DNA of 64,000 nt from Oceanidesulfovibrio indonesiensis. Lineage in GTDB: Bacteria; Desulfobacterota; Desulfovibrionia; Desulfovibrionales; Desulfovibrionaceae. The notes beneath the pieces are model-generated. The model worked only from the letters and a program-made list of their open reading frames with translations, had not been told where the DNA came from and searched no databases. The stretch's first letter is position 1; each line of letters opens with the position of its first letter. Both the position numbers and the translations under genes were made by a program. The stretch lies in contig NZ_QMIE01000017.1 in NCBI RefSeq assembly GCF_007625075.1, positions 1 through 64,000 of the forward strand, in the 5' to 3' direction. This document shows, one piece after another, positions 1 through 64,000 of this stretch.

Positions 1-19
1 CGTACTTGGCTTTGCCCAT
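1..19 (-). CDS. tuf: Elongation factor Tu, N-terminal fragment (cut by window edge)
   Basis: Only six codons are visible, reading MGKAKY, the usual N-terminus of bacterial EF-Tu, the GTPase that delivers aminoacyl-tRNA to the ribosome. An AGGAG ribosome-binding site lies just upstream. The gene follows fusA by 39 bp on the same strand, which is the classical rpsL-rpsG-fusA-tuf order. The rest of the gene is outside the window, so the call rests on six residues plus context. Confidence 0.75.
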
Positions 20-58
20 GATGTCAGACTCCTGCTGATAAAACGATCCGTGTCGTTC

Positions 59-2140
<2,082 letters not shown>

Positions 2141-2157
2141 GGCTCAGACTCCTCGTC

Positions 2158-2628
2158 TTACCACCGGTAATGAGCAAAGGCTTTGTTCGCCTCGGCCATC
2201 CGGTGAGTATCTTCTTTCTTTTTCACGGCGCCGCCGCGGTTGTTGTACGCATCGAGCAGCTCACCTGCCAGCCGGTTGGTCATCCCCTTCTCGCCGCGAG
2301 CGCGTGCGTAGTTGATGAGCCAGCGAATGGCCAGGGCCACCTGGCGATCGGAACGAACCTCCATGGGAACCTGGTAGGTCGCGCCGCCAACCCGACGGGG
2401 CTTGACTTCCATGTGCGGCTTGACGTTGTCGAGAGCCCTTTCGAACGCGCGGAGAGGCTCCTCGCTGGTCTTCTCGGCAAGCTCACCCAGGGACTGGTAG
2501 AAAATTCGCTCGGCCACACTCTTCTTACCATCAACCATGAGCCGGCTGATGAACTTCGCGGCCAGTCTGCTCTTATAAATAGGATCGGGAGTGATCTCCC
2601 TCTTGGGTACAGATCCTTTACGGGGCAT
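2158..2628 (-). CDS. rpsG: 30S ribosomal protein S7
   Basis: 156-aa S7, the normal length, with the N-terminal [16 protein letters not shown] and the family signature around [17 protein letters not shown]. It nucleates assembly of the 16S rRNA 3' domain and in many bacteria is the translational repressor of the str operon. GGAGG precedes the ATG. It lies between rpsL and fusA with short gaps, so co-transcription is expected. Confidence 0.98.
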
Positions 2629-2646
2629 AGCTTCCGTCCTCCGGTG

Positions 2647-3018
2647 CTATTTAGGACGCTTGGCGCCGTACTTGGAGCGGCCTTGACGACGGTCGGAGAC
2701 GCCGGCCGTATCCAGGCTGCCGCGAACAATGTGGTAGCGCACGCCGGGCAAGTCCTTGACGCGGCCGCCGCGGATCAGAACCACGGAGTGTTCCTGAAGG
2801 TTGTGGCCTTCACCGGGAATGTACGCCGTGACCTCGATACCGTTGGTCAGACGGACACGCGCAACCTTCCGCAACGCCGAGTTCGGCTTTTTGGGGGTCG
2901 TGGTGTAAACGCGTGTGCATACGCCTCGGCGCTGGGGGCATTCCAGAAGCGCGGGCGTCTTCTTGCGCTTGAGCACCTTGGCCCGTTGCTTGCGTACGAG
3001 CTGGTTGATAGTCGGCAT
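2647..3018 (-). CDS. rpsL: 30S ribosomal protein S12
   Basis: 123-aa S12, a decoding-centre protein. It begins [12 protein letters not shown] and contains KPNSALRK and the [11 protein letters not shown] stretch where streptomycin-resistance changes usually fall; these look wild type. The frame stays open upstream to 3105, but the ATG at 3018 matches the family N-terminus and has a strong GGAGGA site 6 bp upstream. It is the first gene of the str operon. Confidence 0.98.
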
Positions 3019-3064
3019 GCAGCTTCCTCCACTTACGGAATCAATTTCTGTGCAAAGACAGAGG

Positions 3065-3093
3065 TCAATATGTGATCCACTGACGGCTGTCAA
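3065..3093 (-). promoter_or_regulatory. Candidate sigma-70 promoter of the str operon
   Basis: On the minus strand a perfect TTGACA (-35, 3088-3093) is followed after 17 bp by TATTGA (3065-3070), or after 15 bp by CATATT. It sits about 50 bp upstream of the rpsL start. The remainder of the gene-free stretch 3094-3418 is A/T-richer than its surroundings, and I see no gene in it. Confidence 0.5.
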
Positions 3094-3418
3094 GGCTCCA
3101 GACAAAAAAAATCGACAGCACCCAAAATGCCGTCAGCGGGTGCACGTGCGAAAGGTCCAAAACGGACCAGGGGCGGCGCACGGATGGCTATGCCCCTTCG
3201 TCGTGGAATGTGGCAAATACAAGAGGATCGAATCCCTGGCAAGCAAAAGAATGCTTTTTTTCCGAATTTTCCCTGCCTTTTCCTCTCCGGTTACTCGTTT
3301 TTCTCCCATTGAAATATTGCACCGCGTGCTCCAGTGCTTGACACAACCCCGCAAACATACCATCTTTCTTCAATCTTTCCGGCGCATTCACTCCAACACT
3401 AAGTGTGTCCACCGAGCC

Positions 3419-4411
3419 ATGACATTTTCTTCCCGCGTTGCCTGGGCCGGCAACCCCTATTTTTCCGACCGACTTGCCGACCGGGGCTGGCGCATCACCC
3501 ATATCCCGCTCAAAAAGTCTTTCATCGACTGGCCCCATATAGTGGAAGCCTGCGGCGGCGAACCGTCGCTCTTCATTCTGGGCGACCGCAGCTCCGCCCC
3601 ACTCCTGCGCGGCGTGGAGCGGTTTCCCTGCCCCACCGTCTCCATCTTTGTGGACACCCATATCCACAGCTGGCATCCGCTCTACGCTCAGGCTTTCGAC
3701 CTCGCCACTGTGGCGATGCGCGATCATCTTGAATCCTTCCGCGGCCGGCTCCTGCCCGACGACCGACTGCTGTGGCTGCCGTTGTTCGCCCGCAAGGACG
3801 ATGCGCCGCAGCCCGATGTGAAACAGGTTCACGATCTGCTCTTCGTGGGCAAGGTGGATGCCGATCTCACCCCGGGCAGGCACCGCTTTCTCCACGAGCT
3901 GGCCGAGCACGCGCCTCTCACCATGCTGCGCGGCCCCTACCGCGAGCTGTTCCCTACGGGCAAACTCATCCTCAACGAATCCGAACGTGGCGACCTGAAC
4001 TTCCGCGTCTTCGAGGCGCTGGGCTGCGGGTGCTGCCTGCTCACCCCGGACGTGGGCCACGGCCTGCGCGATCTCTTCACCGACGGCGAGGACCTTTTCC
4101 TCTACCCGCCCGGCGATGTCCGGGCTGTCGCGGAACTGACGCGGCGGCTTCTGGAGAATGACCACACCCGGCACCGTGTCGCAGCCTCTGGCCTGGCCAG
4201 GGTGGATACTTCGCACCGGGATTCCCACCGTGCCGAGCAGTTTGAAAATTGGCTGGCCGGCTTCGACATGACCGCCCTCGCGACGGAACGCCTCAGCCGG
4301 GCGAGCCGAATCAAACGTGAGTTTCTGAACGTCATCTATCTGCATCTGGCCGAGAGCTGCGCGGGTACGGACGCCGCCCGCCTCTACCTGCGCGAGGCGA
4401 AATCTTCCTGA
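3419..4411 (+). CDS. CgeB-like family 1 glycosyltransferase
   Basis: 330-aa GT-B-fold protein. The C-terminal half has the CgeB/Glyco_trans_1_2 signature (NESERGDLNFRVFEALGCG, then LLTPDVGHGLRDLFTDGEDL). It probably transfers a sugar onto a surface glycan at the cytoplasmic face of the membrane; donor and acceptor cannot be read from sequence. The frame is open far upstream, but the ATG at 3419 is the first one placed sensibly before the conserved region; its ribosome-binding site is weak. It is the first of three same-strand genes with the TagF-like and nucleotidyltransferase genes. Confidence 0.8.
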   Translation: MTFSSRVAWAGNPYFSDRLADRGWRITHIPLKKSFIDWPHIVEACGGEPSLFILGDRSSAPLLRGVERFPCPTVSIFVDTHIHSWHPLYAQAFDLATVAMRDHLESFRGRLLPDDRLLWLPLFARKDDAPQPDVKQVHDLLFVGKVDADLTPGRHRFLHELAEHAPLTMLRGPYRELFPTGKLILNESERGDLNFRVFEALGCGCCLLTPDVGHGLRDLFTDGEDLFLYPPGDVRAVAELTRRLLENDHTRHRVAASGLARVDTSHRDSHRAEQFENWLAGFDMTALATERLSRASRIKREFLNVIYLHLAESCAGTDAARLYLREAKSS

Positions 4412-4552
4412 ACCCCGGGGACATCCGGCGGCCCCCGGACGTTCCCCTCGTACCTGGAATCACTACTTTCCGGTCTGCTATTTGCATGCTTCTTTCCAAG
4501 AACGCAGGACGACACGCCTCCTGCGTGGCGATTCCAAGAAGGAGCACGCTTC

Positions 4553-5797
4553 ATGGCAGAATTCGACCCGGGCACGCTCAAAGCCCTGGCAGACATAGCC
4601 AAACGCACGCCCAAGAAGGACAACTGCGTCATCTTCATGGGCCGCATCGGCGGCGCGCTCATAGACAACGTGAAGTACGCCTACCTCGACTGCGTGCGTC
4701 ATTTTCCCGAGCTTGCCGGCTATTTCCTCACCCACGACCCGGCCCAGCGCGACCTGCTGGCCCGGCACAATCTGCCTGTGCTGCTCTTTCCCGATCCCGA
4801 CGCGGTGCAGATCTGCGCGCGGGCGTCTGTGGTGGTGAGCGACGATTTCTGGTGGCGGGCGCACAGCCCGGTGCACGCCCTGCTCCAGGAGGCGCGCACT
4901 TTCCAGCTCTGGCACGGCATCCCCCTCAAAGCCATCGGATTTCCCGAGATCGAGTCCTCGGTGAACATGACGGCGGAGAAGGCCGAATACCTGCGCGCCA
5001 ACTACAGTGGATACGACGCCGTGCTCTCCACATCGCCCCACTTCACGAAGCATGCCTTTGCCCGCGCCTTCGGCGCCAGCGACTTTCCGGAGCTCGGCTA
5101 CCCCCGCAACGACGGAATGCTCCGGCCGCCGGACAAATACGACATGCTCAACGTGGACGCCGAACTCTACGGAGAGCTGCGGCAGCGGCGCAAGGACGGC
5201 TGGCGCGTGGTCTTCTACATGCCCACGTTCCGCGATACCGGAGGCGATCCGTTCACCGACGGCGCGTTGACGCCGAACCGACTCGTCGATTTCGCGGATC
5301 AAAACAAGGTGGTCTTCGTCTGTAAATTCCACCCGTACGTGCAGGCGCGCATCTCCAGCAACGCCGGCGCGGTGCGAGTGTGCGCCTCGCACACGGACCC
5401 CTACCCCCTCCTGCGTCTGGCCGATGCGTTGGTGACGGACTATTCGTCCATTTACTTCGATTATCTCCTGCTGCGCAGGCCCATCGTCTTTTTCCAGTAC
5501 GACCACGAGGCGTACGTAACCCGCAACCGCGAACTGATGCTGGACATGGACGCCGTGACTCCCGGCAGCAAGGCGGCTGACGAGGACGCGCTGTACCGCG
5601 TCCTGGCCCAGGTGCTGGACGAGGGCGACCCGTACGCCTGGGAGCGCGACGAACTGTTGCGCCTGAGCTTTGCACACCAGGACGCCGGCTCAGGCAGACG
5701 CGTGAACGAATATGTTCTCCAGCAATTCGTCAGGCGGGCAGCCGGGCAGAACCCCGTACCGCAACAGACGACGTACGAGAGGAGCACCATAGAATGA
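4553..5797 (+). CDS. TagF/TagB-like CDP-glycerol glycerophosphotransferase family protein
   Basis: 414-aa protein with the hallmarks of the Glyphos_transf family: LWHGIPLKAIG with the catalytic-type His, YMPTFRD, CKFHP, and LVTDYSSIYFDYLLLRRPI. Characterised members transfer glycerol-phosphate or other polyol-phosphate units from CDP-activated donors to build teichoic-type phosphodiester polymers or decorate glycans. AAGGAG lies 9 bp before the ATG. Its stop overlaps the next gene's start (ATGA), linking it to a nucleotidyltransferase that could supply the activated donor. The exact donor is unknown. Confidence 0.85.
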   Translation: MAEFDPGTLKALADIAKRTPKKDNCVIFMGRIGGALIDNVKYAYLDCVRHFPELAGYFLTHDPAQRDLLARHNLPVLLFPDPDAVQICARASVVVSDDFWWRAHSPVHALLQEARTFQLWHGIPLKAIGFPEIESSVNMTAEKAEYLRANYSGYDAVLSTSPHFTKHAFARAFGASDFPELGYPRNDGMLRPPDKYDMLNVDAELYGELRQRRKDGWRVVFYMPTFRDTGGDPFTDGALTPNRLVDFADQNKVVFVCKFHPYVQARISSNAGAVRVCASHTDPYPLLRLADALVTDYSSIYFDYLLLRRPIVFFQYDHEAYVTRNRELMLDMDAVTPGSKAADEDALYRVLAQVLDEGDPYAWERDELLRLSFAHQDAGSGRRVNEYVLQQFVRRAAGQNPVPQQTTYERSTIE

Positions 5798-6465
5798 GAG
5801 CCGTTATTCTGGCAGCCGGAGTGGGCAGCCGCCTCGGCCGACCGTTTCCCAAGGCGCTGTCCATACTGCCCACGGGCGAGACCATCATGGGCCGGCAGAT
5901 CCGCCTTTTCCGCGAGGCCGGCATCCGCGAGGTCGTGGTCGTGGTCGGGTTCAAGAAAACGCTCATCATGGAGCAGCATCCCAACGCCTATTACCGGTAC
6001 AACCCGGTCTACTATATCACGAACACGTCCAAGAGCCTGCTCTGCGCCATCGAGGATCTGGACGATGACGTGCTCTGGGTCAACGGCGACGTGGTCTTCG
6101 ATCCCGGCGTCATCGCCGGCGTGATCGACGCGGACCACAACGTCATCGCCGTGGACCGCAAGAAGTGCGGGGATGAGGAAGTGAAGTACCGGACAAACGG
6201 CTCCGGCACTATCATCGCCATTTCCAAGACCATTGAGAACGGCGAGGGCGAAGCTGTGGGCGTGAACAAGGTGCTTGCCGCGCACGTGCCGGCGCTGGTG
6301 CGCTCTCTGGAACTCTGCGAGGACCAGGACTACTTCGAACGCGGCCTGGAATACATGATCCGGGACAAAGTGGCGTTCAGACCGCTGGACATCAGCGAAC
6401 ACCGCTGCATCGAAGTGGATTTTCCCGAGGACTGGCAGGAAGCGCAGCAGATGTTCGCGGGGTAG
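5794..6465 (+). CDS. Sugar/choline-type nucleotidyltransferase (LicC/COG1213-like)
   Basis: 223-aa single-domain nucleotidyltransferase. The N-terminus MRAVILAAGVGSRLG is the nucleotide-binding signature, followed by FPKALSILP with the conserved Lys and by WVNGDVVFDP with the metal-binding Asp. It resembles phosphocholine cytidylyltransferases and related enzymes rather than the longer hexose-1-phosphate thymidylyltransferases. The ATG overlaps the TagF-like stop codon and has GAGGAG upstream, so the two are translationally coupled. I infer it makes the CDP-activated donor used by that transferase. Confidence 0.8.
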   Translation: MRAVILAAGVGSRLGRPFPKALSILPTGETIMGRQIRLFREAGIREVVVVVGFKKTLIMEQHPNAYYRYNPVYYITNTSKSLLCAIEDLDDDVLWVNGDVVFDPGVIAGVIDADHNVIAVDRKKCGDEEVKYRTNGSGTIIAISKTIENGEGEAVGVNKVLAAHVPALVRSLELCEDQDYFERGLEYMIRDKVAFRPLDISEHRCIEVDFPEDWQEAQQMFAG

Positions 6466-6566
6466 GCGCTTTCCCGCCGAACGCAGCTCCGCCGTCAGGC
6501 CGGCGCCGCAGACGGCTTCACTCCATGGCTGGCCGGCGCATAATCATTCCGCTGGCGGCCAGGACA

Positions 6567-7655
6567 CTACCATGCCGGCATGCAGAGCCATTCCACAATG
6601 GTCTCCGCGGCGTGACCGTCGCCGTATGGCCGGGCGGACCAGTCGGGCTCATGCGATAGAAAGTGCTCCACGCAAGCCGCCACGTCCGCTGTCCTGGTCC
6701 CGGCTATGCGGTTTACGCCCAGGTCCACCAGTTCTGTCCACTCCGTTTCCGAACGCAGAGTGACGCACGGCCGCTGCTGGAAAAACGCTTCCTTCTGCAG
6801 GCCGCCGCTGTCCGTGAGCACCAGCCTGCACCCCTGCAGCAGGTGGAGCATCTCCAGATACCCAACGCTGGGCGCGGCGAGCACGTCGTCCGAGAAAGCC
6901 AATCCTGCCTGCTCCATCCTGGCCCGCGTGCGCGGATGCAGCGGCAGAACCACGGGCAGCCGTCCGGCCACGTCATTCAGGCTGCGGACCAGCTCGGCCA
7001 GGCGCCCCGGATCGTCGGTGTTCTCTGCGCGGTGCACGGTGGCCAGGGCGTACTCCTCCGGCACGGGGAACCCGGGCGGCCGGTTCCTGGCCTGATAATA
7101 CAGGAACGCATCGTACATCACGTCCCCGCTGTAAACGACCCGCCGTCTGCCTGGCTCGTCTGCGACGCCCTCGGCGGCGAGGTTGTCCATGGCCGCCGCG
7201 GTCGGGCAGAACAGTATGGTTGATGCGTGGTCCGTCAGAACTCTGTTGATCTCCTCGGGCATGCTGCGGTTGTAGCTGCGCAGCCCAGCCTCCACGTGGG
7301 CAGCCGGGATGCCGAGCTTTGCCGCGGCCAGAGCGCCGGCCAGGGTGGAGTTCGTATCGCCGTACACGAGCACGCGATCGGGCCGCTGGTCCAGCAGGTA
7401 ATTCTCGATTCCTTCGAGCATGCGGCCGGTCATGCCGCCGTGGGAAAGGCCGTGCACCCCGAGGTCGCACACCGGCTGGGGGATATCCATTTCCTCGAAG
7501 AAGATGCTCGACATCCCGTGGTCGTAGTGCTGGCCGGTGTGGATGATGGATTCCTGCACCGCCACGCCGTTTTCCGCAGCGCGTTGCATTGCGCGCGAGA
7601 CCACGGCGGCTTTCACGAACTGCGGCCGCGCTCCGACGATGGTGACGATATTCAT
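6567..7655 (-). CDS. UDP-GlcNAc 2-epimerase family enzyme, probably WbpI-type (UDP-GlcNAc3NAcA 2-epimerase)
   Basis: 362-aa non-hydrolysing 2-epimerase of the WecB family: VGARPQFVKAAVVS, VYGDTNSTLAGALAA, HVEAGLRS, PEEINRVLTDH, LHPRTR and LTDSGGLQKEAFF. The general family is certain. The WbpI/WlbD assignment (epimerising UDP-2,3-diacetamido-glucuronate to the manno form) is inferred from the divergently adjacent WbpB-WbpD fusion and WbpE genes, and from the THTGQH and MTGRML stretches resembling WbpI as I remember it. Plain WecB (UDP-ManNAc synthesis) is the alternative. Confidence 0.85.
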   Translation of the reverse strand: MNIVTIVGARPQFVKAAVVSRAMQRAAENGVAVQESIIHTGQHYDHGMSSIFFEEMDIPQPVCDLGVHGLSHGGMTGRMLEGIENYLLDQRPDRVLVYGDTNSTLAGALAAAKLGIPAAHVEAGLRSYNRSMPEEINRVLTDHASTILFCPTAAAMDNLAAEGVADEPGRRRVVYSGDVMYDAFLYYQARNRPPGFPVPEEYALATVHRAENTDDPGRLAELVRSLNDVAGRLPVVLPLHPRTRARMEQAGLAFSDDVLAAPSVGYLEMLHLLQGCRLVLTDSGGLQKEAFFQQRPCVTLRSETEWTELVDLGVNRIAGTRTADVAACVEHFLSHEPDWSARPYGDGHAAETIVEWLCMPAW

Positions 7656-7959
7656 TTTGTTTCCAGCTGGTTCCGTTTTTTTTCGAGTGGATACTACCGA
7701 AGCTCCGCCATGGCAAGACAGGCTGTTCGGCGCGACTGGCTATCGGCACAGCGAAATGTCTTCGTGCAGGTCAGGTCAGTGCGACAGGGCCGACCTTCCA
7801 AGCGCATCATGCACTCACCCGCGTTGTAGGATTCGCCATCTCCGCAGGCAACTCGGCATGCCCCTTGCATAAACCTTGACCATTCATCGCTCAGGCCATG
7901 CGACGTCTTCTTCCACGGCCGGAGCGCGCCCGTACGAATTCACTCGAATGGAGTCGACC
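7656..7959 (+). other. Divergent intergenic region between wbpI-like and wbpB/D-like genes
   Basis: 304 bp without a gene. It separates two divergent transcripts and contains a sigma-54-like site (entered separately) pointing at the downstream dehydrogenase gene. A run of eight T residues lies near 7676-7683, close to the epimerase start. I see no other recognisable element. Confidence 0.6.
7853..7869 (+). promoter_or_regulatory. Candidate sigma-54 (RpoN) promoter
   Basis: TCGGCATGCCCCTTGCA has the invariant GG and GC pairs with exactly 10 bp between them and the TTGCA of the -12 element; it deviates from TTGGCACG at two positions. The predicted start of transcription is near 7880, about 80 bp before the dehydrogenase/acetyltransferase ATG. 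A site with the same GGCATGC--CTTGCA signature lies at 11980-11996. Confidence 0.5.
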
Positions 7960-9564
7960 ATGAGCGCCACATCACGCATCGCCATCATCGGTTCAGGCTA
8001 TTGGGGCAAGAACCTTATCCGCAACTTCCACCAGCTCGGCGCGCTCGGGCTCATTGTGGACACCAACCAGCAGACCCTGGCCGAGTTCCGCAAGCAGTAC
8101 CCGGACGTGCGCACCAGCACCAGGCTGGAAGACGCCCTGAACGACCCGTCCATCGAGGGCGTGGTGGTGGCCACGCCGGCCGAGACCCACTACGACATCG
8201 CACGCCGTGCTTTGCTCGCCGGCAAGCACGCATACGTGGAAAAGCCCCTCGTGCTGGAGGAACGCCACGGTGAAGAACTCATCGCCATCGCCGACGAACG
8301 CGAGCTTATCCTGATGGTCGGGCACCTGCTCCACTACCACCCGGCGTTCATCAAGCTGAAGGAGCTCGTCGCCTCCGGCGACTTCGGCCGTATCAACTAT
8401 ATATACTCCAACCGGCTCAACCTCGGCAAAATCCGCCGGGAAGAAAATGCCCTCTGGTCCTTCGCGCCGCACGACATCTCCATGATCCTGGCTCTGGCGG
8501 GCGAGTTCCCAGCGTCGGTCCAGGCCAGCGGCGGCTACTATCTGCACAGCAGCATCGCCGACGTGACCATGACCAACCTGGACTTCCCCTCCGGGCTCAA
8601 GGCGCACGTCTTCGTCTCCTGGCTGCACCCCTTCAAGGAGCAGAAACTCATCGTGGTGGGCGACCGCAAGATGGCCGTCTTCAACGACACACTGCCCTGG
8701 GAGGAAAAACTCGTCACCTACCCCCACCAGATCAACTGGACCAACGGTGTGCCCACCCCCCAGAAGGCGGACGGCACACCGGTCCCCGTGGAGCCGGACG
8801 AACCGCTCAAGCGCGAGTGCATGCATTTTCTGGAATGCATCGGCCACGGCTGCGTCTCCATGACCGACGGCCGCGAGGGCCTGAACGTGCTGCGCGTGCT
8901 CGTGGGCGCGCAACGCTCGCTGGAAAAAGCCGGCGCTCCGGTCTCCCTGACCAATGCCGAGACGCCGGCCACCGCTCCGTTCGTGCATGAAACAGCGGTG
9001 ATCGACCCTGGCGTCGAAATAGCAGACGGCGTGAAGATCTGGCATTTTTCCCATATCCTCAAAAACACCACCATCGGCCAGAACACGAACATCGGCCAGA
9101 ACGTGATGGTCGGCCCGGATGTGGATGTGGGCTCCGGCTGCAAAATCCAGAACAACGTCTCGGTGTACAAGGGCGTAACCCTGGAGGACAACGTGTTCTG
9201 CGGCCCCTCCATGGTCTTCACCAACGTGCACACCCCGCGGGCCCATGTGAACCGCATGGACCAGGTGCGGCCCACCCTGGTGCGCACGGGCGCAACCCTT
9301 GGCGCAAACTCCACCATCGTCTGCGGCCACACCATCGGCGCGTACGCGTTCATTGGCGCCGGCGCCGTGGTCACGCGGGACGTGCCGGACCACGCACTCA
9401 TGGTGGGCAACCCGGCGCGGCGCATCGGCTGGATGTGCGCCTGCGGAGAGCGCCTTACCAACGATCTCCTCTGCCCTGCATGCAGCGCGACCTACACGAA
9501 GAGAGGCAACAGCCTCGTCGAGGTCGCCCCCGTGGAACCTGTTGAACGAATCCCCAAATTCTAG
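7960..9564 (+). CDS. Fused UDP-GlcNAcA 3-dehydrogenase / UDP-GlcNAc3NA N-acetyltransferase (WbpB-WbpD type)
   Basis: 534-aa two-domain enzyme. Residues ~1-330 are a Gfo/Idh/MocA dehydrogenase (nucleotide-binding IIGSGYWGKN, catalytic-site VEKPL). From ~340 to 490 there is a left-handed beta-helix acyltransferase with hexapeptide repeats (HETAVIDPGVEIADGVKIWH onward, IGAGAVVTRDVPDHALMVGN). The C-terminus has a small Cys motif, CACGERL then CPAC, like a zinc ribbon. In Pseudomonas and Bordetella these are separate proteins (WbpB/WlbA and WbpD/WlbB) that oxidise C3 and, after transamination, acetylate the 3-amino group. ATG 7960 is chosen because GGAG lies 7-8 bp upstream. WbpE follows after 12 bp. 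Confidence 0.88.
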   Translation: MSATSRIAIIGSGYWGKNLIRNFHQLGALGLIVDTNQQTLAEFRKQYPDVRTSTRLEDALNDPSIEGVVVATPAETHYDIARRALLAGKHAYVEKPLVLEERHGEELIAIADERELILMVGHLLHYHPAFIKLKELVASGDFGRINYIYSNRLNLGKIRREENALWSFAPHDISMILALAGEFPASVQASGGYYLHSSIADVTMTNLDFPSGLKAHVFVSWLHPFKEQKLIVVGDRKMAVFNDTLPWEEKLVTYPHQINWTNGVPTPQKADGTPVPVEPDEPLKRECMHFLECIGHGCVSMTDGREGLNVLRVLVGAQRSLEKAGAPVSLTNAETPATAPFVHETAVIDPGVEIADGVKIWHFSHILKNTTIGQNTNIGQNVMVGPDVDVGSGCKIQNNVSVYKGVTLEDNVFCGPSMVFTNVHTPRAHVNRMDQVRPTLVRTGATLGANSTIVCGHTIGAYAFIGAGAVVTRDVPDHALMVGNPARRIGWMCACGERLTNDLLCPACSATYTKRGNSLVEVAPVEPVERIPKF

Positions 9565-9576
9565 AGGACAGCGCAC

Positions 9577-10710
9577 ATGCTCCCCTTCATCGACCTCAAA
9601 GCACAGCAGGACCGCATCCGCCAGGAAGTGGAACAGCGCATTCTGGCTGTGCTCGATCATGGCAAGTACATCATGGGCCCGGAAGTGGCCGAGCTGGAAC
9701 GCAGGCTTGCCGAGTTTACCGGCGTCAAACACGCCATAGGCTGCTCCAGCGGCACGGACGCTCTGCTGCTCTCGCTCATGGCGCACGGCGTAGGCCCGGG
9801 CGACGCCGTGTTCACCACCCCGTTCACCTTTATCGCCACGGCCGAGGTGGTCTCGCTTCTGGGAGCGACGCCCGTGTTCGTGGACATCGATCCCGACACG
9901 TACAACATCGATCCGGCCAGTCTGCAGCAAACAGTGGACACCCTGGGATCGCACGATCGTTTCAAAAATTTGACAGCACGCGGCATCATCGGCGTGGACC
10001 TATTCGGCCTGCCGGCTGATTACGAAAGCCTCGGCGCAATCGCCGAGGACTACGGCCTGTTCGTGCTGGAGGACGCCGCTCAGTCTTTTGGCGCGTCCAC
10101 CAACGGCCGCCGCGCCGGCAACCTGGCGCATTCCGCCGCCACCAGCTTCTTCCCGGCCAAACCCTTGGGCGGATACGGCGACGGCGGCGCCGTGTTCACC
10201 AGCGACGACGAGTTCGCGGACGCGATGCGCTCCATCCGCATTCACGGCAAGGGTGCGGACAAATACGACAACGTGCGCGTGGGATTGAACGCCAGGCTGG
10301 ACACGTTGCAGGCTGCCATTCTACTGCCCAAGCTGGACATCTTCGAGGAAGAGATCGAGCTGCGCGGCCACGTGGCCGGACGCTACAACGAGCTGCTCGG
10401 CGCCGTGGACGGCGTTGCCGTGCCGGAGATTCCGAAGGGCAACATCAGCGCCTGGGCGCAGTACACCATCCGCGTCCCCGAACGTGACCACGTGCAGGCC
10501 GCACTCAAGGACGCCGGCGTGCCCACGGCCATCTACTATCCCAAACCGTTGCACCTGCAGACGGCGTACGCGAGCCTGGGATACGTGGAAGGCGACTTCC
10601 CGGTGAGCGAGCAGGCCGCCCGCGAGGTTCTCAGCCTGCCCATGCACCCGTATCTTTCGGAAAAGGATCAGGACACGATCGCCCATGCGGTGAAGGCGGC
10701 GCTCTCCTAG
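9577..10710 (+). CDS. DegT/DnrJ/EryC1/StrS PLP aminotransferase (WbpE-type)
   Basis: 377-aa sugar aminotransferase. The PLP lysine is K195 in SFFPAKPLGGYGDGGAV. Other family motifs are SGTDALLLSL (phosphate binding), LEDAAQSFGA and the N-terminal FIDLKAQQDRI. In the WbpB-E-D pathway this enzyme converts the 3-keto sugar nucleotide to the 3-amino form between the two activities of the fused upstream protein, which fits its position 12 bp behind that gene. GAGGA precedes the ATG. A hairpin terminator candidate follows. Confidence 0.9.
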   Translation: MLPFIDLKAQQDRIRQEVEQRILAVLDHGKYIMGPEVAELERRLAEFTGVKHAIGCSSGTDALLLSLMAHGVGPGDAVFTTPFTFIATAEVVSLLGATPVFVDIDPDTYNIDPASLQQTVDTLGSHDRFKNLTARGIIGVDLFGLPADYESLGAIAEDYGLFVLEDAAQSFGASTNGRRAGNLAHSAATSFFPAKPLGGYGDGGAVFTSDDEFADAMRSIRIHGKGADKYDNVRVGLNARLDTLQAAILLPKLDIFEEEIELRGHVAGRYNELLGAVDGVAVPEIPKGNISAWAQYTIRVPERDHVQAALKDAGVPTAIYYPKPLHLQTAYASLGYVEGDFPVSEQAAREVLSLPMHPYLSEKDQDTIAHAVKAALS

Positions 10711-10739
10711 GCCGGCCCGGGAACAATCCGAAACCTGCG

Positions 10740-10791
10740 AGGCTTCCCCCGGCATGCGGTGCATATGGCGCCCGGCCGGCGGAAGCCTTTT
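10740..10791 (+). terminator. Candidate terminator after the WbpE-type gene
   Basis: AGGCTTCC (10740-10747) pairs with GGAAGCCT (10781-10788), enclosing a G/C-rich loop with its own GCCGGC palindrome, followed by TTT and further T/A bases. It lies between the convergent WbpE-type and GT2 genes. Confidence 0.45.
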
Positions 10792-10884
10792 CATATGGTC
10801 TTGGCTCAGAATCTCCCAAGGAAACGCAGGATGAAACAACCCGCCGCCGTCGGCTGCACATTGCATCCCACGTCGGCCTCGGCG

Positions 10885-11862
10885 TCAGCCGGAGGGACAG
10901 GCCGCCGCGGTCGCTTTCTCTGAAGCCGGCGGGGCATCGGCCTGGGCAATGGCCTGCATGAGCTGTCCGGCGGCGGCGAGGATTTCCTCCCCGGGCTTGA
11001 GGGAGACCGCCTTCCTGACCTGTTCGAGCGCATCCGGCGGGGACTTCAGGTAGAGAAACCGTTCCGCCAGGAGCAGACGGGCCACGGCCTCCGCTTCATT
11101 GTCCGGAATCCGACCCCATCCCGCCTGCGGCACCATCTTTTCCAGCGGCTGTTGTTCCAGCAGGCGCTTGACCACCTTTGCGCCAAGGTTCGATTTGGGC
11201 CCGGGGTATCTGAGCTGCGCGTCGAGAATGCGCCATATGGCGGTGTTCCTGCCCACGTGCATGAACGCGGCCCGGCCGGCGATGCGGGCGAACCACTCGT
11301 AGTCCTGCGCCCTGGGGAAGTCCGGATCGTAGCCGCCGAAGCGATCGTACATGCTCTTTTTGATCAGGGACCCGCCGTCAGGAACACTGTTGCGAAACAC
11401 CATGGCGGCAAGGAGCTCCTGATTGCGGCCTCGCCAGTCCTCGTACTCCAGTTCCCGTACCGGCCGCATGCGCTTGTCGGCCATGACAAGATTGCCGTAC
11501 AGCACGTCCACGTCCGGGTGCGCGGCCGCGGTCTCGGCGTAGTGCTCCAGAATGCCGGGAGCGTACATGTCGTCCGCCCCCATCCAGGAGATGTACTCGC
11601 CTCGCGCCTCGGCAATGCACCGGTTGCGCGCCGCCGGCCTGCCGGAATGCTCTGTCCTGACGTAGCGAAGGTTTGGCAGCCGGAGCCTGCGGAGCACGCC
11701 TTCAGTGTCGTCCGTAGAGCCGTCGTCCACAACCACTATCTCGAAATCGCGCCTGCCGGACGAGAACGCGCTTTTGATGGCCTGCGGCAGATTTCCGGCG
11801 CTGTTGTGCGTGAATATGCAAACGGAAATGAACGGCTTCTGCCGGGACTCTCTCCGATCCAT
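10885..11862 (-). CDS. Family 2 glycosyltransferase
   Basis: 325-aa GT-A-fold protein: ISVCIFTHNSAGNLPQAIKS, VVDDGSTDDTEGVL with the nucleotide-binding Asp, and WMGADDMYAPGILEHY as the DxD-like site. The last ~80 residues, including a Leu/Ala-rich region, are less conserved and may form helical repeats. The start is the ATG at 11862, with AGGAG at proper spacing; the open frame extends upstream but without signals. It is transcribed away from the large double glycosyltransferase. Probably adds a sugar to the surface glycan assembled by this island; donor and acceptor unknown. Confidence 0.85.
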   Translation of the reverse strand: MDRRESRQKPFISVCIFTHNSAGNLPQAIKSAFSSGRRDFEIVVVDDGSTDDTEGVLRRLRLPNLRYVRTEHSGRPAARNRCIAEARGEYISWMGADDMYAPGILEHYAETAAAHPDVDVLYGNLVMADKRMRPVRELEYEDWRGRNQELLAAMVFRNSVPDGGSLIKKSMYDRFGGYDPDFPRAQDYEWFARIAGRAAFMHVGRNTAIWRILDAQLRYPGPKSNLGAKVVKRLLEQQPLEKMVPQAGWGRIPDNEAEAVARLLLAERFLYLKSPPDALEQVRKAVSLKPGEEILAAAGQLMQAIAQADAPPASEKATAAACPSG

Positions 11863-12175
11863 GCCTTCGCTCCTGTCTGTGTAAGTATCTTCGATGTCCG
11901 GGTTAACGAAGCAATAACCATGCCTCCGGCGCATCTCGCCAGTCGGATCTGCCCACCAAACGGCACCACAACTCTTGGTGGGGCATGCAACTTGCAAATC
12001 CGTAAACAGCAATGCTCGAAGTGCCTGCCCGCTCTGCATGGCGCACAAACACGCGCGGACGTCAGCTCCGAGTGCATCGAGCATCCGCCACCATGATTCG
12101 GCCATCCGTATCGCATGCAATAGCCCGGCAAACCAAAATGCGCATATGAGCCAATATTTCCACGGAATCGAGTCC
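11863..12175 (+). other. Divergent intergenic region between two glycosyltransferase genes
   Basis: 313 bp with no supported gene, although frames remain open on both strands. It contains a sigma-54-like site at 11980-11996 pointing toward the 661-aa glycosyltransferase, which would give a leader of about 170 nt. Confidence 0.5.
11980..11996 (+). promoter_or_regulatory. Second candidate sigma-54 promoter
   Basis: GGGGCATGCAACTTGCA: GG at 11982-11983 and GC at 11994-11995 with exactly 10 bp between them, plus a TTGCA -12 element. It shares GGCATGC--CTTGCA with the site at 7853-7869. It lies ~180 bp upstream of the GT2-domain protein. Confidence 0.45.
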
Positions 12176-14161
12176 ATGCCACACGCTAGTGTCATCTACT
12201 TCATCCCACGGGGAACCCGGTTGAACCCCAGACGTCTGGCCGCACTTCTCGGCGAAATCTCCAGACATGCGGAAAATCCGGACGTCGAGTTGCTTGTTGC
12301 CAACCAGAACGTCATGGATGCCCGGATCATCGACTACATGAACGAATTGGCCGCCGAACACCCCGGCCTGCATGTTCCGGTAACGCAGCCCGGCCTGGAG
12401 GGCGGCGCGGTGCTGGCCATGGCCGTGGACGCAGCCCGCTCGGAACGGATCATCTTCATCGACGGTCGCGCGTATCTCAAGCCCGGCGCCGTGCAGCTGC
12501 TCCTGCAGGAAGCAGCTCGATCCCCCGGGGATGCCGTGGGGTATGCTCTCCCAGGCCAGGGAATGCGCGACCATGCAGCGGACCACAGCGGTTCGGGCGC
12601 GCTCGATCGCCTGTTCAGACTCATGCGCCGCCCTGCGCACCCTGTCTGCGCCGTATGGGGCAAAGAGCTGCACGCACACCTCGGCGGGTTCGATACGACT
12701 TTGCAGTTTCATGCCATGTCAGATTTCCTGCTGCGCGCCGCCATGAGGTCGCGATTGCACCGTCTGGGCCAGGCGCTGGAGAAGGCGACGACTTTGACAG
12801 ATGCCTCCATTCGTGCAGCCGGCCAGGACAGCACGGTTGTCCTCCAGCAGCTGTTGGACGAGGAAAGCCGAATCGTGAACCGGGCCATGCGAGACTTCAT
12901 CGCCGGCAAGGCCGGCGGTCCCGATTTTTCGACGCCCGTGCTGGCACGCGAATTCACCACGCGGGCCGGATCGACAGCGGCCATGATCCGAGCCTTGCAA
13001 AAAGGCCAGGAGTGCGGCGCCGAAGATCTGGCGCACGCGTTCTTCGTCCACGGCCTGCTTGGCATGCGCCTGGGCCAGATCGACAATTCCCGCGACATCC
13101 TGGAGACAGCGCACCTCATCATCCGCGAGCAGCCGGACCTGACCCGGCTGTACAAGCTGCTGCTTCTGGAGCACCGCATTGAATCCGCGCCTTCGCCCGA
13201 AGATGTGGCGCGTGTGGAGGGCGGCCGGTCCGGCCCGAAGGTCACCGTGGCCACGCCGCTCTTCAACCAGGGCCGGTACCTCGATGAAGCCGTCCGGTCC
13301 GTTGTCGCCCAGACCTACCCCGACTGGGAGATGGTCATCGTGAACGACGGCTCCACGGACGATTCGTACGAGCAGGCCAGGGCCATCCTCGCCGCTATCG
13401 ACGATCCGCGCATAAAGCTGGTGAGCCAGGAGAACAGCGGTCTGGGCGCCACGCGCAACCGGGCCATCCGGGAGAGCGACGGTTCGTACGTCGTCTGCCT
13501 GGACGCCGACGACATGATCGCGCCAGATTACTTCGCCATTGCCCTGGACATGCTGCACAAGGCCCCGCGCGCCGGATGGGTCAACGTCAAGACGCTCGTC
13601 TTCGGCGGGTCCCACCACGTGGCCTGGGACGAAGACTTCGACTTCGCCCGCTGCATCGTCGCGAGCGCTTCGGCCTGCACATCCATGATCAGGCGCGAAG
13701 CCCTGGAGGAAGTAGGTCTGTTCCGCGAGGACCTTACCGCCAGGGAAGACTGGGAGGTCTGGCTATCCCTGCTGGACCACGGCTGGACGTACGTCACCAC
13801 CAGGCATCCGCTCTTTTTCTACCGCCACGCCGTCAAACGACCGGGCATGATGCCCATGTCCAATGTGCCGAGCAAAGAGGAAGTCATATCGCTGCATCCA
13901 TGGTGGTTCCGCATAGACCTGGACGAGGACACGAGGCTCAAGGCGTTTCTGGAGTACACCACGGTCCGTTTTTCTCCGTGGTTTCTCAACGTGGCCAACA
14001 TCGAGCGCGTCCTTCCTGTGCTGCACGACCGCGAGGCATTCCTCCGGGAAATGGCCTGCATCAAATCCGAGTACCCGCCCGTCACCAGGCCCAAACGCTG
14101 GCAGAACGCGCCGGACGACTGCTACATCACGACGCGCAAGAAAAAGTACGGAATCATCTGA
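12176..14161 (+). CDS. Large two-domain glycosyltransferase (GT2)
   Basis: 661 aa. The C-terminal half (from ~355) is a canonical GT2 domain: VTVATPLFNQGRYLDEAV, VNDGSTDDSYEQA, NSGLGATRNRAI, CLDADDMIAPDY. The N-terminal ~200 residues look like a second, divergent GT-A domain (MAVDAARSERIIFIDGRAYL, VCAVWGKELHAHLGGFD) with no clear nucleotide-binding Asp motif, so it may be inactive or bind acceptor. The segment between is helical and TPR-like. ATG 12176 is used; an in-frame ATG at 12146 is an alternative with a poorer upstream sequence. Probably processive or dual-function in glycan assembly. Confidence 0.8.
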   Translation: MPHASVIYFIPRGTRLNPRRLAALLGEISRHAENPDVELLVANQNVMDARIIDYMNELAAEHPGLHVPVTQPGLEGGAVLAMAVDAARSERIIFIDGRAYLKPGAVQLLLQEAARSPGDAVGYALPGQGMRDHAADHSGSGALDRLFRLMRRPAHPVCAVWGKELHAHLGGFDTTLQFHAMSDFLLRAAMRSRLHRLGQALEKATTLTDASIRAAGQDSTVVLQQLLDEESRIVNRAMRDFIAGKAGGPDFSTPVLAREFTTRAGSTAAMIRALQKGQECGAEDLAHAFFVHGLLGMRLGQIDNSRDILETAHLIIREQPDLTRLYKLLLLEHRIESAPSPEDVARVEGGRSGPKVTVATPLFNQGRYLDEAVRSVVAQTYPDWEMVIVNDGSTDDSYEQARAILAAIDDPRIKLVSQENSGLGATRNRAIRESDGSYVVCLDADDMIAPDYFAIALDMLHKAPRAGWVNVKTLVFGGSHHVAWDEDFDFARCIVASASACTSMIRREALEEVGLFREDLTAREDWEVWLSLLDHGWTYVTTRHPLFFYRHAVKRPGMMPMSNVPSKEEVISLHPWWFRIDLDEDTRLKAFLEYTTVRFSPWFLNVANIERVLPVLHDREAFLREMACIKSEYPPVTRPKRWQNAPDDCYITTRKKKYGII

Positions 14162-14266
14162 ACATGCGAATGACTACGGCAAGAACTCCACCTAGTGGAC
14201 ATGCAGCCGTATCTGTGCATGGCATCGTGATCCACCTGCACTCCATCCAACCGCTCAGGTAGCGCC

Positions 14267-15661
14267 ATGATTCAAGTCGCCTTTTGCAACGATTGCGATC
14301 GCCTGGTCTGGGACGATTTCCTGCGCATACATTCCCTGCTGGACGAGTTGCAGCTTCCGGCCGGCGAGTCGTTCTGGCTGTTCGATCCCCTCGACATCTC
14401 GGACATGTCGCTCTTCCGAAACGACACAAAGCACAAGGCCAAAAACCATGACCGCCTGATCGAGCAGCTCCAGGCAGGTCGGGTGGACGTGCTCCACGGC
14501 GTCGGCCTGTTCGGCAAAACCGGCGACGACTACGTCTACCCCAACCGGGACGAAATCCGCCGCGCGTTCGACTACCTGGCCGGGCACGGGGTGCAGATCC
14601 GCGTTTACGTGTGCCACGGAAACGACAAGCACAAGCACAACATCCCGGCGCGGCCGGACACCAGGCGATACCAGAGCGGCGACCTCCCCTACTCCGGCTT
14701 CTACATCCTGGACATCGCAAAAGAATACGGCATCGAGTACTTCTGGATTTCCGAACTGCAAAAGGATCTGCGCACGCCTTTCCGGGTGCTGCATCCGGCG
14801 TCCATGCCCTCGGGGGAGACGATCCAGGCTTTCCGCCGGTTCGGCGCTTGGGGAACAGGAGCCCACAATATTCCGGACATGCTCAATGCGGAGGTGCTGG
14901 GCAAAGCCATTGCCATGGAACAGAACCTCGTTCTCTTCACCCACTGGGGCATGAAAGGAGTGCATTCGCCCATGCCGGAGCAGCCGCTGCTGCACCGCAG
15001 CGTTATTTCCGCTTTCACGATGCTTTCCCGGTTGCAGGCACAGGGCAAGGTGCGAGTGGTGCCGCTTACCGAACTGCTGGACAACGAACGCGCCAGGACC
15101 CTGCCGCAGGAGACCGACCGCATAGCCGGCCTGCTTCCGAAACAGCCGGGCCAGGCCCCCGGGCGACCGGCTGCGGAGTACTCCCGCCTGGTGCGGGATT
15201 TCGGAGTGTCCGGAGACCTGGCCGTGGACGCCACAGGCGATGAGTTCCTCGCCGTTTTCCTTGCCGGCTCTTTCGGCAAGGTCCTGTGCGTATACGAACG
15301 CGAAGAGGCCCTGGCCAGGGCGCACTATCTGTCCGAGGCGCTGGCCCTGCCCGGCATGATGTTTCACAAGTCGGCGCCGGCGCAGCCTCCCCTTGCCGAC
15401 AACACGGTGGACGCTCTCTTTCTGCGCGCCAGCTCCCTGGAATCCGATGGCCGGGTACTGCAGCAGGCATACAGAATACTGAAGCCCGGCATGCCGCTCT
15501 GTCTTTTTCTGGATACCGACAAATACACCCCGACCCGGATTCAGGACGCATGCATGCGGATTGGCTTTAAAACGTGCGAATGGGCTGAGGCATCTTCCGA
15601 ACAGGCTGCCGGCGCTGGCCGCTCCACCTGCCACATGCCACGACTGTACGCCTGCAAATAA
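14267..15661 (+). CDS. Polysaccharide deacetylase-like / degenerate methyltransferase-like fusion protein
   Basis: 464-aa protein not assigned to a characterised family. Residues ~1-270 read like a divergent carbohydrate-esterase barrel (FCNDCDRLVWDDFLRIHSLL, FTHWGMKGVHSP), with conserved-looking His and Asp residues (HGNDKHKHN). Residues ~300-440 resemble a class I SAM methyltransferase late core (LPGMMFHKSAPAQPPLADNT, VDALFLRASSLESDGRVLQQ, YRILKPGMPLCLFLD), but the usual glycine-rich SAM loop is replaced by VDATGDEFLAVFLAGSFGKV. It is the last gene of the glycan island. The fold calls are by eye; the function is unknown. Confidence 0.55.
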   Translation: MIQVAFCNDCDRLVWDDFLRIHSLLDELQLPAGESFWLFDPLDISDMSLFRNDTKHKAKNHDRLIEQLQAGRVDVLHGVGLFGKTGDDYVYPNRDEIRRAFDYLAGHGVQIRVYVCHGNDKHKHNIPARPDTRRYQSGDLPYSGFYILDIAKEYGIEYFWISELQKDLRTPFRVLHPASMPSGETIQAFRRFGAWGTGAHNIPDMLNAEVLGKAIAMEQNLVLFTHWGMKGVHSPMPEQPLLHRSVISAFTMLSRLQAQGKVRVVPLTELLDNERARTLPQETDRIAGLLPKQPGQAPGRPAAEYSRLVRDFGVSGDLAVDATGDEFLAVFLAGSFGKVLCVYEREEALARAHYLSEALALPGMMFHKSAPAQPPLADNTVDALFLRASSLESDGRVLQQAYRILKPGMPLCLFLDTDKYTPTRIQDACMRIGFKTCEWAEASSEQAAGAGRSTCHMPRLYACK

Positions 15662-15851
15662 TTCAGGGCTGTCCTGGCTGCGCGTACCGGTCCGCTTAAC
15701 TGGTGTCGCGTTCTGTGATTATCCACCCCATTGCGACGCCACCTCGTCACGGGCAGGTCGCCGCCAGATGCGTTGATACTATCCTTCCGCAAATGCCAGG
15801 GGAAACAACCATGGAACATCGCGCAGGGACAGTTCATTAGTCATTCCACGC

Positions 15852-15876
15852 AAAAAAAGCCGCCCAAAGGCGGTTT
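15852..15876 (-). terminator. Rho-independent terminator of the SUMF1-domain gene
   Basis: On the minus strand CCGCC and GGCGG form a short G/C stem, extended by A-T and G-T pairs, followed directly by seven T residues, 28 bp beyond the stop codon of the gene ending at 15904. Confidence 0.75.
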
Positions 15877-15903
15877 CCAAATTCAAACTCGTTGAGCGTC
15901 CGA

Positions 15904-16779
15904 CTACTCCACGCGCACCAACCGGAAGCCAAGGTCATCGTCCGAGCCATCCTGCGCCTTGCTGAAACGGGTTGCAGAGCGGACGCCCCGAGGGATGGCG
16001 TACCAGCTGCCTCCTCGGAACACACGATTGGAAGCTGCCGTGTATTCCGCAGCTTTTTCAGGATCAGCGCGAGTCGCATCGTCGCCATAGGTGTCGGCGG
16101 TCCACTCCCACACGTTGCCCAGCATGTCGTAAAGCCCAAACCCGTTGGCCTCGTATGATCCCACAGGGGCGGTGACGGCGGCGCCGTCGTTGCACGCATG
16201 CGCTTCCCAGGTCATGTCGCTGAACGCCTTTTTCGAGCTCGCGTCGTGCACATTGGCGTAGGCGCAGGCGTTATCGGGCGAGTCGCCCCAGAAGCGGGCC
16301 GCCTGCGTGTTGGCGCGGGCGGCGTATTCCCACTCTGTTTCCGTGGGCAGCCGGAAACTGCTCGCTCCTTCCGCGCTCAACCAGTCCGCATACTTCGCCG
16401 CATCCTTCCAGGATACGAATACTGCCGGTTGGTTGTCATTGTTCAGTGTGTGATTCTCGAATGCGCCGCTGTCATGCTCGGGTTGGAACCGGCGGTATTG
16501 CGCGTTGGTCACCTCGTGTCTGCCCAACCAGAAACCGTCCACGCACACGTTGCGCACTGGCCCCTCGTCTTCGTAGCGTCCTGCTTCACTGGCCGGACTG
16601 CCCATATCGAAGCAGCCACCAGGCACCCAGACGAACTCCATGCCCGTTGCCGGTTCGGTCCATGTGTCGCCAGCAGCAGGGGATATCTCCCCGGCGCGCG
16701 CTTTGCTCTCGCCCAGTCCGCCAAGAAGTAAAACACCCACCAGAACCATCGCCACCCGCGCGTACGCTTTCACTTGCAT
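15904..16779 (-). CDS. Secreted SUMF1/formylglycine-generating-enzyme-domain protein (non-canonical)
   Basis: 291 aa with a Sec signal peptide (hydrophobic VAMVLVGVLLLGGLG, cleavage probably after ARA). The mature part is an FGE-sulfatase (SUMF1) domain: FVWVPGGCFDMGS, GRHEVTNAQYRRF, RLPTETEWEYAARA, GNVWEWTAD, FRGGSWYAIPRG and a terminal GFRLVRVE. True FGEs have two catalytic cysteines after RGGSW; here that stretch (YAIPRGVRSATRF) has none, so it is unlikely to make formylglycine. More likely a periplasmic binding or scaffolding member of the family. AGGG precedes the ATG. Confidence 0.85.
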   Translation of the reverse strand: MQVKAYARVAMVLVGVLLLGGLGESKARAGEISPAAGDTWTEPATGMEFVWVPGGCFDMGSPASEAGRYEDEGPVRNVCVDGFWLGRHEVTNAQYRRFQPEHDSGAFENHTLNNDNQPAVFVSWKDAAKYADWLSAEGASSFRLPTETEWEYAARANTQAARFWGDSPDNACAYANVHDASSKKAFSDMTWEAHACNDGAAVTAPVGSYEANGFGLYDMLGNVWEWTADTYGDDATRADPEKAAEYTAASNRVFRGGSWYAIPRGVRSATRFSKAQDGSDDDLGFRLVRVE

Positions 16780-17097
16780 TGTCCCTCTCGCTTTTTCGGA
16801 TTCCCAGAGGCATATACAAGAATCCCGACCGGTTCAATGATTCAGCGCCACACGATCCCCTTCACGTATTGTGTACACATCCATATGCGCCCCAAATGCG
16901 GCAGTCATATCAAGTGGGATAAACGCCATATGCACCTTCTCCGTCCCAACAGGTCGTAATTTTTTGTATCCTCTTCATGTTCCTTCCGAAAACTCACCTT
17001 CCCACAAACTGCATCATGTCCCATGATAGGATTTTTGTTTCTTCCATCAGCAACGTGAACATTCATTCGTGAAATATTTAAGCAATAAGGACTGACC
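16780..17097 (+). other. Divergent intergenic region upstream of the SDR gene
   Basis: 318 bp, A/T-richer near the SDR start. It must hold the promoters of two divergent genes, but I could not pick convincing -35/-10 pairs. AAGGA precedes the SDR start codon. No gene supported. Confidence 0.4.
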
Positions 17098-17892
17098 ATG
17101 CAAATCGATCTCGCTGGCAAGAAAGCTATCGTCACCGGCTCCACCGCCGGCATCGGACTCGCCACCGCCACCGGCCTTGCCCGGGCCGGGGCGCATGTCG
17201 TTATCAACGGCCGTTCGCAGTCCTCGGTAGACGACGGACTGGAGCGCATCCTCAAGGACGCGCCGAATGCGGACGTCACCGGCTTCGCGGGAGACCTCGG
17301 CACGGCCGAAGGGTGCGAGGCCCTCGTGCAGGCGCATCCCGAGTGCGACATCCTGGTGAACAACCTCGGCATCTTCGGGCCGCAGGATTTCTTTGAGATT
17401 CCGGACAGCGAATGGGAACGCTTTTTCCACATCAATGTCATGTCCGGCGTGCGGCTCTCCCGAGCCTATGCTCAGAAGATGGTGGACAAAGGTTGGGGGC
17501 GCATCGTGTTCCTTGCCTCGGAATCGGGCCTGAACATCCCGCCGGACATGATCCACTACGGCTTCACCAAAACCGCGTATATGGCCATTGCCCGCGGTCT
17601 GGCCAAACGATTGTCCGCCACCGGCGTTACGGTCAATTCGGTGCTGCCCGGGCCCACGCTTTCCGAAGGCGTCCGGGAACTTGTCGATGATATGGGGTAC
17701 ACGAAAGAAAAATCCATGGACGAGGCTGCCGCCCAATTCGTCAAGGAAAACCGGCCCTCCTCCATCATTCAGCGCGCAGCCACGGTGGAGGAAGTGGCCA
17801 ACATGATCGTCTACGTCTGCTCCAAGGAAGCATCGGCAACCACAGGCGCGGCCCTGCGCGTGGACGGCGGCATCGTGGACACCATTGCATAG
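17098..17892 (+). CDS. Short-chain dehydrogenase/reductase (SDR)
   Basis: 264-aa classical SDR: cofactor-binding TGSTAGIG near residues 13-20, NNLGIFGP (the usual NNAG position), an active-site serine in LASESG, and Y154-x-x-x-K158 in HYGFTKTAY. It oxidises or reduces a small alcohol or ketone with NAD(P); the substrate is not predictable. The C-terminus has the family's GAALRVDGGIV. AAGGA precedes the ATG. Single-gene unit, convergent with the DinB-like gene. Confidence 0.9.
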   Translation: MQIDLAGKKAIVTGSTAGIGLATATGLARAGAHVVINGRSQSSVDDGLERILKDAPNADVTGFAGDLGTAEGCEALVQAHPECDILVNNLGIFGPQDFFEIPDSEWERFFHINVMSGVRLSRAYAQKMVDKGWGRIVFLASESGLNIPPDMIHYGFTKTAYMAIARGLAKRLSATGVTVNSVLPGPTLSEGVRELVDDMGYTKEKSMDEAAAQFVKENRPSSIIQRAATVEEVANMIVYVCSKEASATTGAALRVDGGIVDTIA

Positions 17893-17929
17893 GACGATTG
17901 GAACGCAGCGTTTTGCGTAAAGGATATCT

Positions 17930-18430
17930 CTATCCGGTCAGATACTCGTCACCTTCCGGCCAGAGGTCCAGAATCTGGCGCATCATGGCAAGCTCGCCGG
18001 TGTGGTAGGACATGTGCTCCGCCGCGGTGAGCGCGCCGCGGAACAGCGTGTACTCCGGATCGTGCTCCAGCGGCTCGAACACATCACGCTGCGGATCGCT
18101 CAGCATCGTGTCCATGGCGTCGAGTCCGCCTAGTATCTGATCTATGGTGATCCGCCAGCCGGCTTCGTCCGTCATATCCTCAGGCCGGGGGCGGTATCCT
18201 TCCGGGTAACTCGGGGAGACATGGTTCGGATCGCGGATATACTCCACGATGTCCCAGAGGGCGATGCGCATGTGCTCCAGAATGTGCCAGCACGAATACG
18301 GCGAGTTCGGGGGTTTGGCGTTCATCTGGTCCGTGGGGAAGTCCGCCACCGCCTCTTCAAGACTCATATGGGAATGCCCGCCGCGGAGCAGCGTTGTCAG
18401 CTCTTCGCGTATTCTCTCATCCGACTGCAT
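17930..18430 (-). CDS. DinB-like superfamily protein
   Basis: 166-aa four-helix-bundle protein of the DinB/YfiT group. Candidate metal ligands are His49 and His53 (CWHILEHM) and His139/His143 (AAEHMSYHTGEL), matching the three-His metal site of the family, whose members act in thiol-dependent transfer or remain unassigned. AGGAGG precedes the ATG. No functional context is evident from the neighbours. Confidence 0.8.
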   Translation of the reverse strand: MQSDERIREELTTLLRGGHSHMSLEEAVADFPTDQMNAKPPNSPYSCWHILEHMRIALWDIVEYIRDPNHVSPSYPEGYRPRPEDMTDEAGWRITIDQILGGLDAMDTMLSDPQRDVFEPLEHDPEYTLFRGALTAAEHMSYHTGELAMMRQILDLWPEGDEYLTG

Positions 18431-18816
18431 GGTTCGCCTCCTGATGATCTATTTCTCGGAGTTTGAGGAATCACCATAGCGCATTTCACGATCGACGTGC
18501 AGGGTATAATTCAAGAAGAGGCGCAACCATACGCCGAACAAGAGACAGCCCCGCAATAACCATTCCCCGATCCGCGCTATGTTCGCTGCTCCGCAATTCG
18601 CACGCTAAGGAACTCCCAAATGTCGCCAGCTCCAGTGCGGCTTCCGATGAAAGCAGTCCGCTACCCCCTGTTCTAATCGGAAACTGAACGTGTGCGGTTG
18701 ACAATCCGGGTGAAAGGAAGCACTTTCCTCTTGCCAAAAATACGAACTTGATTTCGTGTTTTTTAAACCGTGATTTCCGTGCCGCATACCCTCGGTGACA
18801 TCTGCTGGAGACACCA
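18431..18816 (+). other. Intergenic region upstream of the regulator/OFA transporter pair
   Basis: 386 bp. No gene is supported. There is an isolated TATAAT near 18509-18514 without a good -35, and a perfect TTGACA near 18699 without a good -10. The 120 bp before the regulator are A/T-rich, as expected of a promoter region. Confidence 0.4.
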
Positions 18817-19125
18817 ATGCATACCCAGAACCATTCCTCCTCATGGACGTTTCTCACCAATCACGCCCATGTGCTGCTCTGCCTCTCTCGCGATCCGAGC
18901 ATGCGCATGCGCGAGATCGCACTTGTCGTGGGAATCACGGAACGGGCCGTGCAGCGCATCGTCTCCGATCTGTGCGACGCCGGCTACATACGTCGCACGC
19001 GCGAGGGTCGGCGGAACGAATACACGCTCAACCGAGACGCCACCCTGCGGCACCCTCTGGAGAGGCACTGCAGCATCGGTGAAATGCTCAACCTGCTCGA
19101 AAAGCCTTTGGAGACCGATGCATGA
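18817..19125 (+). CDS. Winged-helix transcriptional regulator
   Basis: 102 aa, a single winged helix-turn-helix domain. WTFLTNHAHVLLCLSRDPSM leads into the recognition region MREIALVVGITERAVQRIVS and the wing DAGYIRRTREGRRNEYTLN, as in small MarR/ArsR-like regulators. GGAG lies just before the ATG. Its TGA overlaps the ATG of the transporter by 4 bp (ATGA), so it probably controls that gene and itself. No effector-binding domain or metal-binding cysteines are seen. Confidence 0.85.
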   Translation: MHTQNHSSSWTFLTNHAHVLLCLSRDPSMRMREIALVVGITERAVQRIVSDLCDAGYIRRTREGRRNEYTLNRDATLRHPLERHCSIGEMLNLLEKPLETDA

Positions 19126-20303
19126 CGAAATGGACAGTCCTGTTTGCAGGAGTCGCTATCCAGATGATCCTGGGCGGCGTGTACGCCTGGAGCGAGTTTG
19201 TTCCGCATCTGACCGCTGAATACGGCCTGAACAATAGTCAATGCGGCCTGATTTTCGGCGCCACTATCGCAATGTTCACCCTGACGATGATCCCCGCGGG
19301 TCGTTTCCTGCAGAAATACGGACCCCGCCTCACCGCTTCCATCGGCGCGATCCTCTTCACCACCGGCTACGTGCTCGCGTCGTTCTCCCAGGGCGAGTTT
19401 CTTCTTCTGCTCATCTGCCTGAGCGGCATAACCGGCGCCGGCATAGGATTCGGCTACATCTGCCCGCTCACCGTGGGCATGAAATGGTTCCCCGACAACA
19501 AGGGGCTGGTGACGGGCGTGTCCGTGGCCGGTTTCGGCGGCGGCGCCGTGCTTCTCTCCACCATTGCACAGCACCTGCTCGCGGGCATGGGCATGGACGT
19601 CATGCAGGTTTTCCGACTCGTCGGCACAGGCTCCGGACTGCTCGCCTTCGCCAGCGCCATGCTGATGCGTCTTCCATCCGAAGCCAGTTCAACGGCTGTC
19701 ACTGTCGGCACCATGCCGGCAGCCGGCGACGTATTCACATCGCGCAACTTCATCCTCATCTTTCTGGGCATGTTCTGCGGAACCTTTGCCGGCCTGCTCG
19801 TGGTGGGTAACCTCAAGCCGCTGGCCTTGTCCATGGGGCTCACCGCCGCCAGCGCCACGCTTTCCATATCCTTGTTCGCCTTGGGCAACGCCGCAGGGAG
19901 AATCCTCTGGGGCCAGATCCATGACAGAATCGGCTCCCATCTCGCCATCGTGTTTTCGCTCATCTTTCTCGGGGCGTGCCTCGTCCTTTTGCTCACCGGC
20001 GCGCCGGGGACCATTGTGCTCGCCTCGGTTTTCCTGGTCGGCGTGGGCTTCGGGGCGTGCTTCGTGGTATACGCGTCGTCCGTCGTGGAGCTCTTCGGCA
20101 CGCGACTGTTCCCGCAGCTCTATCCGGTTTGCTTCCTGGGCTACGGGCTCGCGGCTCTTGTTGGACCTTCCATAGGCGGGTGGATAGCCGACACGACCGG
20201 CTCCTACGTGCCTGCCATCGTCCTGAGCACGGCTATAGTGCTCGCCATGGCGCCTGTGGTCTGGATGCTCTTCAGGCGGCAGGCCGTGTACGCGTATGAA
20301 TGA
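19122..20303 (+). CDS. MFS transporter, oxalate/formate antiporter (OFA) family-like
   Basis: 393-aa inner-membrane protein with about 12 hydrophobic segments. OFA-type features are the opening GGVYAWSEFVPHL, MIPAGRFLQKYGPR (loop 2-3 motif) and GFGYICPLTVGMKWFPDNKG. The family imports or exchanges small carboxylates; the substrate here cannot be fixed. It is translationally coupled to the preceding winged-helix regulator. No clear terminator follows. Confidence 0.85.
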   Translation: MTKWTVLFAGVAIQMILGGVYAWSEFVPHLTAEYGLNNSQCGLIFGATIAMFTLTMIPAGRFLQKYGPRLTASIGAILFTTGYVLASFSQGEFLLLLICLSGITGAGIGFGYICPLTVGMKWFPDNKGLVTGVSVAGFGGGAVLLSTIAQHLLAGMGMDVMQVFRLVGTGSGLLAFASAMLMRLPSEASSTAVTVGTMPAAGDVFTSRNFILIFLGMFCGTFAGLLVVGNLKPLALSMGLTAASATLSISLFALGNAAGRILWGQIHDRIGSHLAIVFSLIFLGACLVLLLTGAPGTIVLASVFLVGVGFGACFVVYASSVVELFGTRLFPQLYPVCFLGYGLAALVGPSIGGWIADTTGSYVPAIVLSTAIVLAMAPVVWMLFRRQAVYAYE

Positions 20304-20662
20304 GCGCCATCAACACAGCCGATTCAGCCGTCGGCACCACTCCGGACGTCGCTGACAAGAGCAATGAAATCAACCATTTTTGATCATTGCTGGAGTGATG
20401 ACGACGGCAAAGCCAGCCACGAAAGGCCATGGCAATTTCCTGCATTCAGAGTGTCTAACAAAACCGGTTGTTCCTCCGAGTGCGAGCGGCTTGGCATCTG
20501 GCAAGGAAAACGAAGCAGGCGTAGCCAAGCCACCCGGCTCGTGGTCGGCCTCATGATCCTCAACGGTAACGAAACCAGGCGGCAGGGGTTCTCTTGGCCT
20601 TGCTGGCGGAGAGAACTTTTTCAGGAGTTTCTGTATGATGGCCGACGCGCCCGGCAGGCAAG
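20304..20662 (-). other. Gene-free convergent region with long open frames
   Basis: 359 bp between the MFS gene and the rhomboid gene. Frames stay open on both strands through most of it, but no ribosome-binding site, family motif or plausible start supports a gene. On the minus strand the frame rich in Pro/Ala/Gly could be a decayed gene or a dispersed repeat. I cannot distinguish these from a single copy. Confidence 0.35.
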
Positions 20663-21757
20663 TTATCGAAAGGCGATTATCCAACAGACAACGACGAATA
20701 GAAGCGCGAACGATGCGAGCAGGCCGTCCCAGGGGCGGGATGGAACCCGGCCGGTTTGAGAAAGCCACCCGGCCGCAACGCCGGGCAGAATGCCGCACAG
20801 AAATCCGAACAGGTGGGCGCCAAGATCTATGTTGCCCTCTCCTGCGCCAAGAAACGCCAACAACGCGACGCCCATGGCCAAAGGCAGAAGAACACCACGC
20901 CAGGCCCGGCCCCACACATTTCCCTGCGATCCGCTCGACGAGAGCATTCCCAGCCCGGCCTGCGCCGCGCCTATGCCGGCCAGAACCCCTACCGCGCCGA
21001 GCACGGCCGTGGAAGCGCCGAGGCTCACGTGCTCGTAGCCTTCAACACGGCAGTTCACCATGTTGCCCACGATGCCGGAAAAAAGGATCGCCCCCCAGCC
21101 GAGGGCCGCGCCGACTCGCCTGGTGACCAGATAGAAGAAGAGCCCGCCGAACAGGCAGTTGGAAAGCAGGTGCCCGGCGTCGGCATGGAGGGTCAGAGCG
21201 GTTACGGTCCGCCACCACTCCCCAGCCACGCGGATGCGGAAGCAGTCGGATACGCCGGCTTCGCGCCACGCCAGCACAAGCCCCTGTGCCCCATGCCCGA
21301 GTTCGGTCCAGTCCACGGGGCCGGCGCTGCTGGTGCGCGAGACGAATGCATGAAACAGCGCCAGCGCACAGAGCACGAACAGCGTCTGGCCTATTCCGGC
21401 GCGCGCCGGGGGCTGGGGTATGGACACGCGGCCCGTAATGCCCGCATTCTCGCGGACGTACTGCTCGATTTCGTCAAGCGCCCGCTCCTCTTGCGAGGCA
21501 GGCACGTACAGCCCCACCTGTGATCCGGGGACAGCGCCCGCGGGGCGTCCCAGCCAGGAGCCGCGGCGGGATGCGCCGTAGTCCGGACGATTGGGCACGC
21601 TGCGTGAATCGAGCACCAGCACCCAGAGCCGCAGCACACGCCGATCCGCTGTCATGTCCAGCCGGCTTTCCAGCTCTGGCACGATGTCTTGCCAGGTATC
21701 GAAAGACGTCCTGCGCAAGAGCCGGGCAGGCGACGGGCGGCGGTCCATGGAGGTCAT
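20663..21757 (-). CDS. Rhomboid-family intramembrane serine protease
   Basis: 364 aa. Residues ~120-360 form a rhomboid core: WWRTVTALTLHADAGHLLSN (HxxxxHxxxN-like), the catalytic serine S249 in SLGASTAVLG and the catalytic histidine H315 in DLGAHLFGFLCG, with about seven hydrophobic segments. Residues ~1-110 form a cytoplasmic extension without recognised domain, ending near EEIEQYVRENAG-like helices. It cleaves membrane proteins within the bilayer. It lies downstream of fxsA on the same strand with a 69-bp gap, so probably one transcript. Confidence 0.88.
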   Translation of the reverse strand: MTSMDRRPSPARLLRRTSFDTWQDIVPELESRLDMTADRRVLRLWVLVLDSRSVPNRPDYGASRRGSWLGRPAGAVPGSQVGLYVPASQEERALDEIEQYVRENAGITGRVSIPQPPARAGIGQTLFVLCALALFHAFVSRTSSAGPVDWTELGHGAQGLVLAWREAGVSDCFRIRVAGEWWRTVTALTLHADAGHLLSNCLFGGLFFYLVTRRVGAALGWGAILFSGIVGNMVNCRVEGYEHVSLGASTAVLGAVGVLAGIGAAQAGLGMLSSSGSQGNVWGRAWRGVLLPLAMGVALLAFLGAGEGNIDLGAHLFGFLCGILPGVAAGWLSQTGRVPSRPWDGLLASFALLFVVVCWIIAFR

Positions 21758-21826
21758 CGGGATGCGGTTGCCGGGCAGGAACGGCCAGGCCCGACGCCGG
21801 CGCTGGCGGGGTCGGCGCGGCGCCTG

Positions 21827-22219
21827 TTAGTAGTGACGTATCTCGATGTGGCCCTGACGGATCCAGGTATCGAACTTGCGGCGCAGCCAACGCTTGATGG
21901 CCTGCCGCGCCGGGGGGATGAGCAGTGTGATGCCGCAAACGTCGGTCAGAAATCCGGGAGTCAGAAGCACGACACCAGCCACAAGAATAAGGAATGCGTC
22001 GATCATTTCCTCGGCCGGCATCTGTCCGCTGTTCAGTCGTTCCCGCATGGAGAGCATGGTGCTCATGCCCTGGCGCCGCGCAAGCCAAGCGCCGGTCGCA
22101 CCTGTGATTATGACTATAAGGATGGTCGTGCCGGCACCGATGTACGAGCCCACGGTGATGAGCAGGTACAATTCGATGAGAGGAATGAGCGTGAAGCCCA
22201 GAAACAACTTGAGGAACAT
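21827..22219 (-). CDS. fxsA: FxsA family membrane protein
   Basis: 130-aa small inner-membrane protein: FLGFTLIPLIELYLLITVGS, TGATGAWLARRQG and LTPGFLTDVCG are the family signatures. In E. coli FxsA relieves F-plasmid exclusion of phage T7; its normal role is unknown. The ATG at 22219 is chosen because the conserved FLKLFLGF segment starts there and AAGG is upstream; the open frame continues 81 bp further. Confidence 0.9.
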   Translation of the reverse strand: MFLKLFLGFTLIPLIELYLLITVGSYIGAGTTILIVIITGATGAWLARRQGMSTMLSMRERLNSGQMPAEEMIDAFLILVAGVVLLTPGFLTDVCGITLLIPPARQAIKRWLRRKFDTWIRQGHIEIRHY

Positions 22220-22402
22220 AATATCAACCTTGGCGAACGGCGTGTTTGGGGAGCCTTGTCCTAGCGCATTTTTCGGGCGCACGCAAAAGATGCCGCACAC
22301 TGCGGCTCATCCGGATCGGACATGCGCGCCCGCAGCTCCCTTCTGAACAAACAACGATAATGCACATTCGCGCAAGGGGAAGGGGCAAGCCGCCGATTCC
22401 CG

Positions 22403-22454
22403 AAAAGAACGAAACGAGCGCCGCGTCCCGAAACGGAGTCGGGGCGCGGCGCTC
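22403..22454 (-). terminator. Strong terminator of rpmB
   Basis: Sixteen pairable bases (22416-22431 with 22439-22454), of which the outer ten are a perfect GAGCGCCGCG/CGCGGCGCTC stem, with a seven-base loop. On the minus strand a T-rich tail (TTTCGTTCTTTT) follows. It lies 27 bp beyond the rpmB stop codon. Confidence 0.8.
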
Positions 22455-22481
22455 GCGAAAAGTAATAACAGGTCGTGTCGC

Positions 22482-22691
22482 TTAGTCGACCTGGCGCACG
22501 GGCGGCTTGGCCACCTCGCCGGAACGCAGGCAGCGCGTGCAGACCTGGATGCGCTTTACCTCGCCAGAGGGGAGCAAAGCACGAACCTGCTGCAGGTTCG
22601 GCATGAAGCGACGCTTGGTTTTGTTGTTCGCGTGGCTCACATTGTTGCCGACCTGAGGGCGTTTACCACAGACTTCGCATACCTTGGACAT
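22482..22691 (-). CDS. rpmB: 50S ribosomal protein L28
   Basis: 69-aa L28: [20 protein letters not shown], then [14 protein letters not shown] and CTRCLRSG. The two CxxC pairs mark the zinc-binding (C+) form. The ATG has AAGGAGA upstream. It is divergent from the DUF177-rpmF-plsX operon, an arrangement usual in this lineage, and is terminated by the hairpin at 22403-22454. Confidence 0.97.
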
Positions 22692-22882
22692 GACATATCT
22701 CCTTGGATCATCCTCCGATCAGCCCTTGCAAGCCGGCGGAGACGATTTATACTCTGACTCGGACCTGGCCCCGCACGTTCCGGGCCGCTGTAGAGAAGGC
22801 TCCAGGCCTTACGGACGCGGCATCTTGCGTTCGGGAAGCACACTTCGTATCGTCCCTTAGCGGATAATGCAAGGCTTTTTTC

Positions 22883-22910
22883 TTGACAAGGAAAACTCCT
22901 CCCATGTAAT
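22883..22910 (+). promoter_or_regulatory. Candidate sigma-70 promoter of the DUF177-rpmF-plsX-fab operon
   Basis: Perfect TTGACA (22883-22888), 16-bp spacer, and TGTAAT (22905-22910, five of six matches). The expected start is near 22917, giving a ~19-nt leader before the ATG at 22936. Confidence 0.65.
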
Positions 22911-22935
22911 GACGTGGGTCTTTGTGAGGTGACAC

Positions 22936-23484
22936 ATGTCACAAATTTGGGTGCCATTGCACGACATCCCGGCCGAAGGTCGGGAGTTTTCTTTTTCCGA
23001 CCCGGACTTGTGGGCCGAGCCCTGGCACGAGTTCGGCCTGTCGTACGAAATGATTGAACCCCTTTCCGCCTCCTTTTTCGTATTGCCGCAAAAGGAGGGT
23101 TTTCTGATTGCCGGCAGGATGGCCGGCACGGTGGCCGTGCCATGCGACCGATGCGCCGAGCCGGCGCAAGTGGTCATCGACTCTGAATTCCAGGAGTTCG
23201 AGTCCACCTCCGGCACGCTCGACGACGAGACGGAAGACCAAGCGGAAGACGAAAAGAGCGACCTGCTCCGTGAAACCGGACAGGGCTGGGAGCTTGACGC
23301 AGCCGGCTTGCTGTGGGAGCAGTTCCAGCTTGCCGTGCCGGTCAAGCCGCTCTGCCGGACCGATTGCAAAGGACTCTGTCCCGTATGCGGCGTGAACATG
23401 AACACCGCCGCGTGCGAGTGCGAGCGCGAAGAGGGAGACCCTCGTCTCGCCGCGCTTCGGGGCTTGAAGATCAGCTCCTCCTGA
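22936..23484 (+). CDS. YceD/DUF177 family protein
   Basis: 182 aa, the usual protein preceding rpmF. VPCDRCAEPAQVVIDSEF is the first Cys pair; the C-terminal end CRTDCKGLCPVCGVNMNT followed by CECE is the conserved zinc-binding-type cluster. The family is implicated in 23S rRNA/L32 accumulation; the mechanism is not settled. GAGGTG precedes the ATG. It is the first gene of an operon running through rpmF, plsX and fabH. Confidence 0.92.
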   Translation: MSQIWVPLHDIPAEGREFSFSDPDLWAEPWHEFGLSYEMIEPLSASFFVLPQKEGFLIAGRMAGTVAVPCDRCAEPAQVVIDSEFQEFESTSGTLDDETEDQAEDEKSDLLRETGQGWELDAAGLLWEQFQLAVPVKPLCRTDCKGLCPVCGVNMNTAACECEREEGDPRLAALRGLKISSS

Positions 23485-23534
23485 TTGTATTATTAACGGA
23501 TAGCAAACGATATCCCCAGTAACGAGGTGACACC

Positions 23535-23714
23535 ATGGCCGTTCCCCAAAGAAGACAATCCAAGTCCAGATCCCGCATGCGCCGCTCCCACGACAAGGTT
23601 GCCGTGCCCAACGTGATCTACTGCGATTGCGGCGAACCCACGCTGCCCCATCGCATCTGCCCCAGCTGCGGCACTTACAAGGGCCGCCAATACCTCAGGA
23701 ACGAGGATGTCTAG
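23535..23714 (+). CDS. rpmF: 50S ribosomal protein L32
   Basis: 59-aa L32, shorter than the length cut-off of many gene finders: MAVPQRRQSKSRSRMRRSHD, then a zinc-ribbon CDCGEPTLPHRICPSCG with four cysteines (C+ form). GAGGTG lies 8 bp before the ATG. Its last 8 bp overlap the plsX start (ATGTCTAG), so plsX is translationally coupled to it. Confidence 0.97.
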   Translation: MAVPQRRQSKSRSRMRRSHDKVAVPNVIYCDCGEPTLPHRICPSCGTYKGRQYLRNEDV

Positions 23715-24801
23715 CGAAGAGCACGGCGCCGTCGCTCCCGAGCAGACGGCGACCCCCTCTTCTTCCGCGACTCAACCGATCATCGCCGTGGATGCTATGG
23801 GCGGCGACCATGGTCCGTCCGTGGTCGTTCCCGGCGCGATCCGTTCCGCGCGAGAAGGCGGCTTCAAGGTCATCCTGCTGGGTGACGAAAAGCGCATCCG
23901 CCAGGAGCTCGACAAACTCGGCCCCTGTCCCGAAGCGGAAATCCTGCACACGAGCCAGGTTGCGGCCATGGGTGAAAAACCCTCGGACGTTTTGCGCCGC
24001 AAGAAGGACTCGTCCATCCAGCAGGCCTTCGCCATCGTGAAGGAAGGCCGCGCCCACGGCGTGGTCAGCGCCGGGAACTCAGGCGCCACGGTGGCCTGCG
24101 GGATGTTCATCCTCGGCCGCATCAACGGAGTCGAGCGTCCGGCGCTCGCTTCCATCATGCAGACCGAGCACGCTCCCATGGTCCTGGTGGACGTGGGCGC
24201 CAATGTGGACTGCAAGCCCTACCACCTCTTCCAGTTCGGCATCATGGCCGACGTCCTCGCCCGCGACGTGCTCGGCATAGAGCGCCCCCGCGTTGGCCTG
24301 CTGTCCATCGGCGAGGAGGAAGGCAAGGGCAATCTCCAGGTGAAGGAAGCCTTCGAGCTCTTCAAGATGACCGCCATGAACTTCGTGGGCAACGTGGAAG
24401 GACGCGACATCTTCACCGGCGACGTGGACGTGGTCGTTTGCGACGGCTTCGTGGGCAATGTCGCCCTCAAGCTTTCCGAAGGCCTGTGCACATCGCTTTC
24501 GCGCATGCTCAAGCGGGAGCTCATGCGCTCCCTGCCCGCGCGACTCGGCGCAAGCCTCGTGGCAGGCGCCCTCAAGCGCTTCGCCCGCCTCGTGGACTAT
24601 GCCGAGTACGGCGGCGCCCCGGTGCTGGGCCTCCAGGGTATCGCCATCGTCTGCCACGGCGCATCCAACGAAAAGGCGATCAAAAGCGCCTGCTCCATGG
24701 CTGCCACCTATGTGCGCAAGGAAACCAACGACCACCTCATGGCCGAATTGACCGCAAACGAGGAGCTTTCCCGTTTCGGCAAGGCGGCAATGAAGTTATA
24801 G
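23707..24801 (+). CDS. plsX: Phosphate acyltransferase PlsX
   Basis: 364 aa. Makes acyl-phosphate from acyl-ACP for phosphatidic acid synthesis, membrane-associated. Motifs include AVDAMGGDHGPSVVV, SAGNSGATVACGMF, ANVDCKPYHLFQFGIMA, GNVEGRDIFTGDVDVVVCDG and EYGGAPVLGLQG. The N-terminal ~20 residues before IIAVDAMGGD are a low-complexity extension. The start overlaps the end of rpmF by 8 bp. Confidence 0.97.
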   Translation: MSSEEHGAVAPEQTATPSSSATQPIIAVDAMGGDHGPSVVVPGAIRSAREGGFKVILLGDEKRIRQELDKLGPCPEAEILHTSQVAAMGEKPSDVLRRKKDSSIQQAFAIVKEGRAHGVVSAGNSGATVACGMFILGRINGVERPALASIMQTEHAPMVLVDVGANVDCKPYHLFQFGIMADVLARDVLGIERPRVGLLSIGEEEGKGNLQVKEAFELFKMTAMNFVGNVEGRDIFTGDVDVVVCDGFVGNVALKLSEGLCTSLSRMLKRELMRSLPARLGASLVAGALKRFARLVDYAEYGGAPVLGLQGIAIVCHGASNEKAIKSACSMAATYVRKETNDHLMAELTANEELSRFGKAAMKL

Positions 24802-24842
24802 CGGGCACCGCCCTTTTTTCACCACGAACATCCCCCTATCAC

Positions 24843-25835
24843 ATGAGCGCCACGAGCTACATCAACGGCCTGGGCTTCTACGTGCCGCCGCGCGAAGTGA
24901 CCAATGCCGACCTGGAAGATCTTGTCGAAACAAGCGACGAGTGGATAACCGCACGCACCGGCATCAAGGTCCGCCATCACGCGGAAAAGGGCACGCCGTC
25001 TTCCGACCTCGCCTGCGAGGCTGCAAAGATCGCCCTGCGGCAGGCCGGCGTCGAACCCGGCGAACTGACCCATATCCTGGTGGCCTCCTGCACGCCGGAC
25101 TCATACTGCCCCAGCACGGCCACGGCCCTGGGCTGGAAGCTGGGCGCGAATACGCCCATGGCAGTGGATCTCAACGCAGCCTGCACCGGGTTCCTCTACT
25201 CCATCGAAATGGCCCGCGCCCTGGTCTGCGCCAATCCGCATGCCAAAGTGCTCGTGGCTGCTGCCGAGGTGCTCAGTTCCCGTACCAACTGGGAAGATCG
25301 CACCACATGCGTCCTCTTTGGTGACGGCGCCGGAGCTGCGGTGATTTCCGCCGAGCCCACGGACGACACTCCGTTGCGCATCGGCAAGCTGCTGCTGCGC
25401 TCGGACGGCCAGTACGGCGACCTGCTCACCATCCTGGGCGGCGGCTCCCGCACGCCCTACACCCTGGGCGAGACGATCCGCGAGGACTTCTTCATCGCCA
25501 TGGAAGGACGCGAAATTTTCAAACATGCGGTGCGCAATATGAGCGCCTTGTGCCAGGAGGTGCTGGAGGAGGCCGGCATGAGCATCCACGATGTTGACCT
25601 GCTCGTGCCGCACCAGGCCAACCTGCGCATCATCGAGGCCCTGGGCAATCGGCTCAAGATCGACCGCGACAAGGTTTTCTCCAACGTGCAGAGGTACGGC
25701 AACACGTCGGCTGCTTCCGTTCCCATCGCGCTCACAGAATGCAAGGAAGGCGGTTTGATCGAACCGGGCGCTTCGGTGCTCATCACCTCGTTCGGAGCCG
25801 GCCTTACATGGGGAGCCGGACTGCTCCACGCGTAA
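24843..25835 (+). CDS. fabH: 3-oxoacyl-ACP synthase III (FabH)
   Basis: 330 aa. Condenses acetyl-CoA with malonyl-ACP to start fatty acid synthesis. The catalytic cysteine is C114 (NAACTGFLYS), with the His in PHQANLRI and the Asn in RYGNTSAAS. The frame is open upstream inside plsX, but the ATG at 24843 starts the conserved SYINGLGFYVPPREVTN. The plsX-to-fabH gap is 41 bp. Confidence 0.97.
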   Translation: MSATSYINGLGFYVPPREVTNADLEDLVETSDEWITARTGIKVRHHAEKGTPSSDLACEAAKIALRQAGVEPGELTHILVASCTPDSYCPSTATALGWKLGANTPMAVDLNAACTGFLYSIEMARALVCANPHAKVLVAAAEVLSSRTNWEDRTTCVLFGDGAGAAVISAEPTDDTPLRIGKLLLRSDGQYGDLLTILGGGSRTPYTLGETIREDFFIAMEGREIFKHAVRNMSALCQEVLEEAGMSIHDVDLLVPHQANLRIIEALGNRLKIDRDKVFSNVQRYGNTSAASVPIALTECKEGGLIEPGASVLITSFGAGLTWGAGLLHA

Positions 25836-25958
25836 GCCGCACCGCGAAACAACGCACGATCGACAGGCCCGAATCTGCGGAATTGATGTCCTGCCTCTTT
25901 TGGTATACGAGCATCCACACGACATCGCCGCGCCGAACTTTCAACACCCATCGACACC

Positions 25959-26702
25959 ATGAGCGAACTTCCCAAGACAGCGTTGGTCACCGGCGGGTCC
26001 CGCGGCATCGGACGTTCCATTGCCAAACGACTCGCCCGTGAAGGCTTGCAGGTCTATCTCACGTACGTATCCAAGCCCGAGCTCGCAGAAGAGACCGTGG
26101 CGGATATCGTCAAGGCCGGCGGCAGGGCCGCCGCGTTCCAGCTCGACGTCGCCGATCCGGAGGCGATTCGGAACTTCTTCGCAAGCGAGGTCAAGGACAA
26201 GATCCACCTGTCCGTGCTGGTGAACAACGCCGGCATGACCAAGGACGGCCTCATCCTGCGCATGAAGGAAGAGGATTTCGACCGCGTGCTGAACGTGAAC
26301 CTGAAAGGCGCCTTCGTCTGCCTGCAGGAAGCGGCCAAGATCATGTCAAGGCAGCGCGTGGGCCGTATCGTGAACATCAGCTCCGTCGTGGCCCAGATGG
26401 GCAACGCCGGCCAGGCAAACTATGTTTCTTCCAAGTCCGGGCTCATCGGCCTCACCAAGACCGCCGCGCAGGAGCTCGCCTCCCGCAACGTGACGGTGAA
26501 CGCCGTGACTCCCGGGTTCATCGAGTCCGACATGACCGATGTTTTGCCGGAAAAAGTCCGCGAAGCGTATCTCGAGCGCATTCCCATGAAGCGACTGGGA
26601 TCCGCCGAGGACATCGCCGGAGCCGTCGCCTTCCTCGTTTCCGAGGATTCGGGCTACATCACCGGCCAGGTTCTCTCGGTCAATGGCGGCATGTACATGT
26701 AG
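25959..26702 (+). CDS. fabG: 3-oxoacyl-ACP reductase FabG
   Basis: 247-aa SDR: LVTGGSRGIGRSIA cofactor site, NNAGMTKDGLILRM, NISSVVAQMGNAGQANYVSSK with catalytic Ser/Tyr/Lys, and the FabG-type end GQVLSVNGGMYM. NADPH-dependent reduction step of fatty acid elongation. Between fabH and acpP in the fab operon; the 123-bp gap before it shows no clear signal. Confidence 0.97.
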   Translation: MSELPKTALVTGGSRGIGRSIAKRLAREGLQVYLTYVSKPELAEETVADIVKAGGRAAAFQLDVADPEAIRNFFASEVKDKIHLSVLVNNAGMTKDGLILRMKEEDFDRVLNVNLKGAFVCLQEAAKIMSRQRVGRIVNISSVVAQMGNAGQANYVSSKSGLIGLTKTAAQELASRNVTVNAVTPGFIESDMTDVLPEKVREAYLERIPMKRLGSAEDIAGAVAFLVSEDSGYITGQVLSVNGGMYM

Positions 26703-26801
26703 CATCCGGCGCTTGCGGCCGGAATACGAGCGCGGCCGCATCGGCGCGCTTGCAAACAACCAGCAACCGACAACGACACAAAACCACTCTGGAGTATGAC
26801 C

Positions 26802-27032
26802 ATGTCCGTTCAAGAACAAGTCACCAAGATCATCATCGACCAGCTGGGCGTCTCCGCCGACGAAGTCAAGCCCGAGGCATCCTTTGTCGACGACCTCAAC
26901 GCCGACTCCCTCGACATCACCGAGCTCATCATGGCAATGGAAGAAGAATTCGGTATCGAGATCGACGATGATGACGCTCAGACCATGCTGACGGTGCAGG
27001 ACGCCATCAAATACATCGAAAGCAAGCAGTAA
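26802..27032 (+). CDS. acpP: Acyl carrier protein
   Basis: 76 aa, acidic. The phosphopantetheine attachment site is S36 in [11 protein letters not shown]; the usual DSLDTVEL reads DSLDITEL here. Two in-frame ATGs exist; the second (26802) is chosen because GGAG at 26791-26794 stands 7 bp before it but only 1 bp before the first. Followed by a hairpin-rich 190-bp spacer before fabF. Confidence 0.97.
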
Positions 27033-27070
27033 CATTTCCGGCGCGTCCGCGCCGCATTTGTTCGTCGAGC

Positions 27071-27103
27071 CAACGGAGCGGGGCCGCCGGCCCGCCTCCG
27101 TTG
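27071..27103 (+). promoter_or_regulatory. Hairpin in the acpP-fabF spacer
   Basis: CAACGGAG (27071-27078) pairs with CTCCGTTG (27096-27103), and inner GGGCC/GGCCC pairs extend the stem. No T-run follows, so it is more likely an mRNA-stability or processing element than a terminator. A second, weaker inverted repeat (TCTCG...CGAGA) lies near 27111-27135. Confidence 0.4.
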
Positions 27104-27222
27104 TCGTCCATCTCGAAACGGAGGGAGATCGAGAATGCGCCGCTCTCCTGGCAGCGCGATTCCGTCTCTCTCCGTATCGCCGCTTGAGGCGAACCAATCC
27201 CTTTTGTCTGTACGAGGTTTCC

Positions 27223-28464
27223 ATGCGTAGAAGGGTAGTCGTCACAGGACTTTCCGCGATCACTCCCGTTGGCAATGATCTTGAGACCAGCTGGCGCAAC
27301 ATCGTGGCCGGCGTATCCGGAATCGGGCCCATCACCCGCTTCGACACCACGGAACACGCCACCAAGATTGCCGGCGAGGTCAAAGACTTCGATCCCGAAC
27401 CGTTCGTGCACAAAAAACTCGCACGGCGGCTGGAGCGCTTCACCCTCTACGCAATGGCCTGCGCGCAGATGGTGATCAAGGACTCCGGGCTTGAAATAAC
27501 CGAAGAAAACGCACCCCGCATCGGCACACTGCTCGGCTGCGGCCTGGGCGGCCTCGAAACCATCGAGGAAAGCCACGCCAAGCTGGTGAACGAAGGCCCG
27601 AAGCGGATTTCCCCGTTCTTCATCCCCGTGCTCATCTCCAACATGGCGCCGGGCATGGTCTCAATCGATCTGAAGACCAGGGGACCGAACTACGTGACAA
27701 CCTCGGCCTGCGCCTCCGGCCTGCACGGCATCGGCACCGCGTTCTCCGAGATCCTCCTCGGCCGCGTGGACGCCATGGTCACAGGCGGCACCGAGTCCAC
27801 CATCACCCCTCTGGCCATTGCCGGCTTCAATGCCTGCAAAGCGCTTTCCACCCGCAACGACGATCCCACGAAAGCCTCCAGGCCCTTCGATAAGGACCGC
27901 GACGGTTTCGTGATGGGCGAAGGCTGCGGCCTGCTGCTCCTGGAGGAGCTTGAGCACGCCAAGGCCCGAGGCGCCAGGATATACTGCGAACTCGTGGGCT
28001 TCGGCGCGTCCTCGGACGCCTTCCACATGACCGCCCCCCCGGAAGACGGCGCCGGCATGGCCCTGTCCATGGAAAACGCCATGCGCGACGCCGGCGTGCA
28101 GCTTGAGGAGGTCGATTCCATCAACGCGCACGCCACATCCACGCCGCTCAACGACAAGTCGGAGACCGTCGCGCTCAAGCGCGTTTTCGGCGAACACGCC
28201 AAGAATCTGCATATCACGGCGAATAAATCCATGACCGGTCACCTCCTCGGAGCGGCCGGCGGCGCCGAGGCCGTCTTCAGCGCCATGACGCTGCATCACG
28301 GCATTGTGCCCCCCACCATCAACCTCGAAACCCCCTCCGAGGATTGCGACCTCGACTATACCCCGCAGAAAGCCCTGGAGCAGCAGATGAACTACGTGCT
28401 CTGCAACTCCTTCGGCTTTGGCGGCACAAACGCCTCTCTGCTGTTCAAGCGATACGCGGAGTAG
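27223..28464 (+). CDS. fabF: 3-oxoacyl-ACP synthase II (FabF)
   Basis: 413 aa. Elongation condensing enzyme of fatty acid synthesis. Catalytic C163 in TTSACASGLHGIG, with His in NAHATSTPLND and in NKSMTGHLLGAAGG, and the terminal NSFGFGGTNASLLF. The frame opens far upstream, but the ATG at 27223 begins the conserved MRRRVVVTGLSAITPVG and has GAGG before it. Confidence 0.97.
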   Translation: MRRRVVVTGLSAITPVGNDLETSWRNIVAGVSGIGPITRFDTTEHATKIAGEVKDFDPEPFVHKKLARRLERFTLYAMACAQMVIKDSGLEITEENAPRIGTLLGCGLGGLETIEESHAKLVNEGPKRISPFFIPVLISNMAPGMVSIDLKTRGPNYVTTSACASGLHGIGTAFSEILLGRVDAMVTGGTESTITPLAIAGFNACKALSTRNDDPTKASRPFDKDRDGFVMGEGCGLLLLEELEHAKARGARIYCELVGFGASSDAFHMTAPPEDGAGMALSMENAMRDAGVQLEEVDSINAHATSTPLNDKSETVALKRVFGEHAKNLHITANKSMTGHLLGAAGGAEAVFSAMTLHHGIVPPTINLETPSEDCDLDYTPQKALEQQMNYVLCNSFGFGGTNASLLFKRYAE

Positions 28465-28500
28465 GTCCCTCCAACGCAAACAGCCTCAAGGACAGATCCA

Positions 28501-29739
28501 ATGGAAGAGCTTTTTCTCGCAGATGCCCAGGTAGCCCACGCCGTCCAGCAGGAGATCGATCGCCAGATCGGCAACCTCGAGCTCATCGCCTCGGAGAACT
28601 TCACCTCCGCCGCGGTGCGCCAGACCATGGGCAGCTGTCTGACCCACAAGTACGCGGAAGGATACCCCGGAAAGCGCTACTACGGCGGGTGCGAGTTCGT
28701 TGACGTGGCGGAAGACATCGCCCGCGACCGCGTGCGCGAACTCTTCGGCGCGGAGTACGCCAACGTCCAGCCCCACTCCGGTTCCCAGGCGAACATGGCG
28801 TGCTACTTCGGCGCCCTCTCGCCCGGCGACACCATCCTCGGCATGGACCTCTCACACGGCGGCCATCTCACCCACGGCAGCCCGGTGAACTTCTCCGGCA
28901 AGCTCTTCAATATCGTGTTCTACGGCGTGGACCGCGAGACCAAGGAGATCGACTACGAGCAGGTGCGCGCACAGGCCCGGGAGCACAAGCCCAAGCTCAT
29001 CGTGGCCGGCGCCAGCGCCTACCCGCGGACCATCGACTTCGCCAGGTTCCGCGCCATCGCGGACGAAGTGGACGCCAAACTCATGGTGGACATGGCCCAC
29101 ATCGCCGGCCTTATCGCGGCTGGGCTGCACCCTACCCCCATCGGCCACGCGCACTTCACCACCTCCACCACGCACAAGACCCTGCGCGGGCCCCGCGGCG
29201 GCATGATCCTGTCTTCCGAAGAGTTCGGCAAGACATTGAACTCACAGATTTTCCCGGGCATTCAGGGCGGCCCGCTCATGCACGTCATCGCGGCCAAGGC
29301 CGTGGCTTTCGGCGAGGCCCTCAAACCCGAGTTCAAGGAGTACCAGGCACAGGTCGTCAAGAACGCCCAGGTCCTGGCCAGGACCCTCATGGACGGCGGC
29401 TTTGACCTCGTTTCCGGCGGCACGGACAACCACATGATGCTGGTGGACCTGACCAACAAAGACATCACCGGCAAGGACGCCGAGGAGGCCCTGGACAAGG
29501 CCGCCATCACCGTGAACAAGAACACCGTGCCCTTCGAGACGAGAAAGCCCTTCATCACCTCGGGCGTGCGTCTTGGCACACCGGCGCTGACCACACGCGG
29601 AATGGACGAAGGCGACATGGTCAAGGTTGGCGGATGGATAGTTGACGTGCTGAAAAACACTGGCAACGAGACGCGTCTCGGCGAAATCCGCAAGGACGTG
29701 CAGTGCTTCTCTCGCACCTTCCCGCTCTTCGCCTGGTAA
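28501..29739 (+). CDS. glyA: Serine hydroxymethyltransferase
   Basis: 412 aa PLP enzyme interconverting serine and glycine with tetrahydrofolate. The PLP lysine is K226 in [13 protein letters not shown]; also [12 protein letters not shown] near the N-terminus, [16 protein letters not shown]-type segment ([16 protein letters not shown]) and the THLVLVDL-equivalent [10 protein letters not shown]. Lies 36 bp after fabF in the same orientation, and is followed by the dCMP deaminase-like gene after 22 bp. Confidence 0.98.
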
Positions 29740-29761
29740 CGACAGACAGAAGGCTTCTGCA

Positions 29762-30289
29762 ATGAACGAACGCGACGCCATCGTCCCCCCTCTGGAAGCA
29801 GGCGGACGCCTGCCCTGGCCGCAGTATTTCCTGCGCATCTGCTTCCTCGTCGCCGAACGCTCCACCTGCCTGCGGCGCAAGGTGGGGGCGGTGGCCGTCC
29901 GCGACAAGCGCATCCTCGCCACGGGCTACAACGGCGCGCCCACCAATGTGGCCCACTGCCTGGACGTCGGCTGCCTGCGCGAGCAGCTGGGCGTGCCTTC
30001 CGGCCAGCGCCACGAGATTTGCCGCGGCCTGCACGCCGAGCAGAACGTCATCGTCCAGGCCGCCATTCACGGCGTGTCCATCAAGGACTCGGACATTTAC
30101 TGCACCACGCAGCCGTGCCTCATCTGCTCCAAGATGCTCGCCAACTGCGGCGTGCGGAACATTTATTACGCCGAATCCTATCCTGACGAGTTGGCCGAGC
30201 AGATGCTCGGCGAAGCCGGCATCCACTTCGAACGTATGCAACTCGAGACGTTTCTCGAATCCGACGCCGACGAGAACGACGCCTCCTGA
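29762..30289 (+). CDS. Deoxycytidylate deaminase-like protein (ComEB/dCMP deaminase family)
   Basis: 175-aa zinc deaminase. The active-site motif is HAEQN (zinc-binding H91, catalytic E93) with PCLIC (C119, C122) as the other ligands. The insert [15 protein letters not shown]-type region ([19 protein letters not shown]) matches dCMP deaminases. Converts dCMP to dUMP for dTTP synthesis. Between glyA and ribD, an order common in this group. Confidence 0.92.
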
Positions 30290-30311
30290 CCGCATGCAAA
30301 GGGCCCCGGCC

Positions 30312-31514
30312 ATGGACCAGCGCCTCCACTTTCCTGCGCTCGGAGCGCTCTATCCCCCGGACCCGGACTCCCCTGCCGGCGAACGCGCCTGTTTTGCCGC
30401 CGCCTTGCGCGAGGCCGATCGCGGCCGCTTCGCCACAGCGCCAAACCCGTGCGTAGGCGCCGTGCTCGCCACACGCGATGGCATTCTGGCCCGCGGTTAC
30501 CACGTTGCTCCCGGACAGCCGCATGCAGAGGTCATGTGCCTCAAAGACGCCCGGGACAAAGGTGTCGATCCTTCCCGCGCCACCATGTTCGTCACCCTGG
30601 AGCCCTGCAACCACATGGGCCGCACGCCGCCGTGCACCCGCGCCATACTGGAATCCGGGGTGCGCAGCGTGGTGGTGGGACATCCCGACCCCAATCCCAA
30701 TGTTGCCGGCGGTGGTCTCGCCTTTTTGCGGGAAAACGGCGTGAACGCCCGCTACAGCGAGGACCCGGACGTGCGCCAGGCTTGCGCGGACAGTCTCGCC
30801 GACTTCCTCGTCTGGGTCGGGAGCGACCTGCCCTACGTCGTCCTCAAGCTCGCCTCCACGCTGGACGGCCGCATCGCCACGCGCACAGGCCATTCGCAAT
30901 GGATCACCGGACCGGAAGCCCGGCGCGAAGTCCACGAACTCCGCCGCTGCGTGGATGCCGTGCTTGTGGGCGGAGGCACCTTCCGCGAGGACGACCCGCA
31001 GTTGACGCACAGGCTGTCTGAACACGTCGCGCCCCTTGACGAAACAGCCGGGGATGCACATGCATTGAAACAGCCGCTCGCCGTGGTCGCGACCGCTACG
31101 CTGCCGAATCCGGGTAATACATGCCGCCTGCTGTCGGAACGGCCGGGACAGACCGTGTTCCTTACCCCGCCTGACGTGGCGGCGTCCGCTGAGGCCGAAG
31201 CCCTTGCACAATGTGGGGCGCGAGTCGTTCCGGCGCCGGACATGGCCGAGGGCCTCAAACGCTTGCGCGCAGAGTTGGGTGTACACCACGTGCTGTGCGA
31301 AGGCGGAGGCGGGCTCGGCCTGTCGCTGCTGGAAGCCGGTCTGGTCCACGAACTGCGGCTGCACATGGCTCCCAAACTGTTGGGCGATGCCAAGGCCCGG
31401 CCGCTGTTTGCCGGGCGTTCGTCCGAGCGCATGGACGATGCGCTGGGCATGCGGCTCACCGACGCGCGAACCGCCGGAAGCGATCTGCTGCTCACTTTCC
31501 GACCCAAGGAATAG
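30312..31514 (+). CDS. ribD: Bifunctional riboflavin biosynthesis deaminase/reductase
   Basis: 400 aa. The N-terminal deaminase domain has HAEVMCLKDA and PCNHMGRTPPCT (zinc site); the C-terminal reductase domain starts near PYVVLKLASTLDGRIATRTG and has the RRCVDAVLVGGGTFREDDP and LCEGGGGLGLSLLEAGLV signatures. Two steps of riboflavin synthesis after GTP cyclohydrolase II. ATG 30312 (AAAGGG upstream) is preferred over 30294. Confidence 0.95.
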   Translation: MDQRLHFPALGALYPPDPDSPAGERACFAAALREADRGRFATAPNPCVGAVLATRDGILARGYHVAPGQPHAEVMCLKDARDKGVDPSRATMFVTLEPCNHMGRTPPCTRAILESGVRSVVVGHPDPNPNVAGGGLAFLRENGVNARYSEDPDVRQACADSLADFLVWVGSDLPYVVLKLASTLDGRIATRTGHSQWITGPEARREVHELRRCVDAVLVGGGTFREDDPQLTHRLSEHVAPLDETAGDAHALKQPLAVVATATLPNPGNTCRLLSERPGQTVFLTPPDVAASAEAEALAQCGARVVPAPDMAEGLKRLRAELGVHHVLCEGGGGLGLSLLEAGLVHELRLHMAPKLLGDAKARPLFAGRSSERMDDALGMRLTDARTAGSDLLLTFRPKE

Positions 31515-31519
31515 ATACA

Positions 31520-32206
31520 ATGTTCACCGGACTCGTACAGGGCACAGGCCGCATCGCCCGCCTGGAAAATCTCGGCGGGCAGACCCGCCTCACCGTGGAA
31601 CCGCAGTTCAACATGACGGACATCGTCCTCGGCGAGTCCATTGCGGTCAACGGCGCGTGCCTCACCGTCGAACGCGCCGAAAACACGCCGACGGGCCGCG
31701 GCGCGAAGTTCTCCGCCTATGCCTCGGCCGAGACCCTCTCCACCACCGCGCTCGGCGCGCTCAAACCTGGCGCCACGGTCAACCTGGAGCGCGCCCTGGC
31801 CCTGGGCGACCGCCTCGGAGGCCATCTGGTGAGCGGCCACGTGGACTGCATCGCCACTGTGGCGTCGATCGAAAAGGCAGGCGAATCAACTGTCTTCCGG
31901 CTGGAATACCCGACCGCATTCGGCTCCCAGGTCGTGGCCAAGGGCTCCGTGGCCCTGGACGGCGTGAGCCTCACCGTGAACCGTTGCGGCTCCGATTTTC
32001 TCACGGTGAACATCATACCGGCCACAATGGCCGAGACCACCATTGCTCAGTGGCGGACAGGCTCGGCAGTAAACATGGAGACCGACCTCATCGGAAAGTA
32101 TGTGGAACGCATGCTCAAGGCCTGGTCCGGACAAGAACATGCAGACGAAAACAACAACAGTTCCAGCAACATATCCATGGATTTTCTGCGCAAACATGGG
32201 TTTTGA
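31520..32206 (+). CDS. ribE: Riboflavin synthase alpha subunit
   Basis: 228 aa, starts [10 protein letters not shown] as in the family, with two lumazine-binding repeats; the second begins near [26 protein letters not shown] and [12 protein letters not shown] are the paired repeat motifs, and [14 protein letters not shown] marks the first-repeat end. Dismutates two lumazines to riboflavin. AAGGA precedes the ATG, within 6 bp of the ribD stop. The last ~20 residues, Asn/Ser-rich, form a tail. Confidence 0.96.
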
Positions 32207-32211
32207 TACTC

Positions 32212-32264
32212 CTGCGGGACTGTGATAGGAAGATGACCCTTCCCGCAGCGGCGCAGCCGCGCCG
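32212..32264 (+). promoter_or_regulatory. Tandem hairpins in the ribE-ribBA spacer
   Basis: CTGCGGGA (32212-32219) pairs with TCCCGCAG (32241-32248); CGGCGC (32249-32254) pairs with GCGCCG (32259-32264) around AGCC. No T-run follows. The 150-bp spacer lacks the conserved elements of an FMN riboswitch. Possibly an mRNA processing or attenuation site; role unknown. Confidence 0.35.
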
Positions 32265-32356
32265 GACACGATGCGCCCCGACCCGCGGTGCGCACCAATG
32301 AACGCCCCCTTCCGCCACCTGAATCCGACGGAAGAGACGAAGATAAGGAAACGTAC

Positions 32357-33598
32357 ATGCCTATCGTAAGTGCCGAAGAGGCGATTGAAGAAATCAAGCA
32401 AGGACGCATGATCATTCTCGTGGACGACGAGGACCGCGAGAACGAAGGCGACCTGACCGTGGCCGCGGAGAAGGTCACGCCCGAGATCATCAACTTCATG
32501 GCTACCCACGGCCGGGGCCTCATCTGCCTGGCCATGGCGCCTTACCTCGTGGACAAGCTCGACCTGCCCATGATGGCCTCGACCAACAAGTCCAAGTTCG
32601 GCACGCCCTTCACCGTGTCCATCGAGGCTCGCCACGGAGTGACAACCGGCATCTCGGCATACGACCGCGCAACCACCATCCTCACCGCCGTGGGGGACGA
32701 CGCCAAGCCCGAGGACATCGTCACGCCCGGCCACATCTTCCCGCTCAAGGCGCGAAAGGACGGCGTGCTCGTACGCGCAGGCCAGACCGAAGGCAGCGTG
32801 GACCTGGCCCGCCTCGCCGGGCTCAAGCCCGCCGGCGTGATCTGCGAGATCATGCGCGAAGACGGCAACATGGCGCGCATGCCCGACCTCATCGAGTTCG
32901 CCAGGGAACACAACCTCAAAATCGCCACCATCCGCGACCTCATCCGTCTGCGCATGCACTCCGGCCACACTTCGGTGCATCGGGTGGAGGAGGCCTGCCT
33001 GCCTTCCTGCCACGGCGAGTTCAAGGCCATCGCCTTCGAGAGCGAAGTGGATGACCAGACGCACCTGGCCATTGTCAAAGGCGAGATCAACCCGGACGAA
33101 CCCACGCTGGTGCGCGTGCACAGCGAATGCCTGACCGGCGACGTGCTCGGCTCCACCCGCTGCGACTGCGGCGGCCAGCTCCAGTCCGCGCTGCGGATGA
33201 TCGAAGCCGAAGGCAGCGGCGTGCTTCTCTACATGCGCCAGGAGGGCCGCGGCATAGGCCTGGCCAACAAGATCCGCGCCTACGCCTTGCAGGACCAGGG
33301 CTACGACACAGTGGAGGCCAACGAGAAGCTCGGCTTCAAGGCAGACCTGCGCGACTATGGCATCGGCGCGCAGATCCTGAACAGCCTCGGCGTGCGCAAG
33401 ATGCGCCTGATGACCAACAATCCCAAGAAAATCGTGGGGCTGGAAGGCTACGGCATCGAGATCGTGGACCGCGTGCCCATCGAGATGAGCCCCTGCGACA
33501 CCAACGTGCATTACCTGCAGACCAAGAAAGACAAGCTCGGCCATCTGCTGCACCTCAACCAATGCAAAGCCGGCGGCGCAACCACCGCCGACGAGTAA
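32357..33598 (+). CDS. ribBA: Bifunctional 3,4-DHBP synthase / GTP cyclohydrolase II
   Basis: 413 aa. The N-terminal RibB domain has [16 protein letters not shown] and [17 protein letters not shown] plus the [20 protein letters not shown] segment. The C-terminal RibA domain has the zinc cysteines in [17 protein letters not shown] and [19 protein letters not shown], with [12 protein letters not shown] near the catalytic Arg/Tyr. It supplies both precursors of riboflavin. ATG 32357 has AAGGA upstream; the frame runs a little further up. Confidence 0.97.
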
Positions 33599-33608
33599 GG
33601 ACGACGCC

Positions 33609-34079
33609 ATGCTCCATCTGAAAACCATCGAAGGGCAGCTGAACGCCTCCGGTCTGAAGTTCGCCCTGGTCGCGACCCGTTTCAACGACTTCATCGTGGA
33701 CAAGCTCGTTGGCGGCGCGGTGGACTACCTGGTGCGCCACGGCGCGAACCGCGAGGACATGACCCTGGTGCGCCTGCCCGGCGCCTTCGAAATGCCCGTG
33801 GTCGCCAAGAAGCTCGCCCAGAAAGGCGAGTACGACGCCATCATCTGCCTGGGCGCGGTCATCCGCGGCTCCACCCCGCATTTCGATTTCGTGGCCAATG
33901 AAGTCTCAAAGGGCCTTGCTCAGGTCGCTCTGGAGTCCGGCATACCCGTCGGCTTCGGCGTGCTCACCACAGACACCCTTGAGCAAGCCATCGAACGCGC
34001 CGGCTCCAAGGCCGGCAACAAAGGCGTCGAGGCGGCTTCCGCCGCTCTCGAAAGCGTGCGCGTGCTGGAGCAACTGTAA
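33609..34079 (+). CDS. ribH: 6,7-dimethyl-8-ribityllumazine synthase
   Basis: 156 aa, the normal length. Motifs: [54 protein letters not shown] with the catalytic His, and [23 protein letters not shown]. Condenses the RibA/RibD product with DHBP. It lies 10 bp after ribBA and 2 bp before nusB. Confidence 0.97.
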
Positions 34080-34081
34080 GC

Positions 34082-34576
34082 ATGGCAGACACTTGTCGCT
34101 CCCGCCATGGCGCGCGGGAGACTGCATTCCAGGTGCTCTATGGCCTGAGCTATTCCGGCGCGCCCACCGAAAAGGCGCTGGAAAAGGCTTTTGCCAAAGC
34201 CCCTGTGGCTCTCAAAGGCAAAGAGGTGGAACTCGTCTCCGATGAACCCTACCCCGAGCAGGATATTCAGGGGTTCGGCTGGGAGCTCACGCGCGGAGTA
34301 TGGGAAAAACGCGACGAGCTCGACGAGATCATCAACAGGTTCTCTCAGCACTGGCGGGTCAGCCGCATTGCGAAAATCGAGTTGACCATACTCAGACTCG
34401 CCGTCTACGAAATGCTCTACAGGGACGACGTGCCCACCAAGGTCGCGATCAACGAGGCCGTGGAGCTGTCCAAGCAATACGGCGACGAGAATTCCAAGGG
34501 ATTCGTGAACGGCATCCTGGATGCCGCGGCAAAGGCGCTCGAGCATGGTGAAATTGGGTTTCATCAAGGACGCTGA
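34082..34576 (+). CDS. nusB: Transcription antitermination factor NusB
   Basis: 164 aa. RHGARETAFQVLYGLSYSG near the start and VAINEAVELSKQYGDENSKGFVNGILD at the end are the classical NusB motifs. Binds boxA RNA with NusE/S10 in rRNA antitermination. Follows ribH directly, as in many bacteria. Its last 32 bp overlap the next gene. Confidence 0.96.
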   Translation: MADTCRSRHGARETAFQVLYGLSYSGAPTEKALEKAFAKAPVALKGKEVELVSDEPYPEQDIQGFGWELTRGVWEKRDELDEIINRFSQHWRVSRIAKIELTILRLAVYEMLYRDDVPTKVAINEAVELSKQYGDENSKGFVNGILDAAAKALEHGEIGFHQGR

Positions 34577-35093
34577 CCAAAGCCCCCCGGAACACGCCAG
34601 GGTTTACATCGCTCCTGCACCGGACGGAGCCAGCCCTGCCACCGAGGTGCGTTCCTGGCCCAACCGCGACGGCGAGCAGCTTTTCGAAATCGCCTTCATC
34701 GTGCCCCGCGGGGAAAAGCATCTGCACGCCTGGGTGGGCTTCATGGCCGAGACCCTGGACCGCATGGGCTGGGACCGCTGGTGGATAGACACTCTCTCCA
34801 TCTCGCAGGTGCTCAACCGCTATATCGTGGACGCTGTGCGGCAGTGGGGCGAGGCGTTCTGGCCATTGTACCAAAGGGACGCCGTGGCGCTCATCCAGGT
34901 TGGTCTGCAACGCGAGGACTTTCAGAACTGCGCCGAGAATTGGGCCAGGCAGTTTCCTCACGTGAGCGTGGATGACGAGTACGACTTTGAGCGCATCACC
35001 CTGGAACTTGAGGCCCAGGCCATGGAAGAACGCGCCAAACGCCGCTTCTTCGGGCTCCACCGACTATTGCACGCCAGAAACCGCACGAACTGA
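34545..35093 (+). CDS. Conserved-looking protein of unknown function between nusB and leuS
   Basis: 182 aa, cytoplasmic, no recognised domain. Tryptophan-rich centre (HAWVGFMAETLDRMGWDRWWID), then a helical C-terminus rich in Glu/Arg. Start ATG 34545, 32 bp inside nusB, with AAGG and GAG upstream; translational coupling to nusB is likely. The codon use matches neighbouring genes, so I treat it as real. No function is inferred. Confidence 0.75.
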   Translation: MVKLGFIKDADQSPPEHARVYIAPAPDGASPATEVRSWPNRDGEQLFEIAFIVPRGEKHLHAWVGFMAETLDRMGWDRWWIDTLSISQVLNRYIVDAVRQWGEAFWPLYQRDAVALIQVGLQREDFQNCAENWARQFPHVSVDDEYDFERITLELEAQAMEERAKRRFFGLHRLLHARNRTN

Positions 35094-35171
35094 CAGGTCC
35101 GCGGGCACCCGTCGCAGACCCTGCATATTCTGAAACCCGAGTTGAACGAAGCATACAAAGGACGAGACACC

Positions 35172-37682
35172 ATGGAGCCGTACGACTTCCAGGCCGTGGA
35201 AGAAAAATGGCAGAAACGTTGGGAAGTTTCCCGCGTGTTCGAATGCGAGAGCACCTCGGACAAGCCGAAGTACTATGTTCTCGAGATGTTTCCCTATCCC
35301 TCGGGACGCATCCACATCGGCCACGTCCGGGTCTACTCCATCGGCGACGTCCTTGCGCGGTTCAAACGCATGCACGGTTTCTCGGTTCTCCATCCCATGG
35401 GCTGGGACGCCTTCGGCATGCCGGCCGAAAACGCCGCCATCCAGCACGACACCCACCCCGCCAAATGGACCTACGAGAACATCGAGACCATGAAGGGACA
35501 GCTCATGCGCATGGGCTACTCCCTGGACTGGCGGCGCGAGGTGACCACCTGCGATCCCGGATACTACAAGTGGGAGCAGCTTTTTTTCATCAAGATGTGG
35601 GAACAGGGCCTCGTGTACCGCAGGAAGGCGCCGGTGAACTGGTGCGAAAAGTGCCACACCGTGCTGGCCAACGAGCAGGTCATCGACGGCCAGTGCTGGC
35701 GCTGCGATTCCATGGTGGAGCACAAGGAGCTCTCCCAGTGGTTCCTGCGCATCACCGCCTACGCCGAAGAGTTGCTGAGCGACCTGGACGCCTCCCTGGC
35801 ACAGGGCTGGCCGGAACGCGTGGTCGCCATGCAGCGCAACTGGATCGGCAAGTCCATAGGCGCCGAGATCGACTTCGGGATCGAGAACTCGGATGAGCGA
35901 ATCCGCGTCTTCACCACCCGGCCGGATACTCTGTTCGGCGCCACCTTCATGAGCCTCGCCGCCGAGCATCCCCTGGTGGAGCAGCTCGTGGCCGGCTCAG
36001 AGCGAGAGGCCGAAGTCAAAGCCTTCTGCAAAAAGGTCCGGGACATGGACCGCATAGCACGCACCGCCGACGACATGGAAAAAGAAGGCGTCTTCACCGG
36101 AGCGTACTGCGTCAACCCGATGAACGGCCGCCGCATGCCCATCTGGGTGGGCAACTTCGTGCTCATGGAATACGGCACCGGCGCCGTCATGGCCGTGCCC
36201 GCGCACGATCAGCGCGACTTCGAATTCGCCAGGAAGTACGATCTGCCCATCGAAGTCGTCATCACCCCCGAAGGCGAAACCCTTGATTCCGCCGCCATGG
36301 ATACGGCGTACAGCGATCCCGGCGTGCTCGTGAACTCCGGCGAGTTCGACGGCATATCCAATGAGGTCGCCAAGGGAAAAATCATCGATGCCCTGCAACA
36401 GCGCGGCATGGGCGAGAAGGCTGTGAACTACCGCCTTCGCGACTGGAACATCTCTCGCCAGCGTTACTGGGGCGCGCCTATCCCCGTGGTATACTGCGAG
36501 GAGTGCGGCTACCAGCCCGAAAAGCCCGAGAACCTGCCGGTGAAGCTGCCCCTGGACGTGAAGACCAAGGACGACGGCCGCTCCCCACTGCCCGAGGACG
36601 AAGACTTCATCAAGGCCGAGTGCCCCACATGCGGCGGCGCCGCCCGGCGCGAGACAGACACCATGGACACCTTCGTGGAGTCCTCCTGGTACTTCCTGCG
36701 CTATGCGGACGCGCAGAACGACGCCGAACCCTTCGACCGCGGCATCGTCTCCCGCTGGCTCCCTGTGGACCAGTACATCGGCGGCATCGAGCACGCCATC
36801 CTCCACCTGCTCTACTCGCGCTTCTTCGTGAAGGTCCTGCGCGACCTCGGCTACCTGGATTTCGACGAGCCCTTCGCCAACCTGCTCACCCAGGGCATGG
36901 TGCTCAAGGAAGGGGCCAAGATGTCCAAGTCCAAGGGCAACGTGGTCTCCCCGGACGACATGACCGCCAAGTACGGCGCGGACACCGTGCGGCTGTTCTG
37001 CCTCTTCGCCGCCCCGCCGGAGCGTGATCTGGACTGGTCCGACCAGGGCATCGAGGGCGCGTACCGCTTCGTGAACCGGCTCTGGCGCCTGGTGCTGGAC
37101 GGCCAGGAATCCCTCGTGACCATGGGGCCGTGCACGTCCACGGCGGCCGACTGCGAAGCCGCCTGCGACGCCGCTGACATAGCCAAGGAGCTGCGCCAGA
37201 AAGAGCACGCCACAGTGAAGAAGGTCGGCGACGATCTGACCGACAAGTTCCAGTTCAACACCGCCATCGCCGCGGTGATGGAGCTGGTGAACCTCATGTA
37301 CACGAGCCGCGACGCCCTGCAGCAGACCGAGGGCGGCCGCAGGGTCTTCTCCTCGGCCGTGGCCTCCACCGTGGTCATCCTCTCGCCCATCGTGCCGCAC
37401 ATCTGCGAAGAGCTCTGGGAACGCATGGGCCATGACACCCTGCTGGCCGAGGCAAACTGGCCCGCATACGACCCGGACGCCCTGGTGCTGGACACCGTGA
37501 CCGTTGTCGTGCAGGTGAACGGCAAGCTGCGCGGACGCATCGACGTGCCGGCAGACGCGACCAAGGAAGCCATCGAGGAGCAGGCGCTGGCCGAGCGCAA
37601 TGTCCAAAAACACCTCGAAGACAAGACTGTGCGCAAGGTCGTGGTCATCCCGGGCAAACTCGTCAACGTGGTCGCCACATAA
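35172..37682 (+). CDS. leuS: Leucyl-tRNA synthetase
   Basis: 836-aa class I synthetase. HIGH motif at 48-51 ([12 protein letters not shown]), KMSKS at 583-587, a CP1 editing domain containing [13 protein letters not shown] and [19 protein letters not shown], and CxxC zinc-type pairs in [13 protein letters not shown] and YCEECGY. Start ATG 35172 (AAAGGACGAG upstream) begins [17 protein letters not shown]. Followed by holA. Confidence 0.98.
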
Positions 37683-37751
37683 CCACTTCTCTCATCGGGC
37701 GGCGGCAAGGCCCTTGCCAGCGGCGGGTCACCCGCCGTATGCTGCCGCCCC

Positions 37752-38909
37752 ATGAGCCACATGTCCGCCCCGCCCTCCGCTTCCGGCAACGCATCCACTC
37801 CCGGCGCCGATCGCCCCGGATTCTACTTCCTGGCCTGCCCGGACTCTAAAATCGTCCAGGGCAAGGTGCAGGAGCTCATGAAGCAGTACGCCCCGGCCGC
37901 GTCTCCGGTCTCCTTGCTGGGGGGCTCGGAAACCGTTTCCGGCGGCGGATTCGACCGCCGCGTCTACTGGGCCGAAGAAGGGCTCACACCGCAATTCTGG
38001 GAAGACCTCAGCCTGCAATCGCTCACAGGCACGGCCAAATGCATCGTGCTCCGGCATGCGGAAAAGCTCCTGGCAGCGGACTGGAAAGCACTGGCGCCGG
38101 CCCTGGCCGGGTTCAAGGAGCACGCCTTTCCCATCTTCTGTCTGGAGTCCGCCTGGCAGAGGAACCAGCCCAAGCCCCCGGCCCCCCTCACCAGGCAGAA
38201 GTTCTGGCAACTCGCGCAGGACCGCGGCTGGTACTGGCAATCTCCCGGCATAACCCGGGACAAAATGACCGCAGTGCTGCAACGCGAGGCCAAACGCCGG
38301 TCCGTCTCCATCGCGCCGGATGCCCTGCGTTTTCTGGCGGAGTCCCTTCCCCTGGACGCCGCCGCCATCACCGCGGAGATGGACAAGCTCGCCGTAGCCG
38401 CCCTGGCAAGCGGCGAATCCGACACGGGCGTCGTCGACGCAGCGCTCGCCAAAGAGACGGCCTACGCCCCGGACATCGACATATTCGGCTTCATCCAGGC
38501 GCTCCAGAAGGGCACGGCCTCGGTAACCGTCTGGCGGCAGGTCTTTGCCGATAGGTTGAGCGGCGAGGGCATGCTCTTTCCACTGCTTTCCCTGCTCGCG
38601 CGGGAAGCTCGAATACTCTGGCAGATCGATGCCGGCGAAACCCAGGCCGTGCGGCTGCCGCCGTCGGTGATGCGGGCCAAGGAAGGGCTGGCCAGACAAC
38701 TGGGCCGCACGCGCATCGCCGCGCTGTTCGACCTCGCCCTGGAAGCCGAATACGGGGTCAAGTCCGGCGAGCGCACGCCCGAACAGGCTCTTGAACGCCT
38801 GGTTGCCGGCATGGCCGCCCTGTTCGCCAACGACAACGCGTCTGGGCAGTCCGGAACTCCCCGGCCGCACCCGGCTCCACGGCGCGGCGCTCCAGGGCGG
38901 ACATCCTGA
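37752..38909 (+). CDS. holA: DNA polymerase III delta subunit (HolA)
   Basis: 385 aa. Clamp-loader delta subunit by domain layout: N-terminal RecA-like fold without an ATP-binding site, a central three-helix domain (ALRFLAESLPLDAAAITAEMDKLA), and a C-terminal collar region (LLSLLAREARILWQ). The N-terminal ~20 and C-terminal ~30 residues are low-complexity. Position between leuS and radC supports the call. The start is uncertain between ATG 37752 and 37758. The stop overlaps the radC start by one base. Confidence 0.8.
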   Translation: MSHMSAPPSASGNASTPGADRPGFYFLACPDSKIVQGKVQELMKQYAPAASPVSLLGGSETVSGGGFDRRVYWAEEGLTPQFWEDLSLQSLTGTAKCIVLRHAEKLLAADWKALAPALAGFKEHAFPIFCLESAWQRNQPKPPAPLTRQKFWQLAQDRGWYWQSPGITRDKMTAVLQREAKRRSVSIAPDALRFLAESLPLDAAAITAEMDKLAVAALASGESDTGVVDAALAKETAYAPDIDIFGFIQALQKGTASVTVWRQVFADRLSGEGMLFPLLSLLAREARILWQIDAGETQAVRLPPSVMRAKEGLARQLGRTRIAALFDLALEAEYGVKSGERTPEQALERLVAGMAALFANDNASGQSGTPRPHPAPRRGAPGRTS

Positions 38910-39586
38910 TGGCGGACAAACCCCACTACCACGGCCACCGCCAGCGGCTCAAAGAACGATTGCGCCAGGCGCCTTCCCAGCTCGCGGATTACGAAATCCT
39001 CGAACTCCTGCTCGCCTACGTCATCCCCAGGCGAGACACCAAACCCATGGCAAAGGAGCTGCTGAACCGCTACGGTTCCCTGCGCGGCGTGCTCCTGGCT
39101 CGTCCCGAAGAGCTTTCCGACGTGAAAGGCCTGGGGCCCTCGGCCGAGGTGTTCTTCGCCCTGTTCAAGGAAGTCCGCGCCCGCGTGGAGGAATCGCAGG
39201 TCAGGGCGCGCGAGGTTCTATCCCACCCCGCCCATGCCGCGCAGATGGCCATGAGCCGCCTGGGCCACCTGTCCATCGAAGAATTCTGGGTCGTGCTTGT
39301 GGACACGAAGAATCGCCTCATCGGCTGGGAGCGCATTTCCACGGGCACGGTGAACGAAACTGCGGTCTACCCCAGAGAGCTCATCGGCAAAGTCCTGGAG
39401 CGCAAGGCCGCCAGCTGCATCATCGTGCACAATCATCCGGGCGGCGACCCCCGGCCCTCCGGCCTGGACAACGAGCTGACCGAACGGCTCAAACGCGCCT
39501 GCGACGAGGTGGGCATCAAGCTGCTGGACCACATCATCGTCACGGACGACGACTACTTCAGCTACCAGATGCAGGGGCGGCTCTGA
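38909..39586 (+). CDS. radC: RadC-family JAMM protein
   Basis: 225 aa. N-terminal helix-hairpin-helix region (ELLLAYVIPRRDTKPMAKEL, DVKGLGPSAE) and C-terminal JAMM site HNHPGGDPRPSGLD with H174, H176 and D187. Historically named for DNA repair; the real role is unresolved. TGATG overlap with holA indicates coupling. Confidence 0.93.
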   Translation: MADKPHYHGHRQRLKERLRQAPSQLADYEILELLLAYVIPRRDTKPMAKELLNRYGSLRGVLLARPEELSDVKGLGPSAEVFFALFKEVRARVEESQVRAREVLSHPAHAAQMAMSRLGHLSIEEFWVVLVDTKNRLIGWERISTGTVNETAVYPRELIGKVLERKAASCIIVHNHPGGDPRPSGLDNELTERLKRACDEVGIKLLDHIIVTDDDYFSYQMQGRL

Positions 39587-39813
39587 CGGCTCCTGCCCGT
39601 TGTTTACAGAGCTGGGCGTCCGCACACCGCAAGAGAGCATTACTCCTTGACCCTGATCCGGGGGCATCCGTTATACCGCCACCGCCGCCGGTGACTTCTT
39701 GCAGAAGCAACGCCCGAGCCGATCTTTTTTCACCCCCTCCCCAAATCCCCACCTTCATTTCCTCGCCTTCCTCCTGTAGATTGAATTTTTACAAACCATC
39801 AGCAGGAGGATCG

Positions 39814-40086
39814 ATGCCCAGAACGCTTCATTGTCTCGTCTCCGGTCGCGTGCAGGGAGTCTGGTTCCGCGGCTTCACGCAGGATACGGCCCGTTCTCTC
39901 GGCCTGGCGGGGTGGGTGCGCAACCTCCCGGACGGCCGCGTGGAGGCAAAGGCTCAGGGCGACGACGATTCGTTGGCCGCGTTTCGCGAAAAACTCCGCC
40001 AGGGGCCGCCCTACTCCTCTGTGCATTCCGTGGATTGCAACGAGATCGACGACGAGCCGTTCTCCGGTTTCTCGATCGTTCGATGA
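39814..40086 (+). CDS. acyP: Acylphosphatase
   Basis: 90 aa, full length. VSGRVQGVWFRGFTQ contains the phosphate-binding loop and catalytic R19; GWVRNLPDGRVEA contains N37. Hydrolyses acyl phosphates. GCAGGAGG lies just upstream of the ATG. The 227-bp gap before it has a weak TTGACC/TATACC pair near 39650 and is otherwise featureless. Confidence 0.96.
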   Translation: MPRTLHCLVSGRVQGVWFRGFTQDTARSLGLAGWVRNLPDGRVEAKAQGDDDSLAAFREKLRQGPPYSSVHSVDCNEIDDEPFSGFSIVR

Positions 40087-40251
40087 AGAGGCGCTTTTGT
40101 TCCGAATCGGGGTGGACAATCGACGGCATTGCATTATTTATCCCTACTTGTGGGACCATGCGCTGCGCACGGCGCGCTCCGGTACGTCCGCAACGTTCCA
40201 GGTTCGCGCTGCTTGGCGTGTTCCCCTGAATACAGGGAGGTTACGATACAA

Positions 40252-42681
<2,430 letters not shown>

Positions 42682-42683
42682 CA

Positions 42684-43034
42684 ATGGCAATCGCACGCGC
42701 CCTGCTCACGGCAGGGAAATTCATGGCCCGTGGCACCGCCGAGGTCATCGTCTCCCGCTCCCACGCCGGCCGCACGGCCCTGGCCGTTGCCGCGCTCATG
42801 GGGCGCGCTACGCCGCTGGGCCGCGCCTTTCTGCTCTATGAAGTAGGACGCGCCGCCTACGACTGGCGCCGCGAATACAAAAAGGCCAGAGCCATGCGCG
42901 AAGACATCCGCGCCCGCGAGGCCGGCAACGCAGATGGCGACACCCCCCGGGTCCGCAAGACCGGCTCTGCCTATGAGACCCGCGCCACAAGCCCTGGCAA
43001 ATTCGAGGTGGTCTCTCCGGGCAACGCCGCGTAG
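42684..43034 (+). CDS. Small unknown protein downstream of lon
   Basis: 116 aa, starts 3 bp after the lon stop with GAGGAGAAG as ribosome-binding site. The first ~55 residues are Ala/Leu/Gly-rich and amphipathic (TALAVAALMGRATPLGRAFL), possibly membrane-associated; the rest is charged and probably disordered. No family recognised. Likely co-transcribed with lon; a terminator follows. Confidence 0.65.
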   Translation: MAIARALLTAGKFMARGTAEVIVSRSHAGRTALAVAALMGRATPLGRAFLLYEVGRAAYDWRREYKKARAMREDIRAREAGNADGDTPRVRKTGSAYETRATSPGKFEVVSPGNAA

Positions 43035-43063
43035 ATCATCGCCCTCCCTCGCCACACACATCC

Positions 43064-43096
43064 AGAGCCCCCGTGCACCCGCCGGGGGCTCTTTTT
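43064..43096 (+). terminator. Terminator after the lon operon
   Basis: Perfect 10-bp stem AGAGCCCCCG (43064-43073) / CGGGGGCTCT (43083-43092) with a 9-base loop and a TTTT tail. Confidence 0.85.
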
Positions 43097-43381
43097 CGTT
43101 CTCGTCATCCGCCGTGGAGCCAGCCTCTCCGGTGCTCTCACGAATGCCTGATCCAACCGGCAAGCCGATTTCAAGGAGAATGATGACACCGTGGCTTCGC
43201 CCTGTCCCCGTTACGCGAGTATATGCACTTGACGTACGTGGATGCTGAAGCGTACTGACAGCACTGACTTATGCTGGATATTGCGTAGCTCCATACCCGG
43301 ACCCCGACGTCCCCTGGCCACTGCCTCCGCGAGCATTCGCGGGGTGCGGTTTTTTGCGGCCTTTTTCATTGGAGCTATATA
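43097..43381 (+). promoter_or_regulatory. rsgA leader region with possible leader peptide and attenuator-like hairpin
   Basis: No annotated gene. AAGGAG at 43173-43178 precedes an ATGATG and a 22-codon frame (43180-43248, MMTPWLRPVPVTRVYALDVR then GC). Further down, CTCCGCGA (43325-43332) pairs with TCGCGGGG (43337-43344), followed 6 bp later by six T residues (43350-43355). A TTGACG near 43228 could belong to a promoter instead. The arrangement could be transcription attenuation of rsgA or simply a second terminator. Confidence 0.35.
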
Positions 43382-44509
43382 ATGTCGTTTCACGACCTCA
43401 TCGACATCGGCTGGTCGTCCTTCTTTGCTTCAGCTTTCGATTCCCTGAATATCAACGTCCTCGTGCCTGCTCGCGTGGCTCGCGCCGAGCGGGAGCGCTA
43501 CACTCTCATGCACCAGCGCGGTGTGTCGCACGCCGTGCTGGCCGGACGGCTGCGACATGAAGCGGTCGGACCCGGGGATTTGCCCGTGGTGGGCGACTGG
43601 GTTGCAACGCAGCTCGGAAGCGTCCCCGAGTATTGCAACGCCCACCACAGAGAGGCTTCTGCCGAGCCGCTGCCCGGCGTGGCGCGAATCGAGGCGCTTC
43701 TTCCTCGGCGCACATTGCTCGCGCGGCTCGACCCTTCCGGTGGTGGATCCCGGCAACCCCTGGCTGCCAACGCGGACCTCGTGCTGCTCGCAGCAGGGCT
43801 GGATAACGACTTCAACCCGAGACGTCTGGAACGCGGAGCCATGCTGGCGCGCGAGGCCGGAGCCGAACCCGTGGTCGTGCTCACCAAAGCCGACCTGCGA
43901 ACGGATTGCCGCCGCGAGCTTTCGCGAGTCATGGCGGCCGTGCCCGGCGCCCACACGCTTGCTCTCAGCTCGCATACGGGCGAAGGGATCGAGGACTTGC
44001 GCGCGCTCCTCACTTCGGGTGTTACCGCAGTCCTGCTCGGTTCCTCGGGCGCTGGCAAATCCACGCTCGTCAACCGGCTGCTCGGCTGCGAACTTCAGCG
44101 AACAGCCCAGGTGCGTGAGGCAGATTCGCGCGGCAGACACGCCACCACGCACAGAGAACTGTTCCTGCTGCCTGGCGGCGGGCTGCTCATCGACACGCCC
44201 GGCCTGCGCGCCTTCGGCCTCACGGGCGAAGAGAATGTCGATGACCTCTTTGCAGATGTGGAATGCTTCGCCGCTTGCTGCCGCTTCCGAAATTGCCGCC
44301 ACGAGGCGGAACCAGGCTGCGGCGTCATTGAGGCGGTTGAGCGCGGCGAACTTGCGCCCGAGCGCTACGACTCCTACCTCAAATTGCGCAGCGAGGCCGA
44401 ACGCCTGGAGAGACGCCAGACGGGCGCCACGGATATGGAAGCGAAGCGCCGTAGCAAGGAACTCGGCAAACTGCTGAAACGCTACGCCCGGATAGACCCC
44501 AAGCGCTGA
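43382..44509 (+). CDS. rsgA: Ribosome small subunit-dependent GTPase A
   Basis: 375-aa circularly permuted GTPase: G4 LTKADLRTD (~168) precedes the P-loop LGSSGAGKSTL (~219-229) and IDTPGLRAFGL. N-terminal OB domain, C-terminal zinc knuckle CCRFRNCRHEAEPGC. It acts in late 30S maturation. GGAG lies 8 bp before the ATG. A 9-bp inverted repeat (44541-44549/44567-44575) follows the gene, without a T-run. Confidence 0.96.
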   Translation: MSFHDLIDIGWSSFFASAFDSLNINVLVPARVARAERERYTLMHQRGVSHAVLAGRLRHEAVGPGDLPVVGDWVATQLGSVPEYCNAHHREASAEPLPGVARIEALLPRRTLLARLDPSGGGSRQPLAANADLVLLAAGLDNDFNPRRLERGAMLAREAGAEPVVVLTKADLRTDCRRELSRVMAAVPGAHTLALSSHTGEGIEDLRALLTSGVTAVLLGSSGAGKSTLVNRLLGCELQRTAQVREADSRGRHATTHRELFLLPGGGLLIDTPGLRAFGLTGEENVDDLFADVECFAACCRFRNCRHEAEPGCGVIEAVERGELAPERYDSYLKLRSEAERLERRQTGATDMEAKRRSKELGKLLKRYARIDPKR

Positions 44510-44755
44510 ACGGATCGATCCGGTCCATCACGCGGCATATCGTCCGGAGTCGCCCACGAAAGACGGCTCCGGACGGCTGCCGCACGCGGTCGAGCTGAAT
44601 GGGCGAGAGCTTAGCTGAGGTCAGCCCGCTTACCTGACGCTGATCCTCGATTTGCCGAAGATGCGGTGTCCGGCGCCTTTACCGCACGCGGCAACTCATG
44701 CATGATGCCATGCCGTCTGTTGTATAGTACGATAACTGCTGTCCTACCCTTTGCA

Positions 44756-44858
44756 GATATTACTGGGAGCAGAAAATTCTAACATTTTCGCGCCCCAGTT
44801 ATAAGGACAGCCACGCTCCAGGCGGGGCCACGCGGTGAACGCCGCGGGAGCAAGAAGT
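44756..44858 (+). repeat. Intergenic repeat copy A
   Basis: About 103 bp similar to copy B at 55776-55876. The 3' 35 bp (44824-44858) match copy B at 32 of 35 positions. Two of the three differences fall in the loop region of a small hairpin (CGCGG...CCGCG) whose stem is unchanged. The 5' part shares GATATTA and GAGCAGAA but has diverged. It ends 82 bp before a gene of unknown function. Confidence 0.7.
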
Positions 44859-44872
44859 TTAAAACTTCTTGC
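44850..44872 (+). repeat. 23-bp palindrome at the end of repeat A
   Basis: GCAAGAAGTTT and AAACTTCTTGC are perfect inverted repeats around a single A. It may be a protein-binding operator or a terminator-like hairpin; no T-run follows. Confidence 0.6.
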
Positions 44873-44940
44873 CCCCTGAAATATCGAACGCTCCGGAAGC
44901 GGCTCTCATCAACGCAACTCATTCCCGAAACGAAACACTT

Positions 44941-45429
44941 ATGCCCTACTCCGCCGAATCGAAACAACTGCTTGCCGAGCATCCGCTCTTCAAGCGCCTT
45001 ACCGGCCAGGTGGTCTGGACGCTGCTTGAGGAAGCCGGCCTTGACCCCGACGCCATCGACGCATTCATGGACCGATACGAACGGCTCAAAGCCGAAACCA
45101 TCGCCCTCATCAAGGAACTGGACGAGGAAGGCGGCGCGCTTCAGATTATCCGGGACGGCAGCGAACGTTCTGCCTGCGATTCCTGCAACCTGCTCGTTGG
45201 CCATTGCATTCCTGGAGATGTAATCCACCCCATCAGACTCATGCCGCCTTATGGACTGGGATGCCGACTTCGGGCCCGCCACCTGCCGCCGGCCGAGCTT
45301 TTCGGAAACACCGAGGCCCGTCTGCTGCTGGAGACGGAGGACTTGCCGCAGAACGGTCCCCTGTGCAGCCGCGCGCTTGAGCTCGACGATCTGGCGCAAT
45401 GGCTGGACCATGGCAAACCGAACAAATAG
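44941..45429 (+). CDS. Unknown cysteine-containing protein
   Basis: 162 aa, soluble. Helical N-terminal half (residues ~25-60 likely coiled), then CDSCNLLVGHCIPGD and GLGCRLRARHL, cysteine positions compatible with metal or Fe-S binding but too few to name a cluster. The ribosome-binding site is weak; ATG 44941 is the first ATG in frame. Not recognised. Same strand as the lipoprotein pair downstream (93 bp). Confidence 0.6.
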   Translation: MPYSAESKQLLAEHPLFKRLTGQVVWTLLEEAGLDPDAIDAFMDRYERLKAETIALIKELDEEGGALQIIRDGSERSACDSCNLLVGHCIPGDVIHPIRLMPPYGLGCRLRARHLPPAELFGNTEARLLLETEDLPQNGPLCSRALELDDLAQWLDHGKPNK

Positions 45430-45521
45430 CAAACAGGTGTGGAAATGCACCCGCCCTTCGGGTATTATTTTTCCCACACATTGAGAGCTGTCCACCATTT
45501 CAGACATTGGGAACACAGCCC

Positions 45522-45905
45522 ATGAGACAATCGCATCTCCACCAGCTGCTTCGCCTGCTCATCCCGGTCCTCCTCCTCGGCTTTCTCGCTGTCGGTTGCT
45601 CCGACGAACAGGATGTCGTGGATGACTCCACCATGCAGGAAGCTCCCACCGGCGTGCCGGGCATGCCGGACAACCTGGACTTCGTATGCGGCGATCTGCG
45701 CGTGACCATCGATCCGACCCTGGTCCCGATCGAAATGCACGTGGGTGATGAATCCCGCTCCGTACGTGTCGAACCCACACCCACCGGCGGCATCGCTTTC
45801 GTGGGCACGGGTGCGACGCTTACAGTGCAGGACGGCATGACATCCCTGGCGCTGGACGGGCAGCAGTACGGCTGCACGCCAGCCGGGAACGCTCGTGTTC
45901 CTTGA
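45522..45905 (+). CDS. MliC-like lipoprotein (putative lysozyme inhibitor), copy 1
   Basis: 127 aa. Lipoprotein signal: LLRLLIPVLLLGFLAVGC with the lipobox LAVGC. The mature part starts near FVCGDLRVTIDP and ends DGQQYGC, a single Cys pair as in C-type lysozyme inhibitors (MliC/PliC), but the SGARY motif is not conserved here. Predicted to be anchored in the outer membrane or periplasm. Followed after 20 bp by a second family member. The family call leans on the neighbour. Confidence 0.6.
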   Translation: MRQSHLHQLLRLLIPVLLLGFLAVGCSDEQDVVDDSTMQEAPTGVPGMPDNLDFVCGDLRVTIDPTLVPIEMHVGDESRSVRVEPTPTGGIAFVGTGATLTVQDGMTSLALDGQQYGCTPAGNARVP

Positions 45906-45925
45906 ACATTAGGAGGAAATACTGC

Positions 45926-46318
45926 GTGATTCGCCAAGTCCTGACGTGCATATTGCTCTGCCTCGCCGTGTTGCTTGCCGGCTGTGACGAATCAGCGGAT
46001 ACGCCCTCCACGGCCCGGCCTCTTGTTGAAGATTCCCGCATCGTCGACCAGCCGGAACACGTCGTGCCGGACCTGCCGGACGAGGTGCCCTACATCTGCG
46101 CGAGCGATGACGATATCGAAACGCTGACGCTGCTGGCGGACTTTTCGAGCGAGCCGATCATCCTGCATATCGAAGACACGACGTACGAACTCCAGACTGT
46201 GCCCTCGGGTTCCGGGGCGCGGTATGAAAGCGAAAGCGTCGTATTCTGGACCAAAGGGAAGGAAGCCACCCTCGGCATCCGCGGCGGCCAGTACCGCTGC
46301 ACCGTGGCCTCGGACTGA
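45926..46318 (+). CDS. MliC-family lipoprotein (putative C-type lysozyme inhibitor), copy 2
   Basis: 130 aa. Signal with lipobox LLAGC. The C-terminal domain has the MliC pattern: PYICASDD, SGSGARYESESVVFWTKGKE, then ATLGIRGGQYRC. Known members bind lysozyme's active site to protect peptidoglycan. A GTG start at 45926 is chosen because AGGAGG lies 9 bp before it; an in-frame TTG at 45902 has no such site. Possibly formed with copy 1 by duplication. Confidence 0.82.
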   Translation: MIRQVLTCILLCLAVLLAGCDESADTPSTARPLVEDSRIVDQPEHVVPDLPDEVPYICASDDDIETLTLLADFSSEPIILHIEDTTYELQTVPSGSGARYESESVVFWTKGKEATLGIRGGQYRCTVASD

Positions 46319-46342
46319 TTTTTTCCTGAATACGCTTCAGGC

Positions 46343-46369
46343 GGCCGGGGGAACCCTGTTCCCCCGGCC
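46343..46369. terminator. Hairpin between convergent mliC-like and thi4 genes
   Basis: Perfect 12-bp stem GGCCGGGGGAAC / GTTCCCCCGGCC with a 3-base loop. On the minus strand a second small hairpin (CTGAA/TTCAG, 46326-46340) and A/T bases follow. No strong T-run on the plus strand. Probably a bidirectional terminator. Confidence 0.55.
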
Positions 46370-46490
46370 CCATCTTTGAGGTTCGTGATTCCCATGCAAT
46401 GATTTCGACGAATTCGCCGAAGGTGAGCCCCAACAGCGGGTCAAAAAAGCATGTCGCCTTGCGGGGGGCGGGGCAGCGCCCCGTTCATCC

Positions 46491-47294
46491 CTATCCTTCC
46501 TCGGACAGTCTCCTGTTTATTTCTTCGGCAACGCGCTCTCCGGAAAGAAGCATGCCTCCGAAAACCGGCCCCATTCTGTAGGAGCCATAGGTGGCGTTGG
46601 CGGCCATGCCCGCCACGAACACGCCTGGGAACACCTCGCCCGTGTTGGCCACGGTGTTGGTTTCGGCGCGTTCCGCCCACAGCGATTTCTCGCCCTCGAT
46701 GTTGCCGGACGCGGTGTTCAGCTTCACGCCGTTCTTTGCCACCAGACGCCTGAGCAGTTCCGTGTCGTGGCCTGTCGCCTCGATGACGTAACGCGAGGCG
46801 ATGGTCACGGGGTCCACGTGCAGGCCGGCGATCTCCACCGGCGATGAGTTGATGACCAGGCCGGTCACGCGCGTCCGGCCGTCCTCCTCGCGCAGCACCA
46901 CGTCTTCCACGGACATGCAGTTGAAGACCTGCGCGCCGGCGATGCACGCCTTGGAGGCCAGCGTGGTGGTCGCGGCAACGGCATCCGCCGTCCAGTAGCC
47001 GGGCTTGAACTCCTTGATGGGCACGCCCACTTCTTCCAGCAGGTGCTTGGACGCTTCCTGCACCACCAGAATGTTCCAGGTCATTCCGCCGCCCCACATG
47101 CCGCCGCCCAGGGAAAGCTTACGCTCGAACAGGGCGACGCTGCGCCCTTTCTCCGCCAGCTTGCGGGCTGCAGTCATGCCGGAAGGACCGCCACCCACGA
47201 TGGCGACGTCCACGCTCAGGCAGTTACGGAATTTCTCGAAGTACTCCGTCGCAATGGCTTCCGTAATGATAATTTCGTCGAGTTCCTGAGGCAT
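46491..47294 (-). CDS. thi4: Sulfide-dependent ADP-thiazole synthase (Thi4, His type)
   Basis: 267-aa Thi4. FAD/NAD-binding GGGPSGMTAARKLAEKG, GGGMWGGGMTWN, GMAANATYGSYRMGPVFGGM. The position that carries the sacrificial Cys in yeast Thi4 is H159 (AGLHVDP), as in archaeal Thi4s that use free sulfide catalytically. It makes the thiazole moiety of thiamine from NAD, glycine and sulfide. GAGGAG precedes ATG 47294. A TPP riboswitch lies upstream. Confidence 0.93.
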   Translation of the reverse strand: MPQELDEIIITEAIATEYFEKFRNCLSVDVAIVGGGPSGMTAARKLAEKGRSVALFERKLSLGGGMWGGGMTWNILVVQEASKHLLEEVGVPIKEFKPGYWTADAVAATTTLASKACIAGAQVFNCMSVEDVVLREEDGRTRVTGLVINSSPVEIAGLHVDPVTIASRYVIEATGHDTELLRRLVAKNGVKLNTASGNIEGEKSLWAERAETNTVANTGEVFPGVFVAGMAANATYGSYRMGPVFGGMLLSGERVAEEINRRLSEEG

Positions 47295-47638
47295 ATAGAT
47301 GCTCCTCGCGTGCCAGATGGTTGGACAGCTCCATAGCGCAGGAGGAAAGGCATGCCGAACAGCACTCGGTATGGAAAGGCGGCCGAATGGCCAGGTGGTG
47401 AGCGTATGCGGACAAATCCGATTCCCTCCGGCAGAATGAGCTGCATCAGGTTCCATGGGTATGATCTCAGCCCTGCATGCACGAACGATGCAGGACACCC
47501 CAATCGGACAAGGCGTTTCATACGGAAGCGGGCTGCGTTTGGCAAGGGGGTGCTCCTGGGAATCTCGAAAGAAGCGACCCCATCCTCTTTCCCTTGTCGG
47601 CAGGAACGAGTATTTTCCAGCCAAACGGAGGATTATCC
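47295..47638. other. Divergent region between thi4 and the DUF1445 gene
   Basis: 344 bp holding the TPP riboswitch on the minus strand (47423-47501), about 130 nt before thi4. Between aptamer and thi4 the minus strand has a pyrimidine run (TTTCCTCC) complementary to the thi4 GAGGAG site, a possible sequestration element. On the plus strand GGAGG precedes the DUF1445 ATG. Confidence 0.5.
47423..47501 (-). promoter_or_regulatory. TPP riboswitch (THI element) upstream of thi4
   Basis: On the minus strand: GGGGTGTCC at the 5' end, GGCTGAGATCATACCC, GGAACCTGATGCAG and a closing GGAGGGA. CTGAGA and ACCTGAT are the invariant TPP-binding elements, in the right order and spacing. The intervening GCAT...ATGC hairpin is the variable P3a-type arm. 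Confidence 0.92.
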
Positions 47639-48418
47639 ATGCAATCTTATGTCACGCCGGCCCATGTTCGCGAAGCCTGCCGCGAGCAACGCCACGTCGG
47701 CCCCACGCCCGGATTCTGCCCGGGCCACGCCCAGGCCAACGTGGTGATTTTGCCAAAAGAACACGCCTGGGATTTTCTGCTGTTGTGCCAGCGCAACCCG
47801 ACGCCCCTGCCGCTTCTGGAGGTCTACGAGCCGGGTGATCCGGTCTCCCGGACCATGGCGCCGGGTTCGGACATCCGCACGGACTGCCCGCGCTACATCG
47901 TGCAGCAGAGCGGCGAAACGCGCGAAGCGACCGACATTTCGGACCTCTGGCGCGACGATCTGGTGACTTTCCTGCTCGGCTGCTCGTTCACCTTCGAGGC
48001 AGGCCTTATCGAAGCCGGCGTACCTGTGCGCCACATGGAGGAGAGTTGCAACGTACCCATGTACCGCACCAACGTGCCGCTCGATCCGGCCGGTATTTTC
48101 TCCGGTCCCATGGTCGTGTCCATGCGGCCGGTGCCGTCCGGTCTTGTGCCGGCTGCCGTGATGGCCACTGCGCGGTTTCCCGCCGTGCACGGAGCGCCGG
48201 TGTGGGTGGGCAATCCGCAGGGCCTCGGCATAGCCGATGTGAACACGCCGGACTTCGGCGATTCGGTAACCATTCGCGAAGGGGAATTGCCCGTGTTCTG
48301 GGCGTGCGGAGTCTCGGGGCTTTCCGCGGTGCAGACCGCCGGCGTGGACTTCGCCGTTACCCACGCCCCGGGGCACATGCTTGTGCTGGATGTGAAGGAT
48401 TCCGAACTGGGCGCATGA
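47639..48418 (+). CDS. DUF1445 family protein (putative hydro-lyase; D-glutamate cyclase N-terminal-type)
   Basis: 259 aa. GHAQANVVILPKEHAWDFLL, CSFTFEAGLIEAGVPVRHM, NVPMYRTNV and FWACGVSGLSAVQTAGVDFA-type motifs are diagnostic of the DUF1445/YcsI family, and ITHAPGHM near the C-terminus (AVTHAPGHMLVLD). In animal D-glutamate cyclase this domain is fused to DUF4392; here the DUF4392 gene follows in convergent orientation. GGAGG precedes ATG 47639. Confidence 0.9.
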   Translation: MQSYVTPAHVREACREQRHVGPTPGFCPGHAQANVVILPKEHAWDFLLLCQRNPTPLPLLEVYEPGDPVSRTMAPGSDIRTDCPRYIVQQSGETREATDISDLWRDDLVTFLLGCSFTFEAGLIEAGVPVRHMEESCNVPMYRTNVPLDPAGIFSGPMVVSMRPVPSGLVPAAVMATARFPAVHGAPVWVGNPQGLGIADVNTPDFGDSVTIREGELPVFWACGVSGLSAVQTAGVDFAVTHAPGHMLVLDVKDSELGA

Positions 48419-48463
48419 CGCCCAGCCCGGCAATGACATTTTCGTCCGGATTGCTGGATACAA

Positions 48464-49513
48464 CTAGCCGTGCTTGGTGCGGCGCCAATCTCCGTGGAAA
48501 TCAGTTCCCCGGTGGACCATGCCGCGCAGGGTCGTGAGCAGTCCCTCCCACTCTTCGGCGGGTATGCCGTCCACGGCGGGTATCGGCGAGACATGCACGC
48601 CGTCCACTGCGCCGGAGTTCGCGCACAACTCGATGGCGCGTCGCTCGCGGTCCGGGTGGTGCAGCACATCGATCTTTCTGGTGAGCACGGCGAGGCCCGC
48701 GATGATTCCGTCCGCCCCCCAGTTGGAAACGCTTGCAACCACGAGGTAATCCGCCGCGAACACCGCAGCCGTGCCCCTTTCGCAAGGGCAGCCGCAGGAC
48801 GTGGCCTGAGGAAGAAAACTGCCGAGATCGTCGCAGATGACGCCCATGCCGAGCTCGTTGCCGCCGTCGCCAATGCCGAGAATAGGGATGCCGGCCTCCC
48901 GGCCCATCTCGAACAGCGGCTCGATGTCCGCCACGTAACCGGCCAGAGGCCGTCCGTTCATGCCGTGGTACACACCAGCCACGTTCTTGCCGGGTCGCTC
49001 CACGGCCACCATCAGGTCGGGCCGCATGTTGGCCATCACCTTTTCGCAACGAATGCGGCAGGCACCCTCTTCCCGCGGAAACGGCAGGATGTATACCGGG
49101 TTCAGATAGCTGACGGATTCGAGCCCTTCAGGATCGGCAATGCGCGGCGAAAGCCCTGCGCCGATGCAGGCGGCCTTCACGGCGTCCACGAAGTCTTCGT
49201 CCGTCACGATAAGCGAACGCGCGCCGCGTGCAACGCGAAACGCCCGCGCGAGCATGGCCGCGCCCACTGGGCCGTCCGTCTCCGGCACGCCCCCGCCCAT
49301 GGGAAATCCGGTGGCGATGACGGCAAGGCCGCCTTCTTCCGGCAGCGCATCCAACACGAACTGCGCTGCGCCCATGCACATGGGGCCGGCCTGCTTGCGT
49401 TGCAGCGCGGCGTATAGATGGCCGGCAACGCCGAGGCATGCCAGGTCGAGAATCGCTATGTCGTCGAGCGCTTTTGCCAGCGCGCTCTGTCGCGTCTTTT
49501 CTGCATGATCCAT
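48464..49513 (-). CDS. DUF4392 family protein (D-glutamate cyclase-type domain)
   Basis: 349 aa. GGLAVIATGFPMGGGVPETDG, AVERPGKNVAGVYHGMNGR, GIGDGGNELGMGVI and SNWGADGIIAGLAV are signatures of the D-glutamate cyclase C-terminal domain, which interconverts D-glutamate and 5-oxo-D-proline. Convergent with the DUF1445 gene, ends 45 bp apart. ATG 49513 is chosen at the start of the conserved MDHAEKTRQ; the upstream site is weak. Confidence 0.88.
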   Translation of the reverse strand: MDHAEKTRQSALAKALDDIAILDLACLGVAGHLYAALQRKQAGPMCMGAAQFVLDALPEEGGLAVIATGFPMGGGVPETDGPVGAAMLARAFRVARGARSLIVTDEDFVDAVKAACIGAGLSPRIADPEGLESVSYLNPVYILPFPREEGACRIRCEKVMANMRPDLMVAVERPGKNVAGVYHGMNGRPLAGYVADIEPLFEMGREAGIPILGIGDGGNELGMGVICDDLGSFLPQATSCGCPCERGTAAVFAADYLVVASVSNWGADGIIAGLAVLTRKIDVLHHPDRERRAIELCANSGAVDGVHVSPIPAVDGIPAEEWEGLLTTLRGMVHRGTDFHGDWRRTKHG

Positions 49514-49741
49514 CGATGTATCCGTGGGTTGGAATAATTTTGGGACGTCACTGCATACATGGGACCGGATTCTATAGTCAACAGCACGCAGACATTGCAC
49601 GTCATTCATACAATGATAAATGCAAACAGCCGGCATTTTGATGCTTCGGCCTCATCCACCAAGCGGGTCATGGCCGCATTATGGCAAGAGACCGCGCACG
49701 CGACAATTTCCTGCGCCAGCCAGACCATGCTACGATGCACC

Positions 49742-50302
49742 ATGGACATTGACACACTTGCCACTCTGGCCCGCGGCATCCAGCATTGCCGGTCCTGCCG
49801 CCTCTGGGAGACCCGCACCCACGCCGTGCCCGGCAGCGGCGCCTTCGCACGCCGAACCGTGCTGCTGGGCGAGGCGCCCGGCGAGAAGGAGGACGAGCTC
49901 GGCCTGCCGTTCATGGGCCGCACCGGCCGGTTCCTGGATGGCTTTCTCGAACACAACGGGTTCCACCGCGACGACTTCTTCATCACACCGGCGGTGAAGT
50001 GCCGGCCGCCTAAAAACCGCGATCCCAGACTGGACGAGCTGGCCGCGTGCCGCGACAGGTGGCTGGGCGCGCAACTCGAAGCACTCGAACCGCGCATGAT
50101 CCTCCTCGCCGGCAAGGCGGCCGTGCGTCAAACCCTTGGGCTGGAGGACGCATTAACCAGTATCAACGGCCGGGTGTTCGAGTACCGCGGCATTCCCTGC
50201 CTGGTCACCTATCATCCCACGGCCATGATGCGGTTCAAAAAAATCCGGGAAACCGCCGTAAAAAACCTGGCGAACCTCCACGACATTCTACGTACTGCAT
50301 GA
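49742..50302 (+). CDS. Uracil-DNA glycosylase, family 4 (Fe-S)
   Basis: 186 aa. Uracil-binding GEAPGEKEDELGLPFMGRTG and the C-terminal TYHPTAMM. Four cysteines C16, C19, C87 and C103 match the 4Fe-4S ligands of family-4/5 enzymes. Removes uracil from DNA. ATG 49742 is used, though in-frame starts exist further upstream. Confidence 0.9.
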   Translation: MDIDTLATLARGIQHCRSCRLWETRTHAVPGSGAFARRTVLLGEAPGEKEDELGLPFMGRTGRFLDGFLEHNGFHRDDFFITPAVKCRPPKNRDPRLDELAACRDRWLGAQLEALEPRMILLAGKAAVRQTLGLEDALTSINGRVFEYRGIPCLVTYHPTAMMRFKKIRETAVKNLANLHDILRTA

Positions 50303-50415
50303 CGCATCATTGTTACGGACCGTTACTCAGCCAGAAATGCAACGCAACGAGCAAACCAGTGCACATTCAATGAATGCACCGCTTCCTGCAAGCCGTGTCC
50401 AAGTACGTCCTCTGG

Positions 50416-50598
50416 TTACAGCGCACCAACTGGTTTGCCCGCCATTCCGCAGTATCCCTTGTCCGTCTCACTTCGCTTTTCAGACTCCAGGTATCGCCAC
50501 ATCATGCATCCGCTGCCGAGACAGAAACGAAACTTGTCGTCTTTTGTGGTCAGAAGTGGACAGTTCTTGAACTTTGCTTCCTTTTCAGGGATCAGCAT
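50416..50598 (-). CDS. 60-aa cysteine-containing protein
   Basis: 60 aa with four cysteines: KNCPLL (C13), FRFCLGSGCMMWRY (C26, C31) and KGYCGMAGKP (C49), a layout suited to a zinc or Fe-S site. GGAGG stands 6-7 bp before ATG 50598, which supports translation; the frame upstream has no such signal. It recalls small Cys-rich proteins seen in phage and accessory regions, from memory only. Function unknown. The flanks (50303-50415 and 50599-50745) show nothing else. Confidence 0.65.
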   Translation of the reverse strand: MLIPEKEAKFKNCPLLTTKDDKFRFCLGSGCMMWRYLESEKRSETDKGYCGMAGKPVGAL

Positions 50599-50745
50599 GC
50601 GTTTTCCTCCGACTGGTTTTGAGTTTTCCGGTGGATTTTTCCAGGAATCGCTCATGCTGGCAAGATATATGGCACGAATGCTGCTTCGACATGCCACATG
50701 GCACGACACGTAGCATCCCAACATGACCACACTTTGGGGCGCCGC

Positions 50746-51531
50746 ATGTACATTGCGCGATATATCCTCGCCGCATTCCTCGCCCTTTTCCCTTCAATCG
50801 CACAGGCCGGACAATGGGGCGTACACCTCGCCTCTTACAAGCTGAAAGCCAATGTCCACAGCGGTTGGAGCCAACTGCAAACCGACTATCCCGAACTGCT
50901 CGACGGCCTCTCGCCGCTGCACGTCATGACGAACGTCCCGAGCAAGGGCGTTTTCATCCGGCTCATTGCCGGTCCGATCCCGAACCGGAACAGGGCCGAC
51001 GCCCTGCGTCGAGAGTTTGTCGCTCGGGGCAAATACGCAGACGTGCTGGCGCTGCCGGACACTGAGCCGCCCTCCACTGCACGGCCCCGCTCCATTGAGA
51101 ACATCCCCTTGTGCTCGACCATGCACGATCTGCAGGTGCGCATACGCCCCGTGGACACGCACGACCTCATCGGGATGGACGCCAATCCGGTACTGGTCGT
51201 CGTTGCCCGGTCCAATGATTCGAAGCCGCCCAGGAACCTCGCCTCCCGGGCATACACACCCGCCACCGATCCCCAGAACCGCTCGAAAAGTTCCCTGGCC
51301 GCAAAGCTCAAGCGACAGCTCCCGCACCCCGCCACCGTCAGTCTCCATTCCGATATCCTGACAAAGAACACCAGCACCGGAGCAATGTCCGACCCCTCCC
51401 CTGGCGGTGAAAGGGAGAGGCACGAGTTCGCCGGCATGACCATCGGCAACGGCCAGGTCAACTTCATGCCTGGTCTCTGCCGCATAGGCGACGACGTCGG
51501 ACCATATGCGGGTATCGGCATCTCATTCTGA
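50746..51531 (+). CDS. Secreted SPOR-domain protein
   Basis: 261 aa. Signal peptide YILAAFLALFPSIAQA, then a SPOR-like domain (GQWGVHLASYKLKANVHSGW to FVARGKYADVL) that in other proteins binds denuded peptidoglycan. The C-terminal ~150 residues are Pro/Ser-rich and of unknown fold. Predicted periplasmic. The ribosome-binding site is weak. The gene stands alone. Confidence 0.75.
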   Translation: MYIARYILAAFLALFPSIAQAGQWGVHLASYKLKANVHSGWSQLQTDYPELLDGLSPLHVMTNVPSKGVFIRLIAGPIPNRNRADALRREFVARGKYADVLALPDTEPPSTARPRSIENIPLCSTMHDLQVRIRPVDTHDLIGMDANPVLVVVARSNDSKPPRNLASRAYTPATDPQNRSKSSLAAKLKRQLPHPATVSLHSDILTKNTSTGAMSDPSPGGERERHEFAGMTIGNGQVNFMPGLCRIGDDVGPYAGIGISF

Positions 51532-51557
51532 TTTTCGAAAAAATAATCCCGCCGCCC

Positions 51558-51585
51558 TAAAGAACTCCCCGCAAGCTGCCGATCT
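51558..51585 (+). promoter_or_regulatory. Candidate sigma-28 (FliA) promoter before the YjfB-like gene
   Basis: TAAA at 51558-51561 and GCCGATCT at 51578-51585 with 16 bp between them; the consensus is TAAA-15-GCCGATAA. It lies ~50 bp upstream of the start, appropriate for a motility gene. Confidence 0.4.
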
Positions 51586-51631
51586 GTTCAGGTGACAAGC
51601 CAGAATAGTTTCAACAGGAAGAGGAGGTCTC

Positions 51632-51850
51632 ATGGAAGGGGTTACTGCAGCAGGTGGAATGGCAGGACTCGCCAATGCGCTCGAAAGCCAGAAAATGGCC
51701 CTGGAGGTAGTGCAGCGACCCATGGCGCAAGGCCAGGAGGCCTCTGCTGCTGCCGAGTTACGCGCCAATGGTCCGCAGAAGCCATCCGCCCCCCTGGCCA
51801 CGGGCCACGCCGTGGCAGGGATCGGCAAGAACATCGACATCACGGTGTAA
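51632..51850 (+). CDS. YjfB-like putative motility protein
   Basis: 72 aa. An Ala/Met-rich helical region (LANALESQKMALEVVQR) and the end GKNIDITV resemble the YjfB family of putative motility proteins. AAGAGGAGG precedes the ATG. Upstream there is a sigma-28-like promoter. A short protein with limited signature, hence moderate confidence. Confidence 0.6.
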   Translation: MEGVTAAGGMAGLANALESQKMALEVVQRPMAQGQEASAAAELRANGPQKPSAPLATGHAVAGIGKNIDITV

Positions 51851-51901
51851 TCAAGCGTTCTCGACCAGAGACAGGCTGCTCCGATCGCCGTGAGCGGCCA
51901 C

Positions 51902-51920
51902 GGAAGTCGGCACGACTTCC
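51902..51920 (+). terminator. Possible terminator after the YjfB-like gene
   Basis: Perfect 8-bp inverted repeat GGAAGTCG / CGACTTCC with a 3-base loop, followed by a short pyrimidine tract. A second inverted repeat (AGGGTCCC 51928-51935 / GGGACCCT 51972-51979) follows. The remaining ~160 bp up to 52142 show nothing else. Confidence 0.35.
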
Positions 51921-52142
51921 TCCTTGAAGGGTCCCGGTGACCGTCCGCCTGGGGAGAGTCGGACGATTGCAGGGACCCTCTCGCATTGTCAGGACCTCCT
52001 CGTCCGGACAGCGCCAGCGCATAGTTGGTGCCTTCATTGCCACCAACCATTCTGAACACGAAGCGGACAACCTTGTGTTCCGGCAATACGTGAAAGGTTT
52101 GATTGTTATGCGTCGCCGCAGACGGACGACTTCGAACAGCAG

Positions 52143-54398
52143 CTATGTCGAAGCCGTCTGCCTGGACCAGTTGCGGCCGTGCCGCTGCAACTGGGAAAAG
52201 ATGTCCGTCGCTGGCATCGGCCTTGCGTAATGGTAGCCCTGGGCGTACCGGCACCCCATGGAATCCAGGAGAGCCGCCTGCCCCTCGGTCTCGATGCCTT
52301 CGGCCACGACGTCCAGCCCGAGGCTGTTGCTCATGGCCAGAATCGCGTCCACCATGCTTTTGGCCTTCTCGTCCACTGCGCCGTTGGCGGAGAGTCGATT
52401 GACGAATGCGCGATCGATCTTGATGACGTCCAAGGGAAATCGATGCAGATGGGCCAGCGACGAGTAGCCGGTTCCGAAATCGTCCAGGCACATCGCCACG
52501 CCCAGCGCCTTGAGTCCGGAGAGAATGGCGCCCATGGTCGCCATGTCTTCCATAAGCACGCTTTCGGTGATCTCCAGCTTGAGATTCGAAGCCGGCAGCC
52601 CCGACGAGGACAGGGCGCTGCTCACCTCCCCCGGGAAGAGCGTACGCATGGCCTGCTTGCCGGATATGTTCACGCTGACGAAAATATCCTTTTCCTCCGG
52701 CTCATCCTTGCAGCAGCCCAAACCGATCCAGCGACCGAGGTCGGTGAGGGACTGGTTCAGAACCAGTCGCCCCAGATCGTGGATGGCGCCGGTTTCCTCG
52801 GCCATGGGGATGAAGATGTCCGGTCCTATGAACCCCTGCTCCGGGTGAATCCAGCGCGCCAGAGCCTCGAAGCCCATGAGGTACCCGTCCACGATGCGCA
52901 CGATGGGCTGGTAGTAGACGGTGAATCCCATCTCCCGAGCCTGCTTTTCGCTTTTCAACGCACGGCGCATCTCCGTCTCCAGCGTGAGCACCCGACGCGC
53001 CTCATCGTGCATCGCCTGGTCATACACTCGGAAGTTCACATGGGAGTCCTGCTTGGCGCGGTACATGGCAATGTCCGCGTCGCGCAGTATCTCTTCGGGA
53101 GACGTGTAGTCGGTACTCGCCGTCACTATGCCGGCGCTGGCGCTGAGGAAGTACTCGTGGTCTTCGAATCGGAACGGCTCGCGAAACACGCGCAGCAGCC
53201 GTCGCGCCACGCGCAGGCCGTCGTGGGCGGCTGCCTCCTTGCTGGAGCTGTCCACAAGCACGGCGAACTCGTCGCCACCGAGCCGCGCAAGGGTCTCGCT
53301 CGGTCTGGCGCTTTCCCTGAGCCGGTCGGCTATCTGGATGAGTAGCTGATCGCCCACGTAGTGCCCCTGGCTGTCCACCACCACCTTGAAGCGATCGATA
53401 TCCAGATAGAGCACCGAAAACGTATTTTCCGTATCGCGCAGCATCGTCTGAAACGCCGCGTCGAGACGGTTCATGAAAAATGCGCGATTGGGCAAGCCGG
53501 TCAAGGCGTCTTCGAAAGCCTGCTTCTCCAGCAGGCGCTCGGCCCGCTTCTGCTCCGACACGTCGAACAGCACGCCGACCACGCCCTGCGGGTTGCCATG
53601 GGCGTCGCGGTACGGCCCTAGGGACATGTGCAGATCGAGCGGCTCCCCGTCCTGTATGTGCACGTGGACATCGAAGCTGTGGATTCGCCGCAGCACTCCC
53701 GGGTTGTCTTCGGCCGTTGCCTGCTCCTGTTCTTCCTGACGGCGGATCACTGTGCACAGTTCCAGGGGCAATACATCCTCAGCCTTCCGGCCCACGATCT
53801 GGTCTCGCGGCAGCCCCGTAAACTCGCGGAAACGCTGGTTGCATCCGAGATAACGGCCTTTTGTGTCCTTGTAATAGACCGGGGTGGGCAGAGATTCGAG
53901 CAATGTTTCGAGGAAGAGGTTATGGTCCTCGAGGCTTCTGCGGGCTTCCTCCAGCTCAGAGGTTCGCTCCTGCACAAGCTTTTCAAGCTGTTCCCTGTAT
54001 CGCTTGTTCTCACGCTTGAGCCGTGCGCCCTCCAGCGCATGGTCCACGCAATGACCGAGCAGCGTGAAGTCCATGATCGGCTTGGTGACGAAATCCGTGG
54101 CGCCGAGACGCAACGCGCTGATGGCGTCCTGCATTACTCCCGTGCCCGAAACGATGATGACGGGAATTTCCGGATCGATCTCGCGAAACATGGAAAGCAG
54201 CTGGAGTCCGCCCATTTCCGGCATGCGCAGGTCGAGCAATACGACATCCGGATGTTCCTTGCGGAAGAGATCGAGCCCCTGCCTGCCGGTTCCGGCCTCC
54301 AGAATATCGTACTCCATGTCCTCGAAATACGCCCGGATGGAGCGGCGTACATGAACGTCGTCATCGATGAGAAGAAGTCTGGTCCGCGTGCTGCTCAT
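52143..54398 (-). CDS. Response regulator with PAS, GGDEF and EAL domains
   Basis: 751-aa cytoplasmic protein. REC domain 1-120 with LIDDD at 10-14 and phosphoacceptor D56 (LLDLRMPE). A coiled coil follows (~135-175), then PAS (~175-285). GGDEF domain with intact GGDEF and RPSE in place of the usual RxxD inhibitory-site motif. EAL domain (~495-745) with FEALARW and LDDFGTGYSSL. Makes and/or degrades c-di-GMP depending on regulation. ATG 54398 starts the REC domain. No adjacent histidine kinase. Confidence 0.95.
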   Translation of the reverse strand: MSSTRTRLLLIDDDVHVRRSIRAYFEDMEYDILEAGTGRQGLDLFRKEHPDVVLLDLRMPEMGGLQLLSMFREIDPEIPVIIVSGTGVMQDAISALRLGATDFVTKPIMDFTLLGHCVDHALEGARLKRENKRYREQLEKLVQERTSELEEARRSLEDHNLFLETLLESLPTPVYYKDTKGRYLGCNQRFREFTGLPRDQIVGRKAEDVLPLELCTVIRRQEEQEQATAEDNPGVLRRIHSFDVHVHIQDGEPLDLHMSLGPYRDAHGNPQGVVGVLFDVSEQKRAERLLEKQAFEDALTGLPNRAFFMNRLDAAFQTMLRDTENTFSVLYLDIDRFKVVVDSQGHYVGDQLLIQIADRLRESARPSETLARLGGDEFAVLVDSSSKEAAAHDGLRVARRLLRVFREPFRFEDHEYFLSASAGIVTASTDYTSPEEILRDADIAMYRAKQDSHVNFRVYDQAMHDEARRVLTLETEMRRALKSEKQAREMGFTVYYQPIVRIVDGYLMGFEALARWIHPEQGFIGPDIFIPMAEETGAIHDLGRLVLNQSLTDLGRWIGLGCCKDEPEEKDIFVSVNISGKQAMRTLFPGEVSSALSSSGLPASNLKLEITESVLMEDMATMGAILSGLKALGVAMCLDDFGTGYSSLAHLHRFPLDVIKIDRAFVNRLSANGAVDEKAKSMVDAILAMSNSLGLDVVAEGIETEGQAALLDSMGCRYAQGYHYARPMPATDIFSQLQRHGRNWSRQTAST

Positions 54399-54814
54399 GA
54401 ATTGAATCCCGCTGGGCCTGAGGATGGTGCGTGCAGTGCGCGTATAACGGAACACCGTTGCTCCGGCGCGTAGGGAGTCTGTTGCGCGCCATCTCCGGCA
54501 GGGTGACGGGAACACGAACCCGTGGAAAACTGTGCGGCAGCGTAAGACCAGGTGCGCCAGGGAACCCTGCGCATCGCCGCCGGATTGTCTCCTCCACGGC
54601 ATGACAAGGGGCATGAGAAATGAATCCGGACCAGCCTGAACACCATGAGAATCACCTTTGCAGCGCGACGCATTGGAGTTCTCGCACACGTGCCCCCCGG
54701 CGTGTGCGGATCATTACCGATCCTTAATTTGTATGGAATCGAGTGCGTCAGGTCAACACGAAGAATCCAGCCAGCGATCGCCCGGAGCAGGACAAGCGGA
54801 GTAGGAACAGTCAG
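54399..54814 (-). other. Gene-free region upstream of the REC-PAS-GGDEF-EAL gene
   Basis: 416 bp. No gene supported. It contains short inverted repeats such as CAGGG/CCCTG near 54552-54565. I looked for a c-di-GMP riboswitch here and saw no matching core. The A/T-richer segment 54718-54760 is the best promoter candidate for the downstream (minus-strand) gene. Confidence 0.4.
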
Positions 54815-55198
54815 CTACTGCGCGGGCCCTGAGCTGTCGTCGTCGAACATGAAAGGGGCGCCCTCGCCTTCCTGCTCGAGAATCTGCATCTTGTCGTCCA
54901 GCCAGTCCACCAGGGCGCGTGCCGTATGGTAGCTGAGTATGACCTTGGAGCGGATGGTGCGCTCCACGGCGCGGGTTTCCTCTGCGAGATCGGGGATCTC
55001 AGGCCCCACGCTGCCGTCCGGATGCACGACCTGCTCGGACTCGGTGGGCAGTTGATCGCTCTCGGTGTAGAGGTTCAGTTCGATCTCGCCATGCGCGTTC
55101 ACCCCGCCCCACACACCATGCGCGAGAAACGTGTTGCAATCGTCCGAAATCTTGTACTTGTAACGAATCTTTTCCGGATACTTATATCCCTGGCCCAT
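54815..55198 (-). CDS. Unknown acidic protein (possibly DUF3467-like)
   Basis: 127 aa, acidic. The end AVERTIRSKVILSYHTARAL resembles the 'I-L-S-x-x-H-A-x-x-L' helix of DUF3467 proteins, and GVWGGVNAHGEIELNLYTES the preceding beta strands; this is a weak resemblance. ATG 55198 has AAGGAG 8 bp upstream, better than the GTG at 55204. Cytoplasmic. Confidence 0.6.
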   Translation of the reverse strand: MGQGYKYPEKIRYKYKISDDCNTFLAHGVWGGVNAHGEIELNLYTESDQLPTESEQVVHPDGSVGPEIPDLAEETRAVERTIRSKVILSYHTARALVDWLDDKMQILEQEGEGAPFMFDDDSSGPAQ

Positions 55199-55315
55199 GG
55201 GCACAGCTCCTTGACTGCGCGGCGTGTTCGCCTCGCATCCCTATTGTTCATGCCTGCTTGTGCAAACGGTGTGTGTACGCAGGATGTCCCTTGAGTTCAA
55301 GAGACCTGCAAAACA

Positions 55316-55636
55316 TCATCCAACCCTGCTGAATACCGAACCTTTCGGGTCTTCCGGCGTACGGATGGGCCTGTTCTCCGGCATGCCGGGAGGCCCTGCC
55401 CACGCCGGAAACCCGGATTGGGTCCGGGCGGCGAATCCCTCTTCATAGGTCGATTCGGCCGTATCCCGCATGGCTTGAGCCATGGCGTTCGATTTTTCCA
55501 GAAGCGACGTGTACGGCTCCGGAAGATATGGCTGGTCCTTGAACGACAAGAACGGCGGATCACGGTATTGATCCATGAAGCTCTGAATACCCAGAGCGAA
55601 GCTGCTCTTCTCGTACGTGACGGCGACTATGCCCAT
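55316..55636 (-). CDS. Unknown small protein
   Basis: 106 aa. No signal peptide or recognised domain; Pro/Glu-rich C-terminus (GFPAWAGPPGMPENRPIRTP), central helix (TSLLEKSNAMAQAMRDTAES). GGGAG lies 7 bp before ATG 55636. Transcribed toward the 127-aa unknown (117-bp gap). Confidence 0.5.
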   Translation of the reverse strand: MGIVAVTYEKSSFALGIQSFMDQYRDPPFLSFKDQPYLPEPYTSLLEKSNAMAQAMRDTAESTYEEGFAARTQSGFPAWAGPPGMPENRPIRTPEDPKGSVFSRVG

Positions 55637-55775
55637 CGTGCGCTCCCAGGCAAATGCGTCCCATTCGCCATGGTTGCGACACTACCCCCCTCGAATGGTG
55701 AAGTAAAGCAGCGACTCATGCGGTGTTTGAGCCCGGGCGGCTTTTGCAGTATGCAGACCCACTCCAGGCAACGCG

Positions 55776-55876
55776 GATATTATCGAGAGCAGAAGGTCAA
55801 GAAACGTTCCGCTCCCATAACAGTTCGCCCCCGGCTCCGCGGGGGCCACGCGGCGAATGCCGCGGGAGCACGAAGT
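55776..55876 (+). repeat. Intergenic repeat copy B
   Basis: Matches copy A (44756-44858) with the 35-bp core 55842-55876 (32/35 identical). Contains CGCGG...CCGCG hairpin and an additional CCCCGG/CCGGGG-like G/C stem before it. It ends 43 bp before the 194-aa unknown gene, on the same relative strand as copy A. Confidence 0.7.
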
Positions 55877-55919
55877 GAACAAACTGGTGTTCCAAGCAAC
55901 ATAAGAACAGGAGCCAATC

Positions 55920-56504
55920 ATGGGCACGCCGCGGAAAAAGGGCGCAAAAAAGCCGCGCCATACAATAGAAGTCGTCGAGGCCACACCGTATTTCGACATG
56001 GAGCAGTTCATGATGCTCAGCCAGTCCAAACGACTGGAGGCCAAGGAACTGGAGCTTGCGGACCGCATGTTCGCTCGCTGGAAAGATCACCTCCACATTC
56101 GCCGCATCCAGGCCGCCGGCGAAACCTTTCTCCTCGTCTGGCTGGACAAATTCGTGGAAGACGAGGTCAACGCCACCTGGGAAAGCTCGCCTTCACAGTC
56201 CTTCATCTTGAATTCCCTGGCCCAGGCCATCCTCATGGCCGCCGTGCGCGAGCAGCTGCCCCACGTGGCCACGGAGGGATGCGCCCCGGTGCCGCGCCCT
56301 TCCCGGGCTCTACGCGAGGCCCTGGAGGAAACGGGCGTCCGCTGGGAAGAACATGCCACTCTTTCCAGGCAGTACGCCATGCTCACCCCCATGGACTCGG
56401 GCAGTGGATGTGGCGGCTGCTTCCTCAAGAGCGAATGCCCAAAGATGACGTTGGGTGAGATGTTCCAGGGGGAAATTCCCGGCGCGACCCCGGACGAGTC
56501 GTAA
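55920..56504 (+). CDS. Unknown protein with C-terminal cysteine motif
   Basis: 194 aa. Basic N-terminal tail (RKKGAKKPRH), a helical middle (LEAKELELADRMFARWKDHL), and a C-terminal GSGCGGCFLKSECPKM with three closely spaced cysteines. AGGAG precedes the ATG. It precedes the AOR locus on the same strand by ~200 bp; I have no evidence it belongs to that locus. Confidence 0.65.
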   Translation: MGTPRKKGAKKPRHTIEVVEATPYFDMEQFMMLSQSKRLEAKELELADRMFARWKDHLHIRRIQAAGETFLLVWLDKFVEDEVNATWESSPSQSFILNSLAQAILMAAVREQLPHVATEGCAPVPRPSRALREALEETGVRWEEHATLSRQYAMLTPMDSGSGCGGCFLKSECPKMTLGEMFQGEIPGATPDES

Positions 56505-56708
56505 AGGCGCCCCTCTTCCTTTATTCTGACATTTTTCCCATTTTGACCCTCTCCGCGCTTCGGCGTATTCGGGATGTATCGGAAAAGGCGTGTCGTCTGG
56601 CAGCGGCACGACTGGCAGCGTCAAGTTTGTTGTGCGTAAACGAAAGCGTTGAGTTACCTCAATTCCAACTTCCCAACATGATATGACTTTACCCGCAAGG
56701 AGAAGGCA

Positions 56709-58448
56709 ATGGACAAGATTCTTCGCATAGACGTCGGTGCGCCAGGTGGACCGAAAGCCACCGTGGAGCCTCTCGGCGATTACGCCGGACTCGGCGGCCG
56801 CGCCATGACCAGCCTGGTGGTCGCCAAGGAAGTCCCGGCAGACTGCCACCCCCTGGGCCCTGAAAACAAGCTCGTCATCTCACCCGGCATCGCGTCCGGT
56901 TCTGCGGCGTCGTCGTCCGGCCGGCTTTCCATAGGCTGCAAAAGCCCCCTCACCGGCACCATCAAGGAATCCAACGCCGGCGGCCAGCCATCCATGTACA
57001 TCGCCCGCCTTGGCTACGCCGCGATCATCATCGAGGGTGAGCACGACAGAAACGCCGGATTCCATAAGATTGTCATCTCGGAGAGCGGCGTCGCTATCGA
57101 GAAGGCCGACGACCTCGCCGGGCTGCGCAACTACGCCACGGCCGAAAAGATCAAGGAAAAGCACGGCGACAAGGTTGCGCTCATCTCCATCGGCACCGCC
57201 GGCGAGATGCGCATGGCCTCTGCGTCCATCGCCTGCACAGATCCCGAGTTCCGCCCCACCCGCCACGCGGGCCGCGGCGGCGTCGGCGCTGTGATGGGCT
57301 CCAAGGGCATCAAATGCATCGTCGTTGATCCCGGCGGCGCCAAAATGCGCCAGCCCGCCAACCCCGACGCGTTCAAAGAAGCCAACCGCAAGTTCGTGGA
57401 AGGTCTGCGCGGCCACGCCGTGACCGGCCAGGGCCTGCCCACCTACGGCACCAACGTGCTCACCAACATCCTCTGCGAAGCAGGCGGCTACCCCACGTAC
57501 AACTTCAAGGAAGGCCAGTTCAAGGGTGCGGAGAAAATCTCCGGCGAGACCCTGGCCGACACCGAGAAGGTGCGCGGCGGCAATCCCACCCACGGCTGCC
57601 ACCGCGGCTGCGCCATCCAGTGCTCCGGCGTGTTCGTGGACAAGGACGGCAACTACGTCACCAAGCAGCCCGAGTACGAGACCGTCTGGGCGCACGGCGG
57701 CAACTGCGGCATCGACGACCTGGACACCATCGCCAAGCTCGACTTCATGGATGACGACATCGGTGTGGACACCATCGAGATGGGCGTGACCATCGGCGTG
57801 GCCATGGATGCCGGCGTCATTCCCTTCGGCGATGCCGAAGGCGCGCTGAAGCTGGTGGAAGAAGTGGGCCAGGGCACTCCCCTGGGCCGCATCCTGGGCG
57901 CCGGCGCCGCCGTCACGGCCAAGTGCTTCGGGCTGGAGCGCGCGCCCGTGGTCAAGAGCCAGGCCATGCCTGCTTACGATCCCCGCGCGGTCAAGGGTGT
58001 GGGCGTAACCTACGCCACAACCACACAGGGCGCGGACCACACCGCCGGCTACGCCGTGGCGACCAACATCCTCAAGGTCGGCGGCGACGTCGATCCCCTG
58101 AGCGCCACCGGCCAGGCCGAGCTCTCCCGGAACCTGCAGATCGCCACTGCCGCGCTGGACGCCACCGGCTTTTGCCTGTTCGTGGCCTTCGCCATCCTCG
58201 ATCAGCCCGAGACATTCCAGGCCATGATCGACACGCTGAACGCCCTGAACGGCACGAGCATGACGGCCGACGACGTCGTCGCTCTGGGCCAGCAGGTGCT
58301 CAAGGCAGAGCGCGAGTTCAACGAGAAGGCCGGCTTCACCAAGGCGCACGATCGCCTGCCGCGCTACTTCTCCCGCGAGAAGCTGCCGCCGCACAATGTG
58401 GTCTTCGACGTGCCTGACGAGGAGTTGGACTCGGTCTTCAACTTCTAA
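56709..58448 (+). CDS. Aldehyde ferredoxin oxidoreductase-family tungstoenzyme
   Basis: 579 aa. N-terminal domain with GGRAMTSLVV and SPLTGTIKESNAGG (tungstopterin-contact region), HAGRGGVGAVMGSKG, then the Fe-S region C297-x3-C301-x3-C305 (GCHRGCAIQC) and C489 (ATGFCLF). The canonical archaeal AOR spacing is CxxC-x3-C, so this is a divergent subfamily whose substrate is not predictable. AAGGAG lies 6 bp before the ATG. Oxidoreductase of the cytoplasm, probably ferredoxin-linked. A terminator follows, before the accessory genes. Confidence 0.93.
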   Translation: MDKILRIDVGAPGGPKATVEPLGDYAGLGGRAMTSLVVAKEVPADCHPLGPENKLVISPGIASGSAASSSGRLSIGCKSPLTGTIKESNAGGQPSMYIARLGYAAIIIEGEHDRNAGFHKIVISESGVAIEKADDLAGLRNYATAEKIKEKHGDKVALISIGTAGEMRMASASIACTDPEFRPTRHAGRGGVGAVMGSKGIKCIVVDPGGAKMRQPANPDAFKEANRKFVEGLRGHAVTGQGLPTYGTNVLTNILCEAGGYPTYNFKEGQFKGAEKISGETLADTEKVRGGNPTHGCHRGCAIQCSGVFVDKDGNYVTKQPEYETVWAHGGNCGIDDLDTIAKLDFMDDDIGVDTIEMGVTIGVAMDAGVIPFGDAEGALKLVEEVGQGTPLGRILGAGAAVTAKCFGLERAPVVKSQAMPAYDPRAVKGVGVTYATTTQGADHTAGYAVATNILKVGGDVDPLSATGQAELSRNLQIATAALDATGFCLFVAFAILDQPETFQAMIDTLNALNGTSMTADDVVALGQQVLKAEREFNEKAGFTKAHDRLPRYFSREKLPPHNVVFDVPDEELDSVFNF

Positions 58449-58461
58449 ACATACAACATCC

Positions 58462-58493
58462 GAAAGGGGGGCCGGCAACGGTCCCCCTTTTTT
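58462..58493 (+). terminator. Terminator between the AOR gene and its accessory genes
   Basis: AAAGGGGG (58463-58470) pairs with CCCCCTTT (58483-58490) around a 12-base loop, then TTT. It lies 14 bp after the AOR stop and 11 bp before the next ATG; it should reduce read-through into the three downstream genes. Confidence 0.8.
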
Positions 58494-58503
58494 CGCGAGC
58501 GCC

Positions 58504-59124
58504 ATGAGCACCACCGACACCACACCCGATTTGGCGACCGCCCTCCCCTGCGAGGCGGGTCCCGAGCTCCTTCCTGCGGCGCTGCCCCTGTTCCAGGGCG
58601 GCATGTTGCTGGACTTCCATACGGGAACCACCGTGGAAGCCCTCATGGTGGAACGTCTCGGGCTCGACCCCGAGTACGCCTTCGGCCGGGTGCAGACCAT
58701 CTTCCTGGACGGACACCCGGTGGACGATCTGAACGACAAGGTCCACAATGGCGCGGTTATCGCCCTGTCGGCCGCACTTCCAGGGCTCATCGGCGCGACC
58801 ATGCGCAAGATGGGTGTGCTTTCGTCGTTTCGGTCCGGCATCAGCCATCGCAACGACGAGGCCCTTACCGCAAGCGGCGACGGCGTGTTCACCCTCAAGC
58901 TGTTCAACGTGATATTGCCGGAGATCGGCCCCGGCCTCCTGGCCCGCGGGGTCAACCTCCCGGCATCGCGCCTCGTGGACAGAATCGCCATGCTGCCCAC
59001 GTCGTTTTTCGAGAGCGAGCCATCCATAATTCTGGAAGGCAGGACCGTGAAGATCGTGCCGGACATGGCAGGCCTGCCCGGCGTGGCCGCGGACCGCCTT
59101 CTGCATCTCGTGGTCAAACAATGA
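58504..59124 (+). CDS. Unknown protein of the AOR locus
   Basis: 206 aa. No signal peptide. The first half (LLDFHTGTTVEALMVERLGL, VQTIFLDGHPVDDLNDKV, ALSAALPGLIGATMRKMG) looks like an alpha/beta fold with a ubiquitin-like flavour; the second half is a separate alpha/beta segment ending in LHLVVKQ. Conserved phrases such as FLDGxPVDDL are ones I associate with unknown proteins in related bacteria, from memory. Weak ribosome-binding site. Co-oriented with the MoaD-like and ThiF-like genes. Confidence 0.7.
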   Translation: MSTTDTTPDLATALPCEAGPELLPAALPLFQGGMLLDFHTGTTVEALMVERLGLDPEYAFGRVQTIFLDGHPVDDLNDKVHNGAVIALSAALPGLIGATMRKMGVLSSFRSGISHRNDEALTASGDGVFTLKLFNVILPEIGPGLLARGVNLPASRLVDRIAMLPTSFFESEPSIILEGRTVKIVPDMAGLPGVAADRLLHLVVKQ

Positions 59125-59182
59125 CGATCTTGTTCTCCGCTGTGGGACAGGGTACCCTGCTCGTCATGGAGGATTGCACCCT

Positions 59183-59410
59183 ATGGCGCTGACTATCAAA
59201 TGCTTTGCCACGTTGTCTTCCTACCAGCCGGAGGACAACGAGAACTATCCGTACATCGAGGGAGATACCGTGACCTCGATCATGAATCGGCTCGGTCTGC
59301 CGCAGGACGAGGTCCACATCATATTCATCAACGGTCGGCACGTGGCCTCCGACGCTCCGGTTTCCGATGGCGACAGGCTCGGCTTCTTTCCGGCTGTGGG
59401 CGGCGGCTAG
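59183..59410 (+). CDS. MoaD/ThiS-family ubiquitin-like sulfur-carrier protein
   Basis: 75 aa. Beta-grasp protein: IKCFATLSSYQPEDNENYPY, TVTSIMNRLGLPQDEVHIIF, DGDRLGFFPAVGGG. The C-terminal GGG is the adenylation/thiocarboxylation end. GGAGG precedes ATG 59183. In AOR operons such a protein (AorD-type) is thought to help tungstopterin assembly. Its stop codon immediately precedes the E1-like gene (TAGATG). Confidence 0.88.
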   Translation: MALTIKCFATLSSYQPEDNENYPYIEGDTVTSIMNRLGLPQDEVHIIFINGRHVASDAPVSDGDRLGFFPAVGGG

Positions 59411-60235
59411 ATGGCCGGCACGTCGCCGGAAACGCTGGCGCGTGAAGCCCTTGGGCGCTTCGCCGGCGGCAGTGCCCCGCTGAATCCGCTGGACGAGCAC
59501 GCCGTGGCTTCCATGTCCGGCCTTTCCCTGTTGGATGTGGAGCGCACCGCCGTGCGCATGGGCATCCTTCCCGAGCGCTACCGCCGGAACACGAACACCA
59601 TCAACCTGGCGGACCAGGCCGTGCTGCTGGATTCCCGCGTCGCCATGGTCGGTCTGGGCGGCCTGGGCGGCTACGTGCTGGAGAGCCTTGCTCGAATCGG
59701 CGTGGGCCGCATACGCGCAGCCGAGGGCGATGTCTTCGAAGCATCCAACCTGAACCGCCAACTCCTTTCCGAAGAGCGCTGGCTCGGCGTGTCCAAGGCA
59801 GCGCCGGCAAAAGAGCGCATTCCGCGCATCAACCCGGCGGTGGAGCTGGAAACAGTCGAGGCGTTTCTGAATGCAGAGACTGTCGGCCCGTTTCTGGACG
59901 GCGTGGACCTGGTGATGGACTGCCTGGGCGGACTCGATTTTCGCGCACCGCTGCAACATGCCGCCGCCGAGGCCGGCATCCCGATGGTCACGGCCGCTGT
60001 TGCCGGTTGGTGCGGCTACGTGGGGGCGGTGGCACCGGGCGCTCCCGGACCGGCGGACCTGCTGCCCCGGAGCGGCGGAGTGGAAGACGAGATCGGCACG
60101 CCGCCTCCCACGGTGATGCTCGCCGCCTCGCTGCAGGCTCGCGAATGCGTGCGCATCCTCCTGGGGGGCGTCGCGGAGCAGTCCGTTCTGCTGTTCGATC
60201 TGGCCGACTCGACCTTCGAGACCATCCGCTTCTGA
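59411..60235 (+). CDS. ThiF/MoeB/HesA-family E1-like adenylyltransferase
   Basis: 274 aa. Rossmann GLGGLGG at 81-87, SNLNRQL at 112-118 with the conserved Arg, and D170 (MDCLGGLDF) near the ATP/Mg site. Where MoeB has zinc-binding CxxC (PCYRC-like) this protein has APGPADLLPRSGG without cysteines, and no second CxxC. An N-terminal 65-residue helical extension precedes the fold. Probably adenylates the neighbouring MoaD-like C-terminus. Confidence 0.9.
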   Translation: MAGTSPETLAREALGRFAGGSAPLNPLDEHAVASMSGLSLLDVERTAVRMGILPERYRRNTNTINLADQAVLLDSRVAMVGLGGLGGYVLESLARIGVGRIRAAEGDVFEASNLNRQLLSEERWLGVSKAAPAKERIPRINPAVELETVEAFLNAETVGPFLDGVDLVMDCLGGLDFRAPLQHAAAEAGIPMVTAAVAGWCGYVGAVAPGAPGPADLLPRSGGVEDEIGTPPPTVMLAASLQARECVRILLGGVAEQSVLLFDLADSTFETIRF

Positions 60236-60370
60236 CGCGCTGGCTCAGACATTCATCCCCACTGAAAAACCCTCCTGCCACAGATGGGGCCTGCCTCCGA
60301 GCCGGTTCCTGAACGGGCACGATGAGCGCTCGCGTTACCTACAACGGGCATCGGCATGTCCGTTTGCGTC

Positions 60371-60946
60371 TCAGTTGCCGCGGTTCTTGTAGAAGAACTG
60401 GTAGAGCTCGAAGCTCTCGATGGCGTTTGCGCAGTTCTTGAGCACGATGGAAAGCAGTGCAAGAAGCGTAGAGGATATGCTGCGCTCGGCTCGGGTTGTC
60501 AGACCCACAAACATCCCCCGTACGCGGGAGCTGGTGGCGAGCACGTGGAGCACGAGGCGATGGTTGCCGTCCTGGGAATAGACAGTGATAGGTCGGTTTT
60601 CGCGGATGGCCATGGCGAATATGCCGGAATCGATGAGGTGCGTGACCTCCCGGCGTATCACTTCCTGATGGACGCTCGGCTCGCACATGCGCAGGATGAA
60701 GTCGTTGGACTGCTCGTCCACCAGGTAGAAGGCCGTGGCGTGGAAACTGACGAACCGGGCGATGCGCTTGCCGGTCTCCGCAAGTATCTGGTCCGGCTCA
60801 TGAAGCTTGTTGATGGATGGCTGAAAATCCCCGAGAGACGACGCCATCTCCAGGATGTCCAGAGTGAGCCGTGCCTGCTCCTCAAGAGTCCTGATACGAT
60901 CTTCAAGCTCCTTGCGGCTCGTCGTGGCTTTTCTTTTTTCAGACAT
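60371..60946 (-). CDS. GAF-like signalling protein
   Basis: 191 aa. N-terminal coiled coil (SRKELEDRIRTLEEQARLTL), then a GAF-like domain (FVSFHATAFYLVDEQSNDFI to GMFVGLTTRAERSISSTLL). Its ATG lies inside the end of the HDOD gene, an 8-bp overlap, so the two are translationally coupled. The domain call is by pattern and moderate. Ligand unknown. Confidence 0.75.
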   Translation of the reverse strand: MSEKRKATTSRKELEDRIRTLEEQARLTLDILEMASSLGDFQPSINKLHEPDQILAETGKRIARFVSFHATAFYLVDEQSNDFILRMCEPSVHQEVIRREVTHLIDSGIFAMAIRENRPITVYSQDGNHRLVLHVLATSSRVRGMFVGLTTRAERSISSTLLALLSIVLKNCANAIESFELYQFFYKNRGN

Positions 60947-62201
60947 CGCTCAAAAAGAACCTCAATACCTGCTCCACCTGATACTGCATCTGCTTTGCAG
61001 TTTCTGAGAGGCAGGACAGCGGAATGTCCAACACGTCCCAGGCGGCGGCCGGATATCTGGGCATGTAGCGCTCGCCGCTGGTGCCAAGCTCCATGCCGTG
61101 GGCCAGCCAATCCGCGGTGAGCATGATGGCGGCTTCCTGCTGGTTGGCTGCCTTGTCTATGTCGTGGTGGCCGGCGACGTTGCGTTCCAGGGATACAGGC
61201 AGGCGCCATTCCTTGAGCAACGCGGCGCCCAGTTCCGGGTGGCTGAAGCCGAGAATCTCTTTCTCCGCATCCAGCAGCAGACAGCAGGATTGGTCCGCCC
61301 GGTCCAGAGCATCGTGCATGGGGCCCGGAAGGTGCTTGTACATCATCAATCGGCCGACGTCATGTAACAATCCGGCAACGAAGAAGCGTTCGGTATTTGG
61401 CGTCTTGTGGTAGCTCCCCAGCAGCCGGGCGCCAATGCCCACGGCGATGCTGTGCTTCCAGAAGCCTTCCATGCTGATGTGCTGGCTGGAAATGCCGCGG
61501 AAATGCGTAACCACGGAAATGCCCATGGCCAACGACACAAGCTGGTTGGAGCCCAGGATGGCCACAGCGCGGGAGACAGAATCTATGGGAACGGAGAGGC
61601 CGTAGAACGGGCTGTTGACCACCTTGAGCACACGGGCGGCAAGGTCCATGTCGTTCGATATGATTTCCGCCACGTCCGTTGCAGAACTGCGGGAATCGTT
61701 CACCACGTCCACGAGCTTGTGAAATACCATTGGGAGCGAGCCCAGCTTCACGTCATCGCGCATCAGCTCCGCGACTGTGAGATTGAGCGGTTTGACTGGC
61801 AGGGGTATCAGTTCCCCTGGAGGCGGAGGCGGTTTGATGATCTTCACTTCCTCGGCCGTGTAACCGCGGGACTCCAGCTCGCGAGCCTTGCGCAGCAGCA
61901 GGAAGCTGAGCATCTCCTTTACGGGCCGCAACGTAACGTCATCGTAGACGAACCGTGCGAGCAGATACTCCCGCGTAGCCTCCACCAGTTGCGGATCGAT
62001 CTGCGAAAGATCTTTCTGATTTTCTTCTTCCTGATCCACGCCTTTCACATCCGCTTCTGTGACACCCCATATCTTGAGTATCCGCAGATGCTTGTCCGAC
62101 ATGATCGTTCCTTCGGAGATGATCTTGCGGCCATTGGAGTCCAGGATGTCGGAGGCCAACTCCATGCCGGGTCGAAGGGCTGCGATGCTGACTATACCCA
62201 T
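60939..62201 (-). CDS. HDOD-domain signalling protein
   Basis: 420 aa. N-terminal PilZ-like/regulator region (MGIVSIAALRPGMELASDIL) and C-terminal HDOD domain from LGSLPMVFHKLVDVVNDSRS to HHDIDKAANQQEAAIML, with NDMDLAARVLKVVNSPFYGL and LLHDVGRLMMYKHL. HDOD proteins lack full HD metal sets and act in signalling; the HHD motif here is partly kept. ATG 62201 is preferred over TTG 62216. Followed by the overlapping GAF-like gene. Confidence 0.9.
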   Translation of the reverse strand: MGIVSIAALRPGMELASDILDSNGRKIISEGTIMSDKHLRILKIWGVTEADVKGVDQEEENQKDLSQIDPQLVEATREYLLARFVYDDVTLRPVKEMLSFLLLRKARELESRGYTAEEVKIIKPPPPPGELIPLPVKPLNLTVAELMRDDVKLGSLPMVFHKLVDVVNDSRSSATDVAEIISNDMDLAARVLKVVNSPFYGLSVPIDSVSRAVAILGSNQLVSLAMGISVVTHFRGISSQHISMEGFWKHSIAVGIGARLLGSYHKTPNTERFFVAGLLHDVGRLMMYKHLPGPMHDALDRADQSCCLLLDAEKEILGFSHPELGAALLKEWRLPVSLERNVAGHHDIDKAANQQEAAIMLTADWLAHGMELGTSGERYMPRYPAAAWDVLDIPLSCLSETAKQMQYQVEQVLRFFLSDV

Positions 62202-62325
62202 GGATTGCTTCTTCAAGAATGTGTCGTGCGGTCGAGGTCTTCCAACCCCGGTCCCTGATTACAGCAACCATTTGTACTCGTAGAAAGAAGCCAGGGCAAG
62301 TCCAATGCGCAAGATGGGATAGGCT

Positions 62326-63072
62326 TCACAGATACCATCGCCAGCTGCGTCCGGCGAGGTACAGGTCGTGAAGGGTATGAATGCCGCCTTGTTTGAGCTT
62401 ACGCACAAGAAAGAGGAAGAGATAGGCGGTCTGGAAGGCGTCCTGCAGGGCGTCATGACTGCCAAAAGCGGGCAGGCCGTAGCGCTCCGTCAGATCCGTG
62501 AGATTATATGATATATTGAGGGTGTAGCGATCATAGTAGGATTCCCACAGCTCGGCCTCGTAGACCTGGGCGAGCCGCATGGTGTCCACACCGGGATTCT
62601 TCAGTTCGGCGCCAAGGACCTTCCGACAGGCTCGGTTGAGAAAACGCATGTCCAGGCCCACATGGTGTCCCACCATGAAACTTGTCCCCAGCCACTCCAC
62701 AAACTGCGGCAATACGTCTTCCAGACCTGGCCGATCCTTGACCTGCTGAGGGGTAATGCGGTGCACAAGCGTCGCCGTTTTGGGCATATCGCCCAGCGGC
62801 CGCACGATTGCTTCGAAGGTGTCGGACGGATCCAGTTCCATATCGCGAATGCGCACGCCGCCGATGGAGACGATTTCGTCGTTTCTGGCGTCCAGTCCGG
62901 TAAGCTCCGTGTCTACCACGGCGAACTCATACTCCTCCAGCGGTTTGCTCTGGTCGAGTTGCTGGAAATAGGCGTGGTTTTTCGCCAGCAGCGGAGCGGC
63001 GGGCGGCCCGGAGATGAGGCCGGCCACGGCGCCTCGGATGCGCTCTGTGATTGAAAGCGGATTGCGGACCAT
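62326..63072 (-). CDS. DEDDh 3'-5' exonuclease (DnaQ-like)
   Basis: 248 aa. Exo I VVDTELTGLD (D54, E56), Exo II HHVGLDMRF, Exo III HDALQDA: a complete DEDDh set. The 40-residue N-terminus is outside the domain. GAGG precedes ATG 63072. It lies 7 bp after the DUF294 gene; DUF294/exonuclease pairs are common beside solute:sodium symporter genes, but none is visible in this window. Confidence 0.92.
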   Translation of the reverse strand: MVRNPLSITERIRGAVAGLISGPPAAPLLAKNHAYFQQLDQSKPLEEYEFAVVDTELTGLDARNDEIVSIGGVRIRDMELDPSDTFEAIVRPLGDMPKTATLVHRITPQQVKDRPGLEDVLPQFVEWLGTSFMVGHHVGLDMRFLNRACRKVLGAELKNPGVDTMRLAQVYEAELWESYYDRYTLNISYNLTDLTERYGLPAFGSHDALQDAFQTAYLFLFLVRKLKQGGIHTLHDLYLAGRSWRWYL

Positions 63073-63079
63073 TGCATCC

Positions 63080-64000
63080 TCAAGCAATGTTCAGTTTATA
63101 CAAGTCCTTGAGAAACGACTGGATGCGCCCGATCACCTGGAAAGCCTCCTTGAGAGTTCGCTTTTCCAGGTCGGTGAGGCTGTCCGGCGCCACGTGGTTG
63201 TGCGGATCTTCCCCGCGTTCCCACTGTGCGAGCTGGTGAACGAGCCGGAGTTGCATGAGGAACTCGTACGCCTCGTGGACTTCGGCTATCAGATCCCTGG
63301 ACACGATACCGTCATCGCTGATGGCTTCCAGCCGTCCCAGAGTACTGGTTTCCGTGATGCCCAGCCTGAGCGCTATGACGCGGGCGAAGTCCGCGATGGG
63401 TGCTATGCCGCGCGATTTCAGGTCGAGCTGGTTCTTGTGCTGGCCGTCCTTTTCCACAATGAAGCCCCGGAAGAACGAAAGGGGCGGCTTGTTCTGCAGG
63501 CAGTTGGCCGCCAGATGGCGCTGGAACACCTCCTGGCGCTGGATGAGCGGCATGATGTAGCTCTTCAGCTCTTCGGCGAAGGCCGCCTGCCCCGGGCCGG
63601 CGCGGAAATCGAAAAAGATCGCCGCATGCATCACCTCCTCCGGATCTGGTTTGAGTATCCAGCGCTCGAAGGTTTGCTTCCATTTGGCCAGGCTGAGCCG
63701 CCATTTGGGGTTGCTGGCCATGATCCCACCCGGGCAGGGCGGGAACCCTGCTTTCACGAGGTGGGCTATGACCCGTTCGGTGAACGCCTCGTAGTAGACA
63801 CCAGCCGCACGCGCAATGAGGGGATCTTCCACGTCGCGCAGGATGATCGCGTTGTCCTGGTCTGTCTTGAACGTCTGCTCCCGCCGGCCCTCGCTTCCCA
63901 TGAGCAGCCAGCAGAACTCCACGGGCGGCGGACCCAGCTGTTTGAGCAGCAGTTTGACCACCTGCCCCAGAAGACAGTCGTTGATGACCGTGATCATCCG
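63080..64000 (-). CDS. DUF294-type nucleotidyltransferase domain protein, 5' part missing
   Basis: The last ~307 codons of a gene whose start lies beyond the right edge. LMGSEGRREQTFKTDQDNAI is the GS-x-D-x-D nucleotidyltransferase motif (GlnD-like), followed by a helical DUF294 C-terminal domain (LDLKSRGIAPIADFARVIAL). Full-length relatives usually start with cNMP-binding and CBS domains. Ends 7 bp before the exonuclease ATG. Confidence 0.88.
   Translation of the reverse strand, partial: RMITVINDCLLGQVVKLLLKQLGPPPVEFCWLLMGSEGRREQTFKTDQDNAIILRDVEDPLIARAAGVYYEAFTERVIAHLVKAGFPPCPGGIMASNPKWRLSLAKWKQTFERWILKPDPEEVMHAAIFFDFRAGPGQAAFAEELKSYIMPLIQRQEVFQRHLAANCLQNKPPLSFFRGFIVEKDGQHKNQLDLKSRGIAPIADFARVIALRLGITETSTLGRLEAISDDGIVSRDLIAEVHEAYEFLMQLRLVHQLAQWERGEDPHNHVAPDSLTDLEKRTLKEAFQVIGRIQSFLKDLYKLNIA

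Follow-up and report, generated by a model that had tools for sequence, protein, structure and literature searches.

A MoaD-related protein of no assigned family linked to AOR-type enzymes, with a terminator-like hairpin that recurs at the junction of the two genes

In a sulfate reducer, an AOR-family gene is followed by a hairpin and by the genes of a 206-residue protein (U206), a MoaD-like protein and an E1-like protein. U206 is linked to AOR across many loci, its N-terminal half is homologous to MoaD, and the hairpin belongs to a class that recurs beyond chance between the two genes. Two points look new, namely U206 as an unclassified AOR-linked protein and the recurrent terminator at the AOR-U206 junction. 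The window is the whole stretch of 64,000 nucleotides that was analysed, and the features of the cassette within it are as follows.

56709-58448, + strand: AOR-family large subunit (WorL type), 579 aa (Pfam AFOR_N/AFOR_C; 1aor_A alignment)
58463-58493, + strand: intrinsic-terminator-like hairpin with T-run in the AOR-U206 intergenic gap (fold z -3.1; 35 of 72 junctions)
58504-59124, + strand: U206, unclassified AOR-linked protein, 206 aa, with two MoaD-like/beta-grasp-like halves predicted and no terminal GG (hhalign, AlphaFold model, neighbourhoods)
58525-58788, + strand: U206 N-half, residues 8-95, MoaD-like (hhalign, weak structural rows)
58780-58842, + strand: U206 segment of peak conservation, residues 93-113, PGxxGxxMR...R..I (73-row invariance)
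58861-59121, + strand: U206 C-half, residues 120-206, apparent diverged repeat of the N-half (hhalign, N vs C)
59183-59410, + strand: MoaD/ThiS-like sulfur carrier, 75 aa, GGG end (PF02597; start Met and GGG invariant)
59411-60235, + strand: E1-like adenylyltransferase (MoeB/ThiF family), 274 aa, no CxxC zinc motif (PF00899, MoeB relative, motif count)

The gene order given in the preliminary description (AOR, a 206-aa protein, a GGG-ending MoaD-like protein, an E1-like protein) was confirmed by Pfam matches and coordinates, and the gene identities were established computationally. Both domains of the AOR protein were above the Pfam cut-off (AFOR_N, E 4e-58; AFOR_C, E 1e-77). In the alignment with 1aor_A, Thr248, Glu324, Tyr423 and His444 fall on conserved near-pterin residues, a Thr, Glu, Tyr and His being conserved close to the pterin in tungsten oxidoreductases (PMC13328260), and all four Fe-S cysteines are present (C297, C301, C305 and C489). 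The enzyme is a probable tungsten aldehyde enzyme, with tungsten as its presumed metal. Its Fe-S spacing is CX3CX3C, as against CX2CX3C in 1aor_A, and is common to 161 of the 168 AORs compared; as a marker of U206-linked AORs this spacing was rejected, since it also occurs in 30 of 37 AORs without U206. The MoaD-like protein (PF02597, E 4e-10, above cut-off) carries a terminal GGG. Its listed ORF begins with TTG at 59174 and the conserved start is the ATG at 59183, giving 75 aa; start Met and GGG end were both invariant, the former in 10 of 10 rows. The E1-like protein matched PF00899 (E 9e-40), contains the GxGGxG ATP loop and has MoeB as its closest solved relative, its matches to the NCBIfam equivalogs remaining below cut-off (ThiF, 116.2 vs 275.25 bits; MoeB, 82.5 vs 376.55 bits). 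CxxC zinc motifs are a feature of MoeB/ThiF E1 proteins; none is found in the window protein, and they were absent in 42 of 47 compared. Around the cassette, no credible Rfam match to a Moco riboswitch was found upstream. P194 (55920-56504) was left out of the cassette because it is nearly ubiquitous, occurring in 133 of 148 family genomes, yet shares the U206 locus in only 11 of 76.

No family could be assigned to U206, the best E-value against Pfam/NCBIfam being 0.012 across 73 members, none of which matched PF02597 at E up to 0.1. In profile comparisons, hhalign gave 81-94% for the N-half against the cassette MoaD profile and less than 1% for unrelated control profiles. The best structural rows for the N-half in VIA-align were MoaD chains at a weak Z of 4.5, nearly tied by unrelated S4/pseudouridine-synthase rows (Z 4.1), Foldseek returned no significant E-value (best 0.3, a MoaD), and the U206 profile reached a best E of only 0.33 against solved chains. 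The N-half and the C-half matched each other in hhalign at 89-90%, and the C-half reached only 0.7% against the MoaD profile. Predicted alone, the C-half found no PDB fold match in Foldseek or VIA-align; this isolated model loses the first strand. U206, whose AlphaFold model has a pLDDT of 91, is apparently made of two ubiquitin-like halves. Residues P93, G94, G97 and R110 are invariant in 73 rows, and residues 93-113 sit where MoaD would finish with its GG tail. A terminal GG was found in 0 of 160 members (a count restricted to ORFs below 330 aa and without weak hits), which excludes for U206 the classical role of carrying sulfur at its C-terminus. The profiles and the model suggest a non-carrier derivative of MoaD, in which the tail region would lie between two beta-grasp-like halves. 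The AOR-N module, which binds metallopterin and has been suggested to derive from a MoaD-like precursor, likewise comprises two tandem beta-grasp units (PMC1949818). This common tandem architecture, together with a look-alike glycine motif, was the origin of the idea that U206 might be related to AOR-N; homology to AOR-N/AFOR_N was rejected, since hhalign gave 0.1-0.4%, the level of unrelated controls, and the likeness is kept as an analogy alone. A search for U206 on plasmids gave no match, and an Inositol_P fusion in some relatives corresponds to a downstream gene, separate in others.

AOR adjoined U206 in 67 of 80 named contigs found with U206 as the only query (the best 80 of 136 relatives) and in 53 of 74 loci of its own family. 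The two were not adjacent in 13 of these 80 contigs, five of which (L112, L122, L123, L170, L186) have less than 1.7 kb of upstream sequence, and in 21 of the 74 family loci. The U206 alignments comprised 53 of the 74 family members (A1), 72 of the 80 contig loci plus the window (A4), and the first 60 of 67 rows past the length filter (A5). Within the family, AOR was present (E up to 1e-60) in 69 of 70 U206 genomes versus 42 of 79 genomes without U206 (Fisher p 9e-12, uncorrected for kinship); in the remaining U206 genome, the contig with U206 (L108) also bears a fragment of an AOR. The check whether AOR homologues come with these neighbours had a mixed outcome: among the matches listed in a sample of 247 genomes of the phylum, all 31 U206 genomes had AOR and 149 of 180 AOR genomes were without U206, and, again among the matches listed, U206 was present in 26 of 30 genomes with a near-full-length AOR at least 65% identical to that of the window (27 of 32 with partial AORs added) and in 0 of 25 genomes of the next tier (702-778 bits, 57-63% identity). 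On the AOR tree, a single FastTree run from which AORs below 300 bits or 500 aa were removed and near-duplicates cut (168 to 133 rows), the U206 link appeared in three separate places, with at least six changes when contig-edge rows were left out. The link holds across gene orders, same strand or head-to-head. AOR and U206 distances were correlated (r 0.73 over 121 pairs, null maximum 0.12); such a correlation could come from shared inheritance alone. A second U206 in the genus of the window is an AOR orphan (L035, L039). In the U206 tree (single FastTree run, few columns, long branches), the head-to-head locus L065 was nearest to same-strand rows, contrary to the identity ranking. U206 appears to be the AOR-specific part of the cassette, tied to AOR type and spread over several anaerobe groups.

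The hairpin after AOR has a stem (58463-58474 paired with 58479-58490), a GCAA loop and a T-run (58488-58493), and folds at -25.6 kcal/mol versus a shuffle mean of -15.5 (z -3.1), a value equalled by 1 of 200 shuffles. Terminator-like elements were found at 35 of 72 AOR-U206 junctions versus 6 of 360 dinucleotide shuffles (AORs below 600 bits and duplicate junctions left out), the other 37 junctions having no recognisable terminator. This count supersedes an earlier, looser scan (44 of 76 vs 29 of 380 mononucleotide shuffles), in which the same-genus locus L038 showed no terminator. A simple terminator scan of the window did not list the 58463-58493 hairpin, probably because the A-T pairs of the hairpin use up the T-run. 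At the two later cassette junctions, such elements were found in 0 of 37 and 0 of 24 cases, and this contrast with the AOR-U206 junction argues against 1:1 expression. The strong T-tailed hairpin of the preliminary description was borne out, and its suggestion that AOR is made in excess of the accessory proteins fits the recurrence. We infer that transcription terminates at the hairpin. The gap of 55 bases between AOR and U206 offers scant space for a promoter of its own, and none was found in it by scanning, so that expression of U206 probably depends on read-through or processing.

Clusters of AOR, MoaD and E1 have been known since 2006 (Iyer, Burroughs and Aravind, PMC1779556), a published association that upholds the earlier statement that MoaD- and ThiF-like genes accompany some tungsten AOR operons. 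In the neighbourhoods of their Table 1 (row 3), which include Dvul and Ddes, MoaD strictly adjoins AOR, often with MoeB, as here; U206 and an internal terminator go without mention in that part of the article, and the cassette differs from what is described there in that the genome has no above-cutoff MoaD or E1 outside it. The Class I WOR with WorX and thiF (PMC13328260, 2026) likewise has a single large subunit, a ThiS-like protein and a nearby ThiF, and WorX/ThiF were predicted to act in pterin biosynthesis; unlike here, the part of that report dealing with this class describes no second, tandem beta-grasp protein. The AOR operon of Aromatoleum aromaticum resembles the cassette in containing two MoaD-resembling genes, AorD and AorE, whose products are absent from the purified AOR (PMC6365974), which we counted in favour of the proposal below. 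In T. kodakarensis, UblB shares an operon with an E1 and reportedly plays a part in the GOR tungsten cofactor (PMC11323500), counted likewise. In published fitness data for D. vulgaris under chlorate, aor is the gene with the strongest effect (PMC10102598).

We propose, at roughly even chances, that the cassette is a maturation-linked set for a single-subunit (Class I-type) AOR, combining a general MoaD/E1 pair with a substoichiometric AOR-specific assembly factor, U206. E1 would adenylate MoaD, which would bring sulfur to MPT synthase (its MoaE being encoded elsewhere) and thereby to the dithiolene of the pterin. The pair would probably serve all Mo/W-pterin enzymes in this genus. U206 would be specific to some types of AOR and would most probably bind apo-AOR or the cofactor at insertion, as an assembly factor required at less than one copy per enzyme. 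The terminator 3' of the AOR gene would set the AOR:U206 ratio.

The preliminary description had all three downstream genes serving this AOR, which was not supported. At Pfam sensitivity, this genome and the same-genus, one-contig genome G010 each have a single above-cutoff MoaD/ThiS and a single above-cutoff E1, those of the cassette, and one MoaE, away from the cassette, and two further AORs, both without MoaD/E1-type neighbours, are encoded elsewhere in the genome; the pair therefore probably supplies pterin generally, to all pterin enzymes of the genome. These data make it improbable that MoaD and E1 are dedicated to the tungstopterin of this AOR, as the 2006 article proposed for AOR-linked MoaD (PMC1779556), despite that published association and a neighbourhood of U206 that includes MoaD in 46 of 80 contigs (best 80 of 136 relatives) and 28 of 74 family loci, and E1 in 26 and 22, respectively. 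U206 might instead belong to the mature AOR, as a stoichiometric or regulatory subunit that takes the place of the ferredoxin-like small subunit WorS as interface or gate. Its co-inheritance by AOR type (tree, distance correlation) would agree with this, as would the invariant polar residues R110, K132 and N135 as a candidate interface and the lack of a Pfam match to an Fe-S small subunit among the 8 window proteins scanned. We nevertheless consider a subunit rather unlikely, given the terminator-like element between the genes in 35 of 72 loci, the divergent orientation of the two genes in 38 of the 53 family loci where they adjoin, with U206 distant in others, and the lack, in the 73-row alignment, of a near-invariant cysteine for electron transfer.

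The hairpin could also stabilise the 3' end of the mRNA or mark a processing site, giving unequal AOR and U206 levels; its sequence signature would be identical, and the short gap in which no promoter was found agrees with this. The T-run immediately 3' of the stem speaks for a terminator instead, and where U206 lies head-to-head with AOR, the 3' end of the AOR gene, which then points away from U206, has an element of this kind still more frequently (30 of 40), as true ends would; we judge the stabiliser unlikely. Ubls of T. kodakarensis have been reported for both sulfur transfer and conjugation (PMC11323500), and MoaD and E1 might accordingly perform a SAMP-like protein conjugation with U206 as target or adaptor, but no ligase or JAB-peptidase was matched among the 8 window proteins scanned and this is very improbable. 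A bolder version of the assembly role, which we regard as doubtful, has U206 imitate the cofactor cradle of AOR as a separate two-unit beta-grasp protein and makes it a dedicated tungsten-cofactor insertase of a new family. If so, its invariant residues (PGxxG...R...K..N) would hold the tungsten cofactor with its (bis-)pterin until U206 passes it to apo-AOR, and U206 would have arisen from the same MoaD stock as the tandem beta-grasp module of AOR, in parallel to it.

A MoaD/E1 pair adjoining AOR may thus be the only one of the cell and not private to AOR, which qualifies a common inference, and the recurrent terminator points to the product that the cell probably needs in surplus. The cited portions of the literature give no account of the way in which AOR-type enzymes receive their tungsten cofactor, and U206, conserved and without a family model, would be a concrete candidate for this step.

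The genes and the hairpin of the preliminary description were recovered as described by reading of the sequence, folding and domain searches. The AOR protein carries AFOR_N and AFOR_C domains (profile search). Alignment placed its Thr248, Glu324, Tyr423 and His444 on four pterin-site residues of P. furiosus AOR, as named in the accessible portion of PMC13328260, and its cluster cysteines at positions 297, 301, 305 and 489. The cluster spacing was CX3CX3C instead of CX2CX3C in 161 of 168 AORs compared. The MoaD-like gene probably starts at ATG 59183, and the start codon of the E1-like gene directly follows the MoaD stop codon. Between the AOR gene and the gene for a 206-aa protein, U206, lies a hairpin whose T-run ends at 58493, 10 bases upstream of the U206 start codon:

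58463-58474 paired with 58479-58490, (+) strand, hairpin stem, from the sequence
58504-59124, (+) strand, U206

Also in the window, at 55920-56504 (+), is a 194-aa protein (P194) with no Pfam match and a C-terminal cysteine motif, CGGCFLKSEC; it was found in 133/148 family genomes and shared a fetched locus with U206 in 11/76.

A contig search with U206 alone recovered 136 relatives, of which the best 80 were used. By record title, the holders among these include Desulfovibrio, Geobacter, Desulfobacteraceae, Syntrophobacteraceae, Nitrospirae, Spirochaetes, Acidobacteria, Aminicenantes, Fermentibacteria, Planctomycetota and one Betaproteobacteria bin, the set being mostly MAGs, in which binning errors are possible. 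An AOR gene adjoined U206 in 67 of these best 80 contigs and in 53 of 74 loci from the organism's own family; AOR, U206, MoaD and E1 were all close together in 24/80 and 22/74, respectively, many contigs being short. AOR lay upstream of U206 on the same strand in 53/67 adjacent cases of the contig set, the two were head-to-head in 38/53 of the family set, and MoaD ran in the opposite direction in several Nitrospirae. Within the family, an AOR was present in 69/70 genomes holding U206 versus 42/79 without it. In the phylum sample (247 genomes) all 31 U206 genomes have an AOR, 24 of them within 3 kb by listed coordinates. The converse does not hold: when homologous AORs were surveyed for missing neighbours, the association stood for close homologues and not for AORs in general, U206 being found, among the matches listed, in 26/30 genomes with a near-full-length AOR at least 65% identical (27/32 including partial AORs) and absent from 149/180 AOR genomes of this sample. 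Four of the five exceptions at this identity belong to one family (f38) and one is a contig end. In the next AOR tier (702-778 bits), U206 was seen in 0/25 genomes among the matches listed.

U206 is, from its sequence, an undescribed protein family, the best hits of a 73-row alignment being E 0.012 in Pfam and 0.027 in NCBIfam, each in one member. In profile comparisons, whose percentages are pairwise figures and not database E-values, residues 32-92 matched the cassette's own MoaD at 93.5% (91% and 81.5% with other cuts) and the N-half matched the C-half at 89-90%; control profiles of the two AOR domains, E1 and P194 each gave <1%, and the C-half alone showed no similarity to MoaD (0.7%). The AlphaFold model (pLDDT 91, pTM 0.86) has two halves alike in strand-helix order. 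The nearest solved folds to residues 27-95 were MoaD chains (Z 4.5, Foldseek E 0.3), a weak match nearly tied with unrelated S4-type rows at Z 4.1, and the predicted C-half alone retrieved no solved fold. The most conserved segment (invariant P93, G94, G97 and R110) sits where MoaD stops at GG, and leads into the C-half. Since a terminal GG occurs in 0/160 members and the chain continues, U206 is not a classical C-terminal sulfur carrier.

Terminator-like elements were scored by one rule at all junction classes, with dinucleotide shuffles as control. They occurred at 35/72 AOR-U206 junctions (6/360 shuffles), at 0/37 U206-MoaD junctions (2/185) and at 0/24 MoaD-E1 junctions (1/120), counts that are not independent events because the sequences are related. 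This recurrence strengthens the earlier idea, drawn from the hairpin, and supports the AOR being made in excess of its accessory proteins; such a ratio would favour an assembly role for U206 over a subunit role. The element is present in the window and was not detected by a looser scan at the corresponding junction of a same-genus locus (L038). It was also found at 30/40 AOR 3' ends pointing away from a head-to-head U206 (10/200 shuffles) and at 16/45 AORs with no U206 nearby (13/225). That the hairpin is a stabilising 3' structure instead of a terminator seems rather unlikely, and the same AOR-to-accessory ratio would be expected from it.

The window genome is 99.74% complete in 330 contigs. 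The window genes are its only PF02597 and only above-cut-off PF00899 matches, and the ThiS model retrieved the same MoaD alone, below cut-off. A one-contig genome of the same genus (G010) likewise has one PF02597 match and one above-cut-off PF00899 match. Most of the other 22 genomes compared hold at least two (PF02597 in 20, above-cut-off PF00899 in 19), so having a sole MoaD and E1 is a trait that this genus shares with a few others and that does not extend across the family. The window genome has one MoaE, on a separate contig, with no MoaD seen within 14 kb around it, and no MoaD, E1 or U206 was found in 16 kb around each of the genome's two other AORs. Cell-wide supply of MPT synthase is therefore the most likely task of the pair, a reading that a divergent MoaD or E1 escaping these models would weaken (PF02597 matches 11/14 control genomes). 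Of the proposal that the downstream genes serve this AOR's tungstopterin, the linkage of U206 to AOR is retained; MoaD and E1 probably serve more than this enzyme. As searches of both genomes turned up no second ThiS or above-cut-off ThiF, thiamine thiazole synthesis may be absent from both or run by another route.

U206-linked AORs occupy three places on the AOR tree, with at least 6 changes; strand arrangement on the U206 tree requires just 2. AOR and U206 distances have a correlation of 0.73 (null maximum 0.12), a value obtainable from shared inheritance alone. Two genomes (G016 and G046) carry one U206 of each arrangement, same-strand and head-to-head. By identity, the nearest relatives of each copy share its arrangement or lack a full AOR beside them; by path on the tree, L065, which sits on a long branch, is the one copy of the four that departs from this pattern. 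The window's genus has a second U206 with no AOR beside it (L035, 5842-6426 on contig C5 of the window genome; L039, 6730-7413), nearest to copies adjoining Desulfovibrionaceae AORs. Outside the genus, the window U206 is nearest to Spirochaete and Desulfobacterota copies. These different relatives hint that the window cassette may be a mosaic, the distances being large. In some Desulfovibrionaceae (L055, L056 and L063 with their relatives) U206 is directly followed by a gene of the inositol-monophosphatase family, fused to it in frame in several. In one genus the U206 that has no AOR beside it is preceded by an AMP-binding (acyl-CoA synthetase type) gene (L044, 4954-6639); L050 and L078 have genes of like size, the domain scan covering L044.

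An AOR-linked MoaD with MoeB was already in print in 2006 (PMC1779556, in the portion available), and a ThiS-like 'WorX' with thiF is discussed in the accessible part of a 2026 paper (PMC13328260). In D. vulgaris under chlorate, genetics link aor (DVU1179) to moaA, moaC, moaE, moeA, moeA-2, moeB (DVU0643), mogA and tupABC, and no U206-like gene is named in the accessible sections (PMC10102598). No tandem beta-grasp partner of an AOR appeared among the papers listed by searches in an open-access collection. The nearest candidates there are AorD/AorE of A. aromaticum, said in the available text to resemble MoaD (PMC6365974). AOR, MoaD and E1 form an ordinary core, to which are added U206, a genuine, widespread unknown, and a recurrent internal terminator.
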